Shown one piece after another: positions 1 to 64,000 of a stretch of 64,000 bases of DNA. The notes below the pieces were generated by a model, which saw only the letters and a list, made by a program, of their open reading frames with translations, did no database searches and had not been told where the DNA came from. The DNA lies in assembly GCF_004801305.1 (NCBI RefSeq), contig NZ_SSOD01000012.1, positions 62,001 to 126,000 on the forward strand. Direction: 5' to 3'. Source of the DNA: Pseudothauera rhizosphaerae (GTDB lineage: Bacteria > Pseudomonadota > Gammaproteobacteria > Burkholderiales > Rhodocyclaceae). Within the stretch, counting starts at the first letter, position 1; each line of letters starts with the position of its first letter. A program made the translations under genes and the position numbers.

Positions 1-751
1 CCAGTTGCCCATCCACCCACGCCACCCCTATGTGGGGGATCTCGTGTTCACGGCCTTCTCCGGCTCCCACCAGGACGCCATCAGGAAGGGATTCGCCGCC
101 CAAAAGGCGGACGCCCCGTGGAACGTGCCCTACCTGCCCATCGACCCCGCCGACCTGGGCCGCAGCTACGACTCGGTGATCCGCGTGAACAGCCAGTCCG
201 GCAAGGGCGGCATCGCCTACCTGCTGGAGACCGAGTACGGCATCGCCATGCCGCGCCGCCTGCAGGTGGAGTTCTCCCGCGAGGTGCAGAAGGTGACGGA
301 TGCCACCGGCACCGAGATGAGCGCCGCGGCGATCTGGGAGCTCTTCAGCGCCACCTATCTCGCCACGGCTGAACCCGTGCGCTACGTGGAGCACCACCTC
401 TTCGAGCACGGGCAGATGCAGGGCATCCGCCTGGTGGTGGAGATCGCCGGCACGCGGCACCTGCTCAAGGGCGAGGGCAACGGCCCCATCGACGCCGCGG
501 TGCATGCGCTGCAGGGCGCCGGCATCCACGCCACCGTACGCAGCTACGAGGAACGCTCGCTGGCCCCCAGCCACGACGCCGGCGAAGCGCGCGCCTGCGC
601 CTTCCTGGAACTCACCGCGGACGGCCGCGGCGACCGCTACGGCGTGGGGCTGGACGGCAACATCGTCACCGCGTCCATCCGGGCGCTCGTGAGCGGTGTG
701 AACCGCCTCGGCGTGGAAGCCGCCGGCACGCCACGCACGCTGGCGGCCTGA
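1..751 (+). CDS. leuA: 2-isopropylmalate synthase, C-terminal part (5' end outside window)
   Basis: The open frame enters from the left edge (first full codon at 2) and stops at 751, giving about 249 residues. The sequence has the LeuA signature stretch that includes FSGSHQDAIRKG and the motif NSQSGKGG. It then has a C-terminal leucine-binding regulatory region containing VGLDGNIVTASIRALVSGVNR. LeuA condenses acetyl-CoA with 2-ketoisovalerate in the cytoplasm, the first committed step of leucine synthesis, and is feedback inhibited through this C-terminal domain. The catalytic TIM barrel lies outside the window. The stop is only 15 bases from the stop of the convergent peptidase gene, and I see no clear terminator between them. 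Confidence 0.93.
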   Translation, partial: QLPIHPRHPYVGDLVFTAFSGSHQDAIRKGFAAQKADAPWNVPYLPIDPADLGRSYDSVIRVNSQSGKGGIAYLLETEYGIAMPRRLQVEFSREVQKVTDATGTEMSAAAIWELFSATYLATAEPVRYVEHHLFEHGQMQGIRLVVEIAGTRHLLKGEGNGPIDAAVHALQGAGIHATVRSYEERSLAPSHDAGEARACAFLELTADGRGDRYGVGLDGNIVTASIRALVSGVNRLGVEAAGTPRTLAA

Positions 752-766
752 GCGGGACGAAAGGGT

Positions 767-2215
767 TCAGGGGCGCGCCGGCGCGTCCCCGAGCCGGCGT
801 TCCAGCAAGCGCAGGCGTTCCTCGATGGCGCTGCCCACGCGGATCTGCGGGTTGGAGTAGCCGTCGTCCTTGCCCGCCTCCTTCTCCCGCTGCTCGATCA
901 GCGGGCGCGCCGCGGCGTGGGCTTCGGCGAAGGAACGGGTGTGGCTGCGCAACTGCTCGTCGAACACGGCGCGGCCGAAGTAGGTCAGCTCGGAGCGGCG
1001 CCCGCAGCCGTAGGAGGTGTTCTCTGCGTCCGCTGCGGTCATCACCAGCGTGTGCTCGTCGGCCAGCGGCTCGATCCAGTTCCCCGAATAGCAGGCCGAC
1101 ACGGAGATGACCCGGTTGCGGATGCCCGCCTGGTCCAGCCACTGCTTGAGAATCTCCGGAGTGATCGCCTCCACCGTCATGGGCCAGAAGCTCGCCGCCA
1201 GTTCGCCATCCGCCGCGCCGTGGGAGGTCAGGTGCAGGAACAGGATGTCCTCCTCCCTGTCCATCAGGTGCGCCACGTGGTGGATGGCCCGCTCCAGGTT
1301 CAGCGGCGTCGCCCACGGCCACTGCTCCAGCGTGTCCACGCTGTTGACCAGTTGCAGGGTGTGGCGGCCGGCGCCGAAGCGCTGCTGCATGACCTCGGCC
1401 ACCATGGCGCTTTCGCGGCGGAACACGTCCTCGTAGCCGTAGGGCGCGAAGGTCAGCGCGTACAGCTCCACCTCGCCGGGGCGCTGGCCTTCCAGCTCCT
1501 GCAGGCGCTCGGCGAGCAGCTTGGGCTGGCGTTCCATCAAGCCTTGAGTCAGGCGCAGCCATTCGCGCTTGTCGGACGACTCGCTGTCGGACTCCCGGGC
1601 CACCCATAGGGCTTCCCCGTTCTGGCTGCCCTCGAATACATTCATGCCCAGCACCAGCACCGCCGCCCCGGCGGCCAGCACCCGGCGCCCGGTGCCGCGC
1701 ATCAGCACCAGCCAGTGGGCCAGGCCCATCACGCCCAAGGCGGCGATCCATGCGCCCCACCACACCATGGGTGGAACCACCTCCTGCGGCACCCGCACCG
1801 CCAGGGCGCCCAGCGGCAGGAAGACGACCGCGAGGAAGCAGCCCTGGGCCAGCAGCAGGCAGAACAGGTGTGCCGCGCCGGGTGCGCGGATCGCAGGGTC
1901 GCCGGTGCGGCGCAGGTACAGCGCATAGCACAGCCAGGCCGCCAGCAGGGTGCTCAGCCAGCCGAAGAGCAGCGTGCGCAGATTGAAGTCCGCCGGCCCC
2001 ACCACCCACAGGCGCTGCAGCCCGACCGCAGCGCCCACGCTGATGGCGAACAGGACGAGCATGACCGCGGGGCCGGCAACGAGCCCCTCCCAGCGCGGGC
2101 GCCGCAATACGCCCGTGCGCACGCCCTCGCGCAGCCAGTACAGCGCCTGGATGGCCAAGCCGTCCCGCACCGTGGCGGGCGTCGCGCCCGACTCTGTCGT
2201 CGTCGTTCGATCCAT
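767..2215 (-). CDS. membrane-anchored C13 family (legumain-like, caspase-fold) cysteine peptidase
   Basis: 482 residues. The N-terminal half carries about five hydrophobic segments (roughly residues 47-67, 82-101, 116-140, 151-172 and 178-194). The C-terminal half is a clan CD peptidase domain with the paired catalytic motifs LTSHGAADG (His332) and SVSACYSG (Cys375), in the usual order and spacing for family C13. Eukaryotic members are legumain and the GPI8 transamidase. Functions of the bacterial membrane-bound forms are poorly known, so substrate and role are not assigned. By the positive-inside rule the soluble domain could face either side; I cannot decide. The gene lies 50 bases downstream of the ECF42 sigma gene on the same strand, so co-transcription is likely. 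Its Shine-Dalgarno overlaps a small hairpin (2226-2244). Confidence 0.8.
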   Translation of the reverse strand: MDRTTTTESGATPATVRDGLAIQALYWLREGVRTGVLRRPRWEGLVAGPAVMLVLFAISVGAAVGLQRLWVVGPADFNLRTLLFGWLSTLLAAWLCYALYLRRTGDPAIRAPGAAHLFCLLLAQGCFLAVVFLPLGALAVRVPQEVVPPMVWWGAWIAALGVMGLAHWLVLMRGTGRRVLAAGAAVLVLGMNVFEGSQNGEALWVARESDSESSDKREWLRLTQGLMERQPKLLAERLQELEGQRPGEVELYALTFAPYGYEDVFRRESAMVAEVMQQRFGAGRHTLQLVNSVDTLEQWPWATPLNLERAIHHVAHLMDREEDILFLHLTSHGAADGELAASFWPMTVEAITPEILKQWLDQAGIRNRVISVSACYSGNWIEPLADEHTLVMTAADAENTSYGCGRRSELTYFGRAVFDEQLRSHTRSFAEAHAAARPLIEQREKEAGKDDGYSNPQIRVGSAIEERLRLLERRLGDAPARP

Positions 2216-2225
2216 GGGTTCCGTC

Positions 2226-2244
2226 TCCCGGCAGAAGGCCGGGA
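2226..2244 (-). promoter_or_regulatory. hairpin overlapping the ribosome binding site of the C13 peptidase gene
   Basis: On the minus strand TCCCGGC and GCCGGGA form a perfect 7-bp stem with a 5-nt loop. The 3' arm overlaps the GGGAGA Shine-Dalgarno (2224-2229), which sits 9 nt before the ATG at 2215. Folding would partly hide the ribosome site. A regulatory role is inference. Confidence 0.4.
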
Positions 2245-2265
2245 TTATGCATCAAACATGAATGC

Positions 2266-3540
2266 CTAGTCGTTCACGGGGCCGGCGCTTTCCAGCGCCT
2301 GCAGGCGGCGCGCCAGGAAACGGCGCTCGGCGGCGTGGCGCGACAGGTCCAGCGCACGGCGATAGGCGGCGCAGGCTTCCTCGATGCGGCCGAGCCGCCG
2401 GCACAACTCGGCCTGGGCGGCCTGGGCCGGGCCGTAGGCCCCCGCTTCCCCGTGCCCGAGCAGCGCGTCGAGCAGCGCCAGCCCGGCGCCGCTGCCGTCG
2501 CGCATCGCCACCGCCACCGCCCGGTTCAGTTCCACCACCGGCGACGGCGCCAGGCGCAGCAAGGCATCGTAGAGGTCCACGATCTGCGCCCAGTCGGTAT
2601 CGGCCGCGCAGGCGGCCTCCGCATGTACGGCGACGATGGCCGCCTGCAGCGTATACCGGCCGCAGCCGCGGCTGCCCAGCGCTTCATCCACCAGCACGCA
2701 GGCTTCGGCGATCAGCAGCGCATCCCAGCGGCTGCGGTCCTGCTCGGCCAAGGGTACCGCTTCGCCCTGGGGCGTAGTGCGCGCCGGGCGGTGCGCCTCG
2801 GTGAGCAGCATCAGCGCGAGCAGGCCGCGCACCTCCGCCTCCGGGAGCAGTTCGGCCAGTTCCCGCCCCAGGCCGATGGCCTCGATCGCCAGGTCGGCGC
2901 TGGCCGGCGCGGTGGCGGCCGACGCGAGGCAACCCGCGTCGAACATCTGGTGGATGACCTGCAGCACCAGTTCCAGGCGCCCCGCCAGTTCGCCGGGCGG
3001 CGGCAGCTCGTAGGGCAGACCCAGCGCGCGGATGCGCTTTCTGGCCCGCGCGATGCGCTGCGCCATGGTGGACGCCGGGGTCAGGAAGGCGGCGGCCACT
3101 TCCGCCGTGCTCAGCCCGCATGCCTCGCGCAGGGTCAGCGCCACGCGCGCCTGCGCCGGCAAGGCCGGGTGGCAGCACAGGAAGATCAGACGCAGACGGT
3201 CTTCGGCCGGGAATTCCGCATCCGCGTCCACCTCCGGCTCGCGGGCGCCCGTTTCGATGTGCCGGGCGAGCTTCGCCAGCGCGGGTTCAAGGTGAGCGCG
3301 CTCGCGCAGCCGGCCGAGTGCGCGCGAGCGCCCGGCGCATACCAGCCAGGCCCGCGGGCTGGACGGCAGGCCGTCGCACGGCCATTGGCGCGCGGCGGCG
3401 AGGAAGGCTTCGCGGAGCGCCGCCTCGGCGAGATCGAAATCCCCCAGCAGACGGATCAGCGTCGCCTTCACCCAGCGCGCCTCGGCCCGGCAGATGCCCT
3501 CGATGGCCGCCTGCAGCGGTCCGGCTGTGTACTCTCCCAT
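2266..3540 (-). CDS. ECF sigma factor of the ECF42 type (C-terminal TPR/DUF6596 extension)
   Basis: 424 residues, about twice the length of an ordinary ECF sigma factor. Region 2 lies near residues 10-75. Region 4 lies near 105-165 and includes CGLSTAEVAAAFLTPASTMAQRI and RARKRIRALG. The remaining 250 residues are a helical extension with the segment VLQVIHQMFDAG and TPR-like repeats near the end (YGPAQAAQAELCRRLGRIEEACAAYRRAL). This architecture defines the ECF42 group, in which the C-terminal extension is needed for activity and no classical anti-sigma factor is used. These sigmas usually sit beside DGPF/YCII-domain genes; none is visible here. The downstream same-strand gene is the C13 peptidase. 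ATG at 3540; no strong Shine-Dalgarno is obvious. Confidence 0.85.
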   Translation of the reverse strand: MGEYTAGPLQAAIEGICRAEARWVKATLIRLLGDFDLAEAALREAFLAAARQWPCDGLPSSPRAWLVCAGRSRALGRLRERAHLEPALAKLARHIETGAREPEVDADAEFPAEDRLRLIFLCCHPALPAQARVALTLREACGLSTAEVAAAFLTPASTMAQRIARARKRIRALGLPYELPPPGELAGRLELVLQVIHQMFDAGCLASAATAPASADLAIEAIGLGRELAELLPEAEVRGLLALMLLTEAHRPARTTPQGEAVPLAEQDRSRWDALLIAEACVLVDEALGSRGCGRYTLQAAIVAVHAEAACAADTDWAQIVDLYDALLRLAPSPVVELNRAVAVAMRDGSGAGLALLDALLGHGEAGAYGPAQAAQAELCRRLGRIEEACAAYRRALDLSRHAAERRFLARRLQALESAGPVND

Positions 3541-3665
3541 GATTCATCCGGGCCTCGGGGCCCCCAATCCAATCCGTTGCTTCATCGTAGGATACCCGCG
3601 GCGTTTCGCCGAAAGAAATAGGGTTTGTACGGCATTTTCCCTGCCGGCCTGCCGATCCGTCCGCT

Positions 3666-5165
3666 TCAGCGGCGCGCGATGTCCTGGAGCCCCATCGCCA
3701 TCCGCAGCCGCCGCACCGCCTCCGTCGCCTGGCGCTCGTCCAGGTTGCCGTAGCCCAGTACCAGGCCGTTGCAGGCGAGCGGCGGCAAGGCGTAGCGCGA
3801 CAGCGGCCGCACGCCCAGGCCCAGGGCGGCGGCGCGGCGGGCGATCTCGCCGTCGGGCAGGTCCGGCGGCAACCACAGGGTGAGATGCAGCCCCGCCTCG
3901 CCGCCGGTGACGGCCAGCTCCGGACCGGGCCGGCGCACCAGCGCCTCGCGCAGCGCGGCCTGGCGGCGTTCGTAGTGGCGGCGGGTGCGGCGCAGGTGGG
4001 CGGTGTAGTGGCCGCGGCGGATGAAATCCGCCAGTGCCGCCTGCTCAATGGCATGGCCGGGGCGGGTGGCCTGGACGGCGGCGCGCACGAAGTCTGCAGC
4101 CAGCGCCTGCGGCACCACCAGGTAGCCCATGCGCAGGCCCGGATAGAGCGTCTTGCTGAAGGTGCCGGCATACACCACCGGCGCGTCCGGCTGCAGGCCG
4201 AAGAGCGCCGGCAGCGCCGGGGCGCCGCGGCGGAACTCGCTGTCGTAGTCGTCTTCCACGATCCAGGCGCCCGCCGCCCGCGCGCCGTCGAGCAGCGCCA
4301 GGCGGCGCGCCAGGCTCATCACCCGGCCGGTCGGATACTGGTGGGAGGGGGTGAGCAGGATCAGGCGCGGGCGGTGCGCCTGCCAGTCCGCCGCGGCCGG
4401 CGCGGCGCCGGCCGCGTCCACGGCCAGTGGGTGCAGGCGCAGCCCGGCCAGGCCGAGCACCGTGCGCGCGGCCGGATAGCCGGGGTTCTCCACCCACGCG
4501 GTGTCGCCCGCGTCCGCCAGCAGGCGGGCACCCAGGTCCAGCCCGGCCTGGGTGCCGCCGGTGATCACGATCTGATCGGCGCGTACCGCGAAACCGCGCT
4601 CCGCGCACAGGTGTTCCGCCAGCGCCGCACGCAACCCTTCCTCGCCGCCGTGGGGCGCGTAACCGAGGCGGTGCGGGGTGGCGGCGCGCCAGGCGCGCTC
4701 CAGGCAGGCCCGCCAGGCGCGGAAGGGGAACAGGCCGAAATCCGGCAGGCCGGGGGCGAGCAGCAGGGTCTCGCCCTCCGCCCCGGCCTCGGGCCGCAGC
4801 GCCGCGGCGGCCCGGCGGGAGAGGCCGGGCAGGACGGCCGCGCGCGCCTCGGTGCGGGGCGGCGGCGCGGCCAGTTGTGCCACCCGGGTGCCATGGCGGC
4901 CGGCGGCCAGGCAGCCTTCCGCCGCCAGTTGCTCGTAAGCGTACAGCACGGTGTTGCGCGCAATGTTCAACTCTGCCGCCAGGCTGCGGCTCGCCGGCAG
5001 GCGGATGCCGGGCGCCAGCCGGCCGTCCACGATGGCCGCGCGCAGGCGCTGGTAGATCAGTTGCTGGCGCGGCAGGCCGGCCGGCACGGGCTCGGCCAGC
5101 AGCCAGTGGAAACCGCCTGCCGCACTGGCGGCCGGCGGGAGAGGCTGGCGGGGCGGGGTCGGCAT
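3666..5165 (-). CDS. MocR/PdxR-type GntR regulator with aminotransferase-like domain
   Basis: 499 residues. Residues 34-95 form a GntR winged helix with the recognition segment LPASRSLAAELNIARNTV. Residues from about 130 to the end are a fold-type I aminotransferase domain with the PLP pocket intact: VENPGYPAAR, the aspartate in VEDDYDSEF and the Schiff-base lysine in YAGTFSKTLYPG (Lys338). MocR proteins sense PLP or amino-acid adducts and regulate divergently encoded genes. Here the divergent neighbour is a PNPOx-like flavin protein, so vitamin B6 or flavin-linked regulation is a reasonable inference. No pdxST genes are nearby, so the specific name PdxR is not justified. Confidence 0.9.
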   Translation of the reverse strand: MPTPPRQPLPPAASAAGGFHWLLAEPVPAGLPRQQLIYQRLRAAIVDGRLAPGIRLPASRSLAAELNIARNTVLYAYEQLAAEGCLAAGRHGTRVAQLAAPPPRTEARAAVLPGLSRRAAAALRPEAGAEGETLLLAPGLPDFGLFPFRAWRACLERAWRAATPHRLGYAPHGGEEGLRAALAEHLCAERGFAVRADQIVITGGTQAGLDLGARLLADAGDTAWVENPGYPAARTVLGLAGLRLHPLAVDAAGAAPAAADWQAHRPRLILLTPSHQYPTGRVMSLARRLALLDGARAAGAWIVEDDYDSEFRRGAPALPALFGLQPDAPVVYAGTFSKTLYPGLRMGYLVVPQALAADFVRAAVQATRPGHAIEQAALADFIRRGHYTAHLRRTRRHYERRQAALREALVRRPGPELAVTGGEAGLHLTLWLPPDLPDGEIARRAAALGLGVRPLSRYALPPLACNGLVLGYGNLDERQATEAVRRLRMAMGLQDIARR

Positions 5166-5167
5166 GG

Positions 5168-5211
5168 TGGCTCCATGATCTGAGGGTCCGGTGGAACTAT
5201 GGATGGTGCCA
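5168..5211. promoter_or_regulatory. imperfect inverted repeat, candidate MocR operator
   Basis: TGGCTCCAT (5168-5176) and ATGGTGCCA (5203-5211) are inverted with one mismatch and a 26-bp spacer. They lie in the 111-bp region between the divergent MocR and PNPOx-like genes. The repeat begins 3 bp from the MocR start codon, where autorepression would be expected. Confidence 0.35.
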
Positions 5212-5276
5212 CGCAGATTCTAGTCTTGCGACCACGGCCGCCGAGCGTGCGGCCCTTTCGCCCACGGAGCCTGCCC

Positions 5277-5927
5277 ATGACGCACCCCCGCCCGTCCCCC
5301 TCCCTTGCCCCCTCCTCCCGCACCCGCGTGCGCCGCCTGCCGGACCGCGCGCACTACGACTTCGACACCGTCGCGGCGGTGGTCGACGCATCCCGCCTAT
5401 GCACCATCGCCTTCGCCTGGAACGGCTCGGTGCATGCGCTGCCCACCGCGCACTGGCGCGACGGCGACCACCTCTACATCCACGGCGCGCGCGCCTCGCG
5501 CATGCTGCAGGCGCTGGTGCAGGACGAATGCTGCGTCAGCGTGGCGCGGGTGGACGGGCTGGTGTTCGCCCGCTCGGCCTTTCACCATTCCATGAACTAC
5601 CGTTCCGCGGTGATCTACGGCCGCTTCGAGGCGGTCGAGGACGCGGCGGCCAAGGAGGCCGCCCTGCGCGCCTTCATCGAACGCCTGGCGCCGGGGCGGT
5701 GGACGCAGTTGCGCCCGGTGAGCGCCAAGGAAGTCCACGCCACCACCGTGCTGCGCCTGCCGCTCGCGGAAGCCTCGGTCAAGATCCGCGACTGGGGCGT
5801 CAAGGACGATGCCGAGGACATGGACTGGCCGGTCTGGGCCGGCGTGGTGCCGCTGGACGTGGTCACCGGCCCGCCGCAGACCGACCCGGCGAGCGTGGTG
5901 GGCGCGGCCCCTGCCGTCCCGGCCTGA
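5277..5927 (+). CDS. pyridoxamine 5'-phosphate oxidase-like FMN-binding protein
   Basis: 216 residues from the ATG at 5277, chosen because GGAG (5266-5269) lies 7 bases upstream. An in-frame ATG at 5199 would add 26 low-complexity residues without a ribosome site. The protein has the split-barrel pattern of the PNPOx-like family: an early strand LCTIAFAWNGSVHALP, then HLYIHGARASRMLQAL, then HHSMNYRSAVIYGRFEAV, and a C-terminal KIRDWGVKDDAEDMDWPVWAG. Such proteins bind FMN and are often encoded opposite MocR regulators; many are flavin reductases or of unknown substrate. Classical PdxH activity is not supported. It converges with the PilJ-like gene with a 20-base gap. Confidence 0.82.
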   Translation: MTHPRPSPSLAPSSRTRVRRLPDRAHYDFDTVAAVVDASRLCTIAFAWNGSVHALPTAHWRDGDHLYIHGARASRMLQALVQDECCVSVARVDGLVFARSAFHHSMNYRSAVIYGRFEAVEDAAAKEAALRAFIERLAPGRWTQLRPVSAKEVHATTVLRLPLAEASVKIRDWGVKDDAEDMDWPVWAGVVPLDVVTGPPQTDPASVVGAAPAVPA

Positions 5928-5947
5928 AGCGGACCGGCGCCATCCCG

Positions 5948-6742
5948 TTACAGGCTCTCGTAGAGCCCGACGACGACTTCCATGCTTTCCAGGATGCGCT
6001 CGCTGGTGGTGGCCACATTGAGGGACCGCTTCGCGGTGCTCTCTTCCCGCTGGTCCAGCGCATCCCTGAAGAACAGCCATTGCTGCTCGACCAGTTGCAG
6101 TTCGCGGCGCAGGTTGTCGGTATTGCTGGACGCCGCGTTGAGTTCGCGCAGCGCCGCGGTGAATTCCTTGCGCGCGGTGTTCAGTTTGCCGGCGAGGTCC
6201 GGCTCCGCAACCTGCCACGACTGGGCGTGATACAGCTTCGCCATGCGCTGCGACAGCATGCGCTGGCGCCCGGACAGGTTGACGAGATGGCCCGCGGTGC
6301 TGCCCGCGTGCTTTTCCAGCAGGCGAGTGGCCTGGTCGGCCAGCGCCAGCACGTCGTCGGACAGCCGCAATACCGTGGCGGCGCCCTCGCGGCTCGGCGG
6401 CTTGCCGATCAGCGCATCCTTGTAGGCCAGCCAGCGCGCTTCGAGCTGCAGGCAGGTGTCGCGGATCTCGCCGGTCGGGGCAAAATTCTTCAGTTCCACC
6501 AGTTGCCGGTCGAACAGCGCCATGGACTGTTCGAGGACGCGCCGGGAGCGGGGCACATCCACCTGCAGGCCGATCTGCAGATAGGCCTTGGCCATGCGCT
6601 GGGACAGCATGCGTTCCCGGCCGGCCTTGTTGATGGCGGTATTCAGGTCGGTGATCTGGGCCTGCGCGCCGGCGGGGATGACGAGCAGCGCGCACGCTGC
6701 CAGCATCGGCAGCAGGCATCGGGTGAGGCGGATGAGGGACAT
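5948..6742 (-). CDS. secreted protein with two PilJ/NarX-type N-terminal sensor repeats
   Basis: 264 residues with a signal peptide (hydrophobic segment about 9-24, likely cleavage after AGAQA). The mature part contains two related modules. Residues 36-53 read AINKAGRERMLSQRMAK and residues 153-170 read LVNLSGRQRMLSQRMAK. They resemble the P-box of the nitrate/nitrite sensors NarX and NarQ and the PilJ N-terminal domain (PF13675). There is no later transmembrane segment and no kinase, HAMP or chemotaxis signalling domain, so this looks like a soluble periplasmic binding or sensor protein. What it binds is unproven; nitrate or nitrite is an inference supported by the FNR-like promoter just upstream. 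It has no partner kinase in the window. Confidence 0.8.
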   Translation of the reverse strand: MSLIRLTRCLLPMLAACALLVIPAGAQAQITDLNTAINKAGRERMLSQRMAKAYLQIGLQVDVPRSRRVLEQSMALFDRQLVELKNFAPTGEIRDTCLQLEARWLAYKDALIGKPPSREGAATVLRLSDDVLALADQATRLLEKHAGSTAGHLVNLSGRQRMLSQRMAKLYHAQSWQVAEPDLAGKLNTARKEFTAALRELNAASSNTDNLRRELQLVEQQWLFFRDALDQREESTAKRSLNVATTSERILESMEVVVGLYESL

Positions 6743-6818
6743 CGTGGGTCTCCGTACGCGAGGCCGGCGGGCGCGGGCCTGCCGGGCGGCGAACGGGGTA
6801 TGTCCGCGCGCGGGGAGG

Positions 6819-6861
6819 AGTCTAGGGCGGCAGCACGGTATTTTTTTATGATTTCAATCAA
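6819..6861 (-). promoter_or_regulatory. FNR/ANR-type box and -10 element for the PilJ-like gene
   Basis: On the minus strand TTGAT-TGAA-ATCAT (6848-6861) matches the FNR/ANR/DNR consensus TTGAT-N4-ATCAA at 9 of 10 positions. TAGACT (6819-6824) fits a -10 box. If transcription starts near 6812, the box is centred about 42 bp upstream, the class II activator position. No comparable -10 box lies at the right distance on the plus strand toward the ligase gene. Confidence 0.62.
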
Positions 6862-6988
6862 ATCGGGTATGCCGGTCTGGACGGCCGGGGCGGGTGCGGC
6901 GCGGGCCGGCGATCTTTCGCGGAGGCACTGGCCCGCAGACGGCAATCCCCATAGAATCACTGAAGCATATTCCATGGAGATTGACAGA

Positions 6989-7840
6989 ATGCCGCCGCAC
7001 TTCCGCTCCATCGTACTGGCCCTGCTGCTGGCCGCCGGCTGGCCGTCCTCCGTCGTGGCGGAGGCGCCCGCGCCGGCGGTCATGCTGGCCGAACGCTACC
7101 GCACGGACATCGACCCCGCCGCCTACTGGGTCAGCGAGAAGCTCGACGGCGTGCGCGCGATCTGGGACGGCCACGGCCTGCGCCTGCGCAGCGGCGCGGC
7201 CATCGCTGCGCCGGCCTGGTTTGTCGCCGCCCTGCCGCCCGAACCCCTGGACGGCGAACTGTGGATGGGCCGGCGCAGCTTCGACCGCCTGTCCGGCCTG
7301 ATCCGCCGCAATGCGCCGGACGACCCCGCGTGGCGGGAGGTGCGCTACATGATCTTCGACCTGCCCGGCGCAGCCGGCGATTTCAGCGCCCGCCTGGCCC
7401 GCCTGCGCCGGATCGTGGATGGCCGCGGCGCGGCCTGGCTGCAGGCGGTGCCGCAGCACCGGGTGGCCAACCACAGCGCCCTGCAGCGCCGGTTCGAGGA
7501 AACGGTGCGCGGCGGCGGCGAGGGCCTGATGCTGCACCGGGCCGATGCGCAGTGGATGCCGGGGCGCAGCAGCGCGCTGCTCAAGCTCACCCCCTGGCAG
7601 GACGCCGAGGCGCGCGTGCTCGCCCATCTGCCGGGCAAGGGCCGGCTACGGGGCATGACCGGCTCCCTGCTGGTGGAAACCCCGGACGGCCGCCGCTTCC
7701 GCCTGGGCAGCGGCCTCACCGACGCCCTGCGGCGCGACCCGCCGCCCCTCGGCACCCTGGTCACCTACCGCTACCGCGACCTCACCCCCTCCGGCCTGCC
7801 GCGCTTTCCCCGTTTCCTGCGCCCGCGCGACCTGCCTTGA
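6989..7840 (+). CDS. ATP-dependent DNA ligase, periplasmic LigE type
   Basis: 283 residues from the ATG at 6989, preferred because GGAGA (6976-6980) precedes it by 8 bases; the in-frame ATG at 6974 overlaps that site. An N-terminal signal peptide (residues about 7-24, ending SSVVAEA) predicts export. Nucleotidyltransferase motifs are present: motif I EKLDGVRA with the AMP-accepting Lys51, LDGELW (motif III) and GEGLMLHR (motif IV). A short OB domain follows (GKGRLRGMTGSLLVET). Motif V reads LLKLTP, so the second lysine common in this motif is a threonine here. This is the minimal bacterial LigE type, which lacks extra DNA-binding domains and is proposed to act in DNA uptake or extracellular DNA. 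The main replicative ligase would be NAD-dependent LigA elsewhere. Confidence 0.85.
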   Translation: MPPHFRSIVLALLLAAGWPSSVVAEAPAPAVMLAERYRTDIDPAAYWVSEKLDGVRAIWDGHGLRLRSGAAIAAPAWFVAALPPEPLDGELWMGRRSFDRLSGLIRRNAPDDPAWREVRYMIFDLPGAAGDFSARLARLRRIVDGRGAAWLQAVPQHRVANHSALQRRFEETVRGGGEGLMLHRADAQWMPGRSSALLKLTPWQDAEARVLAHLPGKGRLRGMTGSLLVETPDGRRFRLGSGLTDALRRDPPPLGTLVTYRYRDLTPSGLPRFPRFLRPRDLP

Positions 7841-7903
7841 GGCGCCCCACGCGCCGCGTCCTGCGCTAAGCTGCAAGCGACGCCCAGCGTAGCGGAGCCC
7901 TGC

Positions 7904-8125
7904 ATGGAAACCGCCGACACGATCCACGCCTTCTGGTTCGGTTCCGACGGCGACGCGAGCGCCCACCAGTCCGCGCTGTGGTGGGGCAAGCGCGCGGAGG
8001 CCGACGCGGAAATCCACCGCCGCTTCGCCGCCCTGGTCGGCCGCACGGCGGCCGGCGAACTGGACGGGTGGCTCGCCACGGCCGACGAAGCCGTCTTCCT
8101 GCAGCAACCCGACTCTTCCTTCTGA
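7904..8125 (+). pseudogene. truncated DUF924 family gene remnant
   Basis: 73 residues. The first 55 or so match the start of DUF924 proteins (IHAFWFGSDG, WWGKRAEADAEIHRRFAAL, GELDGWLAT). The normal family is about 180-200 residues and continues with a conserved DQFPRN region. Here the frame departs after LATADEA and stops at VFLQQPDSSF, and I find no remainder in the 86 bases downstream. The fragment keeps a GGAG ribosome site and a possible -10 (TAAGCT, near 7867-7872), so it may still be expressed. Loss by internal deletion is the simplest reading. Confidence 0.6.
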
Positions 8126-8211
8126 GGGGACGCGCATGGCGAAGCGCGGTGCGCCGGTCTAGATTATCAGGACCGGTTCCGCCGCCCGGGGCGGTCGCCC
8201 CGCTGCCCGCC

Positions 8212-8481
8212 ATGCCCCGCATCGTCTTCGCTCCCGCGATCCAGCGCCATCTGCCCATCCCGCCGCAGGAAGTTGTCGCCACCACCGTACACGAAGCGCT
8301 GGAAGCAGCATTCGGCAGTCAGCCCATGCTGCGTGGCTACATCCTGGACGACCAGGGCACGCTGCGCCGCCATGTGGCGGTATTCGTGGATGGCGCCGCG
8401 CTGCGCGACCGGCGCCGGCTGGGTGATGCGCTCGGCCCCGCCAGCGAGGTATACGTGGTGCAGGCGCTGTCCGGCGGCTGA
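8212..8481 (+). CDS. small MoaD/ThiS-like beta-grasp protein ending in Gly-Gly
   Basis: 89 residues. The pattern is that of a ubiquitin-fold sulfur carrier: an initial strand MPRIVFAPAIQRHL, a helix TVHEALEAAFG, a mid strand HVAVFVDGAALRDRRRLGDAL, and the ending EVYVVQALSGG with the terminal diglycine needed for adenylation. No molybdopterin or thiamine genes and no E1-like MoeB/ThiF gene are nearby, so it is not called moaD or thiS. It is followed 27 bases later by the BNR propeller gene on the same strand, which suggests a two-gene unit. A larger in-frame extension upstream to 7978 lacks family similarity and is rejected. Confidence 0.75.
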   Translation: MPRIVFAPAIQRHLPIPPQEVVATTVHEALEAAFGSQPMLRGYILDDQGTLRRHVAVFVDGAALRDRRRLGDALGPASEVYVVQALSGG

Positions 8482-8508
8482 AGCCCCCCGACGAGGACAG
8501 GAGGCCCC

Positions 8509-9627
8509 ATGAACGACCGGCTGCTCATCGCCACCCGCAAGGGCCTGTTCATCCTGCTGCGCAACGGCGCCGGCCTGTGGCAGCAGGCCCCGCCCCATTT
8601 CGCCGGCGAACCGGTCAGCGTGGCGCTGGCCGACCCGCGCGACGGCACGCTGTATGCCGCGCTCAACCTCGGCCATTTCGGCGCCAAGCTGTGGCGCAGC
8701 CGGGACGGGGGCGCGCACTGGGAAGCCTGCGCGGTGCCCGTGTACCCGCCCCAGCCGGAAGCCGCCGAGCCGCCACCACCGCCCGCCCCCGACCAACCGC
8801 CGCCCGCCCCCTGGTCGCTGCAGCAGATCTGGGCGCTGGAAGCCGGCGGCGGCGACCGGCCGGGCGTGCTGTGGGCCGGCACCATCCCCGGCGGGCTGTT
8901 CCGCTCCTCCGACGGTGGCGAGAACTGGACGCTGGTGCGCAGCCTGTGGGACCGCCCGGAGCGCACCCAGTGGTTCGGCGGCGGCTACGACCACCCGGGC
9001 ATCCACTCCATCTGCATCGATCCCCGCGACAGCCGCCACCTCACGCTGGCGGTCTCCTGCGGCGGCGTGTGGCAGAGCGCCGACGACGGCGACACCTGGA
9101 CCTGTTCGGCCGCCGGCATGGTGGCCGACTACATGCCGCCCGAACGGCGCGAGGACCCGGTGGCGCAGGACCCGCACCGCCTCGCCCAATGCGCCGCACA
9201 GCCGGAGGTGTTGTGGGTACAGCACCACAACGGCATCTTCCGCTCCACCGACAGTGGCCTGCACTGGCAGCGCCTGCATGCCCAACCGTCGAGCTTCGGC
9301 TTCGCGGTGGCGGCGCACCCGTCCGACCCGGACACCGCCTGGTTCGTGCCCGCGGTGAAGGACGAATGCCGCATCCCGGTGGACGGCCGCCTGGTGGTCA
9401 CCCGCACGCGCGACGGCGGCGCAAGCTTCGAAGCCTTCGACCACGGCCTGCCGCGGGCGCCGGCCTACGACCTGGTGTATCGCCACGGCCTGGCGGTGGA
9501 CGCCGGCGGCAGCCGCCTGGCGATGGGTTCGACCACCGGCAGCCTGTGGCTCTCGGAAAACGGCGGCGAGCACTGGCAGTGCCTCACCACCCACCTGCCG
9601 CCCATCCACGCGCTGCGCTTCGGCTGA
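8509..9627 (+). CDS. BNR/Asp-box beta-propeller protein (sialidase-like fold)
   Basis: 372 residues, no signal peptide. At least six Asp-box repeats are visible: SRDGGAHWE, SSDGGENWT, SADDGDTWT, STDSGLHWQ, TRDGGASFE and SENGGEHWQ. They are spaced as in a propeller with one box per blade. A proline-rich insert (PPQPEAAEPPPPPAPDQPPP) lies near residues 82-101. Such proteins are often annotated exo-alpha-sialidase, but no arginine triad can be recognised and the protein is predicted cytoplasmic, so glycosidase activity is doubtful. A Shine-Dalgarno (GGACAGGAGG) precedes the ATG. The gene is 27 bases after the MoaD/ThiS-like gene and 25 bases before aidB. Confidence 0.8.
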   Translation: MNDRLLIATRKGLFILLRNGAGLWQQAPPHFAGEPVSVALADPRDGTLYAALNLGHFGAKLWRSRDGGAHWEACAVPVYPPQPEAAEPPPPPAPDQPPPAPWSLQQIWALEAGGGDRPGVLWAGTIPGGLFRSSDGGENWTLVRSLWDRPERTQWFGGGYDHPGIHSICIDPRDSRHLTLAVSCGGVWQSADDGDTWTCSAAGMVADYMPPERREDPVAQDPHRLAQCAAQPEVLWVQHHNGIFRSTDSGLHWQRLHAQPSSFGFAVAAHPSDPDTAWFVPAVKDECRIPVDGRLVVTRTRDGGASFEAFDHGLPRAPAYDLVYRHGLAVDAGGSRLAMGSTTGSLWLSENGGEHWQCLTTHLPPIHALRFG

Positions 9628-9652
9628 GCGCGCCGCATCCCGGGGAGGACGC

Positions 9653-11305
9653 ATGTGGACCACCCATGAAGTGTCCAACCAAGTGCCGCCCCTCGCGGAC
9701 TACAACCTCTACGCCCGGGACACTGCGCTGCAGGAGGCGCTCGCCCGCGAAGGGGCCGGCGCCCACGCCGCCGTCCTGCACGCCTGGGGCGAGGAACTCG
9801 GACGCGCCGAGACGCTGGCCCTGGGCGACGCCGCCAACCGCCACCCGCCCCAGCTCGCCACCCACGACGCCCAGGGCCGGCGGGTGGACCGGGTGGACGT
9901 CCACCCCGCCTGGCACCGCCTCACGGCCCTGCTCCACGCCCACGGCGTGCACGCCGCCGCCTGGCTGGATGCGCAGCCCGGCGCCCACGTCGCCCGCGCC
10001 GCGGCCTTCTACCTGCACGGCCAGGTGGAAGCCGGCAGCCTGTGCCCGGTCACCATGACCTTCGCCGCCCTGCCCCTGCTGCGCCGCGAGCCGGCATTGT
10101 GGGCGCTGCTGGCCGGCAAGTTCGCCTCGCGCGACTACGATCCGCGCGACCTGCCGCTGGCCGACAAGGGCAGCGCCACGCTGGGCATGGGCCTCACCGA
10201 GAAGCAGGGCGGCTCCGACCTGCGCGGCAACACCACCACCGCCCGCGCGCTGGCCGGCGGCGGGCGCGGCGCCGAGTACGCCCTGGTCGGCCACAAGTGG
10301 TTCTACTCCGCCCCGGCCTGTGACGCCCACCTGGTGCTGGCGCGGGACGACGAGGCCCTGTCCTGCTTCTACGTGCCGCGCTGGGGGCCGGACGGCGAAC
10401 GCAACGGGGTACGCATCCAGCGCCTCAAGGACAAGCTCGGCAACCGCTCCAACGCCTCCGGCGAAGTGGAATTCCACGACGCCCTGGGCATCCTGGTGGG
10501 CGAACCCGGGCGCGGCATCCCCACCCTGATCGAGATGGCGGCCCAGACCCGGCTCGACTGCGTGCTGGGCAGCGCCGCGCTGATGCGCCGCGCGCTGGTG
10601 GAAGCGCTGCACCACGCCCGCCACCGCAGCGCCTTCGGCCGTCCGCTCATCGAGCAGGACCTGATGCGCAACGTGCTGGCCGACCTGGCACTGGAAAGCG
10701 AAGCCGCCCTCGCGCTCGCCCTGCATCTGGCCGCCGCCGTCGATGCCGAGCACGGCGGCGGCGAACAGGCCGCATTGGCCCGCGCCCGGCGCCGCATCCT
10801 GACCCCGGCGGCCAAGTTCTGGGTGTGCAAGCGCGCCGCCGCCTTCACCGCGGAATGCATGGAAACGTGGGGCGGCAACGGCTACGTGGAGGACGGCCCC
10901 ATGCCGCGCCTGCTGCGGGAGGCGCCGGTGAACTCGATCTGGGAAGGCTCGGGCAACGTGATGTGCCTGGACGTGCTGCGCGCCATCGCCCGCGATCCGG
11001 ACGCCGCCGCGCTGCTGTTCCACGACCTGGCCCAGGGCTGCGCCGCCGAGCCGCGCCTGCTGCGCCCCCTGCACGCCCTCACCACCCAACTCAACAGCCC
11101 CGGCGACAGCGAGTGGCAGGCCCGCTCCATCGCCACGCAACTGGTGCTGCTGGTGCAGGCCACCCTGCTGCGCCGGCACGCCCCGCCCGCCGTGGCCGAC
11201 ACCTTCATCGCCAGCCGCTTCGAACACCCCGCCGGCCAGGTGGCGGGGCTGCTGCCGGATGCGGAGACTGCCCGGACGCTGATCGAGCGCGCCTGGGTGG
11301 ATTGA
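9653..11305 (+). CDS. aidB: AidB-type acyl-CoA dehydrogenase family protein
   Basis: 550 residues, matching the length of E. coli AidB. The N terminus (THEVSNQVPPLADYNLY, then EALAREGAGAH and HPAWHRL) is characteristic of AidB rather than of catabolic acyl-CoA dehydrogenases. Flavoenzyme motifs are present: LGMGLTEKQGGSDLRGNTT, HKWFYSAP, and a C-terminal ECMETWGGNGYVEDGPMPRL. AidB is an FAD protein of the adaptive response to DNA alkylation that binds DNA; its chemical reaction remains unclear. An isovaleryl-CoA dehydrogenase role cannot be excluded from sequence alone. GGGGAGG precedes the ATG. It is the last gene before the acetone operon control region. Confidence 0.87.
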   Translation: MWTTHEVSNQVPPLADYNLYARDTALQEALAREGAGAHAAVLHAWGEELGRAETLALGDAANRHPPQLATHDAQGRRVDRVDVHPAWHRLTALLHAHGVHAAAWLDAQPGAHVARAAAFYLHGQVEAGSLCPVTMTFAALPLLRREPALWALLAGKFASRDYDPRDLPLADKGSATLGMGLTEKQGGSDLRGNTTTARALAGGGRGAEYALVGHKWFYSAPACDAHLVLARDDEALSCFYVPRWGPDGERNGVRIQRLKDKLGNRSNASGEVEFHDALGILVGEPGRGIPTLIEMAAQTRLDCVLGSAALMRRALVEALHHARHRSAFGRPLIEQDLMRNVLADLALESEAALALALHLAAAVDAEHGGGEQAALARARRRILTPAAKFWVCKRAAAFTAECMETWGGNGYVEDGPMPRLLREAPVNSIWEGSGNVMCLDVLRAIARDPDAAALLFHDLAQGCAAEPRLLRPLHALTTQLNSPGDSEWQARSIATQLVLLVQATLLRRHAPPAVADTFIASRFEHPAGQVAGLLPDAETARTLIERAWVD

Positions 11306-11315
11306 CGCAAACGGC

Positions 11316-11335
11316 CGTTCGCTTTCCGGACGTTC
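11316..11335 (+). promoter_or_regulatory. candidate AcxR upstream activating sequence of the acx operon
   Basis: The 20-mer here differs by one base from the left arm of the inverted repeat upstream of acxR (18686-18705); shared core TTTCCGGACGTTC. Its centre is about 129 bp upstream of the GG of the sigma-54 element, a normal distance for an enhancer-binding protein. Only one clear copy is present; a weak second half-site may lie near 11403-11413. Confidence 0.6.
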
Positions 11336-11423
11336 ATCGTCTTTCTGATCGCTGCCGGGCGCGAGTCCGTTCTGCTGCGCCGCGACAGGCATCGCCTTCA
11401 TCATTCCGGCACGCGGGACTCCT

Positions 11424-11445
11424 GATGGTGCGGCATCGCACCATC
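11424..11445. promoter_or_regulatory. perfect 22-bp palindrome next to the acx sigma-54 promoter
   Basis: GATGGTGCG and CGCACCATC are perfect 9-bp arms around GCAT. The palindrome ends 7 bp before the -24/-12 element, so a bound protein would lie at about -34 to -55. It differs in sequence from the proposed AcxR motif, which suggests a second regulator. It is not found upstream of acxR. Confidence 0.5.
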
Positions 11446-11452
11446 TCCGTTC

Positions 11453-11468
11453 AGGCACGTGGATTGCG
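11453..11468 (+). promoter_or_regulatory. sigma-54 (-24/-12) promoter of the acetone carboxylase operon
   Basis: AGGCACG-TGGA-TTGCG matches the consensus TGGCACG-N4-TTGCW except at the first and last bases, with exact GG/GC spacing (11454-11455 and 11466-11467). Transcription would start near 11479, about 50 bases before the acxA ATG. This fits an operon controlled by the sigma-54 activator encoded downstream. Confidence 0.8.
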
Positions 11469-11529
11469 ATTGCCCAGGCGGCGCGGCGCCCCCCGGCACC
11501 GCCATCCACAACAAGGAACGGAGACACTC

Positions 11530-13680
11530 ATGGAAGTCCATACCGCATCCCGCGTGGAGGTGATGGGCATCGATGCCGGCGGCACGATGACCGACACCTT
11601 CTTCGTGCGCGAAGACGGCCGCTTCGTGGTCGGCAAGGCGCAGAGCAACCCGGCGGACGAATCGCTCGCCATATTCAATTCCTCCCAGGACGCGCTGGCG
11701 CACTGGGGCCGCGACGTGGACCAGGTCTATCCGGAACTGGTCACCTGCGTGTATTCCGGCACCGCCATGCTCAACCGGGTGGTGCAGAGGAAGGGCCTGG
11801 ACGTAGGCCTGATCGTGAACCGCGGCTTCGAGCAGGTGCACTCCATGGGCCGGGCGATCCAGAGCTACCTGGGCTATGCGCTGGAAGACCGCATCCATCT
11901 CAACACCCACCGCTACGACGAGCCGCTGGTGCCCCTGTCCCGCACCCGCGGCGTGACCGAACGCACCGACGTGCAGGGCGAGATCGTGATCCCGCTGCGG
12001 GAGGACGAGGTGCGCCAGGCCACCCGTGAGCTGGTGGAGGCCGGCGCCAGGGCCATCGTCATCTGCCTCTTGCAGTCCCACAAGAACGAGACCAGCGAGA
12101 AGCGCGCGCGCGACGTGTGCCGCGAGGAACTGGCCACGCTGGGCGTGGACATCCCCGTGTTCGCCTCGGTGGACTACTACCCCTCGCGCAAGGAAAGCCA
12201 CCGCATCAACACCACGGTGCTCGAAGCCTATGCCGCCGAGCCCTCGCGGCAGACCCTGCAGAAGGTCAGCGACCGCTTCAGGAAGCAAGGCGCCAAGTTC
12301 GACCTGCGCGTGATGGCGACCCACGGCGGCACCATCTCGTGGAAGGCCAAGGAACTCGCGCGCACCATCGTCTCCGGCCCCATCGGCGGGGTCATCGGCT
12401 CCCGCCTGCTGGGCGAGGCCCTGGGCTACGAGAACATCGCCTGCTCCGACATCGGCGGCACCTCCTTCGACATGGCGCTGATCACCAAGGGCAGCTTCTC
12501 CATCGCCTCCGACCCGGACATGGCGCGCCTGGTGCTGTCCCTGCCACTGGTGGCGATGGATTCCGTGGGCGCCGGCGCGGGCAGCTTCGTGCGCATCGAC
12601 CCCTACAGCGGCGGCATCAAGCTGGGGCCGGATTCCGCGGGCTACCGGGTCGGCACCTGCTGGCCGGAAAGCGGGCTGGACACGGTGTCGGTATCCGACT
12701 GCCACGTGGTGCTGGGCTACCTCAACCCGGACAACTTCCTCGGCGGCGCCATCAAGCTGGACGTGCAGCGCGCCCGCGACCACATCCAGGCGCAGGTCGC
12801 CGACCCGCTGGGCCTCTCGGTGGAAGACGCGGCGGCCGGCGTCATCGAGCTGCTCGACCTGCAACTGCGCGACTACCTGCGCGCCAACATCAGCGCCAAG
12901 GGCTACAACGCGGCCGATTTCGTGTGCTTTTCCTACGGCGGCGCCGGCCCCGTGCACACCTACGGCTACACCGAGGGCGCGGGCTTCAGGGACGTCATCG
13001 TGCCGGCCTGGGCGGCGGGCTTTTCCGCCTTCGGCTGCGCCTGCGCGGATTTCGAGTACCGCTACGACAAGAGCGTGGACATCGCCGTGGCGCAGCACGG
13101 CAGCAGTGCCGAGAAGACCACCGCCTGCGGGACCGTCCAGGCCGCCTGGCAGGAACTGGCCGCCAAGGTGGTGGAGGAATTCGTCATCAACGGCTTCAAG
13201 CCGGAGGACGTGATCCTGCGCCCGGGCTACCGCATGCAGTACATGGGGCAGTTGAACGACCTGGAGATCGATTCGCCGATCACCGGCGCCGCCACCGCGG
13301 CCGACTGGGACCGCATGGTGGACGCCTTCGAGGACACCTACTCGCGGGTCTACGCGAGTTCCGCGCGTTCGCCCGAGCTGGGCTTCTCGGTCACCGGCGC
13401 GATCATGCGCGGCCTGGTGACGGTGCAGAAACCCGCCCTGCCCGAAGACCCGGAAGACGGCCCCGTGCCGCCCGATGCGGCCCGCCTGGGCACGCGCCCC
13501 TTCTACCGCAACGGCAGGTGGGTGGACGCGGTGCTGTGGAAGATGGAAGCGCTCAGGCCCGGCAACGAGATCACCGGCCCGGCCATCATCGAATCCGATG
13601 CCACCACCTTCGTCGTGCCCGACGGCTTCGCCACGCGGCTCGACAAGCACCGCCTTTTCCACCTCAAAGAAGTGAAGTGA
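11530..13680 (+). CDS. acxA: acetone carboxylase, HyuA-like ATP-binding (beta) subunit
   Basis: 716 residues. The N terminus has the phosphate-binding motif of hydantoinase A/oxoprolinase proteins (MGIDAGGTMTDTFFV), a second nucleotide motif CSDIGGTSFDMAL and the C-terminal-half motif CFSYGGAGPVHTYGY. Acetone carboxylase is an alpha2-beta2-gamma2 enzyme that uses ATP to activate bicarbonate and acetone and forms acetoacetate plus AMP. The HyuA-like subunit binds the nucleotide. Gene order beta, alpha, gamma and the sizes 716/774/168 match acxABC of Xanthobacter and Aromatoleum; five-subunit acetophenone carboxylase is excluded by this organisation. GGAACGGAGA precedes the ATG. acxB starts 10 bases after the stop. 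Confidence 0.93.
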   Translation: MEVHTASRVEVMGIDAGGTMTDTFFVREDGRFVVGKAQSNPADESLAIFNSSQDALAHWGRDVDQVYPELVTCVYSGTAMLNRVVQRKGLDVGLIVNRGFEQVHSMGRAIQSYLGYALEDRIHLNTHRYDEPLVPLSRTRGVTERTDVQGEIVIPLREDEVRQATRELVEAGARAIVICLLQSHKNETSEKRARDVCREELATLGVDIPVFASVDYYPSRKESHRINTTVLEAYAAEPSRQTLQKVSDRFRKQGAKFDLRVMATHGGTISWKAKELARTIVSGPIGGVIGSRLLGEALGYENIACSDIGGTSFDMALITKGSFSIASDPDMARLVLSLPLVAMDSVGAGAGSFVRIDPYSGGIKLGPDSAGYRVGTCWPESGLDTVSVSDCHVVLGYLNPDNFLGGAIKLDVQRARDHIQAQVADPLGLSVEDAAAGVIELLDLQLRDYLRANISAKGYNAADFVCFSYGGAGPVHTYGYTEGAGFRDVIVPAWAAGFSAFGCACADFEYRYDKSVDIAVAQHGSSAEKTTACGTVQAAWQELAAKVVEEFVINGFKPEDVILRPGYRMQYMGQLNDLEIDSPITGAATAADWDRMVDAFEDTYSRVYASSARSPELGFSVTGAIMRGLVTVQKPALPEDPEDGPVPPDAARLGTRPFYRNGRWVDAVLWKMEALRPGNEITGPAIIESDATTFVVPDGFATRLDKHRLFHLKEVK

Positions 13681-13690
13681 GGAGACCGAC

Positions 13691-16015
13691 ATGAACATGA
13701 TGAGCAACAAGGAAACCGGCTTCGCCGACCTGCTCGGCAACGGCCAGACCCTCAAGCAGTACCGCGACGCGATCCTCGAACGCACCCACGCCACCGGCCA
13801 CTACAACGGCCTCACGCGGCTCGACCTGCGCGAATCGGACCCGATCCGCTACGAGAAGCTGTTCTCCAAGCTGCGCGGCGGCCTCGTGCATGCGCGGGAA
13901 ACCGCCAAGAAGATCGCCGCCAGCCCCATCGTGGAGCAGGAGGGCGAACTGTGCTTCACCCTCTACAACGCCGCGGGCGACTGTGTGCTGACCTCCACCG
14001 GCATCATCATCCACGTGGGCACCATGGGGGCGGCGATCAAGTACATGATCGAGAACAACTGGGAGACCAACCCCGGCATCGATCCCGGCGACATGTTCAC
14101 CAACAACGATTGCTCCATCGGCAACGTGCACCCCTGCGACATCGCCACCATCGTGCCGATCTTCGCCCACGGCAAGCTGATCGGCTGGGTGGGCGGGGTG
14201 ACCCACGTGATCGACACCGGCGCGGTGACGCCGGGCTCCATGTCCACGGGCCAGGTGCAGCGTTTCGGCGACGGCTACATGATCACCTGCCGCAAGACGG
14301 GGGTGAACGACCAGCCCCTGCGCGACTGGCTGCACGAGAGCCAGCGCTCGGTGCGCACGCCCAAGTACTGGATCCTCGACGAGAAGACGCGCATCGCCGG
14401 CTGCCACATGATCCGCAGCCTGGTGGAGGAAGTGATTGCCGAGGAGGGCCTGGAGGCCTACGAGAAGTTCGCCTTCGAAGTCATCGAGGAAGGCCGCCGG
14501 GGGCTGGCCACGCGGCTGAAGGCCATGACCCTGCCGGGCAAGTACCGCAAGGTGGCCTTCGTGGACGTGCCCTACGCCCACCCGGACGTGCAGACCTCCT
14601 CGGCCTTCGCCAAGCTCGATTCCATCATGCACTCCCCGGTGGAGATGGAGATCCGCCGGGACGGCACCTGGCGCCTGGACTTCGAAGGCGCGAGCCGCTG
14701 GGGCTGGCACAGCTACAACGCCCACCAGGTCGCCTTCACCAGCGGCATCTGGGTGATGATGACCCAGACCCTGGTGCCCACCCAGCGCATCAACGACGGC
14801 GCCTACTACGGCACCGAGTTCCGCCTGCCCAAGGGCGCGTGGATGAACCCGGACGACCGCCGCACCGGCCACGCCTACGCCTGGCACTTCCTGGTCTCGG
14901 GCTGGAGCGCGCTGTGGCGCGGCCTCTCCCAGGCCTACTTCAGCCGCGGCTATCTGGAAGAGGTCAACGCCGGCAACGCCAACACCTCCAACTGGCTGCA
15001 GGGCGGCGGCATCAACCAGGACGGGGACATCCACGCGGTGAACTCCTTCGAGGCCAGCGCCTGCGGCACCGGCGCGGGCGCCATCAAGGACGGCCTCAAC
15101 CACGCCGCGGCGATCTGGAACCCGGAAGGCGACATGGGCGACATCGAGATCTGGGAGATGGCCGAACCGCTCATCTACCTCGGGCGCAACGCCAAGGCCA
15201 ATTCCGGCGGCTACGGCAAGTACCGCGGCGGCTGCGGTTTCGAGACCCTGCGCATGGTGTGGAAGGCCCAGGACTGGACCATGTTCTTCATGGGCAACGG
15301 CTTCATGAACAGCGACTGGGGCCTGATGGGCGGGTATCCGTCCGCCACCGGCTACCGCTTCGAGGCCCACAAGACCGGCCTCAAGGAGCGCATCGCCATC
15401 GGCGACAGCCTGCCGCTGGGCCCCGACGCCAACCCGGACGCGCCCGACTACGAGCACCACATCGACGCCGGCGCGCGGATCAAGCGCGACCACCAGTGCA
15501 TGACCACCGAGGATTGCTACGAGAACTACGACCTCTACCTCAACTACCTGCGCGGCGGCCCCGGCTTCGGCGACCCGCTCGACCGGGAGCCCGAGGCCAT
15601 CGCCCGCGACCTCAACAACGCCTGGCTGCTGCCCGAGTACGCCGAGAAGGTCTATGGCGCGATGATCAGCCAGGACGACAAGGGGGTGTGGAGCGTGGAC
15701 GCCGCGGCCACCGCGAAGCGCCGCACCGAGGTGCGCAGGGAACGCCTCGCCCGCGCAGTGCCGACCCGCGAGTGGATGCACGAGGAACGCGAACGCATCC
15801 TCACCAAGCACGCCAGCGCGCCAGTGAAGCACATGTTCGCCACCAGCTTCGGCCTGTCGCAGAAATTCCTCGCCGAGTTCAAGGCCTTCTGGAACCTGCC
15901 CCAGGACTGGTCGCTGCCCGAGGACGAACTCGACGTGCCGTCCTACGGCTCCCGGTACCGCATGGACCTCTCGAAGATGCCCGACGTGAAAACCGTCGTG
16001 CTCGTCGAGGAGTGA
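13691..16015 (+). CDS. acxB: acetone carboxylase, HyuB-like metal-binding (alpha) subunit
   Basis: 774 residues, the usual length of the alpha subunit. The hydantoinase B domain contains the conserved cluster TNNDCSIGNVHPCD and the following GWVGGVTHVIDTG, which supply acidic and histidine ligands for the catalytic manganese in known enzymes. Further on are GGINQDGD and NSGGYGKYRGGCGFE. In known structures carboxylation takes place in this subunit, away from the ATP site. GGAGACCG lies just before the start ATG; a second ATG five codons in is possible. The codon use and tight 10-base spacing to acxA support co-translation. Confidence 0.93.
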   Translation: MNMMSNKETGFADLLGNGQTLKQYRDAILERTHATGHYNGLTRLDLRESDPIRYEKLFSKLRGGLVHARETAKKIAASPIVEQEGELCFTLYNAAGDCVLTSTGIIIHVGTMGAAIKYMIENNWETNPGIDPGDMFTNNDCSIGNVHPCDIATIVPIFAHGKLIGWVGGVTHVIDTGAVTPGSMSTGQVQRFGDGYMITCRKTGVNDQPLRDWLHESQRSVRTPKYWILDEKTRIAGCHMIRSLVEEVIAEEGLEAYEKFAFEVIEEGRRGLATRLKAMTLPGKYRKVAFVDVPYAHPDVQTSSAFAKLDSIMHSPVEMEIRRDGTWRLDFEGASRWGWHSYNAHQVAFTSGIWVMMTQTLVPTQRINDGAYYGTEFRLPKGAWMNPDDRRTGHAYAWHFLVSGWSALWRGLSQAYFSRGYLEEVNAGNANTSNWLQGGGINQDGDIHAVNSFEASACGTGAGAIKDGLNHAAAIWNPEGDMGDIEIWEMAEPLIYLGRNAKANSGGYGKYRGGCGFETLRMVWKAQDWTMFFMGNGFMNSDWGLMGGYPSATGYRFEAHKTGLKERIAIGDSLPLGPDANPDAPDYEHHIDAGARIKRDHQCMTTEDCYENYDLYLNYLRGGPGFGDPLDREPEAIARDLNNAWLLPEYAEKVYGAMISQDDKGVWSVDAAATAKRRTEVRRERLARAVPTREWMHEERERILTKHASAPVKHMFATSFGLSQKFLAEFKAFWNLPQDWSLPEDELDVPSYGSRYRMDLSKMPDVKTVVLVEE

Positions 16016-16040
16016 GCCCCGCCATCCACCCGTGACACAC

Positions 16041-16062
16041 GCCGCCGGCCACGGCCGGCGGC
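16041..16062 (+). other. GC-rich hairpin between acxB and acxC
   Basis: GCCGCCGGCC and GGCCGGCGGC are perfect 10-base arms separated by AC. There is no T-run, so termination is unlikely. It may be an RNA processing or stabilising element that adjusts the amount of the small subunit (inference). Confidence 0.55.
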
Positions 16063-16086
16063 CCACACGAAATCAGGAGACACATC

Positions 16087-16593
16087 ATGACGACCTACAC
16101 CAAGGAACAGGTCAGCAAGCTCGTCGACGGCAAGCTCGACTGGGACACCACGCTGCGCATGCTCGCCATGCCCAAGGACAAGGAACGCTTCGCGCTCTAC
16201 CTCGAGGCGCTGCAGAAGAAGGTGAGCTGGCCGGACAGGATCGTGCTGCCGCTGGGGCCCCACCTCCACATCGCCCAGTCGGCGCAGACGAAGCAGTGGG
16301 TGACCAAGTGCGAGTGCGGCCACGAGTTCGGCGACTACCGCGAAAACTGGAAGCTCAACGCCGCCATCTACGTGCGCGACACCGAGGAGGCCATGGCGGA
16401 GGTCTATCCACGCCTGATGGCGCCGGACACCACCTGGCAGGTGTATCGCGAGTACTACTGCCCCGCCTGCGGCACCCTGCACGACGTGGAGGCGCCGACC
16501 CCCTGGTATCCCGTGATCCACGACTTCGAGCCCGACATCGAAGCCTTCTACGAGGAATGGGTCGGCCTGCCGGTGCCGGAAAAGGCCGCCTGA
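16087..16593 (+). CDS. acxC: acetone carboxylase, gamma subunit (zinc-ribbon type)
   Basis: 168 residues, as expected for the roughly 20-kDa gamma subunit. Two cysteine pairs, KCECGHEF and YYCPACGTLHD, are placed to form a zinc ribbon, known in this subunit. The surrounding WKLNAAIYVRDTEEAM and EAPTPWYPVIHDFEPD are typical of the family. The subunit is required for activity and is thought to bridge alpha and beta. AGGAGAC precedes the ATG. The gene follows a GC-rich hairpin and is followed by a terminator-like hairpin, so its transcript ends may differ from those of the rest of the operon. Confidence 0.92.
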   Translation: MTTYTKEQVSKLVDGKLDWDTTLRMLAMPKDKERFALYLEALQKKVSWPDRIVLPLGPHLHIAQSAQTKQWVTKCECGHEFGDYRENWKLNAAIYVRDTEEAMAEVYPRLMAPDTTWQVYREYYCPACGTLHDVEAPTPWYPVIHDFEPDIEAFYEEWVGLPVPEKAA

Positions 16594-16619
16594 GAGCCCG
16601 CCGTTTTCCTCCCCCGTTC

Positions 16620-16652
16620 CCGGCGGGCGCCGGCCGGTGCCCGCCGGTTTTT
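16620..16652 (+). terminator. terminator-like hairpin after acxC (probable partial terminator)
   Basis: CCGGCGGGC (16620-16628) and GCCCGCCGG (16639-16647) form a perfect 9-bp stem with a 10-nt loop, followed directly by TTTTT. It lies between acxC and the acyl-CoA synthetase gene. That gene has no obvious promoter of its own, so read-through with reduced expression is the likely outcome. Confidence 0.7.
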
Positions 16653-16697
16653 CCCCCGAGTGCTCGCCGCACGGGCGAGCCCCATGGAGACGATCCG

Positions 16698-18683
16698 ATG
16701 ACGGAAACCCGTCTTGCGCACGGCACGCCCTTCGCGGACACCGCGCTCTACCGCTTCCTGCACGACTACGGCCATGCCGACCTGGGCGCCCTGCACGCCT
16801 GCGCCCGGGAAGAACCCGTGCGCTTCTGGGCCGAGGTGGAGGACGCCGTCGGCCTGCGCTGGACGCGGCGCTACCGCACGGTGTGCGACCTCTCCGCCGG
16901 CCCCATGTGGCCGCGCTGGTTCGTGGACGGCGAACTCGACCTGTTCGACAACCTGGTCGGCCGCATCGCCCACGAGGACCCCGCCCGGCCCGCGCTGGTC
17001 TGGGAAGGGGACGACGGCGCGACCCGCCGCTTCAGCTACGCCGAACTCGACCGGGAGGCACGGCGGCTGGCGGCGGCCTTCGAGCGGCTGGGCGTCGCGC
17101 CCGGCGCGCGCATCGCCATGTACCTGCCCATGGTGCCCGAGACCGCGGTGGTGTTCCTCGCCGCCGCGCGCCTGGGCGCCATCGTGCTGCCGCTCTTCTC
17201 CGGCTACGGCGCCGACGCGGTGGCGAACCGGCTCGCCGACAGCGGCGCGGCCGTGATGGTGTGCGCCGACGGCTACCTGCGGCGCGGCCGGCGCGTGGAC
17301 ATGCTGGCCGAAGCCCGTGCCGCTGCGACCGCCGCGGGCCTGGCACACCTGCTGGTGGTGCCACGGCTCGGCACCTTTGCGGCGCCGACGCCGGGCGGCG
17401 GCTGGCGCGAATGGGACTACGGCGTCCTGCTCGCGGCCTGCGAACCGGCCGGCGGCGCGGCCCCCCATCCGGCCGACGCGCCGCTGCTGATCCTCTACAC
17501 CTCGGGCACCACCGGGCGGCCCAAGGGCGTGGTGCATACCCATGCGGGCTTCCCCCTCAAGGCCGCCCAGGACATGCTCATGGCCTTCGACCTCGGCCCC
17601 GGCGACCGCCTGATGTGGATCACCGACATGGGCTGGATGATGGGCCCGTGGCTGGTGTTCGGCGGCCTGCTGCGGGGCGCGACGCTGGTGTTCTTCGAAG
17701 GCACGCCCGACCATCCCGCACCCGACCGCATCTGGCAGCTCGCGGCGCGCCACCGGCTCACCCATCTCGGCCTCTCGCCCACCCTGGTGCGCCTGCTGAT
17801 GGCCGCGGGCGAGGCCGGCCTGCCGCGGCCGGGCCTGCCCGAAAGCCTGCGCGTCTTCGGCTCCACCGGCGAACCGTGGAACGACGCCCCCTGGCACTGG
17901 CTGTTCGACACCGTGGGCCAGGGGCGCTGCCCCATCATCAACTATTCGGGCGGCACCGAGATCGGCGGCGGCATCCTCGCCTGCTTCGCGGGCCTGCCGC
18001 AGAAACCCTGCGGCTTCCACGGGCCGATCCCCGGGATGCAAGCCGACGTGGTGGATACGGCGGGCCGCTCCCTCCCCGGAGGCGGCGGCACGGACGAGGT
18101 GGGCGAACTCGTGCTGCGCGCGCCCTGGCCGGGCATGGCCCACGGCTTCTGGCAGGACGACGCGCGCTACCTGGAAACCTACTGGGCGCGCTTCCCGGGC
18201 CTGTGGATGCATGGCGACTGGGCGCGGGTGGACGGCGACGGCCACTGGTTCATCCAGGGGCGCAGCGACGACACCCTCAAGATCGCGGGCAAGCGCGTCG
18301 GGCCGGCCGAATACGAATCCGCGCTGGTGGCCCATCCGCTGGTGGCGGAGGCGGTGGCCATCGGCGTACCCGACCCGGTGAAGGGCGAGGTGGCGACCTG
18401 CTTCGTGACCATTGCCCCATCCGCCCGCGGCGCGGCGCAGGACTGGACCGCGCTGGAGGCGGAACTCGTCGCCCACGTGGCCGCCCAGTTGGGCAAGCCG
18501 CTCGCCCCGGCGCGGGTGCATCGCGTGGGGGCCCTGCCCCGCACCCGCAACGGCAAGATCCTGCGCCGCGTGGTGCGCGCGGTATGGCTCGGCAAGGAGA
18601 CGGGCGACCTCGGTTCGCTCGAGAACCCCGAGGCGCTCGACGCCCTGCGGCGCTGCCGCGAGGCCTTCGCGGCAATGGCCTGA
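16698..18683 (+). CDS. AMP-forming acyl-CoA synthetase, probable acetoacetate-CoA ligase
   Basis: 661 residues of the ANL superfamily, closest in layout to acetyl-/propionyl-/acetoacetyl-CoA synthetases. Visible motifs: A3 LILYTSGTTGRPKGVVHTH, A5 YSGGTEIGGG, the GDWARVDGDGHW and GRSDDTLKIAGKRVGPAEYE region, and A10 RTRNGKILRR with the adenylation lysine. The N-terminal segment FWAEVEDAVGLRW matches the acetyl-CoA synthetase cap. Its place directly after acxABC implies activation of acetoacetate to acetoacetyl-CoA, which a thiolase can cleave. Substrate is inferred from context only; acetate or propionate is possible. GGAGA lies 7 bases before the ATG at 16698. Confidence 0.82.
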   Translation: MTETRLAHGTPFADTALYRFLHDYGHADLGALHACAREEPVRFWAEVEDAVGLRWTRRYRTVCDLSAGPMWPRWFVDGELDLFDNLVGRIAHEDPARPALVWEGDDGATRRFSYAELDREARRLAAAFERLGVAPGARIAMYLPMVPETAVVFLAAARLGAIVLPLFSGYGADAVANRLADSGAAVMVCADGYLRRGRRVDMLAEARAAATAAGLAHLLVVPRLGTFAAPTPGGGWREWDYGVLLAACEPAGGAAPHPADAPLLILYTSGTTGRPKGVVHTHAGFPLKAAQDMLMAFDLGPGDRLMWITDMGWMMGPWLVFGGLLRGATLVFFEGTPDHPAPDRIWQLAARHRLTHLGLSPTLVRLLMAAGEAGLPRPGLPESLRVFGSTGEPWNDAPWHWLFDTVGQGRCPIINYSGGTEIGGGILACFAGLPQKPCGFHGPIPGMQADVVDTAGRSLPGGGGTDEVGELVLRAPWPGMAHGFWQDDARYLETYWARFPGLWMHGDWARVDGDGHWFIQGRSDDTLKIAGKRVGPAEYESALVAHPLVAEAVAIGVPDPVKGEVATCFVTIAPSARGAAQDWTALEAELVAHVAAQLGKPLAPARVHRVGALPRTRNGKILRRVVRAVWLGKETGDLGSLENPEALDALRRCREAFAAMA

Positions 18684-18684
18684 A

Positions 18685-18736
18685 GCGTTCGATTTCCGGA
18701 CGTTCGGCGTCGATCCAACGTCCGGAAATCGAACGC
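18685..18736. promoter_or_regulatory. perfect 20-bp inverted repeat, candidate AcxR binding site upstream of acxR
   Basis: Arms 18685-18704 and 18717-18736 are perfect reverse complements with a 12-bp spacer. Each carries the motif found once upstream of acxA. It begins right after the synthetase stop codon and could also act as a hairpin, but there is no T-run. Arm centres lie about 135 and 103 bp upstream of the sigma-54 element at 18829, the usual enhancer distance. The rest of the 314-bp gap (18684-18997) holds that promoter and a GC-rich inverted repeat at 18806-18830, and no gene. Confidence 0.65.
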
Positions 18737-18828
18737 GCCACACCATCCATAAATGAGCCTTCGCACGCCCGTTCCGCAAACGGACGCACGGACGCCGTTC
18801 CCGCGCAGCCCGCTCGCGGCCGGCGGGC

Positions 18829-18844
18829 TGGCATTTCCTTTGCT
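18829..18844 (+). promoter_or_regulatory. sigma-54 (-24/-12) promoter of acxR
   Basis: TGGCATT-TCCT-TTGCT matches TGGCACG-N4-TTGCW except at two bases, with exact spacing (GG 18830-18831, GC 18842-18843). Transcription would start near 18855, leaving a leader of about 143 bases. A TAAGCT sequence overlapping 18844-18849 could be a weak sigma-70 -10 box, but has no matching -35. An 8-bp inverted repeat (18806-18813 / 18823-18830) abuts the -24 region. Confidence 0.68.
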
Positions 18845-18997
18845 AAGCTACAAACGCCCGTTCGGCTGGCAGCAAACGCACGCCGTCGCAGCGGGCAAAC
18901 GTCACGAAGCAGTGCGCCATGCGCGACGGCACCGCCGATCGCCCGTTGCCGCCAGAGCAGCCGGGCCGCCGCTTCCGCCAAGGAGGAGACCGAACGG

Positions 18998-20992
<1,995 letters not shown>

Positions 20993-21065
20993 CGCTGGCG
21001 GGAAAAGACTGCCGGACGCCCCAGACCGTGCTGACGGCATTCCGCGGACCTGGTGGGCGGATCGG

Positions 21066-21752
21066 CTAGTGCTGGGCGCTGCCGTCCGTCTGATACTTCG
21101 GTGAGCGGGGGCCGTACAGAATGCCGTTGGGGCGGCCGGCGAACAGCAGGCGGCCGCTGGTGATGCCGGCGATCGGATGGGAACGGTCGGTCGAGCTTTC
21201 GACGATCTGATTGACCAGCGCCGAAACCAGCATGCCCACCAGACCGCCGCCCGAACTGCGGCCTTCGGCGCTGGAAGCCGTCGCCGCCCCTTCCCACAGG
21301 ACCCGTTCCGTCCTCAGGTCCACCAGACGCGCTTCGGCCGTCACCCGGCTTTCGCTGGAGAGAACCGCGTAGGTCGTGCCGTACTGCTTGATGTCGATGT
21401 AGAGCACGGCGTCGGCACCGAATATCTCGCGCAGCTTCCGCAGCCCGACTTCGTGCATTTCGGCGGAGTTGTGGAGCCCGTTCTGGCGGAAGGTCTCGTT
21501 GACCAGCGTGACCGGGAAGACGTAGTACCCCGATTCGGCCAGCGGCAGCGTCACCTGGGACAGCATGCTGTTGGTGGCCGACACGTCGAGCGAGGAGTTC
21601 AGCGGCGGCAGGACCAGGATGGAGGCAGGACGGCTTTCCTTGAAGGCCGCGTAGTCGTACTGCTGCGGCTGCGTCGCGCAGCCGGAAGCCAGCAGGACTG
21701 CGAACAGGGAAAGGGTGCCGTACCTGGCGAAAATGGCTTTGAATGCTTGCAT
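21066..21752 (-). CDS. DUF799/GNA1162-family lipoprotein
   Basis: 228 residues with a lipoprotein signal: a hydrophobic segment ending in LLASGC (lipobox, Cys25), then ATQPQ. The mature part reads ASILVLPPLNSSLDVSA and later contains FGADAVLYIDIKQYGTTYAV, as in DUF799 proteins such as meningococcal GNA1162, an outer-membrane lipoprotein with a TolB-N/CsgG-like fold. It is the third gene of a csgG-DUF4810-DUF799 set, a conserved trio of unknown secretion or envelope role. It ends 73 bases from the convergent acxR stop, and no convincing terminator is visible there. Confidence 0.85.
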   Translation of the reverse strand: MQAFKAIFARYGTLSLFAVLLASGCATQPQQYDYAAFKESRPASILVLPPLNSSLDVSATNSMLSQVTLPLAESGYYVFPVTLVNETFRQNGLHNSAEMHEVGLRKLREIFGADAVLYIDIKQYGTTYAVLSSESRVTAEARLVDLRTERVLWEGAATASSAEGRSSGGGLVGMLVSALVNQIVESSTDRSHPIAGITSGRLLFAGRPNGILYGPRSPKYQTDGSAQH

Positions 21753-21770
21753 GTCGAACCCGTCCGGTTG

Positions 21771-22133
21771 CTACCTGGTCTTCGAGCGCATCAGGAAGTC
21801 GATGTAGGCGGCACCTTCCGGATACTGGGCCTTCTCGGCCTCGAAGTATTGGGCCATCCGATCACCCTGCTCCTTTTCGGCATACAGGATGCCGAGATGG
21901 GCCTGATATCCGGGAGGGAGCGGTTTTCCGGTCGCACGCGCCTCCTCTATCCCTGCCTCCAGGGCGGCGATCTGTTCATCCGGCCCTTTCTCACCGGTCA
22001 AATGGCCATATACCTGGGGCTGATATCCGCCCCAGTAGTACAGCGGGCCGGGACCCGTCGCGGCACAACCCGACAGCATGAGCACGCCCGCCAGGGACAG
22101 GGCCCGGAGAGGGCAGGAATCAAGCAGCCCCAT
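21771..22133 (-). CDS. DUF4810 family lipoprotein
   Basis: 120 residues from the ATG at 22133, chosen because AAGGGAG lies about 9 bases upstream. Lipobox LMLSGCAAT with Cys23. The mature sequence YYWGGYQPQVYGHLTGEKGPDEQI and then LPPGYQAHLGILYAEKEQG are typical of DUF4810. It lies between the CsgG-like gene (23-base gap) and the DUF799 gene (18-base gap), so the three are almost certainly one operon and their products probably form one envelope complex. The precise role is not known. Confidence 0.87.
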   Translation of the reverse strand: MGLLDSCPLRALSLAGVLMLSGCAATGPGPLYYWGGYQPQVYGHLTGEKGPDEQIAALEAGIEEARATGKPLPPGYQAHLGILYAEKEQGDRMAQYFEAEKAQYPEGAAYIDFLMRSKTR

Positions 22134-22156
22134 GGATCGATCTCCCTTCGAAGCGA

Positions 22157-22846
22157 TCATTGCGCCGGCTGCCATGCACCGGACTCGATGCCTGCGACCA
22201 GATTGTCGACGGCCTGGCGCATGGCCAGATCCAGCACCTTGCCGTTCAGGGTCGAGTCGTAGCTCGCGGTACCGCCGAAGCCGATGACCTCGCGGTTGTC
22301 CAGGCTGTATTCCCCCGCCCCCTGGGCGGAGAACACGACTTCCGAGGTTTCCACCTCGACGACGTTCAGGTTGACCTTGGCGTAGGCGACCTGCGACTTG
22401 CCGCGCCCCAGGATGCCGAAGAGCTGCCGGTCGCCGGTTTCCTTGCGGCCGAATTCGGTGACGTCGCCGGTAATCACATAGGACGCGCCCTTGAGTTTCT
22501 GCGCCCTCTTGGCAAGCGCCGCCTCCTGCGCGATCTCGGGCATGTTGTCGCGGTCCAGGACGTTGAAGCGCCCCGTCTGCTGCAGATGGGTGATCAGGAT
22601 CGTCTTGGCCTGGCTGCCCAGGCGATCCACGCCGTCGGTGAAGATTCCGCGCATGAAGCTCGAACGGTTGTCGAACTTTCCGACCGCGATCTGACTGCGG
22701 GCGCCATGGTAGGAAACGCCTGCGGAGGCGGTTTTCGCCACTTCCAGGGTGCGCGACTGCTCGGTCGCACATCCGGAGAGCAGCGCCGCGCCTCCCATGA
22801 CGGCGCAAGCGGCGAGGACTTTCCCAAGAGCGGACATTCGAATCAT
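22157..22846 (-). CDS. CsgG/HfaB-family outer membrane lipoprotein
   Basis: 229 residues from the ATG at 22846 (AGAAGG upstream). The longer frame from 22927 lacks a ribosome site and would bury the signal peptide. Lipobox ALLSGCATE. The mature protein has CsgG family stretches: IAVGKFDNRSSFMRG, TGRFNVLDRDNMPEIAQE and GASYVITGDVTEFGRKETG. CsgG itself is the curli secretion channel, but no curli subunit genes (csgA/B/E/F) are present. The DUF4810 and DUF799 partners instead indicate the separate conserved lipoprotein trio. First gene of the operon. Confidence 0.88.
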   Translation of the reverse strand: MIRMSALGKVLAACAVMGGAALLSGCATEQSRTLEVAKTASAGVSYHGARSQIAVGKFDNRSSFMRGIFTDGVDRLGSQAKTILITHLQQTGRFNVLDRDNMPEIAQEAALAKRAQKLKGASYVITGDVTEFGRKETGDRQLFGILGRGKSQVAYAKVNLNVVEVETSEVVFSAQGAGEYSLDNREVIGFGGTASYDSTLNGKVLDLAMRQAVDNLVAGIESGAWQPAQ

Positions 22847-22905
22847 TCGATGGGCCTTCTTCAGTTGGTTATTGGCGCGTATGCCGTTTCGCCGGAAAGC
22901 GCAGG

Positions 22906-22934
22906 AAGATGCCATCGACAAATGCACATGTCAA
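22906..22934 (-). promoter_or_regulatory. possible promoter of the csgG-like operon
   Basis: On the minus strand a perfect TTGACA (22929-22934) is followed after 17 bases by CATCTT (22906-22911), a poor -10. It lies about 60 bases before the CsgG-like start and just past the glmS terminator. Weak support because only the -35 is good. Confidence 0.3.
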
Positions 22935-22945
22935 GGCAAGGCGAG

Positions 22946-22973
22946 AAAAAGCCCGGCATGCCGTGCCGGGCTT
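22946..22973 (-). terminator. rho-independent terminator after glmS
   Basis: On the minus strand AAGCCCGGCA and TGCCGGGCTT form a perfect 10-bp stem with a 5-nt loop, followed by a run of Ts (22946-22950). It is placed 47 bases after the glmS stop and separates glmUS from the lipoprotein operon. Confidence 0.88.
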
Positions 22974-23019
22974 CGCAGATTTTCCAGCTCCGGACGGTAC
23001 CCGGCTGCCGGGTCGCTGC

Positions 23020-24849
23020 TCACTCGACGGTGACGCTCTTCGCCAGGTTGCGCGGCTTGTCCACGTCCGTGCCCTTGACCAGCGCGGCGTGGTAGGAGAG
23101 CAGTTGCAGCGGGACGACGTGCAGCACCGGCGAGAGCATGCCGTAGTGCTCGGGCAGTTGCAGGATGTGCACGCCCTCGGATTCGGCGATCTCGCTGCCG
23201 GCATCGGCGAAGACGTAGAGTTCGCCGCCGCGCGCGCGCACTTCCTGCAGGTTGGACTTGAGCTTTTCCAGCAGCCTGTTGGCCGGTGCGACGGCGATCA
23301 CCGGCATGTTCTTGTCCACCAGCGCCAGCGGGCCGTGCTTGAGTTCGCCGGCGGCGTAGGCTTCGGCGTGGATGTAGGAGATTTCCTTGAGCTTCAGCGC
23401 GCCTTCCATGGCGATGGGCCAGTGGCTGCCGCGGCCGAGGAAGAGGGCGTGCTGCTTGCCGGCGAAGCGCTGCGCCCAGCGTTCGATGGCGGGTTCCAGT
23501 TCCAGCACCTTCTGCACCGCCACCGGCAGGTGGCGGAGATTCTGCAGGTGGTGCGCCTCGTCTTCGGCCGGCAGCCGGCCGCCGAGCTTGGCGAGGGTGA
23601 GCGTGAGCAGCGCCAGGGCGGCGAGCTGGGTGGTGAAGGCCTTGGTGGAGGCCACGCCGATCTCGGGGCCGGCGCGGGTGATGAAGCGCAGGCTCGCCTC
23701 GCGCACGATGGCCGATTCCGGCACGTTGCAGATCGCCAGCGTGCGCTGCATGCCTTGGGCGAGGGCGTGCTTGAGCGCGGCGAGCGTATCGGCGGTTTCG
23801 CCGGACTGGGAGATGACCACCACCAAGGTGTCGGGGTCGGGCACGGAGTCGCGGTAGCGGTATTCGCTGGCGATCTCCACCGTGCACGGCAGCTTCGCCA
23901 CCGATTCCAGCCAGTAGCGCGCCACCAGGCCGGCGTGGTAGCTGGTGCCGCAGGCGAGCACGAGCACGCGCCTGACGCCGTCGAGCACCTCGGGGGCGCG
24001 CGCGCCGAAGAGCTGGGGCGTGACCGAACCGCCGCCGGCGATGATCTCCAGCGTTTGCGCCAGGGCCTGGGGCTGTTCGAAGATTTCCTTCTGCATGTAG
24101 TGGCGGAACTGGCCCAGTTCCACGGCGTCGGCCGACAGGCTGGACAGATGGACCGGCCGTTCCACCGGGCTGCCGTCTGCGCGCACGATGCGGTAACCGC
24201 CGACGCACAGTTCGGCCACGTCGCCGTCTTCCAGGTAAACGACGTTGCGCGTGACCTGCAGCAGCGCGGCGGTGTCGGAGGCGGCATACATGCCGCCCTC
24301 GCCCACGCCCAGCAGCAGCGGGGCGCCGCTGCGCGCCACCACCGCGCGCGCCGGATCGGCTTCGCTGAGGACACCGATGGCGTAGGCGCCGGTGAGTTCG
24401 ACGGTGGCCTGGCGCACCGCGTCGAAGAGATCGGCGCCGGCGGCGAGCTTGCTGTGGATGAGGTGGGCGATGGCCTCGGTGTCGGTGTCGGACTCGAACA
24501 CGTAGCCGCGATTCTCCAGCGCGCTCTTGATGGCCTCGAAGTTCTCGATGATGCCGTTGTGCACCACGGCGAGGCCGCCGGAGACGTGCGGGTGGGCGTT
24601 GCGCTCCGAGGGCACGCCGTGGGTGGCCCAGCGCGTGTGGGCGATGCCGACACGCGCGCTGGCGCCTTCGCGGGCGGCCAGCGCAGCCAGATCGGCTACC
24701 CGGCCCGCCGAGCGCACGCGGCGCAGGCGCCCGTCGGCCACCACCGCCAGGCCGGCGGAATCGTAGCCGCGGTATTCGAGCTTGCGCAGGCCTTCGAGCA
24801 GGACCGGCACGATGTCGGAAGTGGAAATAGCGGTGACGATGCCGCACAT
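23020..24849 (-). CDS. glmS: glutamine--fructose-6-phosphate aminotransferase (isomerizing)
   Basis: 609 residues, the standard length. It begins MCGIV, giving the N-terminal nucleophile Cys after methionine removal. The glutaminase domain has HTRWATHG and HNGIIENF. Two SIS domains follow with [18 protein letters not shown] and the C-terminal KSVTVE that closes the synthase site. It makes glucosamine-6-phosphate from fructose-6-phosphate and glutamine, the first step toward UDP-GlcNAc for peptidoglycan and LPS. It starts 2 bases after the glmU stop, so the two are translated together. No glmS ribozyme is present, as expected outside Firmicutes. Confidence 0.97.
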
Positions 24850-24851
24850 GG

Positions 24852-26219
24852 TCAGGCTCCTTGCTTGTTCTTGACCGGCCGCTGCCAGCCCGCGAGGCTC
24901 ACCTGGCGGGCGCGCGACACGGTGAGCTGGCCGGCCGGCGCATCCTTGGTGAGCGTGGTGCCGGCGCCCAGCGTGGCGCCGCGGCCGACGCGCACGGGCG
25001 CGACGAGTTGGGTGTCGGAACCGATGAAGGCGTCGTCCTCGATCACCGTGAGGTGCTTGTTGGCGCCGTCGTAGTTGCAGGTGATGGTGCCGGCGCCGAT
25101 GTTGACCCGGCTGCCGATCTCCGCGTCGCCCACATAGGCCAGGTGGTTGGCCTTGGAATGGTCGGCGATGCGGCTGTTCTTCACTTCGACGAAGTTGCCC
25201 AGGTGGACGTCGGTGCCCAGCTCGGTGCCGGGACGGGTGCGCGCGTAGGGGCCGATCACGCAGGACTCGCCGGTGCGCGTGGCTTCCACGTGGGAGAAGG
25301 GCGCGATGCGGCTGCCTGCGCCGATGACCGCGTCGCGAAGCACGCAGTGGGCGCCCACGCGCACGCCGTCGGCCAGCTCCACCCGGCCTTCGAAGACGCA
25401 ATTGACGTCGATCTCCACGTCGCGCCCGCACACCAGTTCACCGCGCACGTCGATGCGAACCGGGTCGATCAGGGTGACGCCCTCGTCCATCAGCCGCTGC
25501 GCGATGTTGCGCTGGTGGATGCGTTCCAGTTCCGCGAGTTGGGGCTTGCTGTTGACGCCCAGGGTTTCCCACACCGCATCCGGACTTTCGGTGACTACCT
25601 CGACGCCGTCGGCCACGGCCAGGCCGATGATGTCGGTCAGATAGTACTCGCCCTGCGCGTTGTCGTTGCCGATGCGGGAGAGCCAATCGCGCAGGCGCGC
25701 CACCGGGGCGACCAGGATGCCGGTGTTGATCTCGCGTACCCGGCGTTCGTCCGGGCTGGCGTCCTTCTCCTCGACGATGCGGAGCACGCGCCCGGCACCG
25801 TCGCGCAGGATGCGCCCGTAGCCGGCGGGGTCGTCCAGTTCCACCGTGAGCAGCGCCAGACGGCTGTCGCCGGCCGCCGCGGCCAGGCGCTGCAGCGTGG
25901 CCGCGCCGATCAGCGGCACGTCGCCGTACAGCACCAGCGCGCGTTCGTCGTCGCTCAAACGGGGCAGGGCCTGCAGCACGGCGTGCCCGGTGCCGTGCTG
26001 CTCGGCCTGCAGTGCCCAGGCGAGATCGGCGTCGGGGAAACGCTCGCGCACCGCCTCGCCGCCATGACCGTGGACCACGCAGATGCACGCGGGCTGCAGG
26101 CGGCGGGCGGTGTCCAGCACGTGCGCCAGCAGCGGCCGGCCGGCGAGGGGCTGCAGCACCTTGGGCAGTGCCGAACGCATGCGCTTGCCCTGGCCGGCGG
26201 CGAGTACGACCACTTCCAT
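24852..26219 (-). CDS. glmU: bifunctional UDP-GlcNAc pyrophosphorylase / glucosamine-1-phosphate N-acetyltransferase
   Basis: 455 residues. The N-terminal uridylyltransferase domain has [20 protein letters not shown] and YGDVPLI. The C-terminal left-handed beta-helix carries hexapeptide repeats ([47 protein letters not shown]). It converts GlcN-1-P plus acetyl-CoA and UTP to UDP-GlcNAc. First gene of the glmU-glmS operon and divergent from the maoC-pta gene across a 189-bp region. Confidence 0.97.
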
Positions 26220-26252
26220 GAAAGCTCCGGGAGAACGTCGGAATAGCGCGCG

Positions 26253-26261
26253 ATTTTATCA
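26253..26261 (-). promoter_or_regulatory. extended -10 element for glmUS
   Basis: On the minus strand TGATAAAAT combines the TGn extension with the hexamer TAAAAT, 34 bases before the glmU ATG. No good -35 is seen at 17 bases, consistent with an extended -10 promoter. Confidence 0.4.
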
Positions 26262-26337
26262 TGCAGCCCTGCAACGCCCGGTGTGGCAGGTGTTACACCG
26301 CGTTCATGCTGCATCGCACACAAAAGTCGACCATGAT

Positions 26338-26367
26338 CTGACAGTGGTAATTGTTCGCAGCTAGAAT
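26338..26367 (+). promoter_or_regulatory. sigma-70-like promoter of maoC-pta/ackA
   Basis: CTGACA (26338-26343) and TAGAAT (26362-26367) are separated by 18 bases, with start expected near 26374, 35 bases before the ATG. A 6-bp inverted repeat CGGTGT/ACACCG (26279-26300) lies upstream, between the divergent promoters, and could be an operator. Confidence 0.5.
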
Positions 26368-26408
26368 CAACCTGTTGCAACGCATATATCTACGGAGCAA
26401 GACCGCCC

Positions 26409-27821
26409 ATGGAGCACGCAGTCCAGCAATTCATCCAGAACCGCACCTTCGACGAGATCCAGGTCGGCGACTTCTCCCAGTTGGTGCGTACGCTGAAGCC
26501 CGAGGACATCCACCTGTTCGCGGTCATGTCCGGCGACGTCAACCCCACCCATGTGGACCCGGAGTTCGCCCGCTCCAGCCAGTTCCGCGAGGTGGTCGGG
26601 CACAGCATGTGGGGCAGCACGCTGATCTCCACCGTGCTCGGCACCGAATTCCCCGGCCCCGGCACCGTGTACGTGTCGCAGGGGCTGAACTTCTGGCGTC
26701 CGATCACCATCGGCGACACGCTGACCATCACCGTGACCTGCCGCGAGAAGTTCGAGCACAACCACCACATCGTGTTCGACTGCCTGGCGGTCAACCAGGA
26801 CGGCCTCAAGGTCATCGACGGCACGGCCGAAGTGGCCGCGCCCACCGAGAAGATCAAGCGCACGCGGGTCAATCTGCCGGAGGTCACGATCTCCGACCGC
26901 GAGCTGCGCTACACCCATCTGCTGTCGATCAGCGCCGGGCTGGCCCCGATCCCCATCGCGGTCGCCCATCCCTGCGACGCCGAGTCCCTGCGCGGCCCGG
27001 TACAGGCGGCCAAGGCCGGGCTGGTGGACCCCATCCTGGTGGGCCCCGAGGCCAGGATCCGCGCCGTCGCCGAGGAGTACGACATCGACATTCGCGGCCT
27101 GCGCATCCTCGACGTACCGCACAGCCATGCGGCGGCCGAGGCCGCCGTCACACTGTGCCGCGACGGCGGCGCCGAGGCGCTGATGAAGGGGTCGCTGCAC
27201 ACCGACGAACTGATGAGCGCGGTGGTGTCCAAGGAAGGTGGCCTGCGCACCGCGCGCCGCATCAGCCACGTCTTCCTTGCCGACGTGCCGACCTACCCGC
27301 ACCCGCTGATGATCACCGATGCGGCGATCAACATCGAGCCCTCGCTGGAGGTCAAGGTCGACATCATCCAGAACGCCATCGACCTCGCCCACATCCTGGG
27401 CCTGAAGGAACCCAAGGTGGCCATCCTGTCGGCGGTGGAAACCGTCACCCCGAAGATCCGCTCCACCATCGACGCCGCCGCCCTGTGCAAGATGGCCGAT
27501 CGCGGCCAGATCAAGGGCGGGCTGCTGGACGGCCCGCTCGCCTTCGACAACGCGGTGTCGCTGGTCGCCGCCAAGACCAAGGGCATCCGCTCGGCGGTGG
27601 CCGGCAATGCCGACATCCTGGTGGTGCCGGATCTCGAATCCGGCAACATGGTCGCCAAACAGCTCGAATACCTGGCCGACGCGCTGATGGCCGGCGTGGT
27701 GCTGGGCGCGCGCGTGCCCATCGTGCTGACCAGCCGCGCCGACACCGCCGAAACCCGCGCCGCGTCCTGCGCCATCGTGCAATTGATGGCCCACAGGAAG
27801 CGCGAGGCGCTGCTCGCATGA
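26409..27821 (+). CDS. fused MaoC-like enoyl-CoA hydratase / phosphate acyltransferase
   Basis: 470 residues. Residues about 20-140 form a MaoC hot-dog domain (VMSGDVNPTHVDPEFARSS, with the catalytic Asp and His, then GHSMWGSTLIS). Residues about 155-470 form a Pta/Ptb domain (GPVQAAKAGLVDPILVG, GALAFD-like GPLAFDNAVS, VVPDLESGNMVAKQL). The fusion is known in proteobacteria as a bifunctional enoyl-CoA hydratase/phosphate acetyltransferase. With acetate kinase, overlapping by ATGA, it should convert acetyl-CoA or short acyl-CoA to acyl-phosphate, then to acid plus ATP, or the reverse. Whether the substrate is acetyl, butyryl or crotonyl is not clear from sequence. Confidence 0.92.
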   Translation: MEHAVQQFIQNRTFDEIQVGDFSQLVRTLKPEDIHLFAVMSGDVNPTHVDPEFARSSQFREVVGHSMWGSTLISTVLGTEFPGPGTVYVSQGLNFWRPITIGDTLTITVTCREKFEHNHHIVFDCLAVNQDGLKVIDGTAEVAAPTEKIKRTRVNLPEVTISDRELRYTHLLSISAGLAPIPIAVAHPCDAESLRGPVQAAKAGLVDPILVGPEARIRAVAEEYDIDIRGLRILDVPHSHAAAEAAVTLCRDGGAEALMKGSLHTDELMSAVVSKEGGLRTARRISHVFLADVPTYPHPLMITDAAINIEPSLEVKVDIIQNAIDLAHILGLKEPKVAILSAVETVTPKIRSTIDAAALCKMADRGQIKGGLLDGPLAFDNAVSLVAAKTKGIRSAVAGNADILVVPDLESGNMVAKQLEYLADALMAGVVLGARVPIVLTSRADTAETRAASCAIVQLMAHRKREALLA

Positions 27822-29002
27822 AGGCCGTACTCGTCCTCAACGCCGGCTCGTCCAGCCTGAAGTTCGCGCTGTTCGCCGCCGAACCGCAACTGGCCGACAC
27901 GCCGGCGCTGTCGGGCCAGGTGGAGGGCATCGGTGCCACCCCCGAACTGACCGCGCGCGACGCCTCGGGCGAACGCTTCCAGGAGCCGGTGACCACCGCC
28001 GGCGGGCAGACGGAGCAGCATCGCGACTCGCTGACCCACCTGTTCCGCTGGCTCACCGCCCACAACCCGGACCTGGAGATCGTCGCCGCCGGCCACCGCG
28101 TCGTGCACGGCGGCGAGCGCTACAGCGCGCCGGTGCGCCTCACCGAGGCCGTACTGCAGGAACTTGACCATTTCGTACCGCTCGCTCCGCTGCATCAGCC
28201 GCACAATCTGCGCGCGGTGCGCGCAGTGGCCGCGCTGCTGCCGGAAATTCCCCAGGTGGGCTGCTTCGATACCGCCTTCCACCGCACCCAGCCGCCGCTC
28301 GCCCAGGCCTTCGCATTGCCGCGCGCCTTGAGTGCCGAAGGCGTCAAGCGCTACGGCTTCCACGGCCTGTCCTACGATTACGTGGCGCGCAGCCTGCCGG
28401 GAGTGATCGGCGAACGGGCGCACGGCGCGGTGGTGATCGCCCACCTGGGCAACGGTTCATCCATGTGCGCGCTGCGCGACGGCAAGAGCGTGGCCACCAC
28501 GATGGGCTTCACCGCCGTGGAGGGCCTGGTGATGGGTACCCGCAGCGGCAGCCTGGACCCCGGCGTGCTGCTCTACCTGATGGATCAGAAGGGCATGGAC
28601 GCCAAGGCGCTGACCCGCCTGGTGTACAAGGAATCCGGCCTGCTGGGCGTGTCGGGCATCAGCCAGGACATGCGCACCCTGTTGGCTTCGGCGGCGCCCG
28701 AAGCCAGGGAAGCGGTGGACCTGTACTGCTACCGCATCGCGCGCGAGCTCGGCTCCCTCGCCGCCGCGGCCGGCGGCCTGGACGCACTGGTGTTCACCGG
28801 CGGCATCGGCGAGCACGCCGCGCCGGTACGCGAGAAGGTCGCGGAACTGTCCGCCTGGCTGGGGGTGAAGATCGACCCCGCGGCCAACGCCGCCCACACC
28901 ACGCGCATCGACAGTGCGGACAGCAAGGTTGCCGTGGCAGTGATGCCCACCAACGAGGAGGGCATGATCGCGCGCTACACCGTGGAGTTGCTCGGCGGTT
29001 GA
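27818..29002 (+). CDS. ackA: acetate kinase
   Basis: 394 residues. N-terminal [15 protein letters not shown] is the acetokinase signature. Later come [20 protein letters not shown], the nucleotide motif [11 protein letters not shown] and FTGGIGEHA. The start ATG at 27818 overlaps the stop of the upstream Pta fusion (ATGA), so the genes are translationally coupled. It interconverts acetyl-phosphate and ADP with acetate and ATP in the cytoplasm. Propionate or butyrate kinase activity cannot be ruled out. A REP-like repeat and a bidirectional terminator follow. Confidence 0.95.
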
Positions 29003-29012
29003 GATCGGCCCC

Positions 29013-29084
29013 GTAGGAGCGGCCTTGGCCGCGATGCGGCGGTGGTTTTCTCGTAGGCCGTATCGCGGCCAAGGCCGCTCCTAC
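29013..29084. repeat. REP-like palindromic element
   Basis: GTAGGAGCGGCCTTGGCC begins a 23-base arm (29013-29035), perfectly inverted at 29062-29084, with a 26-base loop. The GTAGGAGC...GCTCCTAC pattern is typical of repetitive extragenic palindromes scattered in proteobacterial genomes. It sits between two convergent genes, the usual place. I see no second copy in this window. Confidence 0.75.
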
Positions 29085-29102
29085 AATCGCAGCAGACGGA
29101 CA

Positions 29103-29130
29103 AAAAGGGCGACCCGCGGGTCGCCCTTTT
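29103..29130. terminator. bidirectional terminator between ackA and gltD
   Basis: A perfect palindrome of 28 bases, AAAAGGGCGACCC mirrored by GGGTCGCCCTTTT with GC at the centre. It gives a strong stem followed by Ts on both strands, between convergent ackA and gltD. Confidence 0.9.
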
Positions 29131-29149
29131 CTTTCGGATGCCGCCTTGT

Positions 29150-30613
<1,464 letters not shown>

Positions 30614-30615
30614 TC

Positions 30616-35289
<4,674 letters not shown>

Positions 35290-35387
35290 CTCGTTCTTCC
35301 TCGAAACAACGCGTTCACCGGACTGGTCCGGCACGATTCAGGCGACTGCCACCCGCGCAAAATGCCCTGAGCATGAATTCTGCGGCC

Positions 35388-35415
35388 AAAAAAACGCCGG
35401 CCCACAGGCACCGGC
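35388..35415 (-). terminator. terminator-like hairpin in the gltB leader (possible attenuator)
   Basis: On the minus strand GCCGG (35411-35415) and CCGGC (35396-35400) pair across a 10-nt loop, and after one base there are seven Ts (35388-35394). It lies about 70 bases after the proposed gltB start of transcription and 99 bases before the gltB ATG. It could be the end of dgt transcripts or an attenuator. Confidence 0.5.
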
Positions 35416-35472
35416 TGTCTTTTTACGCGCACACGGCGCCCGCATTTTGCTTGGATTGGAGAGCGGTCGACG

Positions 35473-35502
35473 AATATACCCCCCCGGGGCGGAATCGTTC
35501 AA
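35473..35502 (-). promoter_or_regulatory. sigma-70 promoter of gltBD
   Basis: On the minus strand TTGAAC (35497-35502), an 18-base spacer and TATATT (35473-35478) make a good promoter. Transcription would start near 35466, giving a leader of about 177 bases. The rest of the 245-bp gap between dgt and gltB shows no gene I trust. Confidence 0.65.
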
Positions 35503-35534
35503 GTTTTTTTGCGCTGCGGCAAGCCTATGATCGC

Positions 35535-36659
35535 TCAGTGGATTTCGCCGACGGCGAAGAGACGGCGATGTTCCCTGATGGCGTAGCGGTCGGTCATGCC
35601 GGCGATGTAGTCGGCGATCGCCCGCGCCTTGTCGTCGTGGGCGCGGGCCTGGTACTGCGGGGGCAGCAGTTGCGGTTCGGCCATGAAGGCGCCAAAGAGG
35701 TCGGTGACGATGCGGCGTGCCTTGTTGGTCATGCGCAGCACCTGGTAATGGTGGTACAGGCTGTCGCGCAGGAAGTGCTTCAGCTCGCGCAGGCGGGGCA
35801 GCAGGCCGTCGGAGTAGGCCACCAGGCGCGGCGCGGCGCGCACGTCGGCCAGGGTGGCCACGCCGGCCGCGGCAATGTTGGCGCGGGTACGTGCGGTGAG
35901 GTCGAGCACCATCTGGTTGATCATGCGGCGGACTGTCTCGTGGATCAGTTTGCGCCCCGCGAGACCGGGCCAGATGCGCTCGACCTCGCGCCGGTTGTCG
36001 GCGAATACCGGTACCGCGTCGAGCTGCTCCAGCGTGATCAGGCCGGAGCGCAGGCCGTCGTCCACGTCGTGGTTGTTGTAAGCGATCTCGTCGGCCAGGT
36101 TGGCCAACTGGGCCTCCAAAGAGGGCTGGGTGCCGTCGAGGAAGCGCCGGCCCAGTTCGCCCAGGCGTTCGGCGTTGGCCCGCGAGCAGTGTTTGAGGAT
36201 GCCCTCCCGCGTCTCGTAGGTGAGGTTCAGCCCGTCGAAGGCGGCGTAGTGCTCTTCCAGCAGGTCCACAGTGCGCAGCGACTGCAGGTTATGCTCGAAG
36301 CCGCCATACGCCTTCATGCAGGCGTTGAGGGCTTCCTGCCCGGCGTGGCCGAAGGGGGTGTGGCCCAGGTCGTGGGCCAGCGCGATGGATTCGGCCAGAT
36401 CCTCGTTCAAGCCGAGGATGCGCGCGATGCTGCGGGATATCTGCGCGACCTCGATGCTGTGGGTGAGGCGGGTGCGGAACAGGTCGCCCTCGTGGTTGAC
36501 GAAAACCTGGGTCTTGTACTCCAGGCGGCGAAAGGCCGTGGAATGCACGATGCGGTCGCGGTCGCGCTGGAATTCGCTGCGCTCGGCCGGCGGCGGCTCG
36601 GCATGCATGCGCCCGCGCGACTGGCGCTCGTCCGCGGCATAGGGCGCGAGCGCGCTCAC
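35535..36659 (-). CDS. dgt: deoxyguanosinetriphosphate triphosphohydrolase-like protein
   Basis: 374 residues starting with GTG at 36659, which overlaps the aroB stop (GTGA). The longer frame upstream is a shadow of aroB. HD-superfamily metal ligands are seen in [12 protein letters not shown] (His), [15 protein letters not shown] (His-Asp, then His) and a later [12 protein letters not shown] (Asp). The preceding [21 protein letters not shown] is typical of dGTPase-like proteins. Members remove triphosphate from dNTPs. The position aroK-aroB-dgt is common in betaproteobacteria. Confidence 0.93.
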
Positions 36660-37738
36660 GGGCAGCAGGCCTCGATGGCCGCGGCGATCTGCTCCGGCGT
36701 GGCGGTGTCGCTGACCACCGCACGGCCGATGGCCTTGAGCAGGACCAGGCGCATGCGGCCGGCTTCGACCTTCTTGTCGTGAGCCATCAGTTCGAGGTAG
36801 CGTTCGGCGCCCAGCGCCGGACCGCTGACGGGCAGGCCGGCGCGGCGGAATAGTGCTACGGCACGTTCCAGGTCCTTCTCGCCGAGCCAGCCGAGAGCGT
36901 GCGACAGACGGGCGGCCATCACCGTACCCGCCGCCACCGCCTCGCCGTGCAGCCACTCACCGTAGCCGAGCCCGGTCTCGATGGCATGGCCGAAGGTGTG
37001 GCCGAGGTTGAGGAGCGCCCGCTCGCCTTGCTCGGTCTCGTCGGCGGCCACCACCTCCGCCTTGTTGCGGCACGAACGTTCGATGGCGTAGGCGATGGCT
37101 GCAGGGTTGCGTTCCAGCAGGCGCTCAAGATTCCCTTCCAGCCAGACGAAGAAGTCCAGATCGCGAATCAGGCCGTATTTGATGACCTCGGCGATGCCGG
37201 CCTTCAGTTCCCGATCCGGCAGCGTGTCGAGCGTCGCGGTGTCGGCGATCACCAGCCGCGGCTGGTAAAAGGCGCCGATCATGTTCTTGCCCAGCGGATG
37301 ATTGATGGCGGTCTTGCCGCCTACCGAGGAATCCACCTGCGCCAAAAGGGTCGTGGGAATCTGCATGAAGGGCATGCCGCGCTGATAGGTGGCGGCAGCG
37401 AAGCCGGCCATGTCGCCGACCACCCCGCCGCCGAGGGCGATGAGCATGGTCGAACGCTCGCAGCGCTCGGCCAGCAGCGTGTCGAAGATCAGGTTGAGCG
37501 TCTGCCAGTCCTTATAGGCTTCCCCGTCCGGCAGCACCACCGCCGTGACGCGCACGCCGTTGGCCTCCAGGCCGCGCTGCACACGTTCCCGGTAGAGCGG
37601 TCCGACGCGGTCGTTGGTGACGATGGCCACCCGCGGCGTCTTCAGGCGGGCGAGGATCAGCGAGGGATCGTCGAGCAGGCCGCGGCCGATATGGATGGGG
37701 TAGCTGCGCTCGCCCAGCGCGACATCAAGGGTATGCAT
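36656..37738 (-). CDS. aroB: 3-dehydroquinate synthase
   Basis: 360 residues from the ATG at 37738, overlapping the aroK stop (ATGA). NAD-binding and metal motifs: [42 protein letters not shown], and the zinc-ligand stretch [11 protein letters not shown]. It converts DAHP to 3-dehydroquinate, the second step of the shikimate pathway. It is coupled to aroK upstream and dgt downstream. Confidence 0.96.
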
Positions 37739-38262
37739 CAGGCTTTCCTGCAGGTTTCCAAGGCTTTCTGTATCTGCCTTATGGTACCGCCTGGATTGCC
37801 CCGCCCGCCATCGACAACGATGTCGGCGATCTCCCGGTACAGCGGATCGCGCTGCTGATGCAGGCTGAAGATGCGCTCGCGCGGATTGGAAACCTGCAGC
37901 AGGGGGCGGTTGCGGTCGCGCCGGGTACGCTCCCACAACACCTGGGGCGGGACGTTGAGGTAGATGACCACGCCCCGTTCGGCCAACATGGCGCGGTTCT
38001 CCGCCCTCATGACCGCGCCACCTCCGGTGGCGATGACCAACCCGTCGATGCGAGTGAGTTCGTCGATCACCTGGGTCTCGCGGCGACGGAAACCTTCCTC
38101 GCCTTCGATTTCGAAGATGGTCGGAATCTTCACGCCGGTACGCGCCTCGATTTCATGGTCGCAATCGACGAAGCGCATACCGCATCGTTTCGCCAGTTCA
38201 CGCCCGATGGTGGTCTTGCCGGCCCCCATCATTCCTACCAGTATCAATCGTTCCACGAGCAA
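37738..38262 (-). CDS. aroK: shikimate kinase
   Basis: About 174 residues. Walker [12 protein letters not shown], the shikimate-binding DCDHEIE and GGGAVM, and the lid DRNRPLL are all present. It phosphorylates shikimate with ATP. There is no ATG at the expected start: the frame opens with TTG at 38262 and has a GTG at 38256 and another TTG at 38247, all with poor Shine-Dalgarno context. I keep 38262 but GTG at 38256 is equally likely. A terminator for the pil operon ends only 16 bases upstream, so expression may depend on read-through. Confidence 0.93.
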
Positions 38263-38277
38263 AGCGGTAATCGCGGC

Positions 38278-38308
38278 AAAAAAAGAAGCCCCAAGGATAT
38301 GGAGCTTC
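38278..38308 (-). terminator. terminator after pilQ
   Basis: On the minus strand GAAGCTCC and GGGGCTTC form an 8-bp stem (one G-U) with an 8-nt loop, followed by seven Ts (38278-38284). It closes the pilMNOPQ operon 31 bases after the pilQ stop. Confidence 0.82.
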
Positions 38309-38338
38309 CGTGTGCATCACAAACTGTTCCGGACGCGT

Positions 38339-40501
38339 TCAGCGAACCGATAGGGCTTCCGAGATGATGCGTGGGGTGATGAACACCAGCAGTTCGTTGC
38401 GACTGGCACCTTTTGAGGTAGTACGGAACAGCGCACCGAGAACGGGAATTTCGCCAAGAAGCGGAACCCGCGTTACGTTCTCGGTCTCCTCTTCTTCGTA
38501 AATACCGCCGATCACCACCGTACCGCCGTTCTCGACCAGCACTTCTGTCTTCACATTCTTGGTGTCGATGGCAGGCTCCGTAAAGCCCGCCGGGAAGACC
38601 GGACGGTCCTTGTTAACTTCCACCTGCAACTGCAGCCTGCCGTCCGGCGTGATCAGCGGTTTTACCTTGAGCGACAAGACGGCTTTCTTGAACTCGACGC
38701 TGGTAGCCCCCGAACTGGTTTCCTTGCGGTACGCAACCTCGGTCCCTTGCTCGATCGTTGCCTCGACTTGGTTGGCAGTCATCACCCGCGGGCTCGAGAT
38801 GATCCGGCCGCGCCCATCCGCTTCCAGCGCCTGAAGTTCCATATTCAGGAATCGGGTGAGGCTGCTGTTGAACAGGGTCAGGTTGAGCGAACCGAACCCG
38901 GTGGGCAAGAAACCATTACCACTGGTCGCGGATTCACCCACCCTGTGGACGATGCCGTTGATTACAGCGTTTGCCCCAGTGTTGACCGCGCCGGTCGTCG
39001 GATTGACGGACGCAAACTCAGACTTTCCAAAACCGATGCGGGCGCCGTCGCCGATCTCAAGCGCTTTGCGGTCGCCATAGCCCAGCCGTACGCCGAGATC
39101 GCGCGAAAAGTCCTTGCTGGCCTCGACGATACGCGCTTCGATCAGCACCTGGCGCGGCGCAATGTCGATCTCGCCGATCAGGCGGCGCAGGTCATCGAGT
39201 CGGCTTGCGACGTCGGTGACGAAGAGCTTGTTGCTGCGGTCATCCACCACCACGCTCCCGCGCTTGGAAAGAACCGTCTGGTCCTTGCTCTTGAGGAAAT
39301 CAAAGATCTCCTTGGCGCGGTGGTAGTTGATCTGGAAGCTCTCCGTCTGCAGCGGCTCCAGATCGCCGATCTGGGCCAAGGCTTCAAGCTGGAGCTTCTC
39401 GCGCGTCGCCAATTCGTCACCCGGCGCTATCCAGATGACGTTGCCGTTCTTGCGCATGTCCAGGCCCTTGGCCTGCAGGATGATGTCGAGGGCCTGATCC
39501 CAGGGCACGTCCTTCAGGCGCAGGGTGAGGTTGCCGCGCACGGAGTCACTGGTGATGATGTTGAAGTCGGTGAAGTCCGCGATCACCTGCAGTACGGCCC
39601 GCACATCCACGTTCTGGAAGTTGAGGGACAGCCGCTCGCCGCCGTACTGCCCACGCGGCGTGCCCTGCACGAGCTTGTTCGGATCTTCGACAACGCGCTT
39701 GACCTCGAGCACGAACTGGTTGTCGCTTTGGTAGGCATTGTGCTCCCACAGGCCATGGGGCGTGACTACCAGACGCACGTTGTCGCCCTGCTGCTGCGTG
39801 ACCATCGCTGTCACCGGTGTACCGAAGTCGGTCACGTCAGAACGCCGGCGCAGGTGTTCGGGCAGGGATGCCTGGACGAACTCGACGACGAGGTTGGCGC
39901 CCTGTTTACGGATGTCGATCGCGGTATCCGGGTTTGACAATTCGACCACGACACGCCCTTCACCATCTTTGCCTCGGCGGAAGTTGACGTCGCGAATGCT
40001 CTTGTTGGCTGCTGCAGCCTCGCCCGACGACGCGGCAAAGTTGACGATCGGTTGCTCCGCGGACGAAGTGACGATGGCTTCCTGACCGAGCGGAGTGAGT
40101 GTGATGATCAACGCATTGCCGTCGAGCCGCGCTTCGTACGGGGACATCCGGGTCAGGTTCAGTACTAGTCGGGTACGGTCGCCAGCTTGCACGACGTTCG
40201 CACTGCGCAGATCCCCGGCATTGATGTTCTGGCTGCTGCGCCCGAGAGCGTTCGTCGTTGCCGGCAGATCGAATGCGATACGGGCAGGATTGGCCACGCT
40301 GAAGCTCGCCGGCACGGCCGCCAGCGGTGTCTTCAGAGTGAGCTTGATGTATACCGAGCCGCCCTGTTCGGCGACCTCCAGATTTTCGATACGATTGGGC
40401 GCCTGCGCCTGCTGGCCGGCCTCCTGGGCTTGAGCGACGACCCAAGGGGCGGGGGCCACGATGAGAGCTGCGAGCAGCAGCGTCGCGATCCGGGTTTTCA
40501 T
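38339..40501 (-). CDS. pilQ: type IV pilus secretin
   Basis: 720 residues from the ATG at 40501, which overlaps the pilP stop. A signal peptide covers about 1-26 (ending WVVAQAQ). Two AMIN domains for peptidoglycan binding lie at about 35-250. N-domains follow (LSLNFQNVDVRAVLQVIADFTD), then the secretin domain (VLIEARIVEAS, GRGRIISSPRVMTANQVEATIEQG, GGTVVIGGIYEEE, VPLLGEIPVLGALFR). It forms the outer-membrane pore for the pilus. Last gene of pilMNOPQ, followed by a terminator. Confidence 0.96.
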   Translation of the reverse strand: MKTRIATLLLAALIVAPAPWVVAQAQEAGQQAQAPNRIENLEVAEQGGSVYIKLTLKTPLAAVPASFSVANPARIAFDLPATTNALGRSSQNINAGDLRSANVVQAGDRTRLVLNLTRMSPYEARLDGNALIITLTPLGQEAIVTSSAEQPIVNFAASSGEAAAANKSIRDVNFRRGKDGEGRVVVELSNPDTAIDIRKQGANLVVEFVQASLPEHLRRRSDVTDFGTPVTAMVTQQQGDNVRLVVTPHGLWEHNAYQSDNQFVLEVKRVVEDPNKLVQGTPRGQYGGERLSLNFQNVDVRAVLQVIADFTDFNIITSDSVRGNLTLRLKDVPWDQALDIILQAKGLDMRKNGNVIWIAPGDELATREKLQLEALAQIGDLEPLQTESFQINYHRAKEIFDFLKSKDQTVLSKRGSVVVDDRSNKLFVTDVASRLDDLRRLIGEIDIAPRQVLIEARIVEASKDFSRDLGVRLGYGDRKALEIGDGARIGFGKSEFASVNPTTGAVNTGANAVINGIVHRVGESATSGNGFLPTGFGSLNLTLFNSSLTRFLNMELQALEADGRGRIISSPRVMTANQVEATIEQGTEVAYRKETSSGATSVEFKKAVLSLKVKPLITPDGRLQLQVEVNKDRPVFPAGFTEPAIDTKNVKTEVLVENGGTVVIGGIYEEEETENVTRVPLLGEIPVLGALFRTTSKGASRNELLVFITPRIISEALSVR

Positions 40502-41034
40502 CTTTTGTTCTCCTGCTGCTCTTGCAACAACAACGAACTGCTGCGTTCGGTCCATTCGCCGTTAACGTCCTCGACGAGCTCGCGCAACTTGACTTCGGTC
40601 TCGGTCACGGCAGTCACCAGGCCGAAGTCCTGTCCCATATAATTTCCCACCCGCACCGTGTGTATCGTGCCGCCGACGCGGATCAGGGCTTCGGTCTGCT
40701 TGCCGAGCAATGCACCGACCATGGTCAGCGATTCGAGCGGATAGCTTTCGAGCGGCTCTTTACGGCGGTCCATGTCGGGCTTGAGACCGCTACCGCTGCT
40801 GGCGGCAGTACGCTGTTCGGGCACCAAGCGTTCGGTGCTGAACGGACTCGGCAAAGACTCGGCATCGTATTCGACGATAGGGAAGGGTTTGATCTCGGGC
40901 AGCGGCTTGACGGTACCACGCATGCCCTTGGCCTCCTCAGCCATCCAGGCCTGGATGTTCTCTTCGTCGCTCGCACAGCCGCCGAGCAGCAGGGCAGCCA
41001 CCAGAACCGGCACCGCCGAGGGCGAAAGTTTCAT
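40498..41034 (-). CDS. pilP: type IV pilus alignment lipoprotein
   Basis: 178 residues from the ATG at 41034, preferred because GAGGTGG precedes it. The ATG at 41046 also overlaps the pilO stop but would add four residues before the signal. Lipobox LLLGGCASD. Later segments PLESYPLESLTMVGALLG and GNYMGQDFGLVTAVTETEVKLRELV are typical of PilP, which links the inner-membrane PilMNO complex to the PilQ secretin. Confidence 0.94.
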   Translation of the reverse strand: MKLSPSAVPVLVAALLLGGCASDEENIQAWMAEEAKGMRGTVKPLPEIKPFPIVEYDAESLPSPFSTERLVPEQRTAASSGSGLKPDMDRRKEPLESYPLESLTMVGALLGKQTEALIRVGGTIHTVRVGNYMGQDFGLVTAVTETEVKLRELVEDVNGEWTERSSSLLLQEQQENKR

Positions 41035-41042
41035 GGGCCACC

Positions 41043-41720
41043 TCATTTCCGGCCTCCGGGCTTCTTCTGCGCCGCCTGACGCTTCCTTGCGAGCTCCTGC
41101 TCATCAAGGTAGCGATAGGTCACGGCACTTGCCTCGAGCTTCAACTTGCCGTCCTTAGTCCCATCGATGGCAATGTTGTTGAGCGTAACGATGCGCGACA
41201 TCTTCGCCACATCCCCGGCAAAGGCGCCCAGATCGTGGTAACCACCGATGACCCGGATAGCGATGGGCATCTCGGCGTAAAAATCCTTGATGACGTCAGC
41301 CCCAGGCTTGAAGAGTTCGAACTGCAGCCCACGCCCCAAACCGGCCTGGTTGATCTCGGCAAGCAGCGAATCCATTTCGGCACGGTTCGGCAACTGGCTC
41401 AGCAGGGCACCAAACTGGCGATCGATCTCCTCGAGTTGCCGCTTGTGCTCATCGAGGTTCACCGCCTGCCGCTTCTTCGACACCCACTGTTCGCGCAGCG
41501 TCACCTCCTCTGCCTCGCGCTGGGTCAGCGTGTCGATCTGCTCGCGCCAGTCAAACCACCACGCCGCGGCTACGGTCGCGACGAACAGGCCGATGAACAC
41601 CGCGATCTTGGGCGCGGTGGGCCATATTCCCGGATCGTTGGGATCCAGCCCCTTGAAATCCCTCGCCAGGCGTTCGAAATCGATGCCCTTCACCTTGTCG
41701 CGGGCTTGATTGAGTTTCAT
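41043..41720 (-). CDS. pilO: type IV pilus inner-membrane protein PilO
   Basis: 225 residues. A single transmembrane segment (about 33-53) follows a short cytoplasmic end. Then comes a coiled coil (EAEEVTLREQWVSKKRQAVNLDEH) and a ferredoxin-like C-terminal domain (GRGLQFELFKPG, MPIAIRVIGGYHDLGAFAGDVAKMSRIVTL). It pairs with PilN in the alignment complex. The start overlaps the pilN stop (41717-41720). Confidence 0.94.
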   Translation of the reverse strand: MKLNQARDKVKGIDFERLARDFKGLDPNDPGIWPTAPKIAVFIGLFVATVAAAWWFDWREQIDTLTQREAEEVTLREQWVSKKRQAVNLDEHKRQLEEIDRQFGALLSQLPNRAEMDSLLAEINQAGLGRGLQFELFKPGADVIKDFYAEMPIAIRVIGGYHDLGAFAGDVAKMSRIVTLNNIAIDGTKDGKLKLEASAVTYRYLDEQELARKRQAAQKKPGGRK

Positions 41721-42298
41721 CGCCGCGCCCCCTTGTCACTGGCCTTTTCTTCCGTCTTCGGCTGTTCGATGGCGACGTTGAGGGTGAATTCGCCAACACG
41801 GCGGCCGTCGACGGTGGCTGCCTTGATTTCCACCAGTTGCGGCTGGGTGAGATACTCGGAATCGTCAAGCGCACGCATCAGATGGGACACCCGCGCATTC
41901 GACTGGGCGTAGCCGACCAGGGTGACACGCTTGCCGGACTGTTTGATCGACCTCAGGTAGATGCCTTCGGGCATGCGCTTGGTCGTCTCGTTGAGCAGAT
42001 GGACCGTCTCGGCCCGGTTGCTCTGCAGCGCCTCGATGACCTGCTTGCGTGCGAGCAGGGCATCGATCTGTTCGCGCAGACGCTTGATCTCGGCGATTTC
42101 CTCGTCGAGTTTCTTGATCTCCGCCTTGAAAAAGTTGTTCTTGCGTTCCTGGCGCTCCACATAGCCGGCGATCACGGTATGCACCAGCAACGCGATCACC
42201 AGACCCAGGGCGATCATCAGGACCGACACAACGTAGAACTGCTGGCGGCGCTCGCGCCGCTTGATCTCGCGGTGTGGCAGCAGATTGATCCGGATCAT
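41717..42298 (-). CDS. pilN: type IV pilus assembly protein PilN
   Basis: 193 residues beginning MIRINLLPHRE, the short cytoplasmic motif that binds PilM. A transmembrane helix (about 22-44) follows, then a coiled coil (AEIKKLDEEIAEIKRLREQID) and the PilN fold (LNETTKRMPEGIYLRSIKQSG). It forms a heterodimer with PilO in the inner membrane. The start overlaps the pilM stop (ATGA). Confidence 0.95.
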   Translation of the reverse strand: MIRINLLPHREIKRRERRQQFYVVSVLMIALGLVIALLVHTVIAGYVERQERKNNFFKAEIKKLDEEIAEIKRLREQIDALLARKQVIEALQSNRAETVHLLNETTKRMPEGIYLRSIKQSGKRVTLVGYAQSNARVSHLMRALDDSEYLTQPQLVEIKAATVDGRRVGEFTLNVAIEQPKTEEKASDKGARR

Positions 42299-43371
42299 GT
42301 GTCAAACCTCCGCATGGCCAGGCCGCATGCCACGATCATCGCCGGCGCGTCGGCCAGCAGGGCTTTGGGACGAACCTGGGACGAAAGCGTCATGCCTTCG
42401 AACGGATTGGCGACGACGGTGGGAATCTGGGTCCGCCCGCCGACCATCTCCGCCAGCCCCGGCAACACCGCACAACCGCCGGCCAGCACGATGTGGTCGA
42501 CCTGGTTGTACTGCGTGGAGGTGAAGAAGAACTGCAGGGCGCGCGAGACTTCGAGGGCCAGGCTGTCCATGAACGGGCGCAGCAGATCACGCTCGTAATC
42601 CTGCGGCAGACCGCCACTGCGCTTGGCCGTTTCGGCTTCCTCGACGCTCATGCCGTACTGGCGGGCGATGTCCTGGGTGAGCTGGTTGCCGCCGAAGGAC
42701 TGTTCGCGACTGTAGATCTGCTGGCCGTTGCGCAGCACCGTCACCGTGGTGACGCTGGCGCCGATGTTGATCAGCGCGATGATCTTGTCGCGCCCCTCGT
42801 CGGGCAGGCGCCGGCTGATCAATTCGAAGGCCGACTGCGCAGCGAGCGAATCGACATCCATGATGACGGCCTTGAGTCCCGCGGCCTCGACGGCGGCTAC
42901 GCGGTCCTCGACCTTCTCCTTGCGCGAGGCGGCGATCAGGACCTCCACCTCGTCCGGATTGTCGTGCAGCGGGCCGATCACCTGAAAGTCGAGGTTGACT
43001 TCGTCGAGCGCGAACGGAATGTACTGGTTCGCCTCGGACTCGACCTGGACTTCCATTTCCTGCTCGCGCAACCCGGCCGGCAGGATGATCTTCTTGGTAA
43101 TGACCGCCGCGGCGGGCAGGGCAGCCGCTGCATTCTTCAGTCCCGAGCCCATGCGCCGCAACGCGCGCCGGATCGACTCGCTGACCGCATCGAGGTTGGC
43201 GATGTTGCCATCGACAACCGCATCCCGGGGCATCGGCTCGATCGCATAGCGCTCGACCCGAAGCCCATCCTTTTCGGAGCCCGACAGCTCGACCAGCTTG
43301 ACCGATGAAGATGAGATATCCAAACCGACCAACTGGCGTGCTTTTGGACTGAACATCGCGAAGTCGATCAC
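42295..43371 (-). CDS. pilM: type IV pilus actin-like ATPase PilM
   Basis: 358 residues from a GTG at 43371, chosen because AAGGG lies upstream and the resulting start (V/M-IDFAMFSPK) fits the PilM family. An ATG five codons later is an alternative. The actin-like fold is seen in LVGLDISSSSVKLVEL (phosphate 1), IALINIGASVTTVTVL (phosphate 2) and HIVLAGGCAVLPGLAEMV (adenosine). It binds PilN in the cytoplasm. First gene of pilMNOPQ with its own promoter. Confidence 0.94.
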   Translation of the reverse strand: MIDFAMFSPKARQLVGLDISSSSVKLVELSGSEKDGLRVERYAIEPMPRDAVVDGNIANLDAVSESIRRALRRMGSGLKNAAAALPAAAVITKKIILPAGLREQEMEVQVESEANQYIPFALDEVNLDFQVIGPLHDNPDEVEVLIAASRKEKVEDRVAAVEAAGLKAVIMDVDSLAAQSAFELISRRLPDEGRDKIIALINIGASVTTVTVLRNGQQIYSREQSFGGNQLTQDIARQYGMSVEEAETAKRSGGLPQDYERDLLRPFMDSLALEVSRALQFFFTSTQYNQVDHIVLAGGCAVLPGLAEMVGGRTQIPTVVANPFEGMTLSSQVRPKALLADAPAMIVACGLAMRRFDT

Positions 43372-43401
43372 AACGAAAGCCCTTAAATTTCTTGACGTTA
43401 T

Positions 43402-43420
43402 GCTTATTTCCTGAATAAGC
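43402..43420 (-). promoter_or_regulatory. inverted repeat at the start of the pilM leader
   Basis: GCTTATT and AATAAGC are perfect 7-bp arms with a 5-bp spacer, an AT-rich island in GC-rich DNA. It lies immediately downstream of the -10 box, at or just after the expected start of transcription, where it could be an operator or a 5' stem-loop. Confidence 0.45.
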
Positions 43421-43427
43421 GTCTGAA

Positions 43428-43456
43428 ATCCTAACAACAACCTCACAAAGTGTAAA
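43428..43456 (-). promoter_or_regulatory. sigma-70 promoter of pilMNOPQ
   Basis: On the minus strand TTTACA (43451-43456), a 17-base spacer and TAGGAT (43428-43433). The expected start near 43421 gives a leader of about 50 bases before the pilM GTG. Confidence 0.65.
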
Positions 43457-43503
43457 GCAACATCCCTTGACAAACCGGAGTGGAGACCCAAGGTGGGCGC
43501 TCG

Positions 43504-43509
43504 TATAAT
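43504..43509 (+). promoter_or_regulatory. -10 box of mrcA
   Basis: A perfect TATAAT lies 31 bases before the mrcA ATG. The nearest consensus -35 (TTGACA, 43467-43472) is 31 bases away, too far, so the -35 is weak or absent. Confidence 0.5.
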
Positions 43510-43539
43510 CGCGGCCTCCAACTTCCGGACGAACCGTCA

Positions 43540-45921
43540 ATGCGCTGGGTCCTCTACCCGCTGGCCTTCATCGTCGTACTGATCGTCATCGGCCTCGCCA
43601 CGCTGGTCGCGGCGGCGACGCTGGCCTGGCCCAACCTGCCCTCGCTGGAAACCCTGACTGATTATCGCCCTCGCATTCCGCTGCGAGTATACACGGCGGA
43701 TGGCTACCTGCTCGGCGAGTTCGGCGAGGAGCGCCGCTCCGTGGTACGTATCGGCGACGTCCCTCCAGTACTCAAGCAGGCCATCCTCGCAGCCGAGGAC
43801 GAGCGCTTCTACGAGCACCCCGGCATCGATCCCATCGGCATCGCACGGGCCGCGCTGGCCAACCTCTCCAGCGGCGGCCGCGGCCAGGGCGCGTCCACCA
43901 TCACCATGCAGGTGGCGCGAAACTTCTTCCTCACCCGCGAAAAGACCTACAACCGCAAGCTCTATGAAATCCTGCTCGCCCTCAAGATCGAGCAGAACCT
44001 GAGCAAGGATCAGATCCTCGAGCTCTACCTCAACCAGATCTACCTCGGCCAGCGCGCCTACGGTTTCTCGATGGCCGCGCGGACGTACTTCGGCAAGCCG
44101 CTGGAACAGATCACGCTCGCCGACGCGGCCGTGCTGGCCGGCCTGCCGAAGGCGCCATCGGCCTACAACCCCATCGTCAATCCGGGGCGCGCAGCGGCGC
44201 GCAAGCAGTATGTGCTGCGCCGCATGCTGGAAGCCGGCTTCATCGACGAGACGGCCTATCGCGCCGCGGTTGACGCCCCCGTCCTGACCGCCTCGCCGCA
44301 ACGGGACGACGTGGTGGCGAAGGGCGATTACGTGGCCGAGATGGCCCGCCAGATCGCCGTCGAACAGTTCGGCGAGGAAGCCTACCAGTTGGGCATCCGC
44401 ATCATCACCACGGTGACGCGCGCCGACCAGCTCGCCGCGCGGCGCGCGCTGCAGGACGGCGTGCTTGCCTACGACAGGCGGCACGGCTACCGCGGCCCCG
44501 AGGGCTTCGTCGATCTCACCGGCGTCGATCCCACCAAGACCGAGCACCTCGACGACCTGCTCGCCGACACGGATGACGTGGGCGACCTGCTCGCGGCCCT
44601 GGTGCTCCACGCCTCGCCGAAAGAGGTGAAGGTCTATAGGCGCGGCGAGACGCTGACCATCAAGGGCAGCGGCCTGCGCTTCGCCGCACCCATGCTGGCG
44701 GCCAACGCCCCGCAGGCGCGGCGCATCCGCCCGGGAGCCATCGTGCGCATCCGCCAGACCGGCGAACGCGAGTGGGAGATTCTCCAGGTGCCCGAAGTCC
44801 AGGCCGCGCTGGTGTCGATCGACGCGCACACCGGCGCGGTGCGCGCGCTGGTGGGCGGCTTCGACTTCGACCGCAACAAGTTCAACCACGTCACCCAGGC
44901 CCTGCGCCAGCCCGGTTCCAGCTTCAAACCCTTCATCTACTCGGCCGCGCTGGAGCGCGGCTACGCGCCGAGCAGCCTGGTGGAGGACGAACCGCTGCAC
45001 TTCCCGGCCGGCATCACCGGTTCACAGGAATGGACGCCGCGCAATTACGACGGCAAGTTCGACGGCCTGATGACCCTGCGCGACGCGCTGGCACGCTCCA
45101 AGAACATGGTGTCGATCCGCCTGCTGCAGTCCATCACGCCCCAGTACGCGCAGGACTACGTCACCCGCTTCGGCTTCGACGCCGAACGCCATCCGCCCTT
45201 CCTGACCATGGCCCTCGGCGCGGGCAGCGCCACGCCGTGGCAGATGGCCTCCGCCTACGCCGTGTTCGCCAACGGCGGCTACCGCGTGGAGCCCTACGTG
45301 GTCTCCCAGATCATCGACGGCGAAGGCAAGGTCGTCGCCCAGGTGGACCCGCCGGTGGCCGGCCAGAGCGCGCCGCGCGTGATCGATCCGCGCAACGCCT
45401 GGCTGGTCGATTCCATGCTGCAGGACGTGGTGCAGCGGGGCACCGCCACGCGCGCGCGCACGCTCAAGCGCAACGATGTCGCCGGCAAGACCGGCACCAC
45501 CAACGAGTACGTGGATGCCTGGTTCTGCGGCTACAACCCGGACCTGGTCGCGGTGGCCTGGGTGGGCCACGGCAAGGCGCGCAACCTCGGGCGCGGAGAG
45601 ACGGGCGCCTCCGCGGCCCTGCCGATCTGGGTCGATTACATGCGCACGGCCCTCAAGGACCTCCCGGAAGAGCCGCGCGTGCGCCCCGACGGCCTGCTGG
45701 AAATCCACCTGGCCGACAGCACGCGCGCCGAGTTCATCTACCGCGAGAACATGCCGCCCGAGCCGCCGCCGGAGTACTCGTCGCTGCCGGTTTTCGACTT
45801 CGCGCCGGCCACCGAGGCGCCCGACGAGGCCTTGCCGCCCGTACCGCCGGCTCCGCTGCCGAGCGCCCCGCCCGCCCCGGCGCCGGTGATCGAGCGCTCC
45901 TTCGGCGCGGGCAATTCCTGA
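43540..45921 (+). CDS. mrcA: penicillin-binding protein 1A
   Basis: 793 residues from the ATG at 43540. A cytoplasmic tip and membrane anchor (about 6-29) are followed by a GT51 transglycosylase domain with EDERFYEHPGID (catalytic Glu86), ASTITMQVARNFFL and LNQIYLGQRAYG. The transpeptidase has SSFK (Ser460) and KTGTTNEYVDAWF. The C-terminal tail is rich in proline and alanine. It polymerises and cross-links peptidoglycan in the periplasm. It is divergent from pilM, the common arrangement in beta- and gammaproteobacteria, and ends 4 bases from the convergent cyaY. Confidence 0.96.
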   Translation: MRWVLYPLAFIVVLIVIGLATLVAAATLAWPNLPSLETLTDYRPRIPLRVYTADGYLLGEFGEERRSVVRIGDVPPVLKQAILAAEDERFYEHPGIDPIGIARAALANLSSGGRGQGASTITMQVARNFFLTREKTYNRKLYEILLALKIEQNLSKDQILELYLNQIYLGQRAYGFSMAARTYFGKPLEQITLADAAVLAGLPKAPSAYNPIVNPGRAAARKQYVLRRMLEAGFIDETAYRAAVDAPVLTASPQRDDVVAKGDYVAEMARQIAVEQFGEEAYQLGIRIITTVTRADQLAARRALQDGVLAYDRRHGYRGPEGFVDLTGVDPTKTEHLDDLLADTDDVGDLLAALVLHASPKEVKVYRRGETLTIKGSGLRFAAPMLAANAPQARRIRPGAIVRIRQTGEREWEILQVPEVQAALVSIDAHTGAVRALVGGFDFDRNKFNHVTQALRQPGSSFKPFIYSAALERGYAPSSLVEDEPLHFPAGITGSQEWTPRNYDGKFDGLMTLRDALARSKNMVSIRLLQSITPQYAQDYVTRFGFDAERHPPFLTMALGAGSATPWQMASAYAVFANGGYRVEPYVVSQIIDGEGKVVAQVDPPVAGQSAPRVIDPRNAWLVDSMLQDVVQRGTATRARTLKRNDVAGKTGTTNEYVDAWFCGYNPDLVAVAWVGHGKARNLGRGETGASAALPIWVDYMRTALKDLPEEPRVRPDGLLEIHLADSTRAEFIYRENMPPEPPPEYSSLPVFDFAPATEAPDEALPPVPPAPLPSAPPAPAPVIERSFGAGNS

Positions 45922-45925
45922 ACTC

Positions 45926-46252
45926 CTAGCCGGCCGGGCGCAGGCTGACCGGCTGGCCGCCCTGCTCGCTCACCAGGCGGGAAAGCAGGGCGTAGAGCTC
46001 GGCCCCGTCGCGGGCCGCGATCCAGGCGCCGTCCTGCGGCCGGAAATGGAAGCCGCCCGAGCGGGCGGCCACCCAGATCTCGCGCGCGGCGCTGTGGCGA
46101 TTGATGATCATCTTGCTGCCGTCGTCGAATTCCACCTCGAGGATGCCGCCGGGCTTGGCCTCGATGTCCAGGTCCGCGCCGCAGTCTTCCAGCGCCGCCT
46201 CGATGCGCGCCAGTTCGGCTTCCGCCAGCGCGTTGAACGCCGATTCTTCCAT
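45926..46252 (-). CDS. cyaY: iron donor / frataxin homologue CyaY
   Basis: 108 residues from the ATG at 46252, supported by GGAGG upstream. The frataxin fold is seen: an acidic first helix (FNALAEAELARIEAALED), strands DLDIEAKPGGILEVEFDDGSKMIINRH and REIWVAARSGGFHFRPQDGAWIA (read in parts). It binds iron and IscS and modulates Fe-S cluster assembly. It is divergent from the lptM-lysA pair, with 53 bases between. Confidence 0.93.
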   Translation of the reverse strand: MEESAFNALAEAELARIEAALEDCGADLDIEAKPGGILEVEFDDGSKMIINRHSAAREIWVAARSGGFHFRPQDGAWIAARDGAELYALLSRLVSEQGGQPVSLRPAG

Positions 46253-46305
46253 GCCGCCTCCTTCTGATAGCATTTCCGTCCTTATCCACCCGACGGCCCC
46301 GCGCC

Positions 46306-46461
46306 ATGCCCTACAAGCTTCTCACCGCCGCACTCGCCGGCGCGCTGTTCCTGTCCGCCTGCGGCATCAAGGGGTCGCTCTACCTGCCCGAACGCCCGGC
46401 CGCACCCGCCGCGGGCGCCGATCATAGCAAGAACGACACGCCCGAGACCCAACCGCAATGA
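46306..46461 (+). CDS. lptM: LptM/YifL-like small lipoprotein
   Basis: 51 residues. Signal sequence and lipobox LFLSACGIKGSLYLPERP, with Cys19 directly followed by the GIKGSLYLP core that is diagnostic of the LptM (formerly YifL) family. In E. coli LptM helps LptD mature in the LPS export channel. The position between cyaY and lysA is the conserved one. The stop overlaps the lysA start (ATGA), so the two genes are coupled. The Shine-Dalgarno is weak. Confidence 0.9.
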   Translation: MPYKLLTAALAGALFLSACGIKGSLYLPERPAAPAAGADHSKNDTPETQPQ

Positions 46462-47750
46462 GCACCGCCATCCGCTCCACCGCAACGCCGACCGAATTCC
46501 CGCTGCCGACGCTGACCCGCAGCGCCCGCGGCCTGGTCCTCGAAGGCGTCGCGCTGGCCGACGTCGCCGCGGCCCACGGCACGCCCACCTACGTCTATTC
46601 GCTCGCCGCGCTGCGCGCCGCCTTCAACGCCTACCGCGACGCGCTGGCCGGACGGCGCGTGCTGGTGTGCTATGCGGTCAAGGCCAACTCCAACCTGGGC
46701 GTACTCTCGGCCTTCGCGCGGCTCGGTGCAGGGTTCGACATCGTTTCCGGCGGCGAGTTGGCACGCGTGCTGGCCGCGGGCGGCGAGGCTTCCCGCGTGG
46801 TGTTCTCGGGCGTGGGCAAGAGCGTGGCCGAGATGCGCCAGGCACTGGCCGCCGGCATCCGCTGCTTCAACGTGGAATCGGCCGCCGAGCTGGACCGCCT
46901 GTCTGCGGTGGCGAGCGGGATGGGCAAGGTCGCACCGATCGCGCTGCGGGTCAATCCGGACGTGGATCCCAAGACCCATCCCTACATCTCCACCGGGCTG
47001 CGCAGCAACAAGTTCGGCGTGGCCTTCGACGAGGCCTTCGCCCTCTACCGCCGCGCCGCCACGCTGCCCGGCCTGCACGTGGCCGGCATCGGTTGCCACA
47101 TCGGCTCGCAACTGCTGGACGGCGCGCCGGTGGTCGAAGCGGCCGAAAAGGTGCTCGGCCTGGTGGACCGCCTGGCGGCCGAAGGCATCGTGCTGGAGCA
47201 CATCGACCTGGGCGGTGGGCTGGGCATCCGCTACCGGGACGAAACGCCGCCCACCGTGCGCGACTACCTCGCCCCGCTGCTGGCCCTGTTCGACGGCCGG
47301 CGCGAGGAACTGCTGTTCGAACCCGGCCGCTCGCTGGTCGGCAACGCCGGTCTGCTGCTGACCCGCGTCGAATACCTGAAGCCGGGGGTGGAGAAGAACT
47401 TCGCCGTGGTGGACGCGGCCATGAATGACCTCGCCCGCCCCGCCCTCTACGACGCCTGGCACGACGCCGTGGCGGTGGCGCCGCGCCCCGGCACGGCCGC
47501 CGCGCGCTATGAAGTCGTCGGCCCCATCTGCGAGAGCGGCGACTTCCTCGCCCACGACCGGGAACTGGCGCTCGCCGAGGACGATCTCGTCGCGCTGCTG
47601 TCGGCCGGCGCCTACGGCATGACCATGAGCTCCAACTACAATACCCGCCCCCGTGCCGCCGAGGTCATCGTGGACGGGGAGCGCGTCCATCTGGTACGCG
47701 AACGGGAACGCGTCGAGCAGCTCTTCGCCGGCGAGCGTCCGCTCGCCTGA
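46458..47750 (+). CDS. lysA: diaminopimelate decarboxylase
   Basis: 430 residues. The alanine-racemase-type barrel has the PLP lysine in CYAVKANSN. Other motifs are GFDIVSGGEL, HIGSQLLDGAP, HIDLGGGLGIRY and EPGRSLVGNAG. The C-terminal barrel has VGPICESGDFLAHDREL and GAYGMTMSSNYNTRPRAAEV. It decarboxylates meso-diaminopimelate to lysine, the last step of the pathway. It overlaps lptM by four bases and ends 12 bases from a convergent gene. Confidence 0.96.
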   Translation: MSTAIRSTATPTEFPLPTLTRSARGLVLEGVALADVAAAHGTPTYVYSLAALRAAFNAYRDALAGRRVLVCYAVKANSNLGVLSAFARLGAGFDIVSGGELARVLAAGGEASRVVFSGVGKSVAEMRQALAAGIRCFNVESAAELDRLSAVASGMGKVAPIALRVNPDVDPKTHPYISTGLRSNKFGVAFDEAFALYRRAATLPGLHVAGIGCHIGSQLLDGAPVVEAAEKVLGLVDRLAAEGIVLEHIDLGGGLGIRYRDETPPTVRDYLAPLLALFDGRREELLFEPGRSLVGNAGLLLTRVEYLKPGVEKNFAVVDAAMNDLARPALYDAWHDAVAVAPRPGTAAARYEVVGPICESGDFLAHDRELALAEDDLVALLSAGAYGMTMSSNYNTRPRAAEVIVDGERVHLVRERERVEQLFAGERPLA

Positions 47751-47762
47751 GAGGGCGCCCGC

Positions 47763-48107
47763 TCAGGAAGCGCCTCCCCCCTTCATGGCGGCGGCTTCCT
47801 CGATCAGCGCGGCGCCGAAAGCCTTCCACACCGGACCGCCATGGGTGTGGACGCCGAACTCGGCGCTCTGCGCCATGGTGCGCAGCATCAGCTCCGCCAG
47901 CGCGAACAGCTCGGCACGCGCCCGGCGCTGACGATCCGGCGAGCGCAGCGCCTCCAGGCTGGAGGCCGGGCCGCAGCTCAGCGCCTCACGCGCCAGCACG
48001 CGCACCGCGGCCTGGTCGCTCCAGTCGATGCCGAGCGCGATGCCGCGCCGGACGATCTCCCGCTCGAGTTCCTCCGCATCCTGGGCAAAGTGGCCGAAGC
48101 CGCTCAT
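47763..48107 (-). CDS. small conserved protein of unknown function
   Basis: 114 residues, not recognised as a named family. It is predicted soluble and mostly helical, with no signal peptide. Visible stretches are GFGHFAQDAEELEREIVRRGIA at the start, then LRSPDRQRRARAELFALAELML and EFGVHTHGGPVWKAFGAALIEEAAAM. It lies 27 bases downstream of rfbD on the same strand, so it may be the last gene of rfbB-rfbD. Codon use is like the neighbours and the frame is intact, which supports a real gene. Confidence 0.6.
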   Translation of the reverse strand: MSGFGHFAQDAEELEREIVRRGIALGIDWSDQAAVRVLAREALSCGPASSLEALRSPDRQRRARAELFALAELMLRTMAQSAEFGVHTHGGPVWKAFGAALIEEAAAMKGGGAS

Positions 48108-48134
48108 CTTTCCGTCTCCGTGGCTGGCGGTTGC

Positions 48135-49031
48135 TCAACGCGCGCCGAGATCCTCGATGCAGCGCGCCAGCGCCTCTTGCCAGTGCGGCAGGCGCAGGCC
48201 GAAGCGTGCGGCCAGGGCCTGCTGGTCCAGGCGGGAGTTGTGCGGCCGCGCGGCGGGGGTCGGATAGTCCGCGCTGGCGATGGCCTGCACCTCGGCCACC
48301 CGCAGCGCCCGTTCCGGCAGCTTCTCCCGCGCGAGCGTGAAGATCGCCTCGGCGAAGCCGTGCCAGCTCGTTTCGCCACCGCCGACGAGATGGAACAGCC
48401 CGGAGGCGAAGCGCCCCTCGGCCCGCTCACGCCGGGCCTGGGCGATCGCCAGGGCAGTGGCGTCGGCAATGTTGCGTGCCCAGGTCGGCGCGCCGATCTG
48501 GTCGGCCACCACGCGCAGGCTCTCCCGCTCCGCCCCCAGGCGCAGCATGGTGAGCAGGAAGTTGGCGCCGCGGGCGGCATACACCCAGGTGGTGCGGAAC
48601 ACCAGGTGGTCGCAGCCGGACTCGGCCACCGCCCGTTCGCCGGCGAGCTTGCTGCGCCCGTAAGCGTTCAACGGCGCCACCGCGTCGTCCTCCCGGTAGG
48701 GGCCATCCTTGGCACCGTCGAACACGTAGTCGGTGGAGTAATGCACCAGCAGCGCGCCAACGCCGCCCGCGGCGTGCGCCAACTCACCCACCGCCTCGGC
48801 ATTGATGCGCGTGGCGAGTTCCTCTTCACCTTCCGCGCGATCCACCGCGGTGTAGGCCGCGGCATTGACGATGACGTCCGGCGCCAAGCGCGCGACCAGC
48901 GCGGCCAGCGTCTGCGGGCGGGCCAGATCGCAGTCCGCCCGCCCCGGCGCCACGATGTCGCCCAGGGGCATCAGGCTGCGCGCCAGCTCCCGGCCGACCT
49001 GGCCGCTGGCGCCGGTGAGCAGGATCCTCAC
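48135..49031 (-). CDS. rfbD: dTDP-4-dehydrorhamnose reductase
   Basis: 298 residues starting with GTG at 49031, which overlaps the rfbB stop. NAD(P)-binding [13 protein letters not shown] at the start, the catalytic region [19 protein letters not shown] and [11 protein letters not shown] (Tyr-X3-Lys), and the C-terminal [12 protein letters not shown]. It forms dTDP-L-rhamnose, used for LPS or exopolysaccharide. rfbA and rfbC are not next to it. Confidence 0.94.
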
Positions 49032-50098
49032 GCCCCTGCCCCCCGGCCCGCGTAGTTGGCGGCGATCCAGTCCCGGTAGGCGCCGCTCTGCACGTGGGCC
49101 ACCCAGTCCTGGTGGTCCAGATACCAGGCCACGGTGCGGCGGATGCCGGTGGCGAAGGTCTCCGCCGGGCGCCAGCCCAGTTCGCGCTCGATCTTGCGCG
49201 CGTCGATGGCGTAGCGGCGGTCGTGCCCGGGGCGGTCGGCGACGAAGGTGATCAGGCGTTCGTGGGCGCCGGCCGGGTCGGGGCGCAGCTCGTCGAGCAG
49301 CGCGCAGATGGTGCGTACGATCTCGATGTTGGGCATCTCGTTCCAGCCACCCACGTTGTAGGTCTCCCCCGGCCGGCCGCTGGCGAGCACTTCCCGCACC
49401 GCCGCGCAGTGGTCGCCCACGTACAGCCAGTCGCGCACGTTCATGCCGTCGCCGTAGATCGGCAGCGGCCTGCCCGCCAGCGCGTTGGCGATCACCAGCG
49501 GGATGAGCTTTTCCGGGAACTGGCAGGGGCCGTAGTTGTTCGAGCAGTTCGTGGTCAGCACCGGCAGCCCGTAGGTGTGATGCCAGGCGCGCACCAGGTG
49601 ATCGGAGGCCGCCTTGCTGGCGGAGTACGGACTGTTGGGCTCGTAGGCCTTGGTTTCGGCGAAGGGCGGGTCCGCGGGGCCGAGGGAACCGTACACCTCG
49701 TCGGTGGACACGTGCAGGAAGCGGAAACCCTCCCGCGCCTCGCCTTCCAGCGCGCTCCAGTACGCGCGGGCGGCCTCGAGCAGGGTGAAGCTGCCTTCCA
49801 CGTTGGTGCGCACGAAGGCCGCCGGGCCATGGATGGAGCGGTCCACGTGGCTTTCCGCTGCAAAATGCACGATGGCGCGCGGGCGGTATTCGGCGAGCAG
49901 GCGGTCCACCAGCGCGCGGTCGCAGATGTCTCCATGCACGAAGACGTGGCGTGCATCGCCCTGCAGGCGGGCAAGGTTCTCCAGGTTGCCGGCGTAGGTG
50001 AGAGCGTCGAGGTTGAGGACCGGCTCGTCGCTGGCGGCCAGCCAGTCGAGTACGAAATTGGCACCGATGAAACCGGCGCCGCCTGTGACCAGGATCAT
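49028..50098 (-). CDS. rfbB: dTDP-glucose 4,6-dehydratase
   Basis: 356 residues from the ATG at 50098. Extended SDR with [37 protein letters not shown] and [12 protein letters not shown] (catalytic Tyr and Lys), then [17 protein letters not shown]. It makes dTDP-4-keto-6-deoxyglucose with bound NAD. It is coupled to rfbD by a GTGA overlap and is divergent from dacB across 108 bases. Confidence 0.96.
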
Positions 50099-50206
50099 GG
50101 CGGAGCTTCCGTTGCAGGGATGGAGCCCGGGCAAGCGCGTAAAATTCATCTACGCCCGGTGCGCAAAGCCGGGATTCTACCCTTCCCGCTTACCGTGCGC
50201 CCCGCG

Positions 50207-51643
50207 ATGCCTGCCTATCGCTTCCGCCTCCTCGCCCTGCTGCTGTGCGCGCTGGTGCTGCTCGCCCCGGCCGGCGCCCGCGCGGCCGGCCTGCCTTACG
50301 AAGTCCGGACCGCTCTCGACCAGGCCGGAATTCCCCTTGCCGATGCGGCGATCTGGGTGCAGCCCGTGGATGCCCATGCGCCCACGCTGACGCTGAACGC
50401 CGAACGGGCGATGAACCCCGCCTCGGTCATGAAGCTGGTGACCGCCTTCGCCGCCCTCGAACGCCTCGGCCCCGCCTACACCTGGACCACGCGCGCCGCG
50501 AGCGAAGCGACTCCGCACAAGGGCGTACTGGCCGGCGACCTGTACCTGGTCGGCGGCGCCGACCCCATGCTGAGCTACGAACGGCTGTGGAAGCTGCTGC
50601 GCCAGTTGCGCGCACTGGGCGTGGAGCGCATCGCGGGCGACATCGTGCTGGACGGCTCCGCGCTCGCCCTGCCGCCCCACGACCCGGCCGCCTTCGACGG
50701 GCGCGGGCTGCGCCCCTACAACAGCGGACCCCACGGCCTGCTGCTGCACTACAACACCGTGCGCCTGACCCTGGTGCCGGGCGCCCACGCCGGCGATCCG
50801 GTGCAGCTCGCGGCCGATCCGCCGCTCGCCGGCCTGACCATCGCCAACCGCATCGTCACCGCGCCCGGCGGCTGCGGCGTGTGGCACCAGGCGCTGGAAG
50901 CGCGCCTGGCCGAAACTCCCGCCGGCCTGCGCCTGGAACTCGAGGGGCGGCTGCCGGCCAGTTGCGGGCGGCGCGACTGGAGCGCCGCCCCGCTGCCGGC
51001 CGAAGCCTATGGCGTGGCGCTGGTGGCCGCCCTGTGGCGGGAGGTGGGCGGCCAACTGGACGGCCGGGTGCGCACCGGGCTGGCGCCGGCCGAGGCCGCC
51101 ACGCTGCTGGCCGACGACTCCGAACCGCTGGGCGACGTGGTGCGCAACATGAACAAATGGTCGAGCAACGTCATCGCCCGCCAGTTGCTCGCCACGCTGG
51201 GCGCCTCGGCCGTCGACGCGCCGGACATGGTGAGCGGCGGCACCTGGGTGGCGCGGGCCCAGCTCGCGGCCGCCGGCATCGACACCACCGGGCTGGTGAT
51301 CGAGAACGGCGCCGGGCTGTCACGCATCGAGCGCATCCGCGCCGACGCCCTGGGCCAGTTGCTGCTGGCCGCCTGGCAACGCCCGTGGATGCCGGAATTC
51401 GTCGCCGCGCTGCCGCTGGCCGGTGTGGACGGCACCGCCCGCCGCCGCCTGAACGGCAGCCCGGCCAGCGGCCAGGCCCACATCAAGACCGGCACGCTGG
51501 ACGGCGTGCGCGCCATGGCCGGCTACGTGCTGGACCGCCACGGCCGCCGCCACGCGGTGGTGATGATGGTCAACCACCCCCAGGCGGCCGCCAGCCAGGC
51601 GGCACAGGACGCGCTGATCGAGTGGGTGTGGGCGGACCGCTGA
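50207..51643 (+). CDS. dacB: D-alanyl-D-alanine carboxypeptidase / endopeptidase (PBP4 type)
   Basis: 478 residues with a signal peptide (about 1-27, ending ARAAG). The class C penicillin-binding motifs are SVMK (Ser73, Lys76), SSN in NKWSSNVIAR and KTG in HIKTGTLDG. Between the first two is the large insert typical of the S13 family (GDLYLVGGADPMLS, GDIVLDGS). It trims peptidoglycan cross-links in the periplasm. It is convergent with ubiD, with only 4 bases between the stops. Confidence 0.94.
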   Translation: MPAYRFRLLALLLCALVLLAPAGARAAGLPYEVRTALDQAGIPLADAAIWVQPVDAHAPTLTLNAERAMNPASVMKLVTAFAALERLGPAYTWTTRAASEATPHKGVLAGDLYLVGGADPMLSYERLWKLLRQLRALGVERIAGDIVLDGSALALPPHDPAAFDGRGLRPYNSGPHGLLLHYNTVRLTLVPGAHAGDPVQLAADPPLAGLTIANRIVTAPGGCGVWHQALEARLAETPAGLRLELEGRLPASCGRRDWSAAPLPAEAYGVALVAALWREVGGQLDGRVRTGLAPAEAATLLADDSEPLGDVVRNMNKWSSNVIARQLLATLGASAVDAPDMVSGGTWVARAQLAAAGIDTTGLVIENGAGLSRIERIRADALGQLLLAAWQRPWMPEFVAALPLAGVDGTARRRLNGSPASGQAHIKTGTLDGVRAMAGYVLDRHGRRHAVVMMVNHPQAAASQAAQDALIEWVWADR

Positions 51644-51647
51644 CGCT

Positions 51648-53138
51648 CTACAACCCGAGTTCGCCCCACATCGCATCCACCTTCGCCTTCACCGCCGCAT
51701 CCATGACGATGGGCCGGCCCCACTCGCGGCTGGTCTCGCCCGGCCACTTGTTGGTGGCGTCGATGCCCATCTTGGAGCCCAGGCCGGCCACCGGGCTGGC
51801 GAAGTCCAGGTAGTCGATGGGCGTGTTGTCGGCGAGCAGGGTGTCACGGCTGGCATCCACCCGCGTGGTCAGCGCCCAGATCACTTCCTTCCACTCGCGG
51901 ATGGCCACGTCGTCGTCCACGACGATGATGAACTTGGTGTACATGAACTGGCGCAGGAAGCTCCAGATGCCGAACATCACCCGCTTGGCGTGGCCCGGGT
52001 ACTGCTTGCGGATGCTGACCACCGCCAGGCGGTAGGAGCAGCCTTCCGGCGGCAGGTAGAAGTCGGCGATCTCCGGGAACTGCTTCTGCAGCAGCGGCAC
52101 GAAGACCTCGTTCAGCGCCAGGCCCAGCATGGCCGGCTCGTCGGGCGGCTTGCCGGTGTAGGTGGAATGGTAGATGGGGTCGCGGCGCAGGGTGATGCGC
52201 TCGATGGTGAACACCGGGAATTCGGCGACTTCGTTGTAGTAGCCGGTGTGGTCGCCGTAGGGGCCTTCCGCGGCCGTGTCGTCCGGGTGGATCACGCCTT
52301 CCAGCACGATTTCGGCGGAGGCCGGCACCTGCAGGTCCGAACCGATGCATTGCACCAGCTCGGTCTTGGCGCCGCGCAGCAGGCCGGCGAACTGGTACTC
52401 GGACAGGGTGTCCGGCACCGGCGTCACCGCCCCCAGGATGGTGGCCGGATCGCAGCCCAGCACCACGGCCACCGGGAAGGGCTCGCCGGGGTGCGCCTGC
52501 TGGTGGTCGCGGAAATCCAGCGCGCCGCCGCGGTGGGCCAGCCAGCGCATGATCACGCGGTTGGGGCCCAGCACCTGCTGGCGGTAGATGCCCAGGTTCT
52601 GGCGCTTCTTGTGCGGCCCGCGGGTCACTACCAGGCCCCAGGTGATCAGCGGCGCCGCGTCGCCCGGCCAGCAGTGCTGGATGGGCAGCTTCGCCAGAGC
52701 CACGTCGGCGCCCTCCCACACCACCTCCTGGCAGGGCGCGGAGCGCTGCACGGCGGGCGCCATGTGGAGCACCTGCTTCAGCACCGGCCACTTCTCCCAG
52801 GCGTCCTTCAGCCCCTTGGGCGGCTCGGGTTCCTTCAGGAAGGCGAGCAGGCGGCCGACCTCGCGCAGGGGCGTGGCCCAGTCGCCGTCGGCCACGTCCT
52901 CCCCCATGCCCATCGCCACCCGCTGGGGCGTGCCGAACAGGTTGGCGAGCACGGGAATCGCCTGGGGCACGCCTTTCGTGACCGGCTTTTCGAACAGCAG
53001 CGCCGGGCCGCCGGCACGCAGCACGCGGTCGGCGATCTCGGTCATCTCCAGGTGGGTGTCCACCGGCACGGCGATGCGCTTCAGTTCGCCGCGGGCTTCG
53101 AGCTGGGCGATGAAGTCGCGCAGGTCACGGTATCTCAT
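51648..53138 (-). CDS. ubiD: UbiD-type 4-hydroxy-3-polyprenylbenzoate decarboxylase
   Basis: 496 residues from the ATG at 53138 ([22 protein letters not shown]). The prenylated-FMN decarboxylase motifs are [39 protein letters not shown] (acidic catalytic region) and [20 protein letters not shown]. It removes the carboxyl group from polyprenyl-4-hydroxybenzoate in ubiquinone synthesis and needs UbiX, not in the window. Length and motifs fit the ubiquinone enzyme rather than the aromatic UbiD relatives of degraders. It lies 10 bases after pyrF. Confidence 0.93.
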
Positions 53139-53148
53139 GGGCGCGGCC

Positions 53149-53961
53149 TCAGCGGTGGGCGTTGATGGCGGCGCGCGTGTCCTGCGCGACGCTGCGTGCG
53201 GCGGCGGCGAAATCTTCGTTTTTGCCGGCATACAGGATGGCGCGCGAGGAGTTGATCATCAGCCCGGTGCCGTCGGCCGTGCACCCGGCGGCCACGGTAG
53301 CTGCGATGTCGCCGCCCTGGGCGCCGATGCCCGGCACCAGCAGCGGCACTTCACCCACGATCTCCCGCACGCGGGCGATCTCCGCCGGGAAGGTGGCGCC
53401 GACTACCAGGCCACAGTTGCCGCTGGCGTTCCATTCCTCCGCCACCAGGCGGGCGACGCGCTCGTAGAGCTTTTCACCGCCCACGTCCAGGAACTGCAGG
53501 TCGGAGCCGCCCGGGTTGGAGGTGCGGCACAGCAGGATCACGCCCTTGTCGCCGTACGCCAGATAGGGCTCCACGGAATCGCGCCCCATGTAGGGATTGA
53601 CCGTGATCGCATCGGCCCGGAAGCGCTCGAAGGCCTCCACTGCGTACTGTTCGGCGGTGCTGCCGATGTCGCCGCGCTTGGCGTCCAGGATGACCGGGGT
53701 GCCCGGATGGCGTTCGTGGATGTGGTCGATCAGCGCTTCGAGCTGGTCTTCCGCCCGGTGGGCAGCGAAGTAGGCGATCTGGGGCTTGAAGGCGCACACC
53801 AGGTCGGCGGTGGCGTCCACGATGTCGCGGCAGAACTCGAAGATGGCCTGCGGCCGGCCGGCCAGGTGGGCGGGGAACTTGGCCGGATCGGGATCGAGGC
53901 CCACGCACAGCAGGCTGTCGCGCTGCCGCCAGGCGGCCTTCAGGGCGGTCATGAAATGCAT
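53149..53961 (-). CDS. pyrF: orotidine 5'-phosphate decarboxylase (type 2)
   Basis: 270 residues from the ATG at 53961, with AAGGA ten bases upstream; the ATG at 53952 is possible. The catalytic stretch [19 protein letters not shown] has the Lys-Asp pair of the long (type 2) PyrF. Other motifs are [29 protein letters not shown] and [10 protein letters not shown]. It decarboxylates OMP to UMP, the last pyrimidine step. Confidence 0.95.
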
Positions 53962-54014
53962 CGGAGCGTGTCCTTGTTGGTCCGGGGCGAATGATAGCGC
54001 GCCGGTAAACGGCC

Positions 54015-54036
54015 CGGGGCCGCTTGCGCGGCCCCG
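54015..54036. terminator. strong hairpin between the small secreted protein gene and pyrF
   Basis: CGGGGCCGC and GCGGCCCCG form a perfect 9-bp stem with a TTGC tetraloop. There is no clear T-run on the minus strand (only GTTT some bases later), so termination would be weak. It may instead be a processing or stability element. Confidence 0.5.
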
Positions 54037-54056
54037 TCCTCGATGCCTGCGACGCT

Positions 54057-54302
54057 TCAAAGGCCCAGGATTTTCATCGCCCTGGCCAGCGTATCCACCG
54101 ATTCCTGGTGGCGGCCGGCGTTGTGGAGCTGCTCGCCCTCGGCCCGCAGCTTCTTCACTTCCTCCAGTTGCGCGCTGGTAAGCGGCGGATTGTTCGCCAT
54201 CGCCTCGTCGATCTTCTTCATGTCCACGGGACAGTGGAAGGCAAGGACGGGCGCGGCCAGCGCCAGCAGCGCTGCGCCGATGAGTACACGTATCTTCTTC
54301 AT
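54057..54302 (-). CDS. small secreted protein of unknown function
   Basis: 81 residues. A clear signal peptide ([21 protein letters not shown]) is followed by [19 protein letters not shown] and a helical part ([20 protein letters not shown], then [17 protein letters not shown]). GGAG lies upstream of the ATG. The mature protein has one cysteine in the FHCPVD motif, which might bind metal or haem; this is speculation. It sits between ubiA and pyrF on the same strand. No function is assigned. Confidence 0.72.
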
Positions 54303-54370
54303 GCTGTTCTCTCCTCGGGGAGCGGGTTGATGCCCGCAGCCTTTGGACCGGCCGCCCGAATTCCGGGTTC

Positions 54371-55237
54371 TCAGCCGCGCAGCAGGTAGTCGGCGGCCAG
54401 TCCGGCGAAGATCGCCGCACCCACCCAGTTGTTGTGCAGGAAAGCCTTGAAGCAGGGGGCGCGCTCGCGGCCGCGGATCAGCGTGTAGTGGTAGGCGGCG
54501 ATGCCGGCCGCCACCGCCAGGCCGGCGAAGAAGGGCAGGCCGCGCCCGGCCATGAGCCCCACCGCGGCCAGCAGCGCGAAGGCCGCCCCGTAGCACAGCA
54601 TGACCGCCAGCACGTCGAAACGGCCGAAGGTGATGGCCGAGGTACGGATGCCGATCTTCAGGTCGTCGGGCCGGTCCACCATGGCGTATTCGGTGTCGTA
54701 GGCCACGGCCCAGAACACGTTGGCCGCCAGCATGAGCCAGCCTTCCGCCGGCACCGTGCCCTGCAGGGCTGCGAAGCCCATGGGGATGCCGAAACCGAAG
54801 GCCACGCCCAGGTAGGCCTGGGGGATGGCGAAGAAGCGCTTGGTGTACGGATAGCTCACGGCGAGGAAGAGCGCCGGCAGCGACAGCCACAGCACCAGCG
54901 CCGGCAGGGGCAGGATCAGCACGAAGGCCAGCAGGGACAGTCCGGCGGCCAGCCCCAGGGCCTCGCCCGTGCCCACCGCGCCGATGGCAAGCGGCCGGTT
55001 GCGGGTACGTTCCACGTGGCCGTCGAAATCCCGGTCGGCGTAGTCGTTGATGACGCAGCCGGCCGAGCGCATCAACACGGTGCCGACGAGGAAGATGGCG
55101 AGCACGTGCACGGGCGGAAAGCCGCCGGCCGCGACCCACAGCGCCCACAGCGTGGGCCACAGCAGCAGCAGGATGCCGATGGGCTTGTCCAGGCGCATCA
55201 GCCGCAGGTAGAGGGGAAAGCGTTGGGTGAGCGTCAT
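54371..55237 (-). CDS. ubiA: 4-hydroxybenzoate polyprenyltransferase
   Basis: 288 residues with about eight membrane helices. First Asp-rich motif [20 protein letters not shown] and second motif [21 protein letters not shown] are intact. It attaches the polyprenyl tail to 4-hydroxybenzoate in the inner membrane. The start overlaps the ubiC stop (ATGA), giving coupled translation of successive pathway steps. Confidence 0.96.
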
Positions 55238-55800
55238 AGCGGTCGGGCGGGCAGGTCCAGGATGGCCGGCGCGAAGGCTTCGCTGACCAGCAGCGCGCGG
55301 CCGCGCAGCAGGAACACCGAGCGGCGCGCCCACACGCGGGCCGGCAGGCGCTGGCCGGCGAGGGCCGCGGCGATGCGATGATAGCGCGCATCGCGCCGGT
55401 CCAGGCCGATGCAGGCCAGGGGCTGGCGCTCCACGCGCGGGTCCGCGAACAGCGCCGCGCCCAGCGGGCGCGTGCCGATGCCGTGGAACAGGTTCCAGGC
55501 GCCGCGCACGTTGTGGCGCGGCAGTACCGAGCGGGCGAACACCACGGGACGGCCGTCGGCCACCAGCAGCACCTCCCGCACCCAGGCCAGTTCCCCGGCA
55601 CGCAGGCCGAGTAGCCAGGCCTCGTCCCGGTTGGGCCGTTTCAGCCGCTGGGACACCACGTCCACGCGGAAATCCATGCAGCGCGCGCGGATGCGCGCGG
55701 TGAGGGAACCGGGATCGGTGAGCCAGGGGCGCAGCGCGGCCGGCACGGTGGCGCGCGGCGGACGGGAGAGCCAGGTTTCGCGGTGCAGTCGGGTGTACAT
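55234..55800 (-). CDS. ubiC: chorismate lyase
   Basis: 188 residues from the ATG at 55800 ([14 protein letters not shown]); an ATG 9 codons earlier is possible. UbiC-like stretches are [20 protein letters not shown] and [20 protein letters not shown]. It converts chorismate to 4-hydroxybenzoate and pyruvate, the first committed ubiquinone step. Next gene is ubiA. Confidence 0.88.
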
Positions 55801-55860
55801 GGGAATTGGGGTCGAGGCCGGGCGCATGATACCAGCGCCCTGCGAATCCGGCGCCGCCGG

Positions 55861-57939
55861 TCAGGCGCGCAGCAGCCCTTCCCGTCCGCCCAGCCAGCGC
55901 GCCATCAGCGCCGCGGCGGCCTGGGGCTCGTCCCGCAGCAGGGTCTCGCCCAGGGCGCGGGCGGCTTCCAGCAGGTCCGCATCCACCTCCAGGTCGGCGT
56001 AGCGCAGCAGGGGCAGGCCGCTCTGGCGCGCGCCGACGAACTCCCCGGGGCCGCGGATGCGCAGGTCCTCGCGGGCGATGGCGAAGCCGTCGGCGTTCTC
56101 GAAGATCACCTTCAGCCGCGCCCGCCCGGTCTGGGACAGGGGCTGGGCGTAGAGCAGGATGCACACGGATTCCGCGCTGCCGCGCCCGACCCGGCCGCGC
56201 AACTGGTGCAGTTGGGCGAGGCCGAAGCGCTCCGCGTGCTCGATGACCATCAGGCTGGCGTTGGGCACGTCCACGCCCACTTCGATGACCGTGGTGGCCA
56301 CCAGCAGGTGCAGTTCGCCGGCGGCGAAGGCCGCCATGGTGGCGGATTTCTCCGCAGGTTTCAGCCGGCCGTGCACGAGGCCGATGCGCAACTCGGGCAG
56401 CGCCTCGCACAGGGTGGCGTAGGTGTCCTGCGCGGTCTGCAACTGCAGGGCCTCGGACTCCTCGATCAGCGGGCACACCCAGTAGGCCTGGCGGCCGGCG
56501 AGGCAGCCGTCGCGCACGCGGGCGACGACTTCCTCGCGGCGGGCGTCGGACACCAGCTTGGTGAGCACGGGCGTGCGGCCGGGGGGCAGTTCGTCCAGCA
56601 CCGAGACGTCCAGGTCCGCATAGTGGCTCATGGCCAGCGTGCGCGGGATGGGGGTGGCGGACATCATCAGCAGGTGCGGGCTCAGCGTACCCGCCGCGCC
56701 CTTCTCGCGCAGGGCGAGGCGCTGGCGCACGCCGAAGCGGTGCTGCTCGTCCACCACCGCCAGCCCCAGGCGCGGCAGGGCCACCGGGTCTTCGATCAGG
56801 GCATGGGTACCCACCGCCAGCGGCACCTCGCCGCTCGCCAGGCGGGCGAGTTCCGCCTCCCGCGCGCGCTTGCCGCGGCTGCCGGCGAGCCAGGCCACTT
56901 CCACGCCCAGGGGCGCGAGCCAGGCGGAGAGCTTCTGCCAGTGCTGTTCGGCGAGGATCTCGGTGGGCGCCATCAGCGCGGCCTGGTAGCCGGCGTCCAC
57001 CGCCTGCAGCATGGCCAGCGCCGCGACGATGGTCTTGCCGCTGCCCACGTCGCCCATCAGCAGACGCTGCATGGGATGCGGTTGGGCCAGGTCGGCGCCG
57101 ATCTCGGCTACCACGCGGCGCTGGGCGCCGGTGAGGGCGAAGGGCAGCCCGGCGAGCAGGGCCTGGGCGAGGCGGCCGCTGCCTGCGAGCACCGGCGCGG
57201 TCTTGGCGCGGCGGGCGAGGTAGGCGCGGCGCAGGGAAATCTGCTGGGCGAGCAGTTCCTCGAACTTGATGCGACGCCAGGCCGGGTGCTGGCGGTCTTC
57301 CAGCACGCTGGCCGGCACCTCCGGCGGCGGGTGGTGCAGCAGGCGCAGGGCGTCGGCGAAGCCGGGCAGGTCCAGGCGGCGGCGCACCGCCTCGGGCAGC
57401 CAGTCGTCCAGGGGTTCGCTTTTCAGGGCCTGGTCGATCAAGCGGCGCAGCGTGGCCTGGCCGAGGCCGGCGGTGGTGGGGTAGACGGGGGTCAGCGCCT
57501 CGGGCAGGGCCTCGCCTTCGGCCACCGGGTGCACGCGGGGGTGCACCATCTCGTCGCCGAAGAAGCCGCCGCGCACCTCGCCGAACAGGCGCACGCGGCG
57601 GCCCGGGGCGAGCAGTTTCTGCTGGGAAGGGTAGAAGTGCAGCCAGCGCGCCACCAGCGTGCCGGAATCGTCGCGGATGCGCGCCACGAGCTGGCGGCGC
57701 GGGCGCAGGGTGACTTCGCAGCTCGTCACCTCGCCTTCCACCTGGGCGGGGAAGCCCGCACGGGCGGCGGCGATGGGCGTCAGGCGGGTTTCATCCTCGT
57801 AGCGCAGCGGCAGGTGCAGCAGCAGGTCGCGCGGGCTGCGGATGTCCAGTTTGGCGAGCCGGCCGGCGAGGGCGGCACCCACGCCCGGCCAACCGGCCGC
57901 GGGCGCATCCCCCCGCGGCGCGGTGCTGGCGCGCGCCAT
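55861..57939 (-). CDS. recG: ATP-dependent DNA helicase RecG
   Basis: 692 residues. The wedge OB domain is at about 60-150. Helicase motifs: [15 protein letters not shown] (motif I), [13 protein letters not shown] (motif II, DEQH), [11 protein letters not shown] (motif III), [17 protein letters not shown], and a C-terminal [10 protein letters not shown] (motif VI). It remodels stalled forks and Holliday junctions. It lies 20 bases downstream of ridA. Confidence 0.96.
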
Positions 57940-57959
57940 CGGAGTTCAGCCGCCGGCGC

Positions 57960-58340
57960 TCAGCCGAGCACCAGCACCGCGTCGGCTTCCACCAGCGCGC
58001 CGCGCGGCAGTTCCTTCACGCCCACTGCGGCGCGGGCCGGGTAGGGTTCGCTGAAGTAGCGCCCCATGATCTCGTTGACCTTGGCGAAGTTGGCGAGGTC
58101 GGTGAGGTAGATGTTGAGCTTGACCACGTCGGCCAGCGTGCCGCCGGCAGCCTCGGCCACGGCCTTGAGGTTGTCGAACACGCGCACGGTCTGGGCCTCG
58201 AAACCGTCGGCGAGTTGCATGCTGGCGGGGTCCAGGCCGATCTGCCCGGACAGGTACACGGTGTCGCCGGCGCGCACGGCCTGGGAGTAGGTACCGATGG
58301 CGGCCGGGGCGTTGGGGGTGGAGATGATCTTGCGGGTCAT
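57960..58340 (-). CDS. ridA: RidA family enamine/imine deaminase
   Basis: 126 residues from the ATG at 58340. The family motifs are [26 protein letters not shown] (in parts), [20 protein letters not shown] and [23 protein letters not shown], including the arginine that holds the carboxylate of the substrate. It hydrolyses reactive enamines such as 2-aminoacrylate formed by PLP enzymes. It is followed by recG, as in many proteobacteria. Confidence 0.95.
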
Positions 58341-58416
58341 GGACGGCCTCTCGCTGAAGGAACAGCCCTGAATTCTAGGGCCTGTTCCCGTTCGTTTCAC
58401 GGCTTGCGGCGGACGT

Positions 58417-58857
58417 TCAGTCGCGGGCGCGCATCGTGATGTCGCATTCCACCTTGTTCATGACCTTCTGCAGGCCGCGCCGGGCCTCGGCGTTGATGAC
58501 CAGCGGGGCCATGAAATTGGCGCGCAGGCCGGCGCTGTCGGGCAGGCCCGCCCCGGTTTCCTTGCGCACGATGACCGCGACCAGGGCCTGTTCCGGCGCG
58601 CTCAGGCCGAGCAGGGCCTGTTCCTCGTCGCTCAGCACGAATTCGTAATGGATGCCGAAACTCACCGGGTCGGCGAGGGGGAAGGCCACCTCCGCATCGT
58701 CCAGGCTCTGCAGGAACTGCACCGTGGCCTCGGCACCTTCCTCGTGCACGAGCGCAAAACGCCTGTACCCCTCGAAACCCGGCAGCCCGGCAGGAAACTC
58801 GATGATCTTGTCTTCGGCGACCTCGAAGCTGCCGAACAGCGTGCTTTCGACCTTCAT
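58417..58857 (-). CDS. fliW: flagellar assembly factor FliW
   Basis: 146 residues. FliW features are [30 protein letters not shown] (in parts), then the conserved region [22 protein letters not shown] and [19 protein letters not shown]. It binds CsrA and flagellin in species where it has been studied and so couples flagellin amount to translation. No csrA, fliC or flagellar gene is nearby, so it is an isolated copy. A good GGAAGGAGC precedes the ATG. Confidence 0.9.
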
Positions 58858-58934
58858 GCCTGCTCCTTCCTGTCCTCGTGAAATGATGCGGCACTATAAC
58901 GCAGCGCACGCCCGGCGCGGCGGACGGGCCGGTT

Positions 58935-59636
58935 TCAGCGCGGCGGCACGACGATGCCGGCGCTCCGCCCGGCGCGCTTCAGCCCGGCCTGCGCCGCCTC
59001 GGCGACGGCACGGTCGGGGAAGGGGCCAAGGACGACTCGGTTTTCGATACGCGCCGGGCTCCCTGCTCTGGTCAGTTCGTCCCGCAGACGCTCGGCCTCG
59101 TCCCAGGCACCGAACACGCCGAGCTGAACGGCGTAGCCCGCCGGCAGTCCGGCCTGCGCCGCCTGGGCGGCAGCACGATCGGGGAAAGGTCCGAGCACGA
59201 CCCGGCTCTCGATGCGCGCGGGGAAGCCTGCCTGCGCCAGATCGTCGCGCAGGCGCTCGGCATTGGCCCGGGCGCCGAACACGCCGAGCTGGACGACGGG
59301 GCCTGGCGGTGGCGCCACTGCCACCGCTTCGGGAAGTGCCACGGGCGCGGGCGGCGGGGTTTCCGCCTGAACGGCTGCGACGGGGGGTGGCGCGAGATCG
59401 GCCCCCTGCACCGGTGCGACCGGCGGGGTGTCCACATCGACCGCCGGCGCGGACGGCAGGGCGGGAGCCGGAGCCGCGCTGTCCGCCGGCGCCGGGGCAA
59501 TGGCGGTCTCCGGCTCGCCGGCGCCGGTCAGCCACAGCACCACCCCCAGGGCCGCGGCAAGGACGGCGGCGATCAGGGCGCGCCGCAGCGCTGCGTCGGC
59601 GGTGCCCGTTCCATCCTGCCCGCCCGCTTCGTTCAT
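58935..59636 (-). CDS. membrane-anchored protein with two tandem SPOR domains
   Basis: 233 residues. One transmembrane segment at about 19-38, a proline/alanine-rich linker (40-112), then two SPOR-like repeats (115-164 and 170-219) about 80% identical. SPOR domains bind denuded peptidoglycan at division sites, so a periplasmic role at the septum is plausible. The start overlaps the DUF2802 stop (ATGA). I do not recognise a named family such as FtsN or DedD. Confidence 0.85.
   Translation of the reverse strand: MNEAGGQDGTGTADAALRRALIAAVLAAALGVVLWLTGAGEPETAIAPAPADSAAPAPALPSAPAVDVDTPPVAPVQGADLAPPPVAAVQAETPPPAPVALPEAVAVAPPPGPVVQLGVFGARANAERLRDDLAQAGFPARIESRVVLGPFPDRAAAQAAQAGLPAGYAVQLGVFGAWDEAERLRDELTRAGSPARIENRVVLGPFPDRAVAEAAQAGLKRAGRSAGIVVPPR
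58980..59294 (-). repeat. tandem duplication of a SPOR-domain coding segment
   Basis: Two segments of 150 bases (59145-59294 and 58980-59129), offset by 165 bases, encode almost the same 50 residues, each starting VQLGVFGA and ending AAQAGL. About 40 of 50 residues agree. DNA similarity is also high, which suggests a recent internal duplication. Confidence 0.85.
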
Positions 59637-60169
59637 GGCTGTTCGTCCTGTTCTTCCGTTCCACCGCGGCGGGTCATGGAACGCACCAGTTCGGCTTCCG
59701 CCACCGAGATGCCGCAGCGTTCGGCGATCGCGTCGGCCTCCAGCCCACGGCGGGCGAACACCAGCGCTTCGTCGTACTCGGGCGACACGCCCTGCCCGGC
59801 CAGACCGGCTTCGAGCTGTTCGCGCAGGACACGCAGGCCGTCCCGGAGTTCGGCGATCTCGCCTTGCTGTACCGCATGCTGCGCCTGCAGGCGTGCGATG
59901 TCGCGGCGCAACTGCTGGGTTTCCAGCTCCTGCTGGAAAAGGTCGGACTGGGGCGCCGGCGCACTCTCCGCCTTCGCCTCTGCGGCCGGCAGCGGCGCGT
60001 AGGCGAAGGCGGACTCGTCGACCTCGTCGTCGCTCTCGTCCGCTTCCTCGCCCGGGATGCGCGTTTCACCATCGGCCCGGCGCCGCGCCGCGAAGGCCCG
60101 CCACAACTGCCACGCTGCATAGATCGCCAGCGCGATGATGGCCAGCAGGAGCAGCGTGCGCAGGGTCAT
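59633..60169 (-). CDS. DUF2802 family membrane-anchored protein
   Basis: 178 residues. An N-terminal transmembrane segment (about 4-20) is followed by an acidic linker and a coiled coil (LETQQLRRDIARLQAQHAVQQ). The C-terminal domain reads YDEALVFARRGLEADAIAERCGISVAEAELVRSM, a helix-turn-helix-like DUF2802 motif. Function is unknown; related proteins occur near motility genes. The gene lies 4 bases after metY and overlaps the SPOR gene. Confidence 0.8.
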   Translation of the reverse strand: MTLRTLLLLAIIALAIYAAWQLWRAFAARRRADGETRIPGEEADESDDEVDESAFAYAPLPAAEAKAESAPAPQSDLFQQELETQQLRRDIARLQAQHAVQQGEIAELRDGLRVLREQLEAGLAGQGVSPEYDEALVFARRGLEADAIAERCGISVAEAELVRSMTRRGGTEEQDEQP

Positions 60170-60173
60170 GGGG

Positions 60174-61460
60174 TCACCCCGCCGCCTTGAGCAGCGCCTG
60201 GTCGAGATCCCAGAAGATGTCTTCCAGGCTCTCGATGCCGATGGACAGGCGCACCATGTCCGGCGGTACGCCCGCGGCGTGCTGCTCTTCCTCCGACAAC
60301 TGGCGGTGCGTGGTGGAGGCCGGGTGGATCACCAGGCTGCGCGCATCGCCGATGTTGGCCAGATGGCTGAACATCTGCAGTGCGGCGATGAAGCGTTCGC
60401 CCGCCGCCTGGCCGCCGCGGATGCCGAAGGACAGCACCGCGCCCGCGCCCTTGGGCAGGTAGCGGCGCGCCAGCAGGTGGTCCGGGCTGTCGGCGAGGCC
60501 GGGGTAGTTCACCCAGGCCACGCCGGGGTGCTCGGCGAGGAATTCGGCCACCGCCAGCGAGTTGGAGACGTGGCGGTCCATGCGCACGTGCAGGGTTTCC
60601 AGGCCCTGCAGCAGCATGAAGGCGGAAAACGGCGACAGGGTCTGGCCGAAGGTGCGCAGGGTCTCCATGCGCGCCTTCATGCTGAAGCCGAAGTTGCCGA
60701 AGGTCTCGTAGAAGCGCACGCCGTGGTAGCCGTCGGACGGCTCGGTCATGTGCGGGAAGCGCCCGTTGTCCCACGGGAAACGGCCCGATTCGATCATCAC
60801 CCCGCCCAGCGTGGTGCCGTGGCCGCCGATGAACTTGGTGGCCGAATGCACGACGATGTCCGCGCCGTGCTCCATGGGCCGGCACAGGTAGGGGGAAGCC
60901 AGCGTGTTGTCGATCACCAGCGGCACGCCGGCCTCGCGGCACACCTCGGCCACGCCGGCGATGTCGAACACGTTGAGGCTGGGGTTGCCGATGGTCTCGC
61001 CGTACACCGCCTTGGTGCGCTCGTTGATGGCGGCACGGAAGTTGGCCGGATCGGAGGGGTCCACGAAGCGCGTGACGATGCCCAGCCGGCGCAGGCTGAC
61101 GTCGAGCTGGGAATAGCTGCCGCCGTACAGCGTGCGCGCGGCGACGATCTCGTCGCCGGACTGGCACAGGGTGAGGAAGGCGGTCATCTGCGCGGCCAGC
61201 CCGGACGAGGTGGCGAGCGCCGCGCGCCCGCCTTCCAGCGCCGCCATGCGTTCCTCGAACACCGCCACGGTGGGGTTGGAGATGCGCGTGTAGACGTTGC
61301 CGAAGGTCTGCAGGTTGAAGAGCGACGCGGCGTGCTCGGGCGAATCGAAGACGAAAGAGGTGGTCTGGTGGATGGGCACCGCGCGGGAGCCGGTCACCGG
61401 GTCGGGCTGCTGGCCGGCGTGCAGGCAGAGGGATTCGAAACCGAAACGGTGGTCGGGCAT
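60174..61460 (-). CDS. metY: O-acetylhomoserine sulfhydrylase (Cys/Met PLP family)
   Basis: 428 residues from the ATG at 61460. The PLP lysine lies in [19 protein letters not shown]. Other motifs are [35 protein letters not shown] and [14 protein letters not shown]. The length and the insert after the PLP site favour O-acetylhomoserine sulfhydrylase over cystathionine gamma-synthase, but the substrate is not certain. It makes homocysteine from O-acetylhomoserine and sulfide. It is divergent from the ElyC-like gene and followed by DUF2802. Confidence 0.85.
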
Positions 61461-61547
61461 GGAAGGTGTCCGGCGGGACGCGCGTGCACGGCCCGCGAAA
61501 ATGAATTGCACGGATAATACTGGCGCCCTCCGCCAAGGACAATGCAG

Positions 61548-62321
61548 ATGAGTTTCGACCTTTCCCTCGTGCTGTTCTGGTGCAAGAAGATCGTCGCCGC
61601 GGCCATCGTGCCGCCCCTCGGCCCCCTGCTGGTGATCGCACTCGGTCTCGCCCTGCTGCGCCGCCGCCCGCGCCTGGGCAAGGCCCTGGCCTGGGGTGGG
61701 CTGGTGCTGAACCTGCTGCTGGTCACCCCGGCCAGCGTGGGCCTGCTGCTGCGGCCGCTGGAGGACACGCCGCCGGTGACGGACGAGCAGCTCGCCCGCG
61801 CCGAGGCCATCGTCGTCGTCGGCGCCGGCAAGCGCATCCACGCCCCCGAATACGGCGGCGAGACCCTCAACCGCCTCGCCCTGGAACGCCTGCGCTACGC
61901 CGCCGTGCTGGCGCGGCGCAGCGGCCTGCCGGTGCTGGTGTCGGGCGGAGCGCCCACGGGCACGACGCCCGAGGCGAACCTGATGCGGGACGTGCTGGAA
62001 CGGGAGTTCGGCGTGCCGGTGCGCTGGGTGGAGCGCGCCTCCCTGGACACGCGGGACAACGCGCGCTACTCGGCGGTGCACCTGCAGGCGGCCGGCGTGC
62101 GCCGCATCGCGCTGGTCACCCACGCGGCGCACATGCCGCGCAGCCGGGCGGAGTTCGAGGCCGCCGGACTGGAGGTGATCCCGGCGCCCACCGCCTGGCT
62201 GGGCGGACGGGGTGCGAACGAGCTGGTATTCGATTTCCTGCCCGGTGCCAGTTCCGCCTACGCGGGCTGGTATGCGGTGCACGAATGGGTGGGGCGGCTC
62301 GCCTACCGCTTCAGCCGCTGA
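61548..62321 (+). CDS. YdcF/ElyC family (DUF218) membrane protein
   Basis: 257 residues from the ATG at 61548, which is 8 bases after AAGGA; an ATG at 61542 is too close. Two hydrophobic segments (about 10-35 and 45-65) are followed by a DUF218 domain: AEAIVVVGAGKRIHAPEY, LPVLVSGGAP, ERASLDTRDNARYSAVHL and ALVTHAAHMPRSRAEFEAAGLEVIPAPT. ElyC is involved in envelope integrity and undecaprenyl-phosphate recycling in E. coli. The exact role here is unproven. Confidence 0.88.
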   Translation: MSFDLSLVLFWCKKIVAAAIVPPLGPLLVIALGLALLRRRPRLGKALAWGGLVLNLLLVTPASVGLLLRPLEDTPPVTDEQLARAEAIVVVGAGKRIHAPEYGGETLNRLALERLRYAAVLARRSGLPVLVSGGAPTGTTPEANLMRDVLEREFGVPVRWVERASLDTRDNARYSAVHLQAAGVRRIALVTHAAHMPRSRAEFEAAGLEVIPAPTAWLGGRGANELVFDFLPGASSAYAGWYAVHEWVGRLAYRFSR

Positions 62322-63122
62322 TCAGGCACCGCCGAAAGCCGGCTTGCGCTTTTCCAGGAAGGCGGTGACCCCTTCGCCGAAATCGCCGGTCGCCGCACAG
62401 CGGGCGAAGGCCTCGGCCTCGCTCTGCAACTGGGCTTCGAGCTGGTTGTCGTGGGAGGCGGCGAGCAGGCGCTTGATCTCCGCATGGGCATGGCGCGGGC
62501 CGCGCAGCAGGCGATCCACCAGGCGGGTGGTCTCGGCGTCCAGTTCGGCGGCGGGCACGACCCTGCTGACCAGGGCCAGACGCTGCGCCTCCCGGGCGTC
62601 GAAACGGTCGGCGAGCAGCAGCAGCTCGGCCGCCTTGCGCCGCCCCACCAGACGCGGCAGGAAGTAGGAGGCACCGCCGTCGCCGGACAGGGCGATGGCC
62701 GAATAGGCGGTGGTGAACACCGCGCTGTCCGCGCACACGGCCAGGTCGCAGCCCAGCATCAGCGACAGGCCGAAACCCGCGCAGGCGCCGCGCACCTTGG
62801 CCACCACCGGCTGCGGCAGCGCCTGCAGCATTTCCACGGTGGGGTTGATGTACTGGGCGATCATGGCGCGGAAGGTGGCGAGCCGCGCCTCCGGCGCCAG
62901 ATGCAGATTGCGCGCGAAGTCCTTGAGGTCGCCGCCGGCCATGAAATGATCCCCTGCGCCGGTGACGACCACCGCGCCGACGCGAGGCGTGGCGGACAGC
63001 TCGCGCACCGCGGCGGAGAGATCCTGCATCATCTCCACCGACAGGGCATTGAGCGCCGCGGGGCGGTTGAGGGTGAGCGTGGCGACTTCGTCGGCGACGT
63101 CGAGCAGTACGGTGTCGGTCAT
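62322..63122 (-). CDS. enoyl-CoA hydratase/isomerase family protein
   Basis: 266 residues from the ATG at 63122. The crotonase fold has NRPAALNALSVEMM, the oxyanion-hole HFMAGGDLKDFA and VRGACAGFGLSLMLGCDLAVCAD. At the position of the second catalytic acid it reads ALSGDGGASYFLPRLVG, with Asp instead of Glu, as in PaaG-like isomerases. It is probably part of a fatty or aromatic acid beta-oxidation unit with the DUF4442 and thiolase genes upstream. It ends next to the ElyC-like stop with no gap. Confidence 0.9.
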   Translation of the reverse strand: MTDTVLLDVADEVATLTLNRPAALNALSVEMMQDLSAAVRELSATPRVGAVVVTGAGDHFMAGGDLKDFARNLHLAPEARLATFRAMIAQYINPTVEMLQALPQPVVAKVRGACAGFGLSLMLGCDLAVCADSAVFTTAYSAIALSGDGGASYFLPRLVGRRKAAELLLLADRFDAREAQRLALVSRVVPAAELDAETTRLVDRLLRGPRHAHAEIKRLLAASHDNQLEAQLQSEAEAFARCAATGDFGEGVTAFLEKRKPAFGGA

Positions 63123-63224
63123 GGGCTCCTCCAGCGGTCTGGGCGCAGCGGCGCGTCTGGGAAGCACTCGCCGCGGGGAGCCTGCAACATAAACCCCGCC
63201 CGGCACCCGCGCAAGGCGGCCCGC

Positions 63225-63737
63225 TCAGTCCGCCGCGCGGGCGAGCTTGGTCCGGTAGTGCGCCTTGGTGGCGCAGTACACGGTCTTCTCCAGTTCCACG
63301 TGCACCTGCCCGTGGCGGTCACGCAGCGCCACATGGAAGCTGCGCTCGGCCTCGCCGCGCTCGGCCAGTTCGCGGCGCACCGCTTCCACGGTGGCCGCGT
63401 CCACGTGGAAATCGGCGTACAGGTGGGAACGGCCCGGCCGGCGGTAGCGGATGCGGCCGGCCTTGTCCCACACCACCACCCCGTCGCCCAATTGCAAGGC
63501 GAGCAGCATGGCGAACATGGGGTCGGCGGCGGCGTACAAGGCGCCACCGAACAGGGCGCCGGCCGGGTTCACGGTGCGCCACGAGTGGCGCAGCACGACG
63601 CGGATGGTGCGCAGGTCGGCCGAGACGTGGATGACCCGCCCGCCGGTGGCGCGGTAGGAGGGGTAGAAATTGAAGCCCAGGCGCAGCACGGCCGGCCGCA
63701 GGCGCGGCGGCACCCGGTCCAGCAGCCTGGGGCGCAT
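63225..63737 (-). CDS. DUF4442 hot-dog thioesterase-like protein
   Basis: 170 residues. DUF4442 features include NFYPSYRATGGRVIHVSADLRTIRVVL (in parts) and NPAGALFGGALYAAADPMFAMLLALQLG. These proteins share the hot-dog fold of acyl-CoA thioesterases. It lies 10 bases after the thiolase stop and 102 bases before the hydratase gene. A role in fatty-acyl metabolism is inferred from context. Confidence 0.85.
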   Translation of the reverse strand: MRPRLLDRVPPRLRPAVLRLGFNFYPSYRATGGRVIHVSADLRTIRVVLRHSWRTVNPAGALFGGALYAAADPMFAMLLALQLGDGVVVWDKAGRIRYRRPGRSHLYADFHVDAATVEAVRRELAERGEAERSFHVALRDRHGQVHVELEKTVYCATKAHYRTKLARAAD

Positions 63738-63747
63738 CGCGGCCCGC

Positions 63748-64000
63748 TCAGACGCGCTCGAACACGCCGGCCGCGCCCATGCCGGTGCCGATGCACATGC
63801 TGATCATGCCGAAGCGCAGGCCGGGGTCGCGCTGCATGGCGGAGACCAGGGTGGCGGTACGGATCGCCCCGGTGGCGCCCAGCGGGTGGCCCAGGGCGAT
63901 GGCCCCGCCAAGGGGGTTGACCCGCGCCGGGTCCATGCCGAGCTGGCGCATCACCGCCAGGGCCTGGGCGGCGAAGGCTTCGTTGAGTTCGGTCCAGCCC
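63748..64000 (-). CDS. acetyl-CoA C-acyltransferase (thiolase), C-terminal part
   Basis: The frame enters from the right edge and ends at 63748. The visible 84 residues carry [11 protein letters not shown] (thiolase signature) and [20 protein letters not shown] with the catalytic His, then [17 protein letters not shown] with the second catalytic Cys. The N-terminal part with the first Cys is outside the window. It fits a beta-oxidation thiolase (FadA/PaaJ type). It is the first gene seen of the thiolase-DUF4442-hydratase unit. Confidence 0.93.

Follow-up and report, generated by a model that had tools for sequence, protein, structure and literature searches.

Conserved dyads in front of an acetone carboxylase operon and of acxR as candidate enhancer sites for AcxR

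Three copies of a short dyad are located in front of acxA and acxR in the window, that is, the whole stretch of 64,000 nucleotides analysed here. With a probability of roughly 0.88, these sites are enhancers (UAS) bound by AcxR, which would drive sigma-54-dependent activation of the acx operon and of acxR. Control by sigma-54 enhancers is well known as such, and the acx operator is most likely a new example of it. In the accessible parts of the open-licence PubMed Central literature (PMC2864759, PMC3621897, PMC8899819, PMC6615313, PMC4630880, PMC5874634, PMC12648084, PMC8784404), no AcxR site was found.

All genes concerned are encoded on the plus strand. The gene acxA (11530..13680), named by similarity and context, specifies the hydantoinase-A-type subunit of acetone carboxylase (716 aa; Pfam Hydant_A_N, Hydantoinase_A, Hydant_A_C). 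It is followed by acxB (13691..16015) for the hydantoinase-B-type subunit (774 aa; Hydantoinase_B), acxC (16087..16593) for the gamma subunit (168 aa; Acetone_carb_G, E 5e-56), and an acs-like gene (16698..18683). The product of the latter, 661 aa in length, belongs to the AMP-forming CoA ligases of the acetate/acetoacetate--CoA ligase type. It has the Pfam domains AMP-binding, AMP-binding_C, and ACAS_N, and it matches the NCBIfam models for acetate--CoA and acetoacetate--CoA ligases with scores that fall short of the curated cut-offs. Further downstream, acxR (18998..20992) codes for an enhancer-binding protein consisting of a GAF domain, an AAA+ sigma-54 interaction domain, and a Fis-type HTH (Pfam GAF, Sigma54_activat, AAA_lid_14, HTH_8). 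Sigma-54-like -24/-12 elements are present on the plus strand in front of the operon at 11453..11468 (AGGCACGTGGATTGCG), with 9/11 matches to TGGCAY-N5-TTGCW and a position that is kept in near relatives, and in front of acxR at 18829..18844 (TGGCATTTCCTTTGCT), with 11/11.

A sequence-only reading of this DNA had drawn attention to the 20-mer CGTTCGCTTTCCGGACGTTC at 11316-11335, differing in one base from 18686-18705 (19/20), and to the perfect complementarity of 18685-18704 and 18717-18736 across a spacer of 12 bases. Both observations were verified, and the shared motif is real and conserved, but the 20-bp arm did not hold up as the unit. Judging from the sites of relatives, the unit is likely a 17-bp imperfect palindrome, CGTYCG-N5-CGRACG, and not the 20-bp half of an inverted repeat. 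Candidate site 1 (11316..11332, plus strand; CGTTCGCTTTCCGGACG) fits this consensus at 12/12 positions and starts 214 bp 5' of the acxA start codon, a location kept in relatives. In front of acxR, candidate site A (18686..18702, plus strand; CGTTCGATTTCCGGACG; 12/12) lies 2 bp past the acs-like stop codon, and candidate site B (18719..18735, minus strand; 12/12) is its reverse complement. With every site being an imperfect palindrome of 17 bp in its own right, the perfect 20-bp inverted repeat (18685..18736) amounts to two head-to-head sites, 33 bp apart from centre to centre, and pairs spaced alike occur in other genomes. A probable second, degenerate site 5' of acxA is situated at 11335..11351 (CATCGTCTTTCTGATCG), 19 bp beyond site 1 and in the same orientation; it was deduced from a block largely kept in near relatives and from L045, L047, and L071, where the match at this offset is better. 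The distance between motif and sigma-54 element, put at about 100-135 bp in the sequence-only reading, is close to that estimate by coordinates, with 117 bp at acx and 123 and 92 bp at acxR.

Only these three copies of the 20-mer were detected in the window at up to three mismatches (shuffles 0.00). The possibility of a motif widespread in the same genome, which had been set against the proposal from the start, was addressed by scanning 4.60 Mb in 45 contigs: at up to two mismatches, three copies are present, all at acx, and a genome-wide repeat resembling REP or uptake sequences was rejected on these grounds. The 19-mer CGTTCGNTTTCCGGACGTT yielded ten matches at up to three mismatches, the three at acx with none and seven others with three, and the reversed control pattern yielded six. 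Eight perfect (12/12) dyads exist in the genome, three of them at acx. The other five were considered as further members of the regulon. Four of them were discarded, being placed in coding-like frames (third-position GC 0.84-0.90), of which two look like ribosomal-protein genes on inspection by eye; the remaining one, at C2:165446, is in an ambiguous setting. With one mismatch allowed, the dyad is an uninformative pattern (136 matches per strand vs 366 for the reversed control).

For comparisons among relatives, the core GTYCG-N5-CGRAC was counted if at least 9 of 10 residues matched between -265 and -150 from acxA. When acxA upstream regions were grouped into 74 clusters, 58 of these contained it, compared to 2.2% of 14,800 random windows from the same loci, and it was missing from the other 16; in the wider range of -280..-150 a site is present in 60/74. 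Within 400 bp 5' of acxA, 33 of 84 core sites start in the single bin -220..-211. Grouped by the best-hit regulator clade, the core is missing from -280..-150 in 5/28 clusters of clade A, in 5/10 of clade B, and in 4/5 where a regulator is absent from the covered stretch. Other conserved blocks are found 5' of acxA in clade B, the regulators of which have the same AK helix as those of clades A and D. Among the six nearest relatives with acxA, five (L041-L044, L075) reach at most 10/12 at the acxA site and only L063 shows 12/12. In front of the regulator genes, a perfect 10/10 core between -450 and -100 was detected in 72 of 114 distinct regions (0.5% of shuffles), and relatives harbor paired sites 5' of acxR, upstream of the sigma-54 promoter.

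A search for the motif 5' of other acx operons had been suggested as a check; the core was detected in Aromatoleum, Thauera, Zoogloea, Cupriavidus, Paraburkholderia, Thiorhodococcus, and Imhoffiella, as well as in Ancylobacter, a member of the same family as Xanthobacter. In Denitromonas iodatirespirans (L125), it was detected at acxR only. Of 26 further loci, nine on alphaproteobacterial plasmids and 17 others, a raw count gave 17 in which acxA, acxR, or both have a perfect core, and nine with it at neither. Sigma-54 elements scoring 9-11 of 11 accompany 55/74 acxA clusters (shuffles 1.3%), and none of at least 9/11 was detected in 19/74. Among acxR genes of more than 60% identity, 22/24 have an 11/11 element in -230..-130, at a fitting distance. 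Four acxR genes of genus g40, which are outside this set of 24, are preceded by neither dyad nor sigma-54 element. A gene for an AcxR-type protein, in which an AAA+ sigma-54 domain is combined with a Fis-type HTH, was detected in 48/48 acx genomes tested.

Comparison of operators with the recognition helices of the regulators revealed a difference. Outer C is present in 90/98 half-sites of regulators with a Lys helix (AK), and outer T in 46/68 half-sites of regulators with an Arg helix (SR 29/42, AR 17/26). Position 4 is T in 47% of AK sites, in 5% of SR sites, and in none of the AR sites. As AK forms one side of a single branch of the regulator tree and AR and SR hardly differ in the outer base, the link between helix and operator represents one change only. 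The Lys/Arg difference is compatible with AcxR as the binder, though it counts as one evolutionary change.

AcxR is the likely binder of the dyads, and the other explanations have to be weighed against this reading. That another DNA-binding protein, for instance a repressor of the acx operon, occupies the dyad appears very unlikely. Binding by AcxR is itself predicted from sequence data, the AcxR gene of genus g45 is about 9-16 kb away from the acxA start, and in clade B the AK helix is kept, yet half of the clusters have no site. On the other hand, an AcxR-type gene, the one kind of regulator covered by the search, occurs in every acx genome tested. In addition, acxA and acxR are each preceded by sites at enhancer distance from a sigma-54 element, and the sites differ between Lys and Arg helices. 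It is extremely unlikely that the 19/20 match reflects a functionless repeated element or chance likeness: both places are directly past stop codons, as is often seen with repetitive elements, but further copies with up to two mismatches are absent from the genome, shuffles gave none, and the position is fixed across genera.

The repeat 18685-18736 could also act mainly as an RNA element at the 3' end of the operon, either as a terminator or as a hairpin that stabilises the acx mRNA; we consider this very unlikely. The repeat begins one base past the stop codon, and the 141-base stretch with the 20-bp stem has a folding z of -5.6, indicating a stable hairpin. In 16/41 distinct pairs, the first site is located 2-18 bp past the end of an open frame on the same strand, and covariation between the acxR arms is seen in two of the five groups. 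However, a U tract is absent after the stem (GCCACACCATCC follows 18736), and the same 17-mer is present singly at acxA, where such a hairpin cannot form. For these two reasons a hairpin, strong as it is, was rejected as the main role. Moreover, complementarity of the arms stops within two bases of the 17-mer in 17/19 well-matched pairs, and for the majority of pairs in clades C and D, the sites are distant from a gene end. The terminator scan covered loops of up to 8 bases, so that the repeat with its 12-base spacer is beyond its reach.

The sequence, position, and conservation of the sites, the sigma-54 elements, and the operator difference between helix types are observed; for binding, ligand, looping, activation, and autoactivation we infer the following scheme. 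AcxR dimers would dock on the dyads via their Fis-type HTH domain, at one strong site and the probable degenerate site 19 bp further at the acxA promoter, and at two strong head-to-head sites 33 bp apart at the acxR promoter. The GAF domain presumably senses a signal such as acetone, upon which AcxR would assemble as an AAA+ oligomer and, having looped the DNA, would open sigma-54 RNA polymerase at the two promoters. In this way, AcxR would turn on acxABC, the downstream CoA ligase gene, and acxR; AcxR may thus activate its own gene, resulting in a positive feedback loop.

Several known systems are similar in part. AcoR is an activator of a carbonyl-compound catabolic operon (aco) with GAF, AAA+, and Fis-HTH domains. 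When compared by eye with the acx dyad, the AcoR sites quoted in the accessible part of PMC12648084, CAGTTTGAGAC and the 30-bp GACAAAACGAGACAGATGTCTCATTTTGTC, showed no match. TGT-N10-12-ACA sites, according to the sections available of PMC6615313, are UAS for Fis-HTH enhancer proteins such as NifA, FhlA, and fifteen clostridial groups; they are dyads that often occur several times at one promoter, in most cases 100-250 bp 5' of a sigma-54 promoter, with the regulator gene usually close. The window sites likewise consist of a conserved dyad with a -24/-12 element at enhancer distance and the cognate AAA+/Fis-HTH protein nearby. Sites of clade C and Paracoccus, TGTCCG-N5-CGGACA, conform to TGT-N11-ACA, whereas the clade of the window has outer C (CGT-N11-ACG, extended core CGTYCG-N5-CGRACG), so that the outer TGT...ACA is not found at the window sites. 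For acxRABC of Cupriavidus metallidurans CH34, the text available of PMC2864759 describes AcxR with a sigma-54 contact motif and a sigma-54 promoter in the acxR-acxA gap, and mentions no UAS. The operon is the same and CH34 carries TGTCCGGATTCCGGACA at -217 from its acxA match, but acxR is divergent there. A comparison covering the family genomes showed the clade of divergent regulators to be 43-45% alike to the AcxR of the window. The alcohol-sensing enhancer protein BmoR, in the part of PMC8899819 available, has a near-palindromic element 5' of the butane monooxygenase sigma-54 promoter, a likeness by description; unlike the acx sites, this element is 193 bp upstream. Activation was like wild type upon its removal, and earlier truncations are cited there as showing that it is necessary.

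For the acetone carboxylase regulon, the dyad provides a concrete candidate operator across much of the Proteobacteria, together with the prediction that acxR is switched on by its own product through sigma-54. Natural helices with differing operators are material for studying how Fis-type enhancer proteins read bases, and the sites could possibly serve as parts of biosensors for acetone or 2-propanol.

The two arms in front of acxR remain reverse complements of each other even at free positions. When all 41 distinct pairs in five groups were analysed, including L064 (clade C, a poor match), none of 20,000 stratified permutations reached the observed value. Taken singly, only two of the five groups are significant; the value was reached in 775/5000 permutations for other clade A (9 pairs), in 2486/5000 for other AK (4 pairs), and in 1007/5000 for clade C (10 pairs). 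Half-site geometry was dismissed as the source, as the outer position is taken by the T-type half in only part of the genomes, and in the rest this half is the inner one. Spacer inversion, a mark of template switching, was not detected at 75% identity in 22 selected loci. We tentatively consider, as a reading with less than even odds, that acxR operators evolve in concert, by template switching between the arms or also owing to a hairpin role, and that Lys or Arg at the helix start sets the outer base pair. If true, a mutational process would help to keep an enhancer pair matched ahead of an autoregulated gene. The arm-to-arm concert is well suited to the question of whether paired binding sites owe their likeness to template switching. 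In near relatives and clade D paralogues, the central bases are matched too, with both arms drifting between species. Concert between acxA and acxR sites was considered as well and set aside. In 20 genomes with both sites they match at 12-16/17 positions, the window being among the highest with 16/17; the mean within the own genome is 14.65/17, compared to 13.94 across these genomes.

The 20-bp motif that the sequence-only reading had noticed in the control regions of both the acx operon and the regulator gene acxR is, on the sequence evidence, very probably the AcxR enhancer. Its coordinates were exact: 11316-11335 in front of acxA and, with one mismatch, 18686-18705 in front of acxR, where the perfect inverted repeat is also present as claimed (18685-18704/18717-18736). 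Such a match is indeed hard to obtain by chance; shuffles yielded none, and the window contains no further copy at up to 3 mismatches. Neither is the motif widespread in the genome, since only three copies below 3 mismatches, those of acx, were found in the assembly (4.60 Mb); at 3 mismatches, seven matches were counted for the motif versus six for a reversed control. The sequence-only reading was right in substance, but the unit had to be redrawn: it is a 17-bp dyad of the form CGTYCG-N5-CGRACG rather than a 20-bp arm, and the inverted repeat consists of two head-to-head dyads (18686-18702 and 18719-18735), 33 bp centre to centre.

The genes, all on the plus strand, are in the order AidB-like acyl-CoA dehydrogenase, acxA, acxB, acxC, AMP-forming CoA ligase and acxR, and AcxR has GAF, AAA+ sigma-54 interaction and Fis-type HTH domains. 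The AidB-type gene occupies 9653-11305, and the candidate enhancer site of acxA begins 10 bp past its end. Because an acxC match is absent from all 5 same-genus genomes in the family search, yet close relatives of this acxA and AcxR occur in genus g60, the locus (11530-20992) may have been acquired horizontally.

Searching 297 same-family genomes for AcxC gave a match in 58, and 47 further loci with at least 75% AcxC identity were taken; with the window, an AcxR-type gene is present in 48 of 48 genomes. From a second collection came the best 80 of 303 acxA loci, and nine alphaproteobacterial loci from plasmid records, 17 from two other orders and CH34 were added. In a phylum-wide draw, 6 of 398 genomes contained acxA. 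The window motif recurs in many relatives, upstream of acxA at roughly -211 to -229 and as inverted copies before acxR. When 122 acxA upstream regions were grouped at 80% identity, the 10-base core (GTYCG-N5-CGRAC) was found at 9/10 or better between -265 and -150 in 58 of the 74 clusters, against 2.2% of random windows from the same loci; the motif is thus present upstream of other acx operons. Without clustering, the core stood at -265 to -165 in 85 of 108 distinct regions (random windows 1.9%, shuffles 4.9%), and the adjoining -165 to -65 stretch held it in just 2 of 108. Sigma-54 elements matching at 9-11/11 are located downstream in 55 of the 74 acxA clusters. For acxR, the 24 upstream regions belonging to regulators more than 60% identical to that of the window were considered, and 23 of them contain an element of 10-11/11 (shuffles about 1% for both genes). 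It is probable that acxR activates itself. A G+C-rich hairpin from a terminator scan (18806-18830) extends into the start of the sigma-54 element of acxR (18829-18844).

By identity to the AcxR of the window, regulators were divided into clades A and A' (58-100%), B (53-55%), C (43-45%; divergent from acxA) and D (52-57%; paralogues located elsewhere); groups C, B and D were supported in the regulator tree, and A' was mixed. Variation in the recognition helix concerns the two residues directly before STLY, which are AK, SR or AR. When helices were set against perfect-core sites (84 distinct combinations), the half-sites started with C in 90/98 cases for AK and with T in 29/42 for SR and 17/26 for AR, and only AK sites commonly had T at position 4 (CGTTCG). 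Operators of AR and SR are hardly distinguishable; to judge from these pairings, Lys versus Arg matters for the outer base. A tree was built from 49 selected regulators, of which 24 came from an earlier tree of 60 and 25 belonged to other loci. In it a single branch separates AK from the rest and SR requires two origins, so the link between helix and operator amounts to one Lys/Arg change. This link is good but indirect evidence that AcxR would read the dyads. Twelve clade D regulators (L109-L120, 52-57% identical to AcxR) have acxC-like genes (31-37% identity) within about 21 kb on the same contigs, and 8 of the 12 have dyads paired at a spacing of 22-24 bp; these loci are a predicted sister regulon.

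The name acxR is used in the CH34 and pCMU01 papers (PMC2864759, PMC3621897), and a sigma-54 promoter is described in the acxR-acxA gap of CH34 (PMC2864759); in the available text of these accounts a UAS for AcxR was not found. The sites quoted for AcoR are unlike the dyad (PMC12648084). In clade C and in Paracoccus the sites frequently read TGTCCG-N5-CGGACA and so have the classical TGT-N11-ACA pattern described for NifA, FhlA and clostridial regulators (PMC6615313). Six typical site sequences had no occurrence in the open-licence PubMed Central papers searched, and an AcxR site may have been published elsewhere. The AcxR enhancer is very probably a further case of a known enhancer type, with an informative helix-operator difference.

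Not all loci conform. A good core site (at least 9/10 at -265 to -150) is absent in 16 of 74 acxA clusters, including half of those of clade B, and a perfect core in 9 of 26 loci from alphaproteobacterial plasmids and two other orders. The acxA sites are weak in five of six near relatives, and all four acxR genes of genus g40 have neither dyad nor sigma-54 element in front. Five clusters (L124, L126, L186, L187, L198) have no AcxR-type gene in the stretch examined, and only L198 has an acxA site (1/5); its contig ends soon after acxA, and that of L187 is also short. L124, L126 and L186 lack regulator and site despite at least 7 kb of sequence on either side. In L055, L058, L060, L067, L068, L074, L078 and L084-L086, the canonical dyad upstream of acxA is replaced by conserved clade B blocks, for example CTGTCCGAYCG then ACGGTC near -260, and GTCCGAATTCCATCCGT. 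The AK helix in clade B may use a different site arrangement.

Paired dyads, searched at spacings of 20-36 bp, were detected in 51 of 125 regulator upstream regions. Of the 41 distinct pairs, 31 are spaced at 29-33 bp, about three helical turns, and the other 10 at 22-24 bp, about two. The two arms of a pair resemble each other beyond the consensus: at seven consensus-free positions the reverse-complement match is 5.10/7 versus 3.54 (sd 0.22) for arms from different genomes, a value reached in 0/5000 permutations of the 41 pairs and, stratified over groups, in 0/20,000. It was 6.29 versus 4.14 in near clade A (4/5000) and 5.36 versus 3.65 in clade D (0/5000; 5/5000 in an earlier grouping). The excess was not significant for other clade A (4.56 versus 4.04, 775/5000), other AK (3.50 versus 3.08, 2486/5000) or clade C (5.10 versus 4.82, 1007/5000). 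The concert is therefore carried by two groups. Which half of the site is outermost differs among genomes. For 17 of the 19 pairs that match well, arm complementarity stops no more than 2 bases from the 17-mer. Template switching is documented to homogenise short inverted repeats (PMC8604942, PMC8794818, PMC7202029); inversion of the spacer was seen in none of 22 selected loci. A role as a hairpin is the alternative, and the RNA folds well, but a U tract is missing.

At acxA, several genomes have a second, usually weaker copy 18-20 bp downstream in the same orientation, which in the window is 11335-11351, within a block largely kept in near relatives. Two loci, L042 and L043, have a further perfect dyad, CGTTCGGACGACGAACG, between their acxR sites, overlapping both at their inner edges, and CCGTCCG is present in several other spacers between paired acxR sites, together hinting at a third dimer there.
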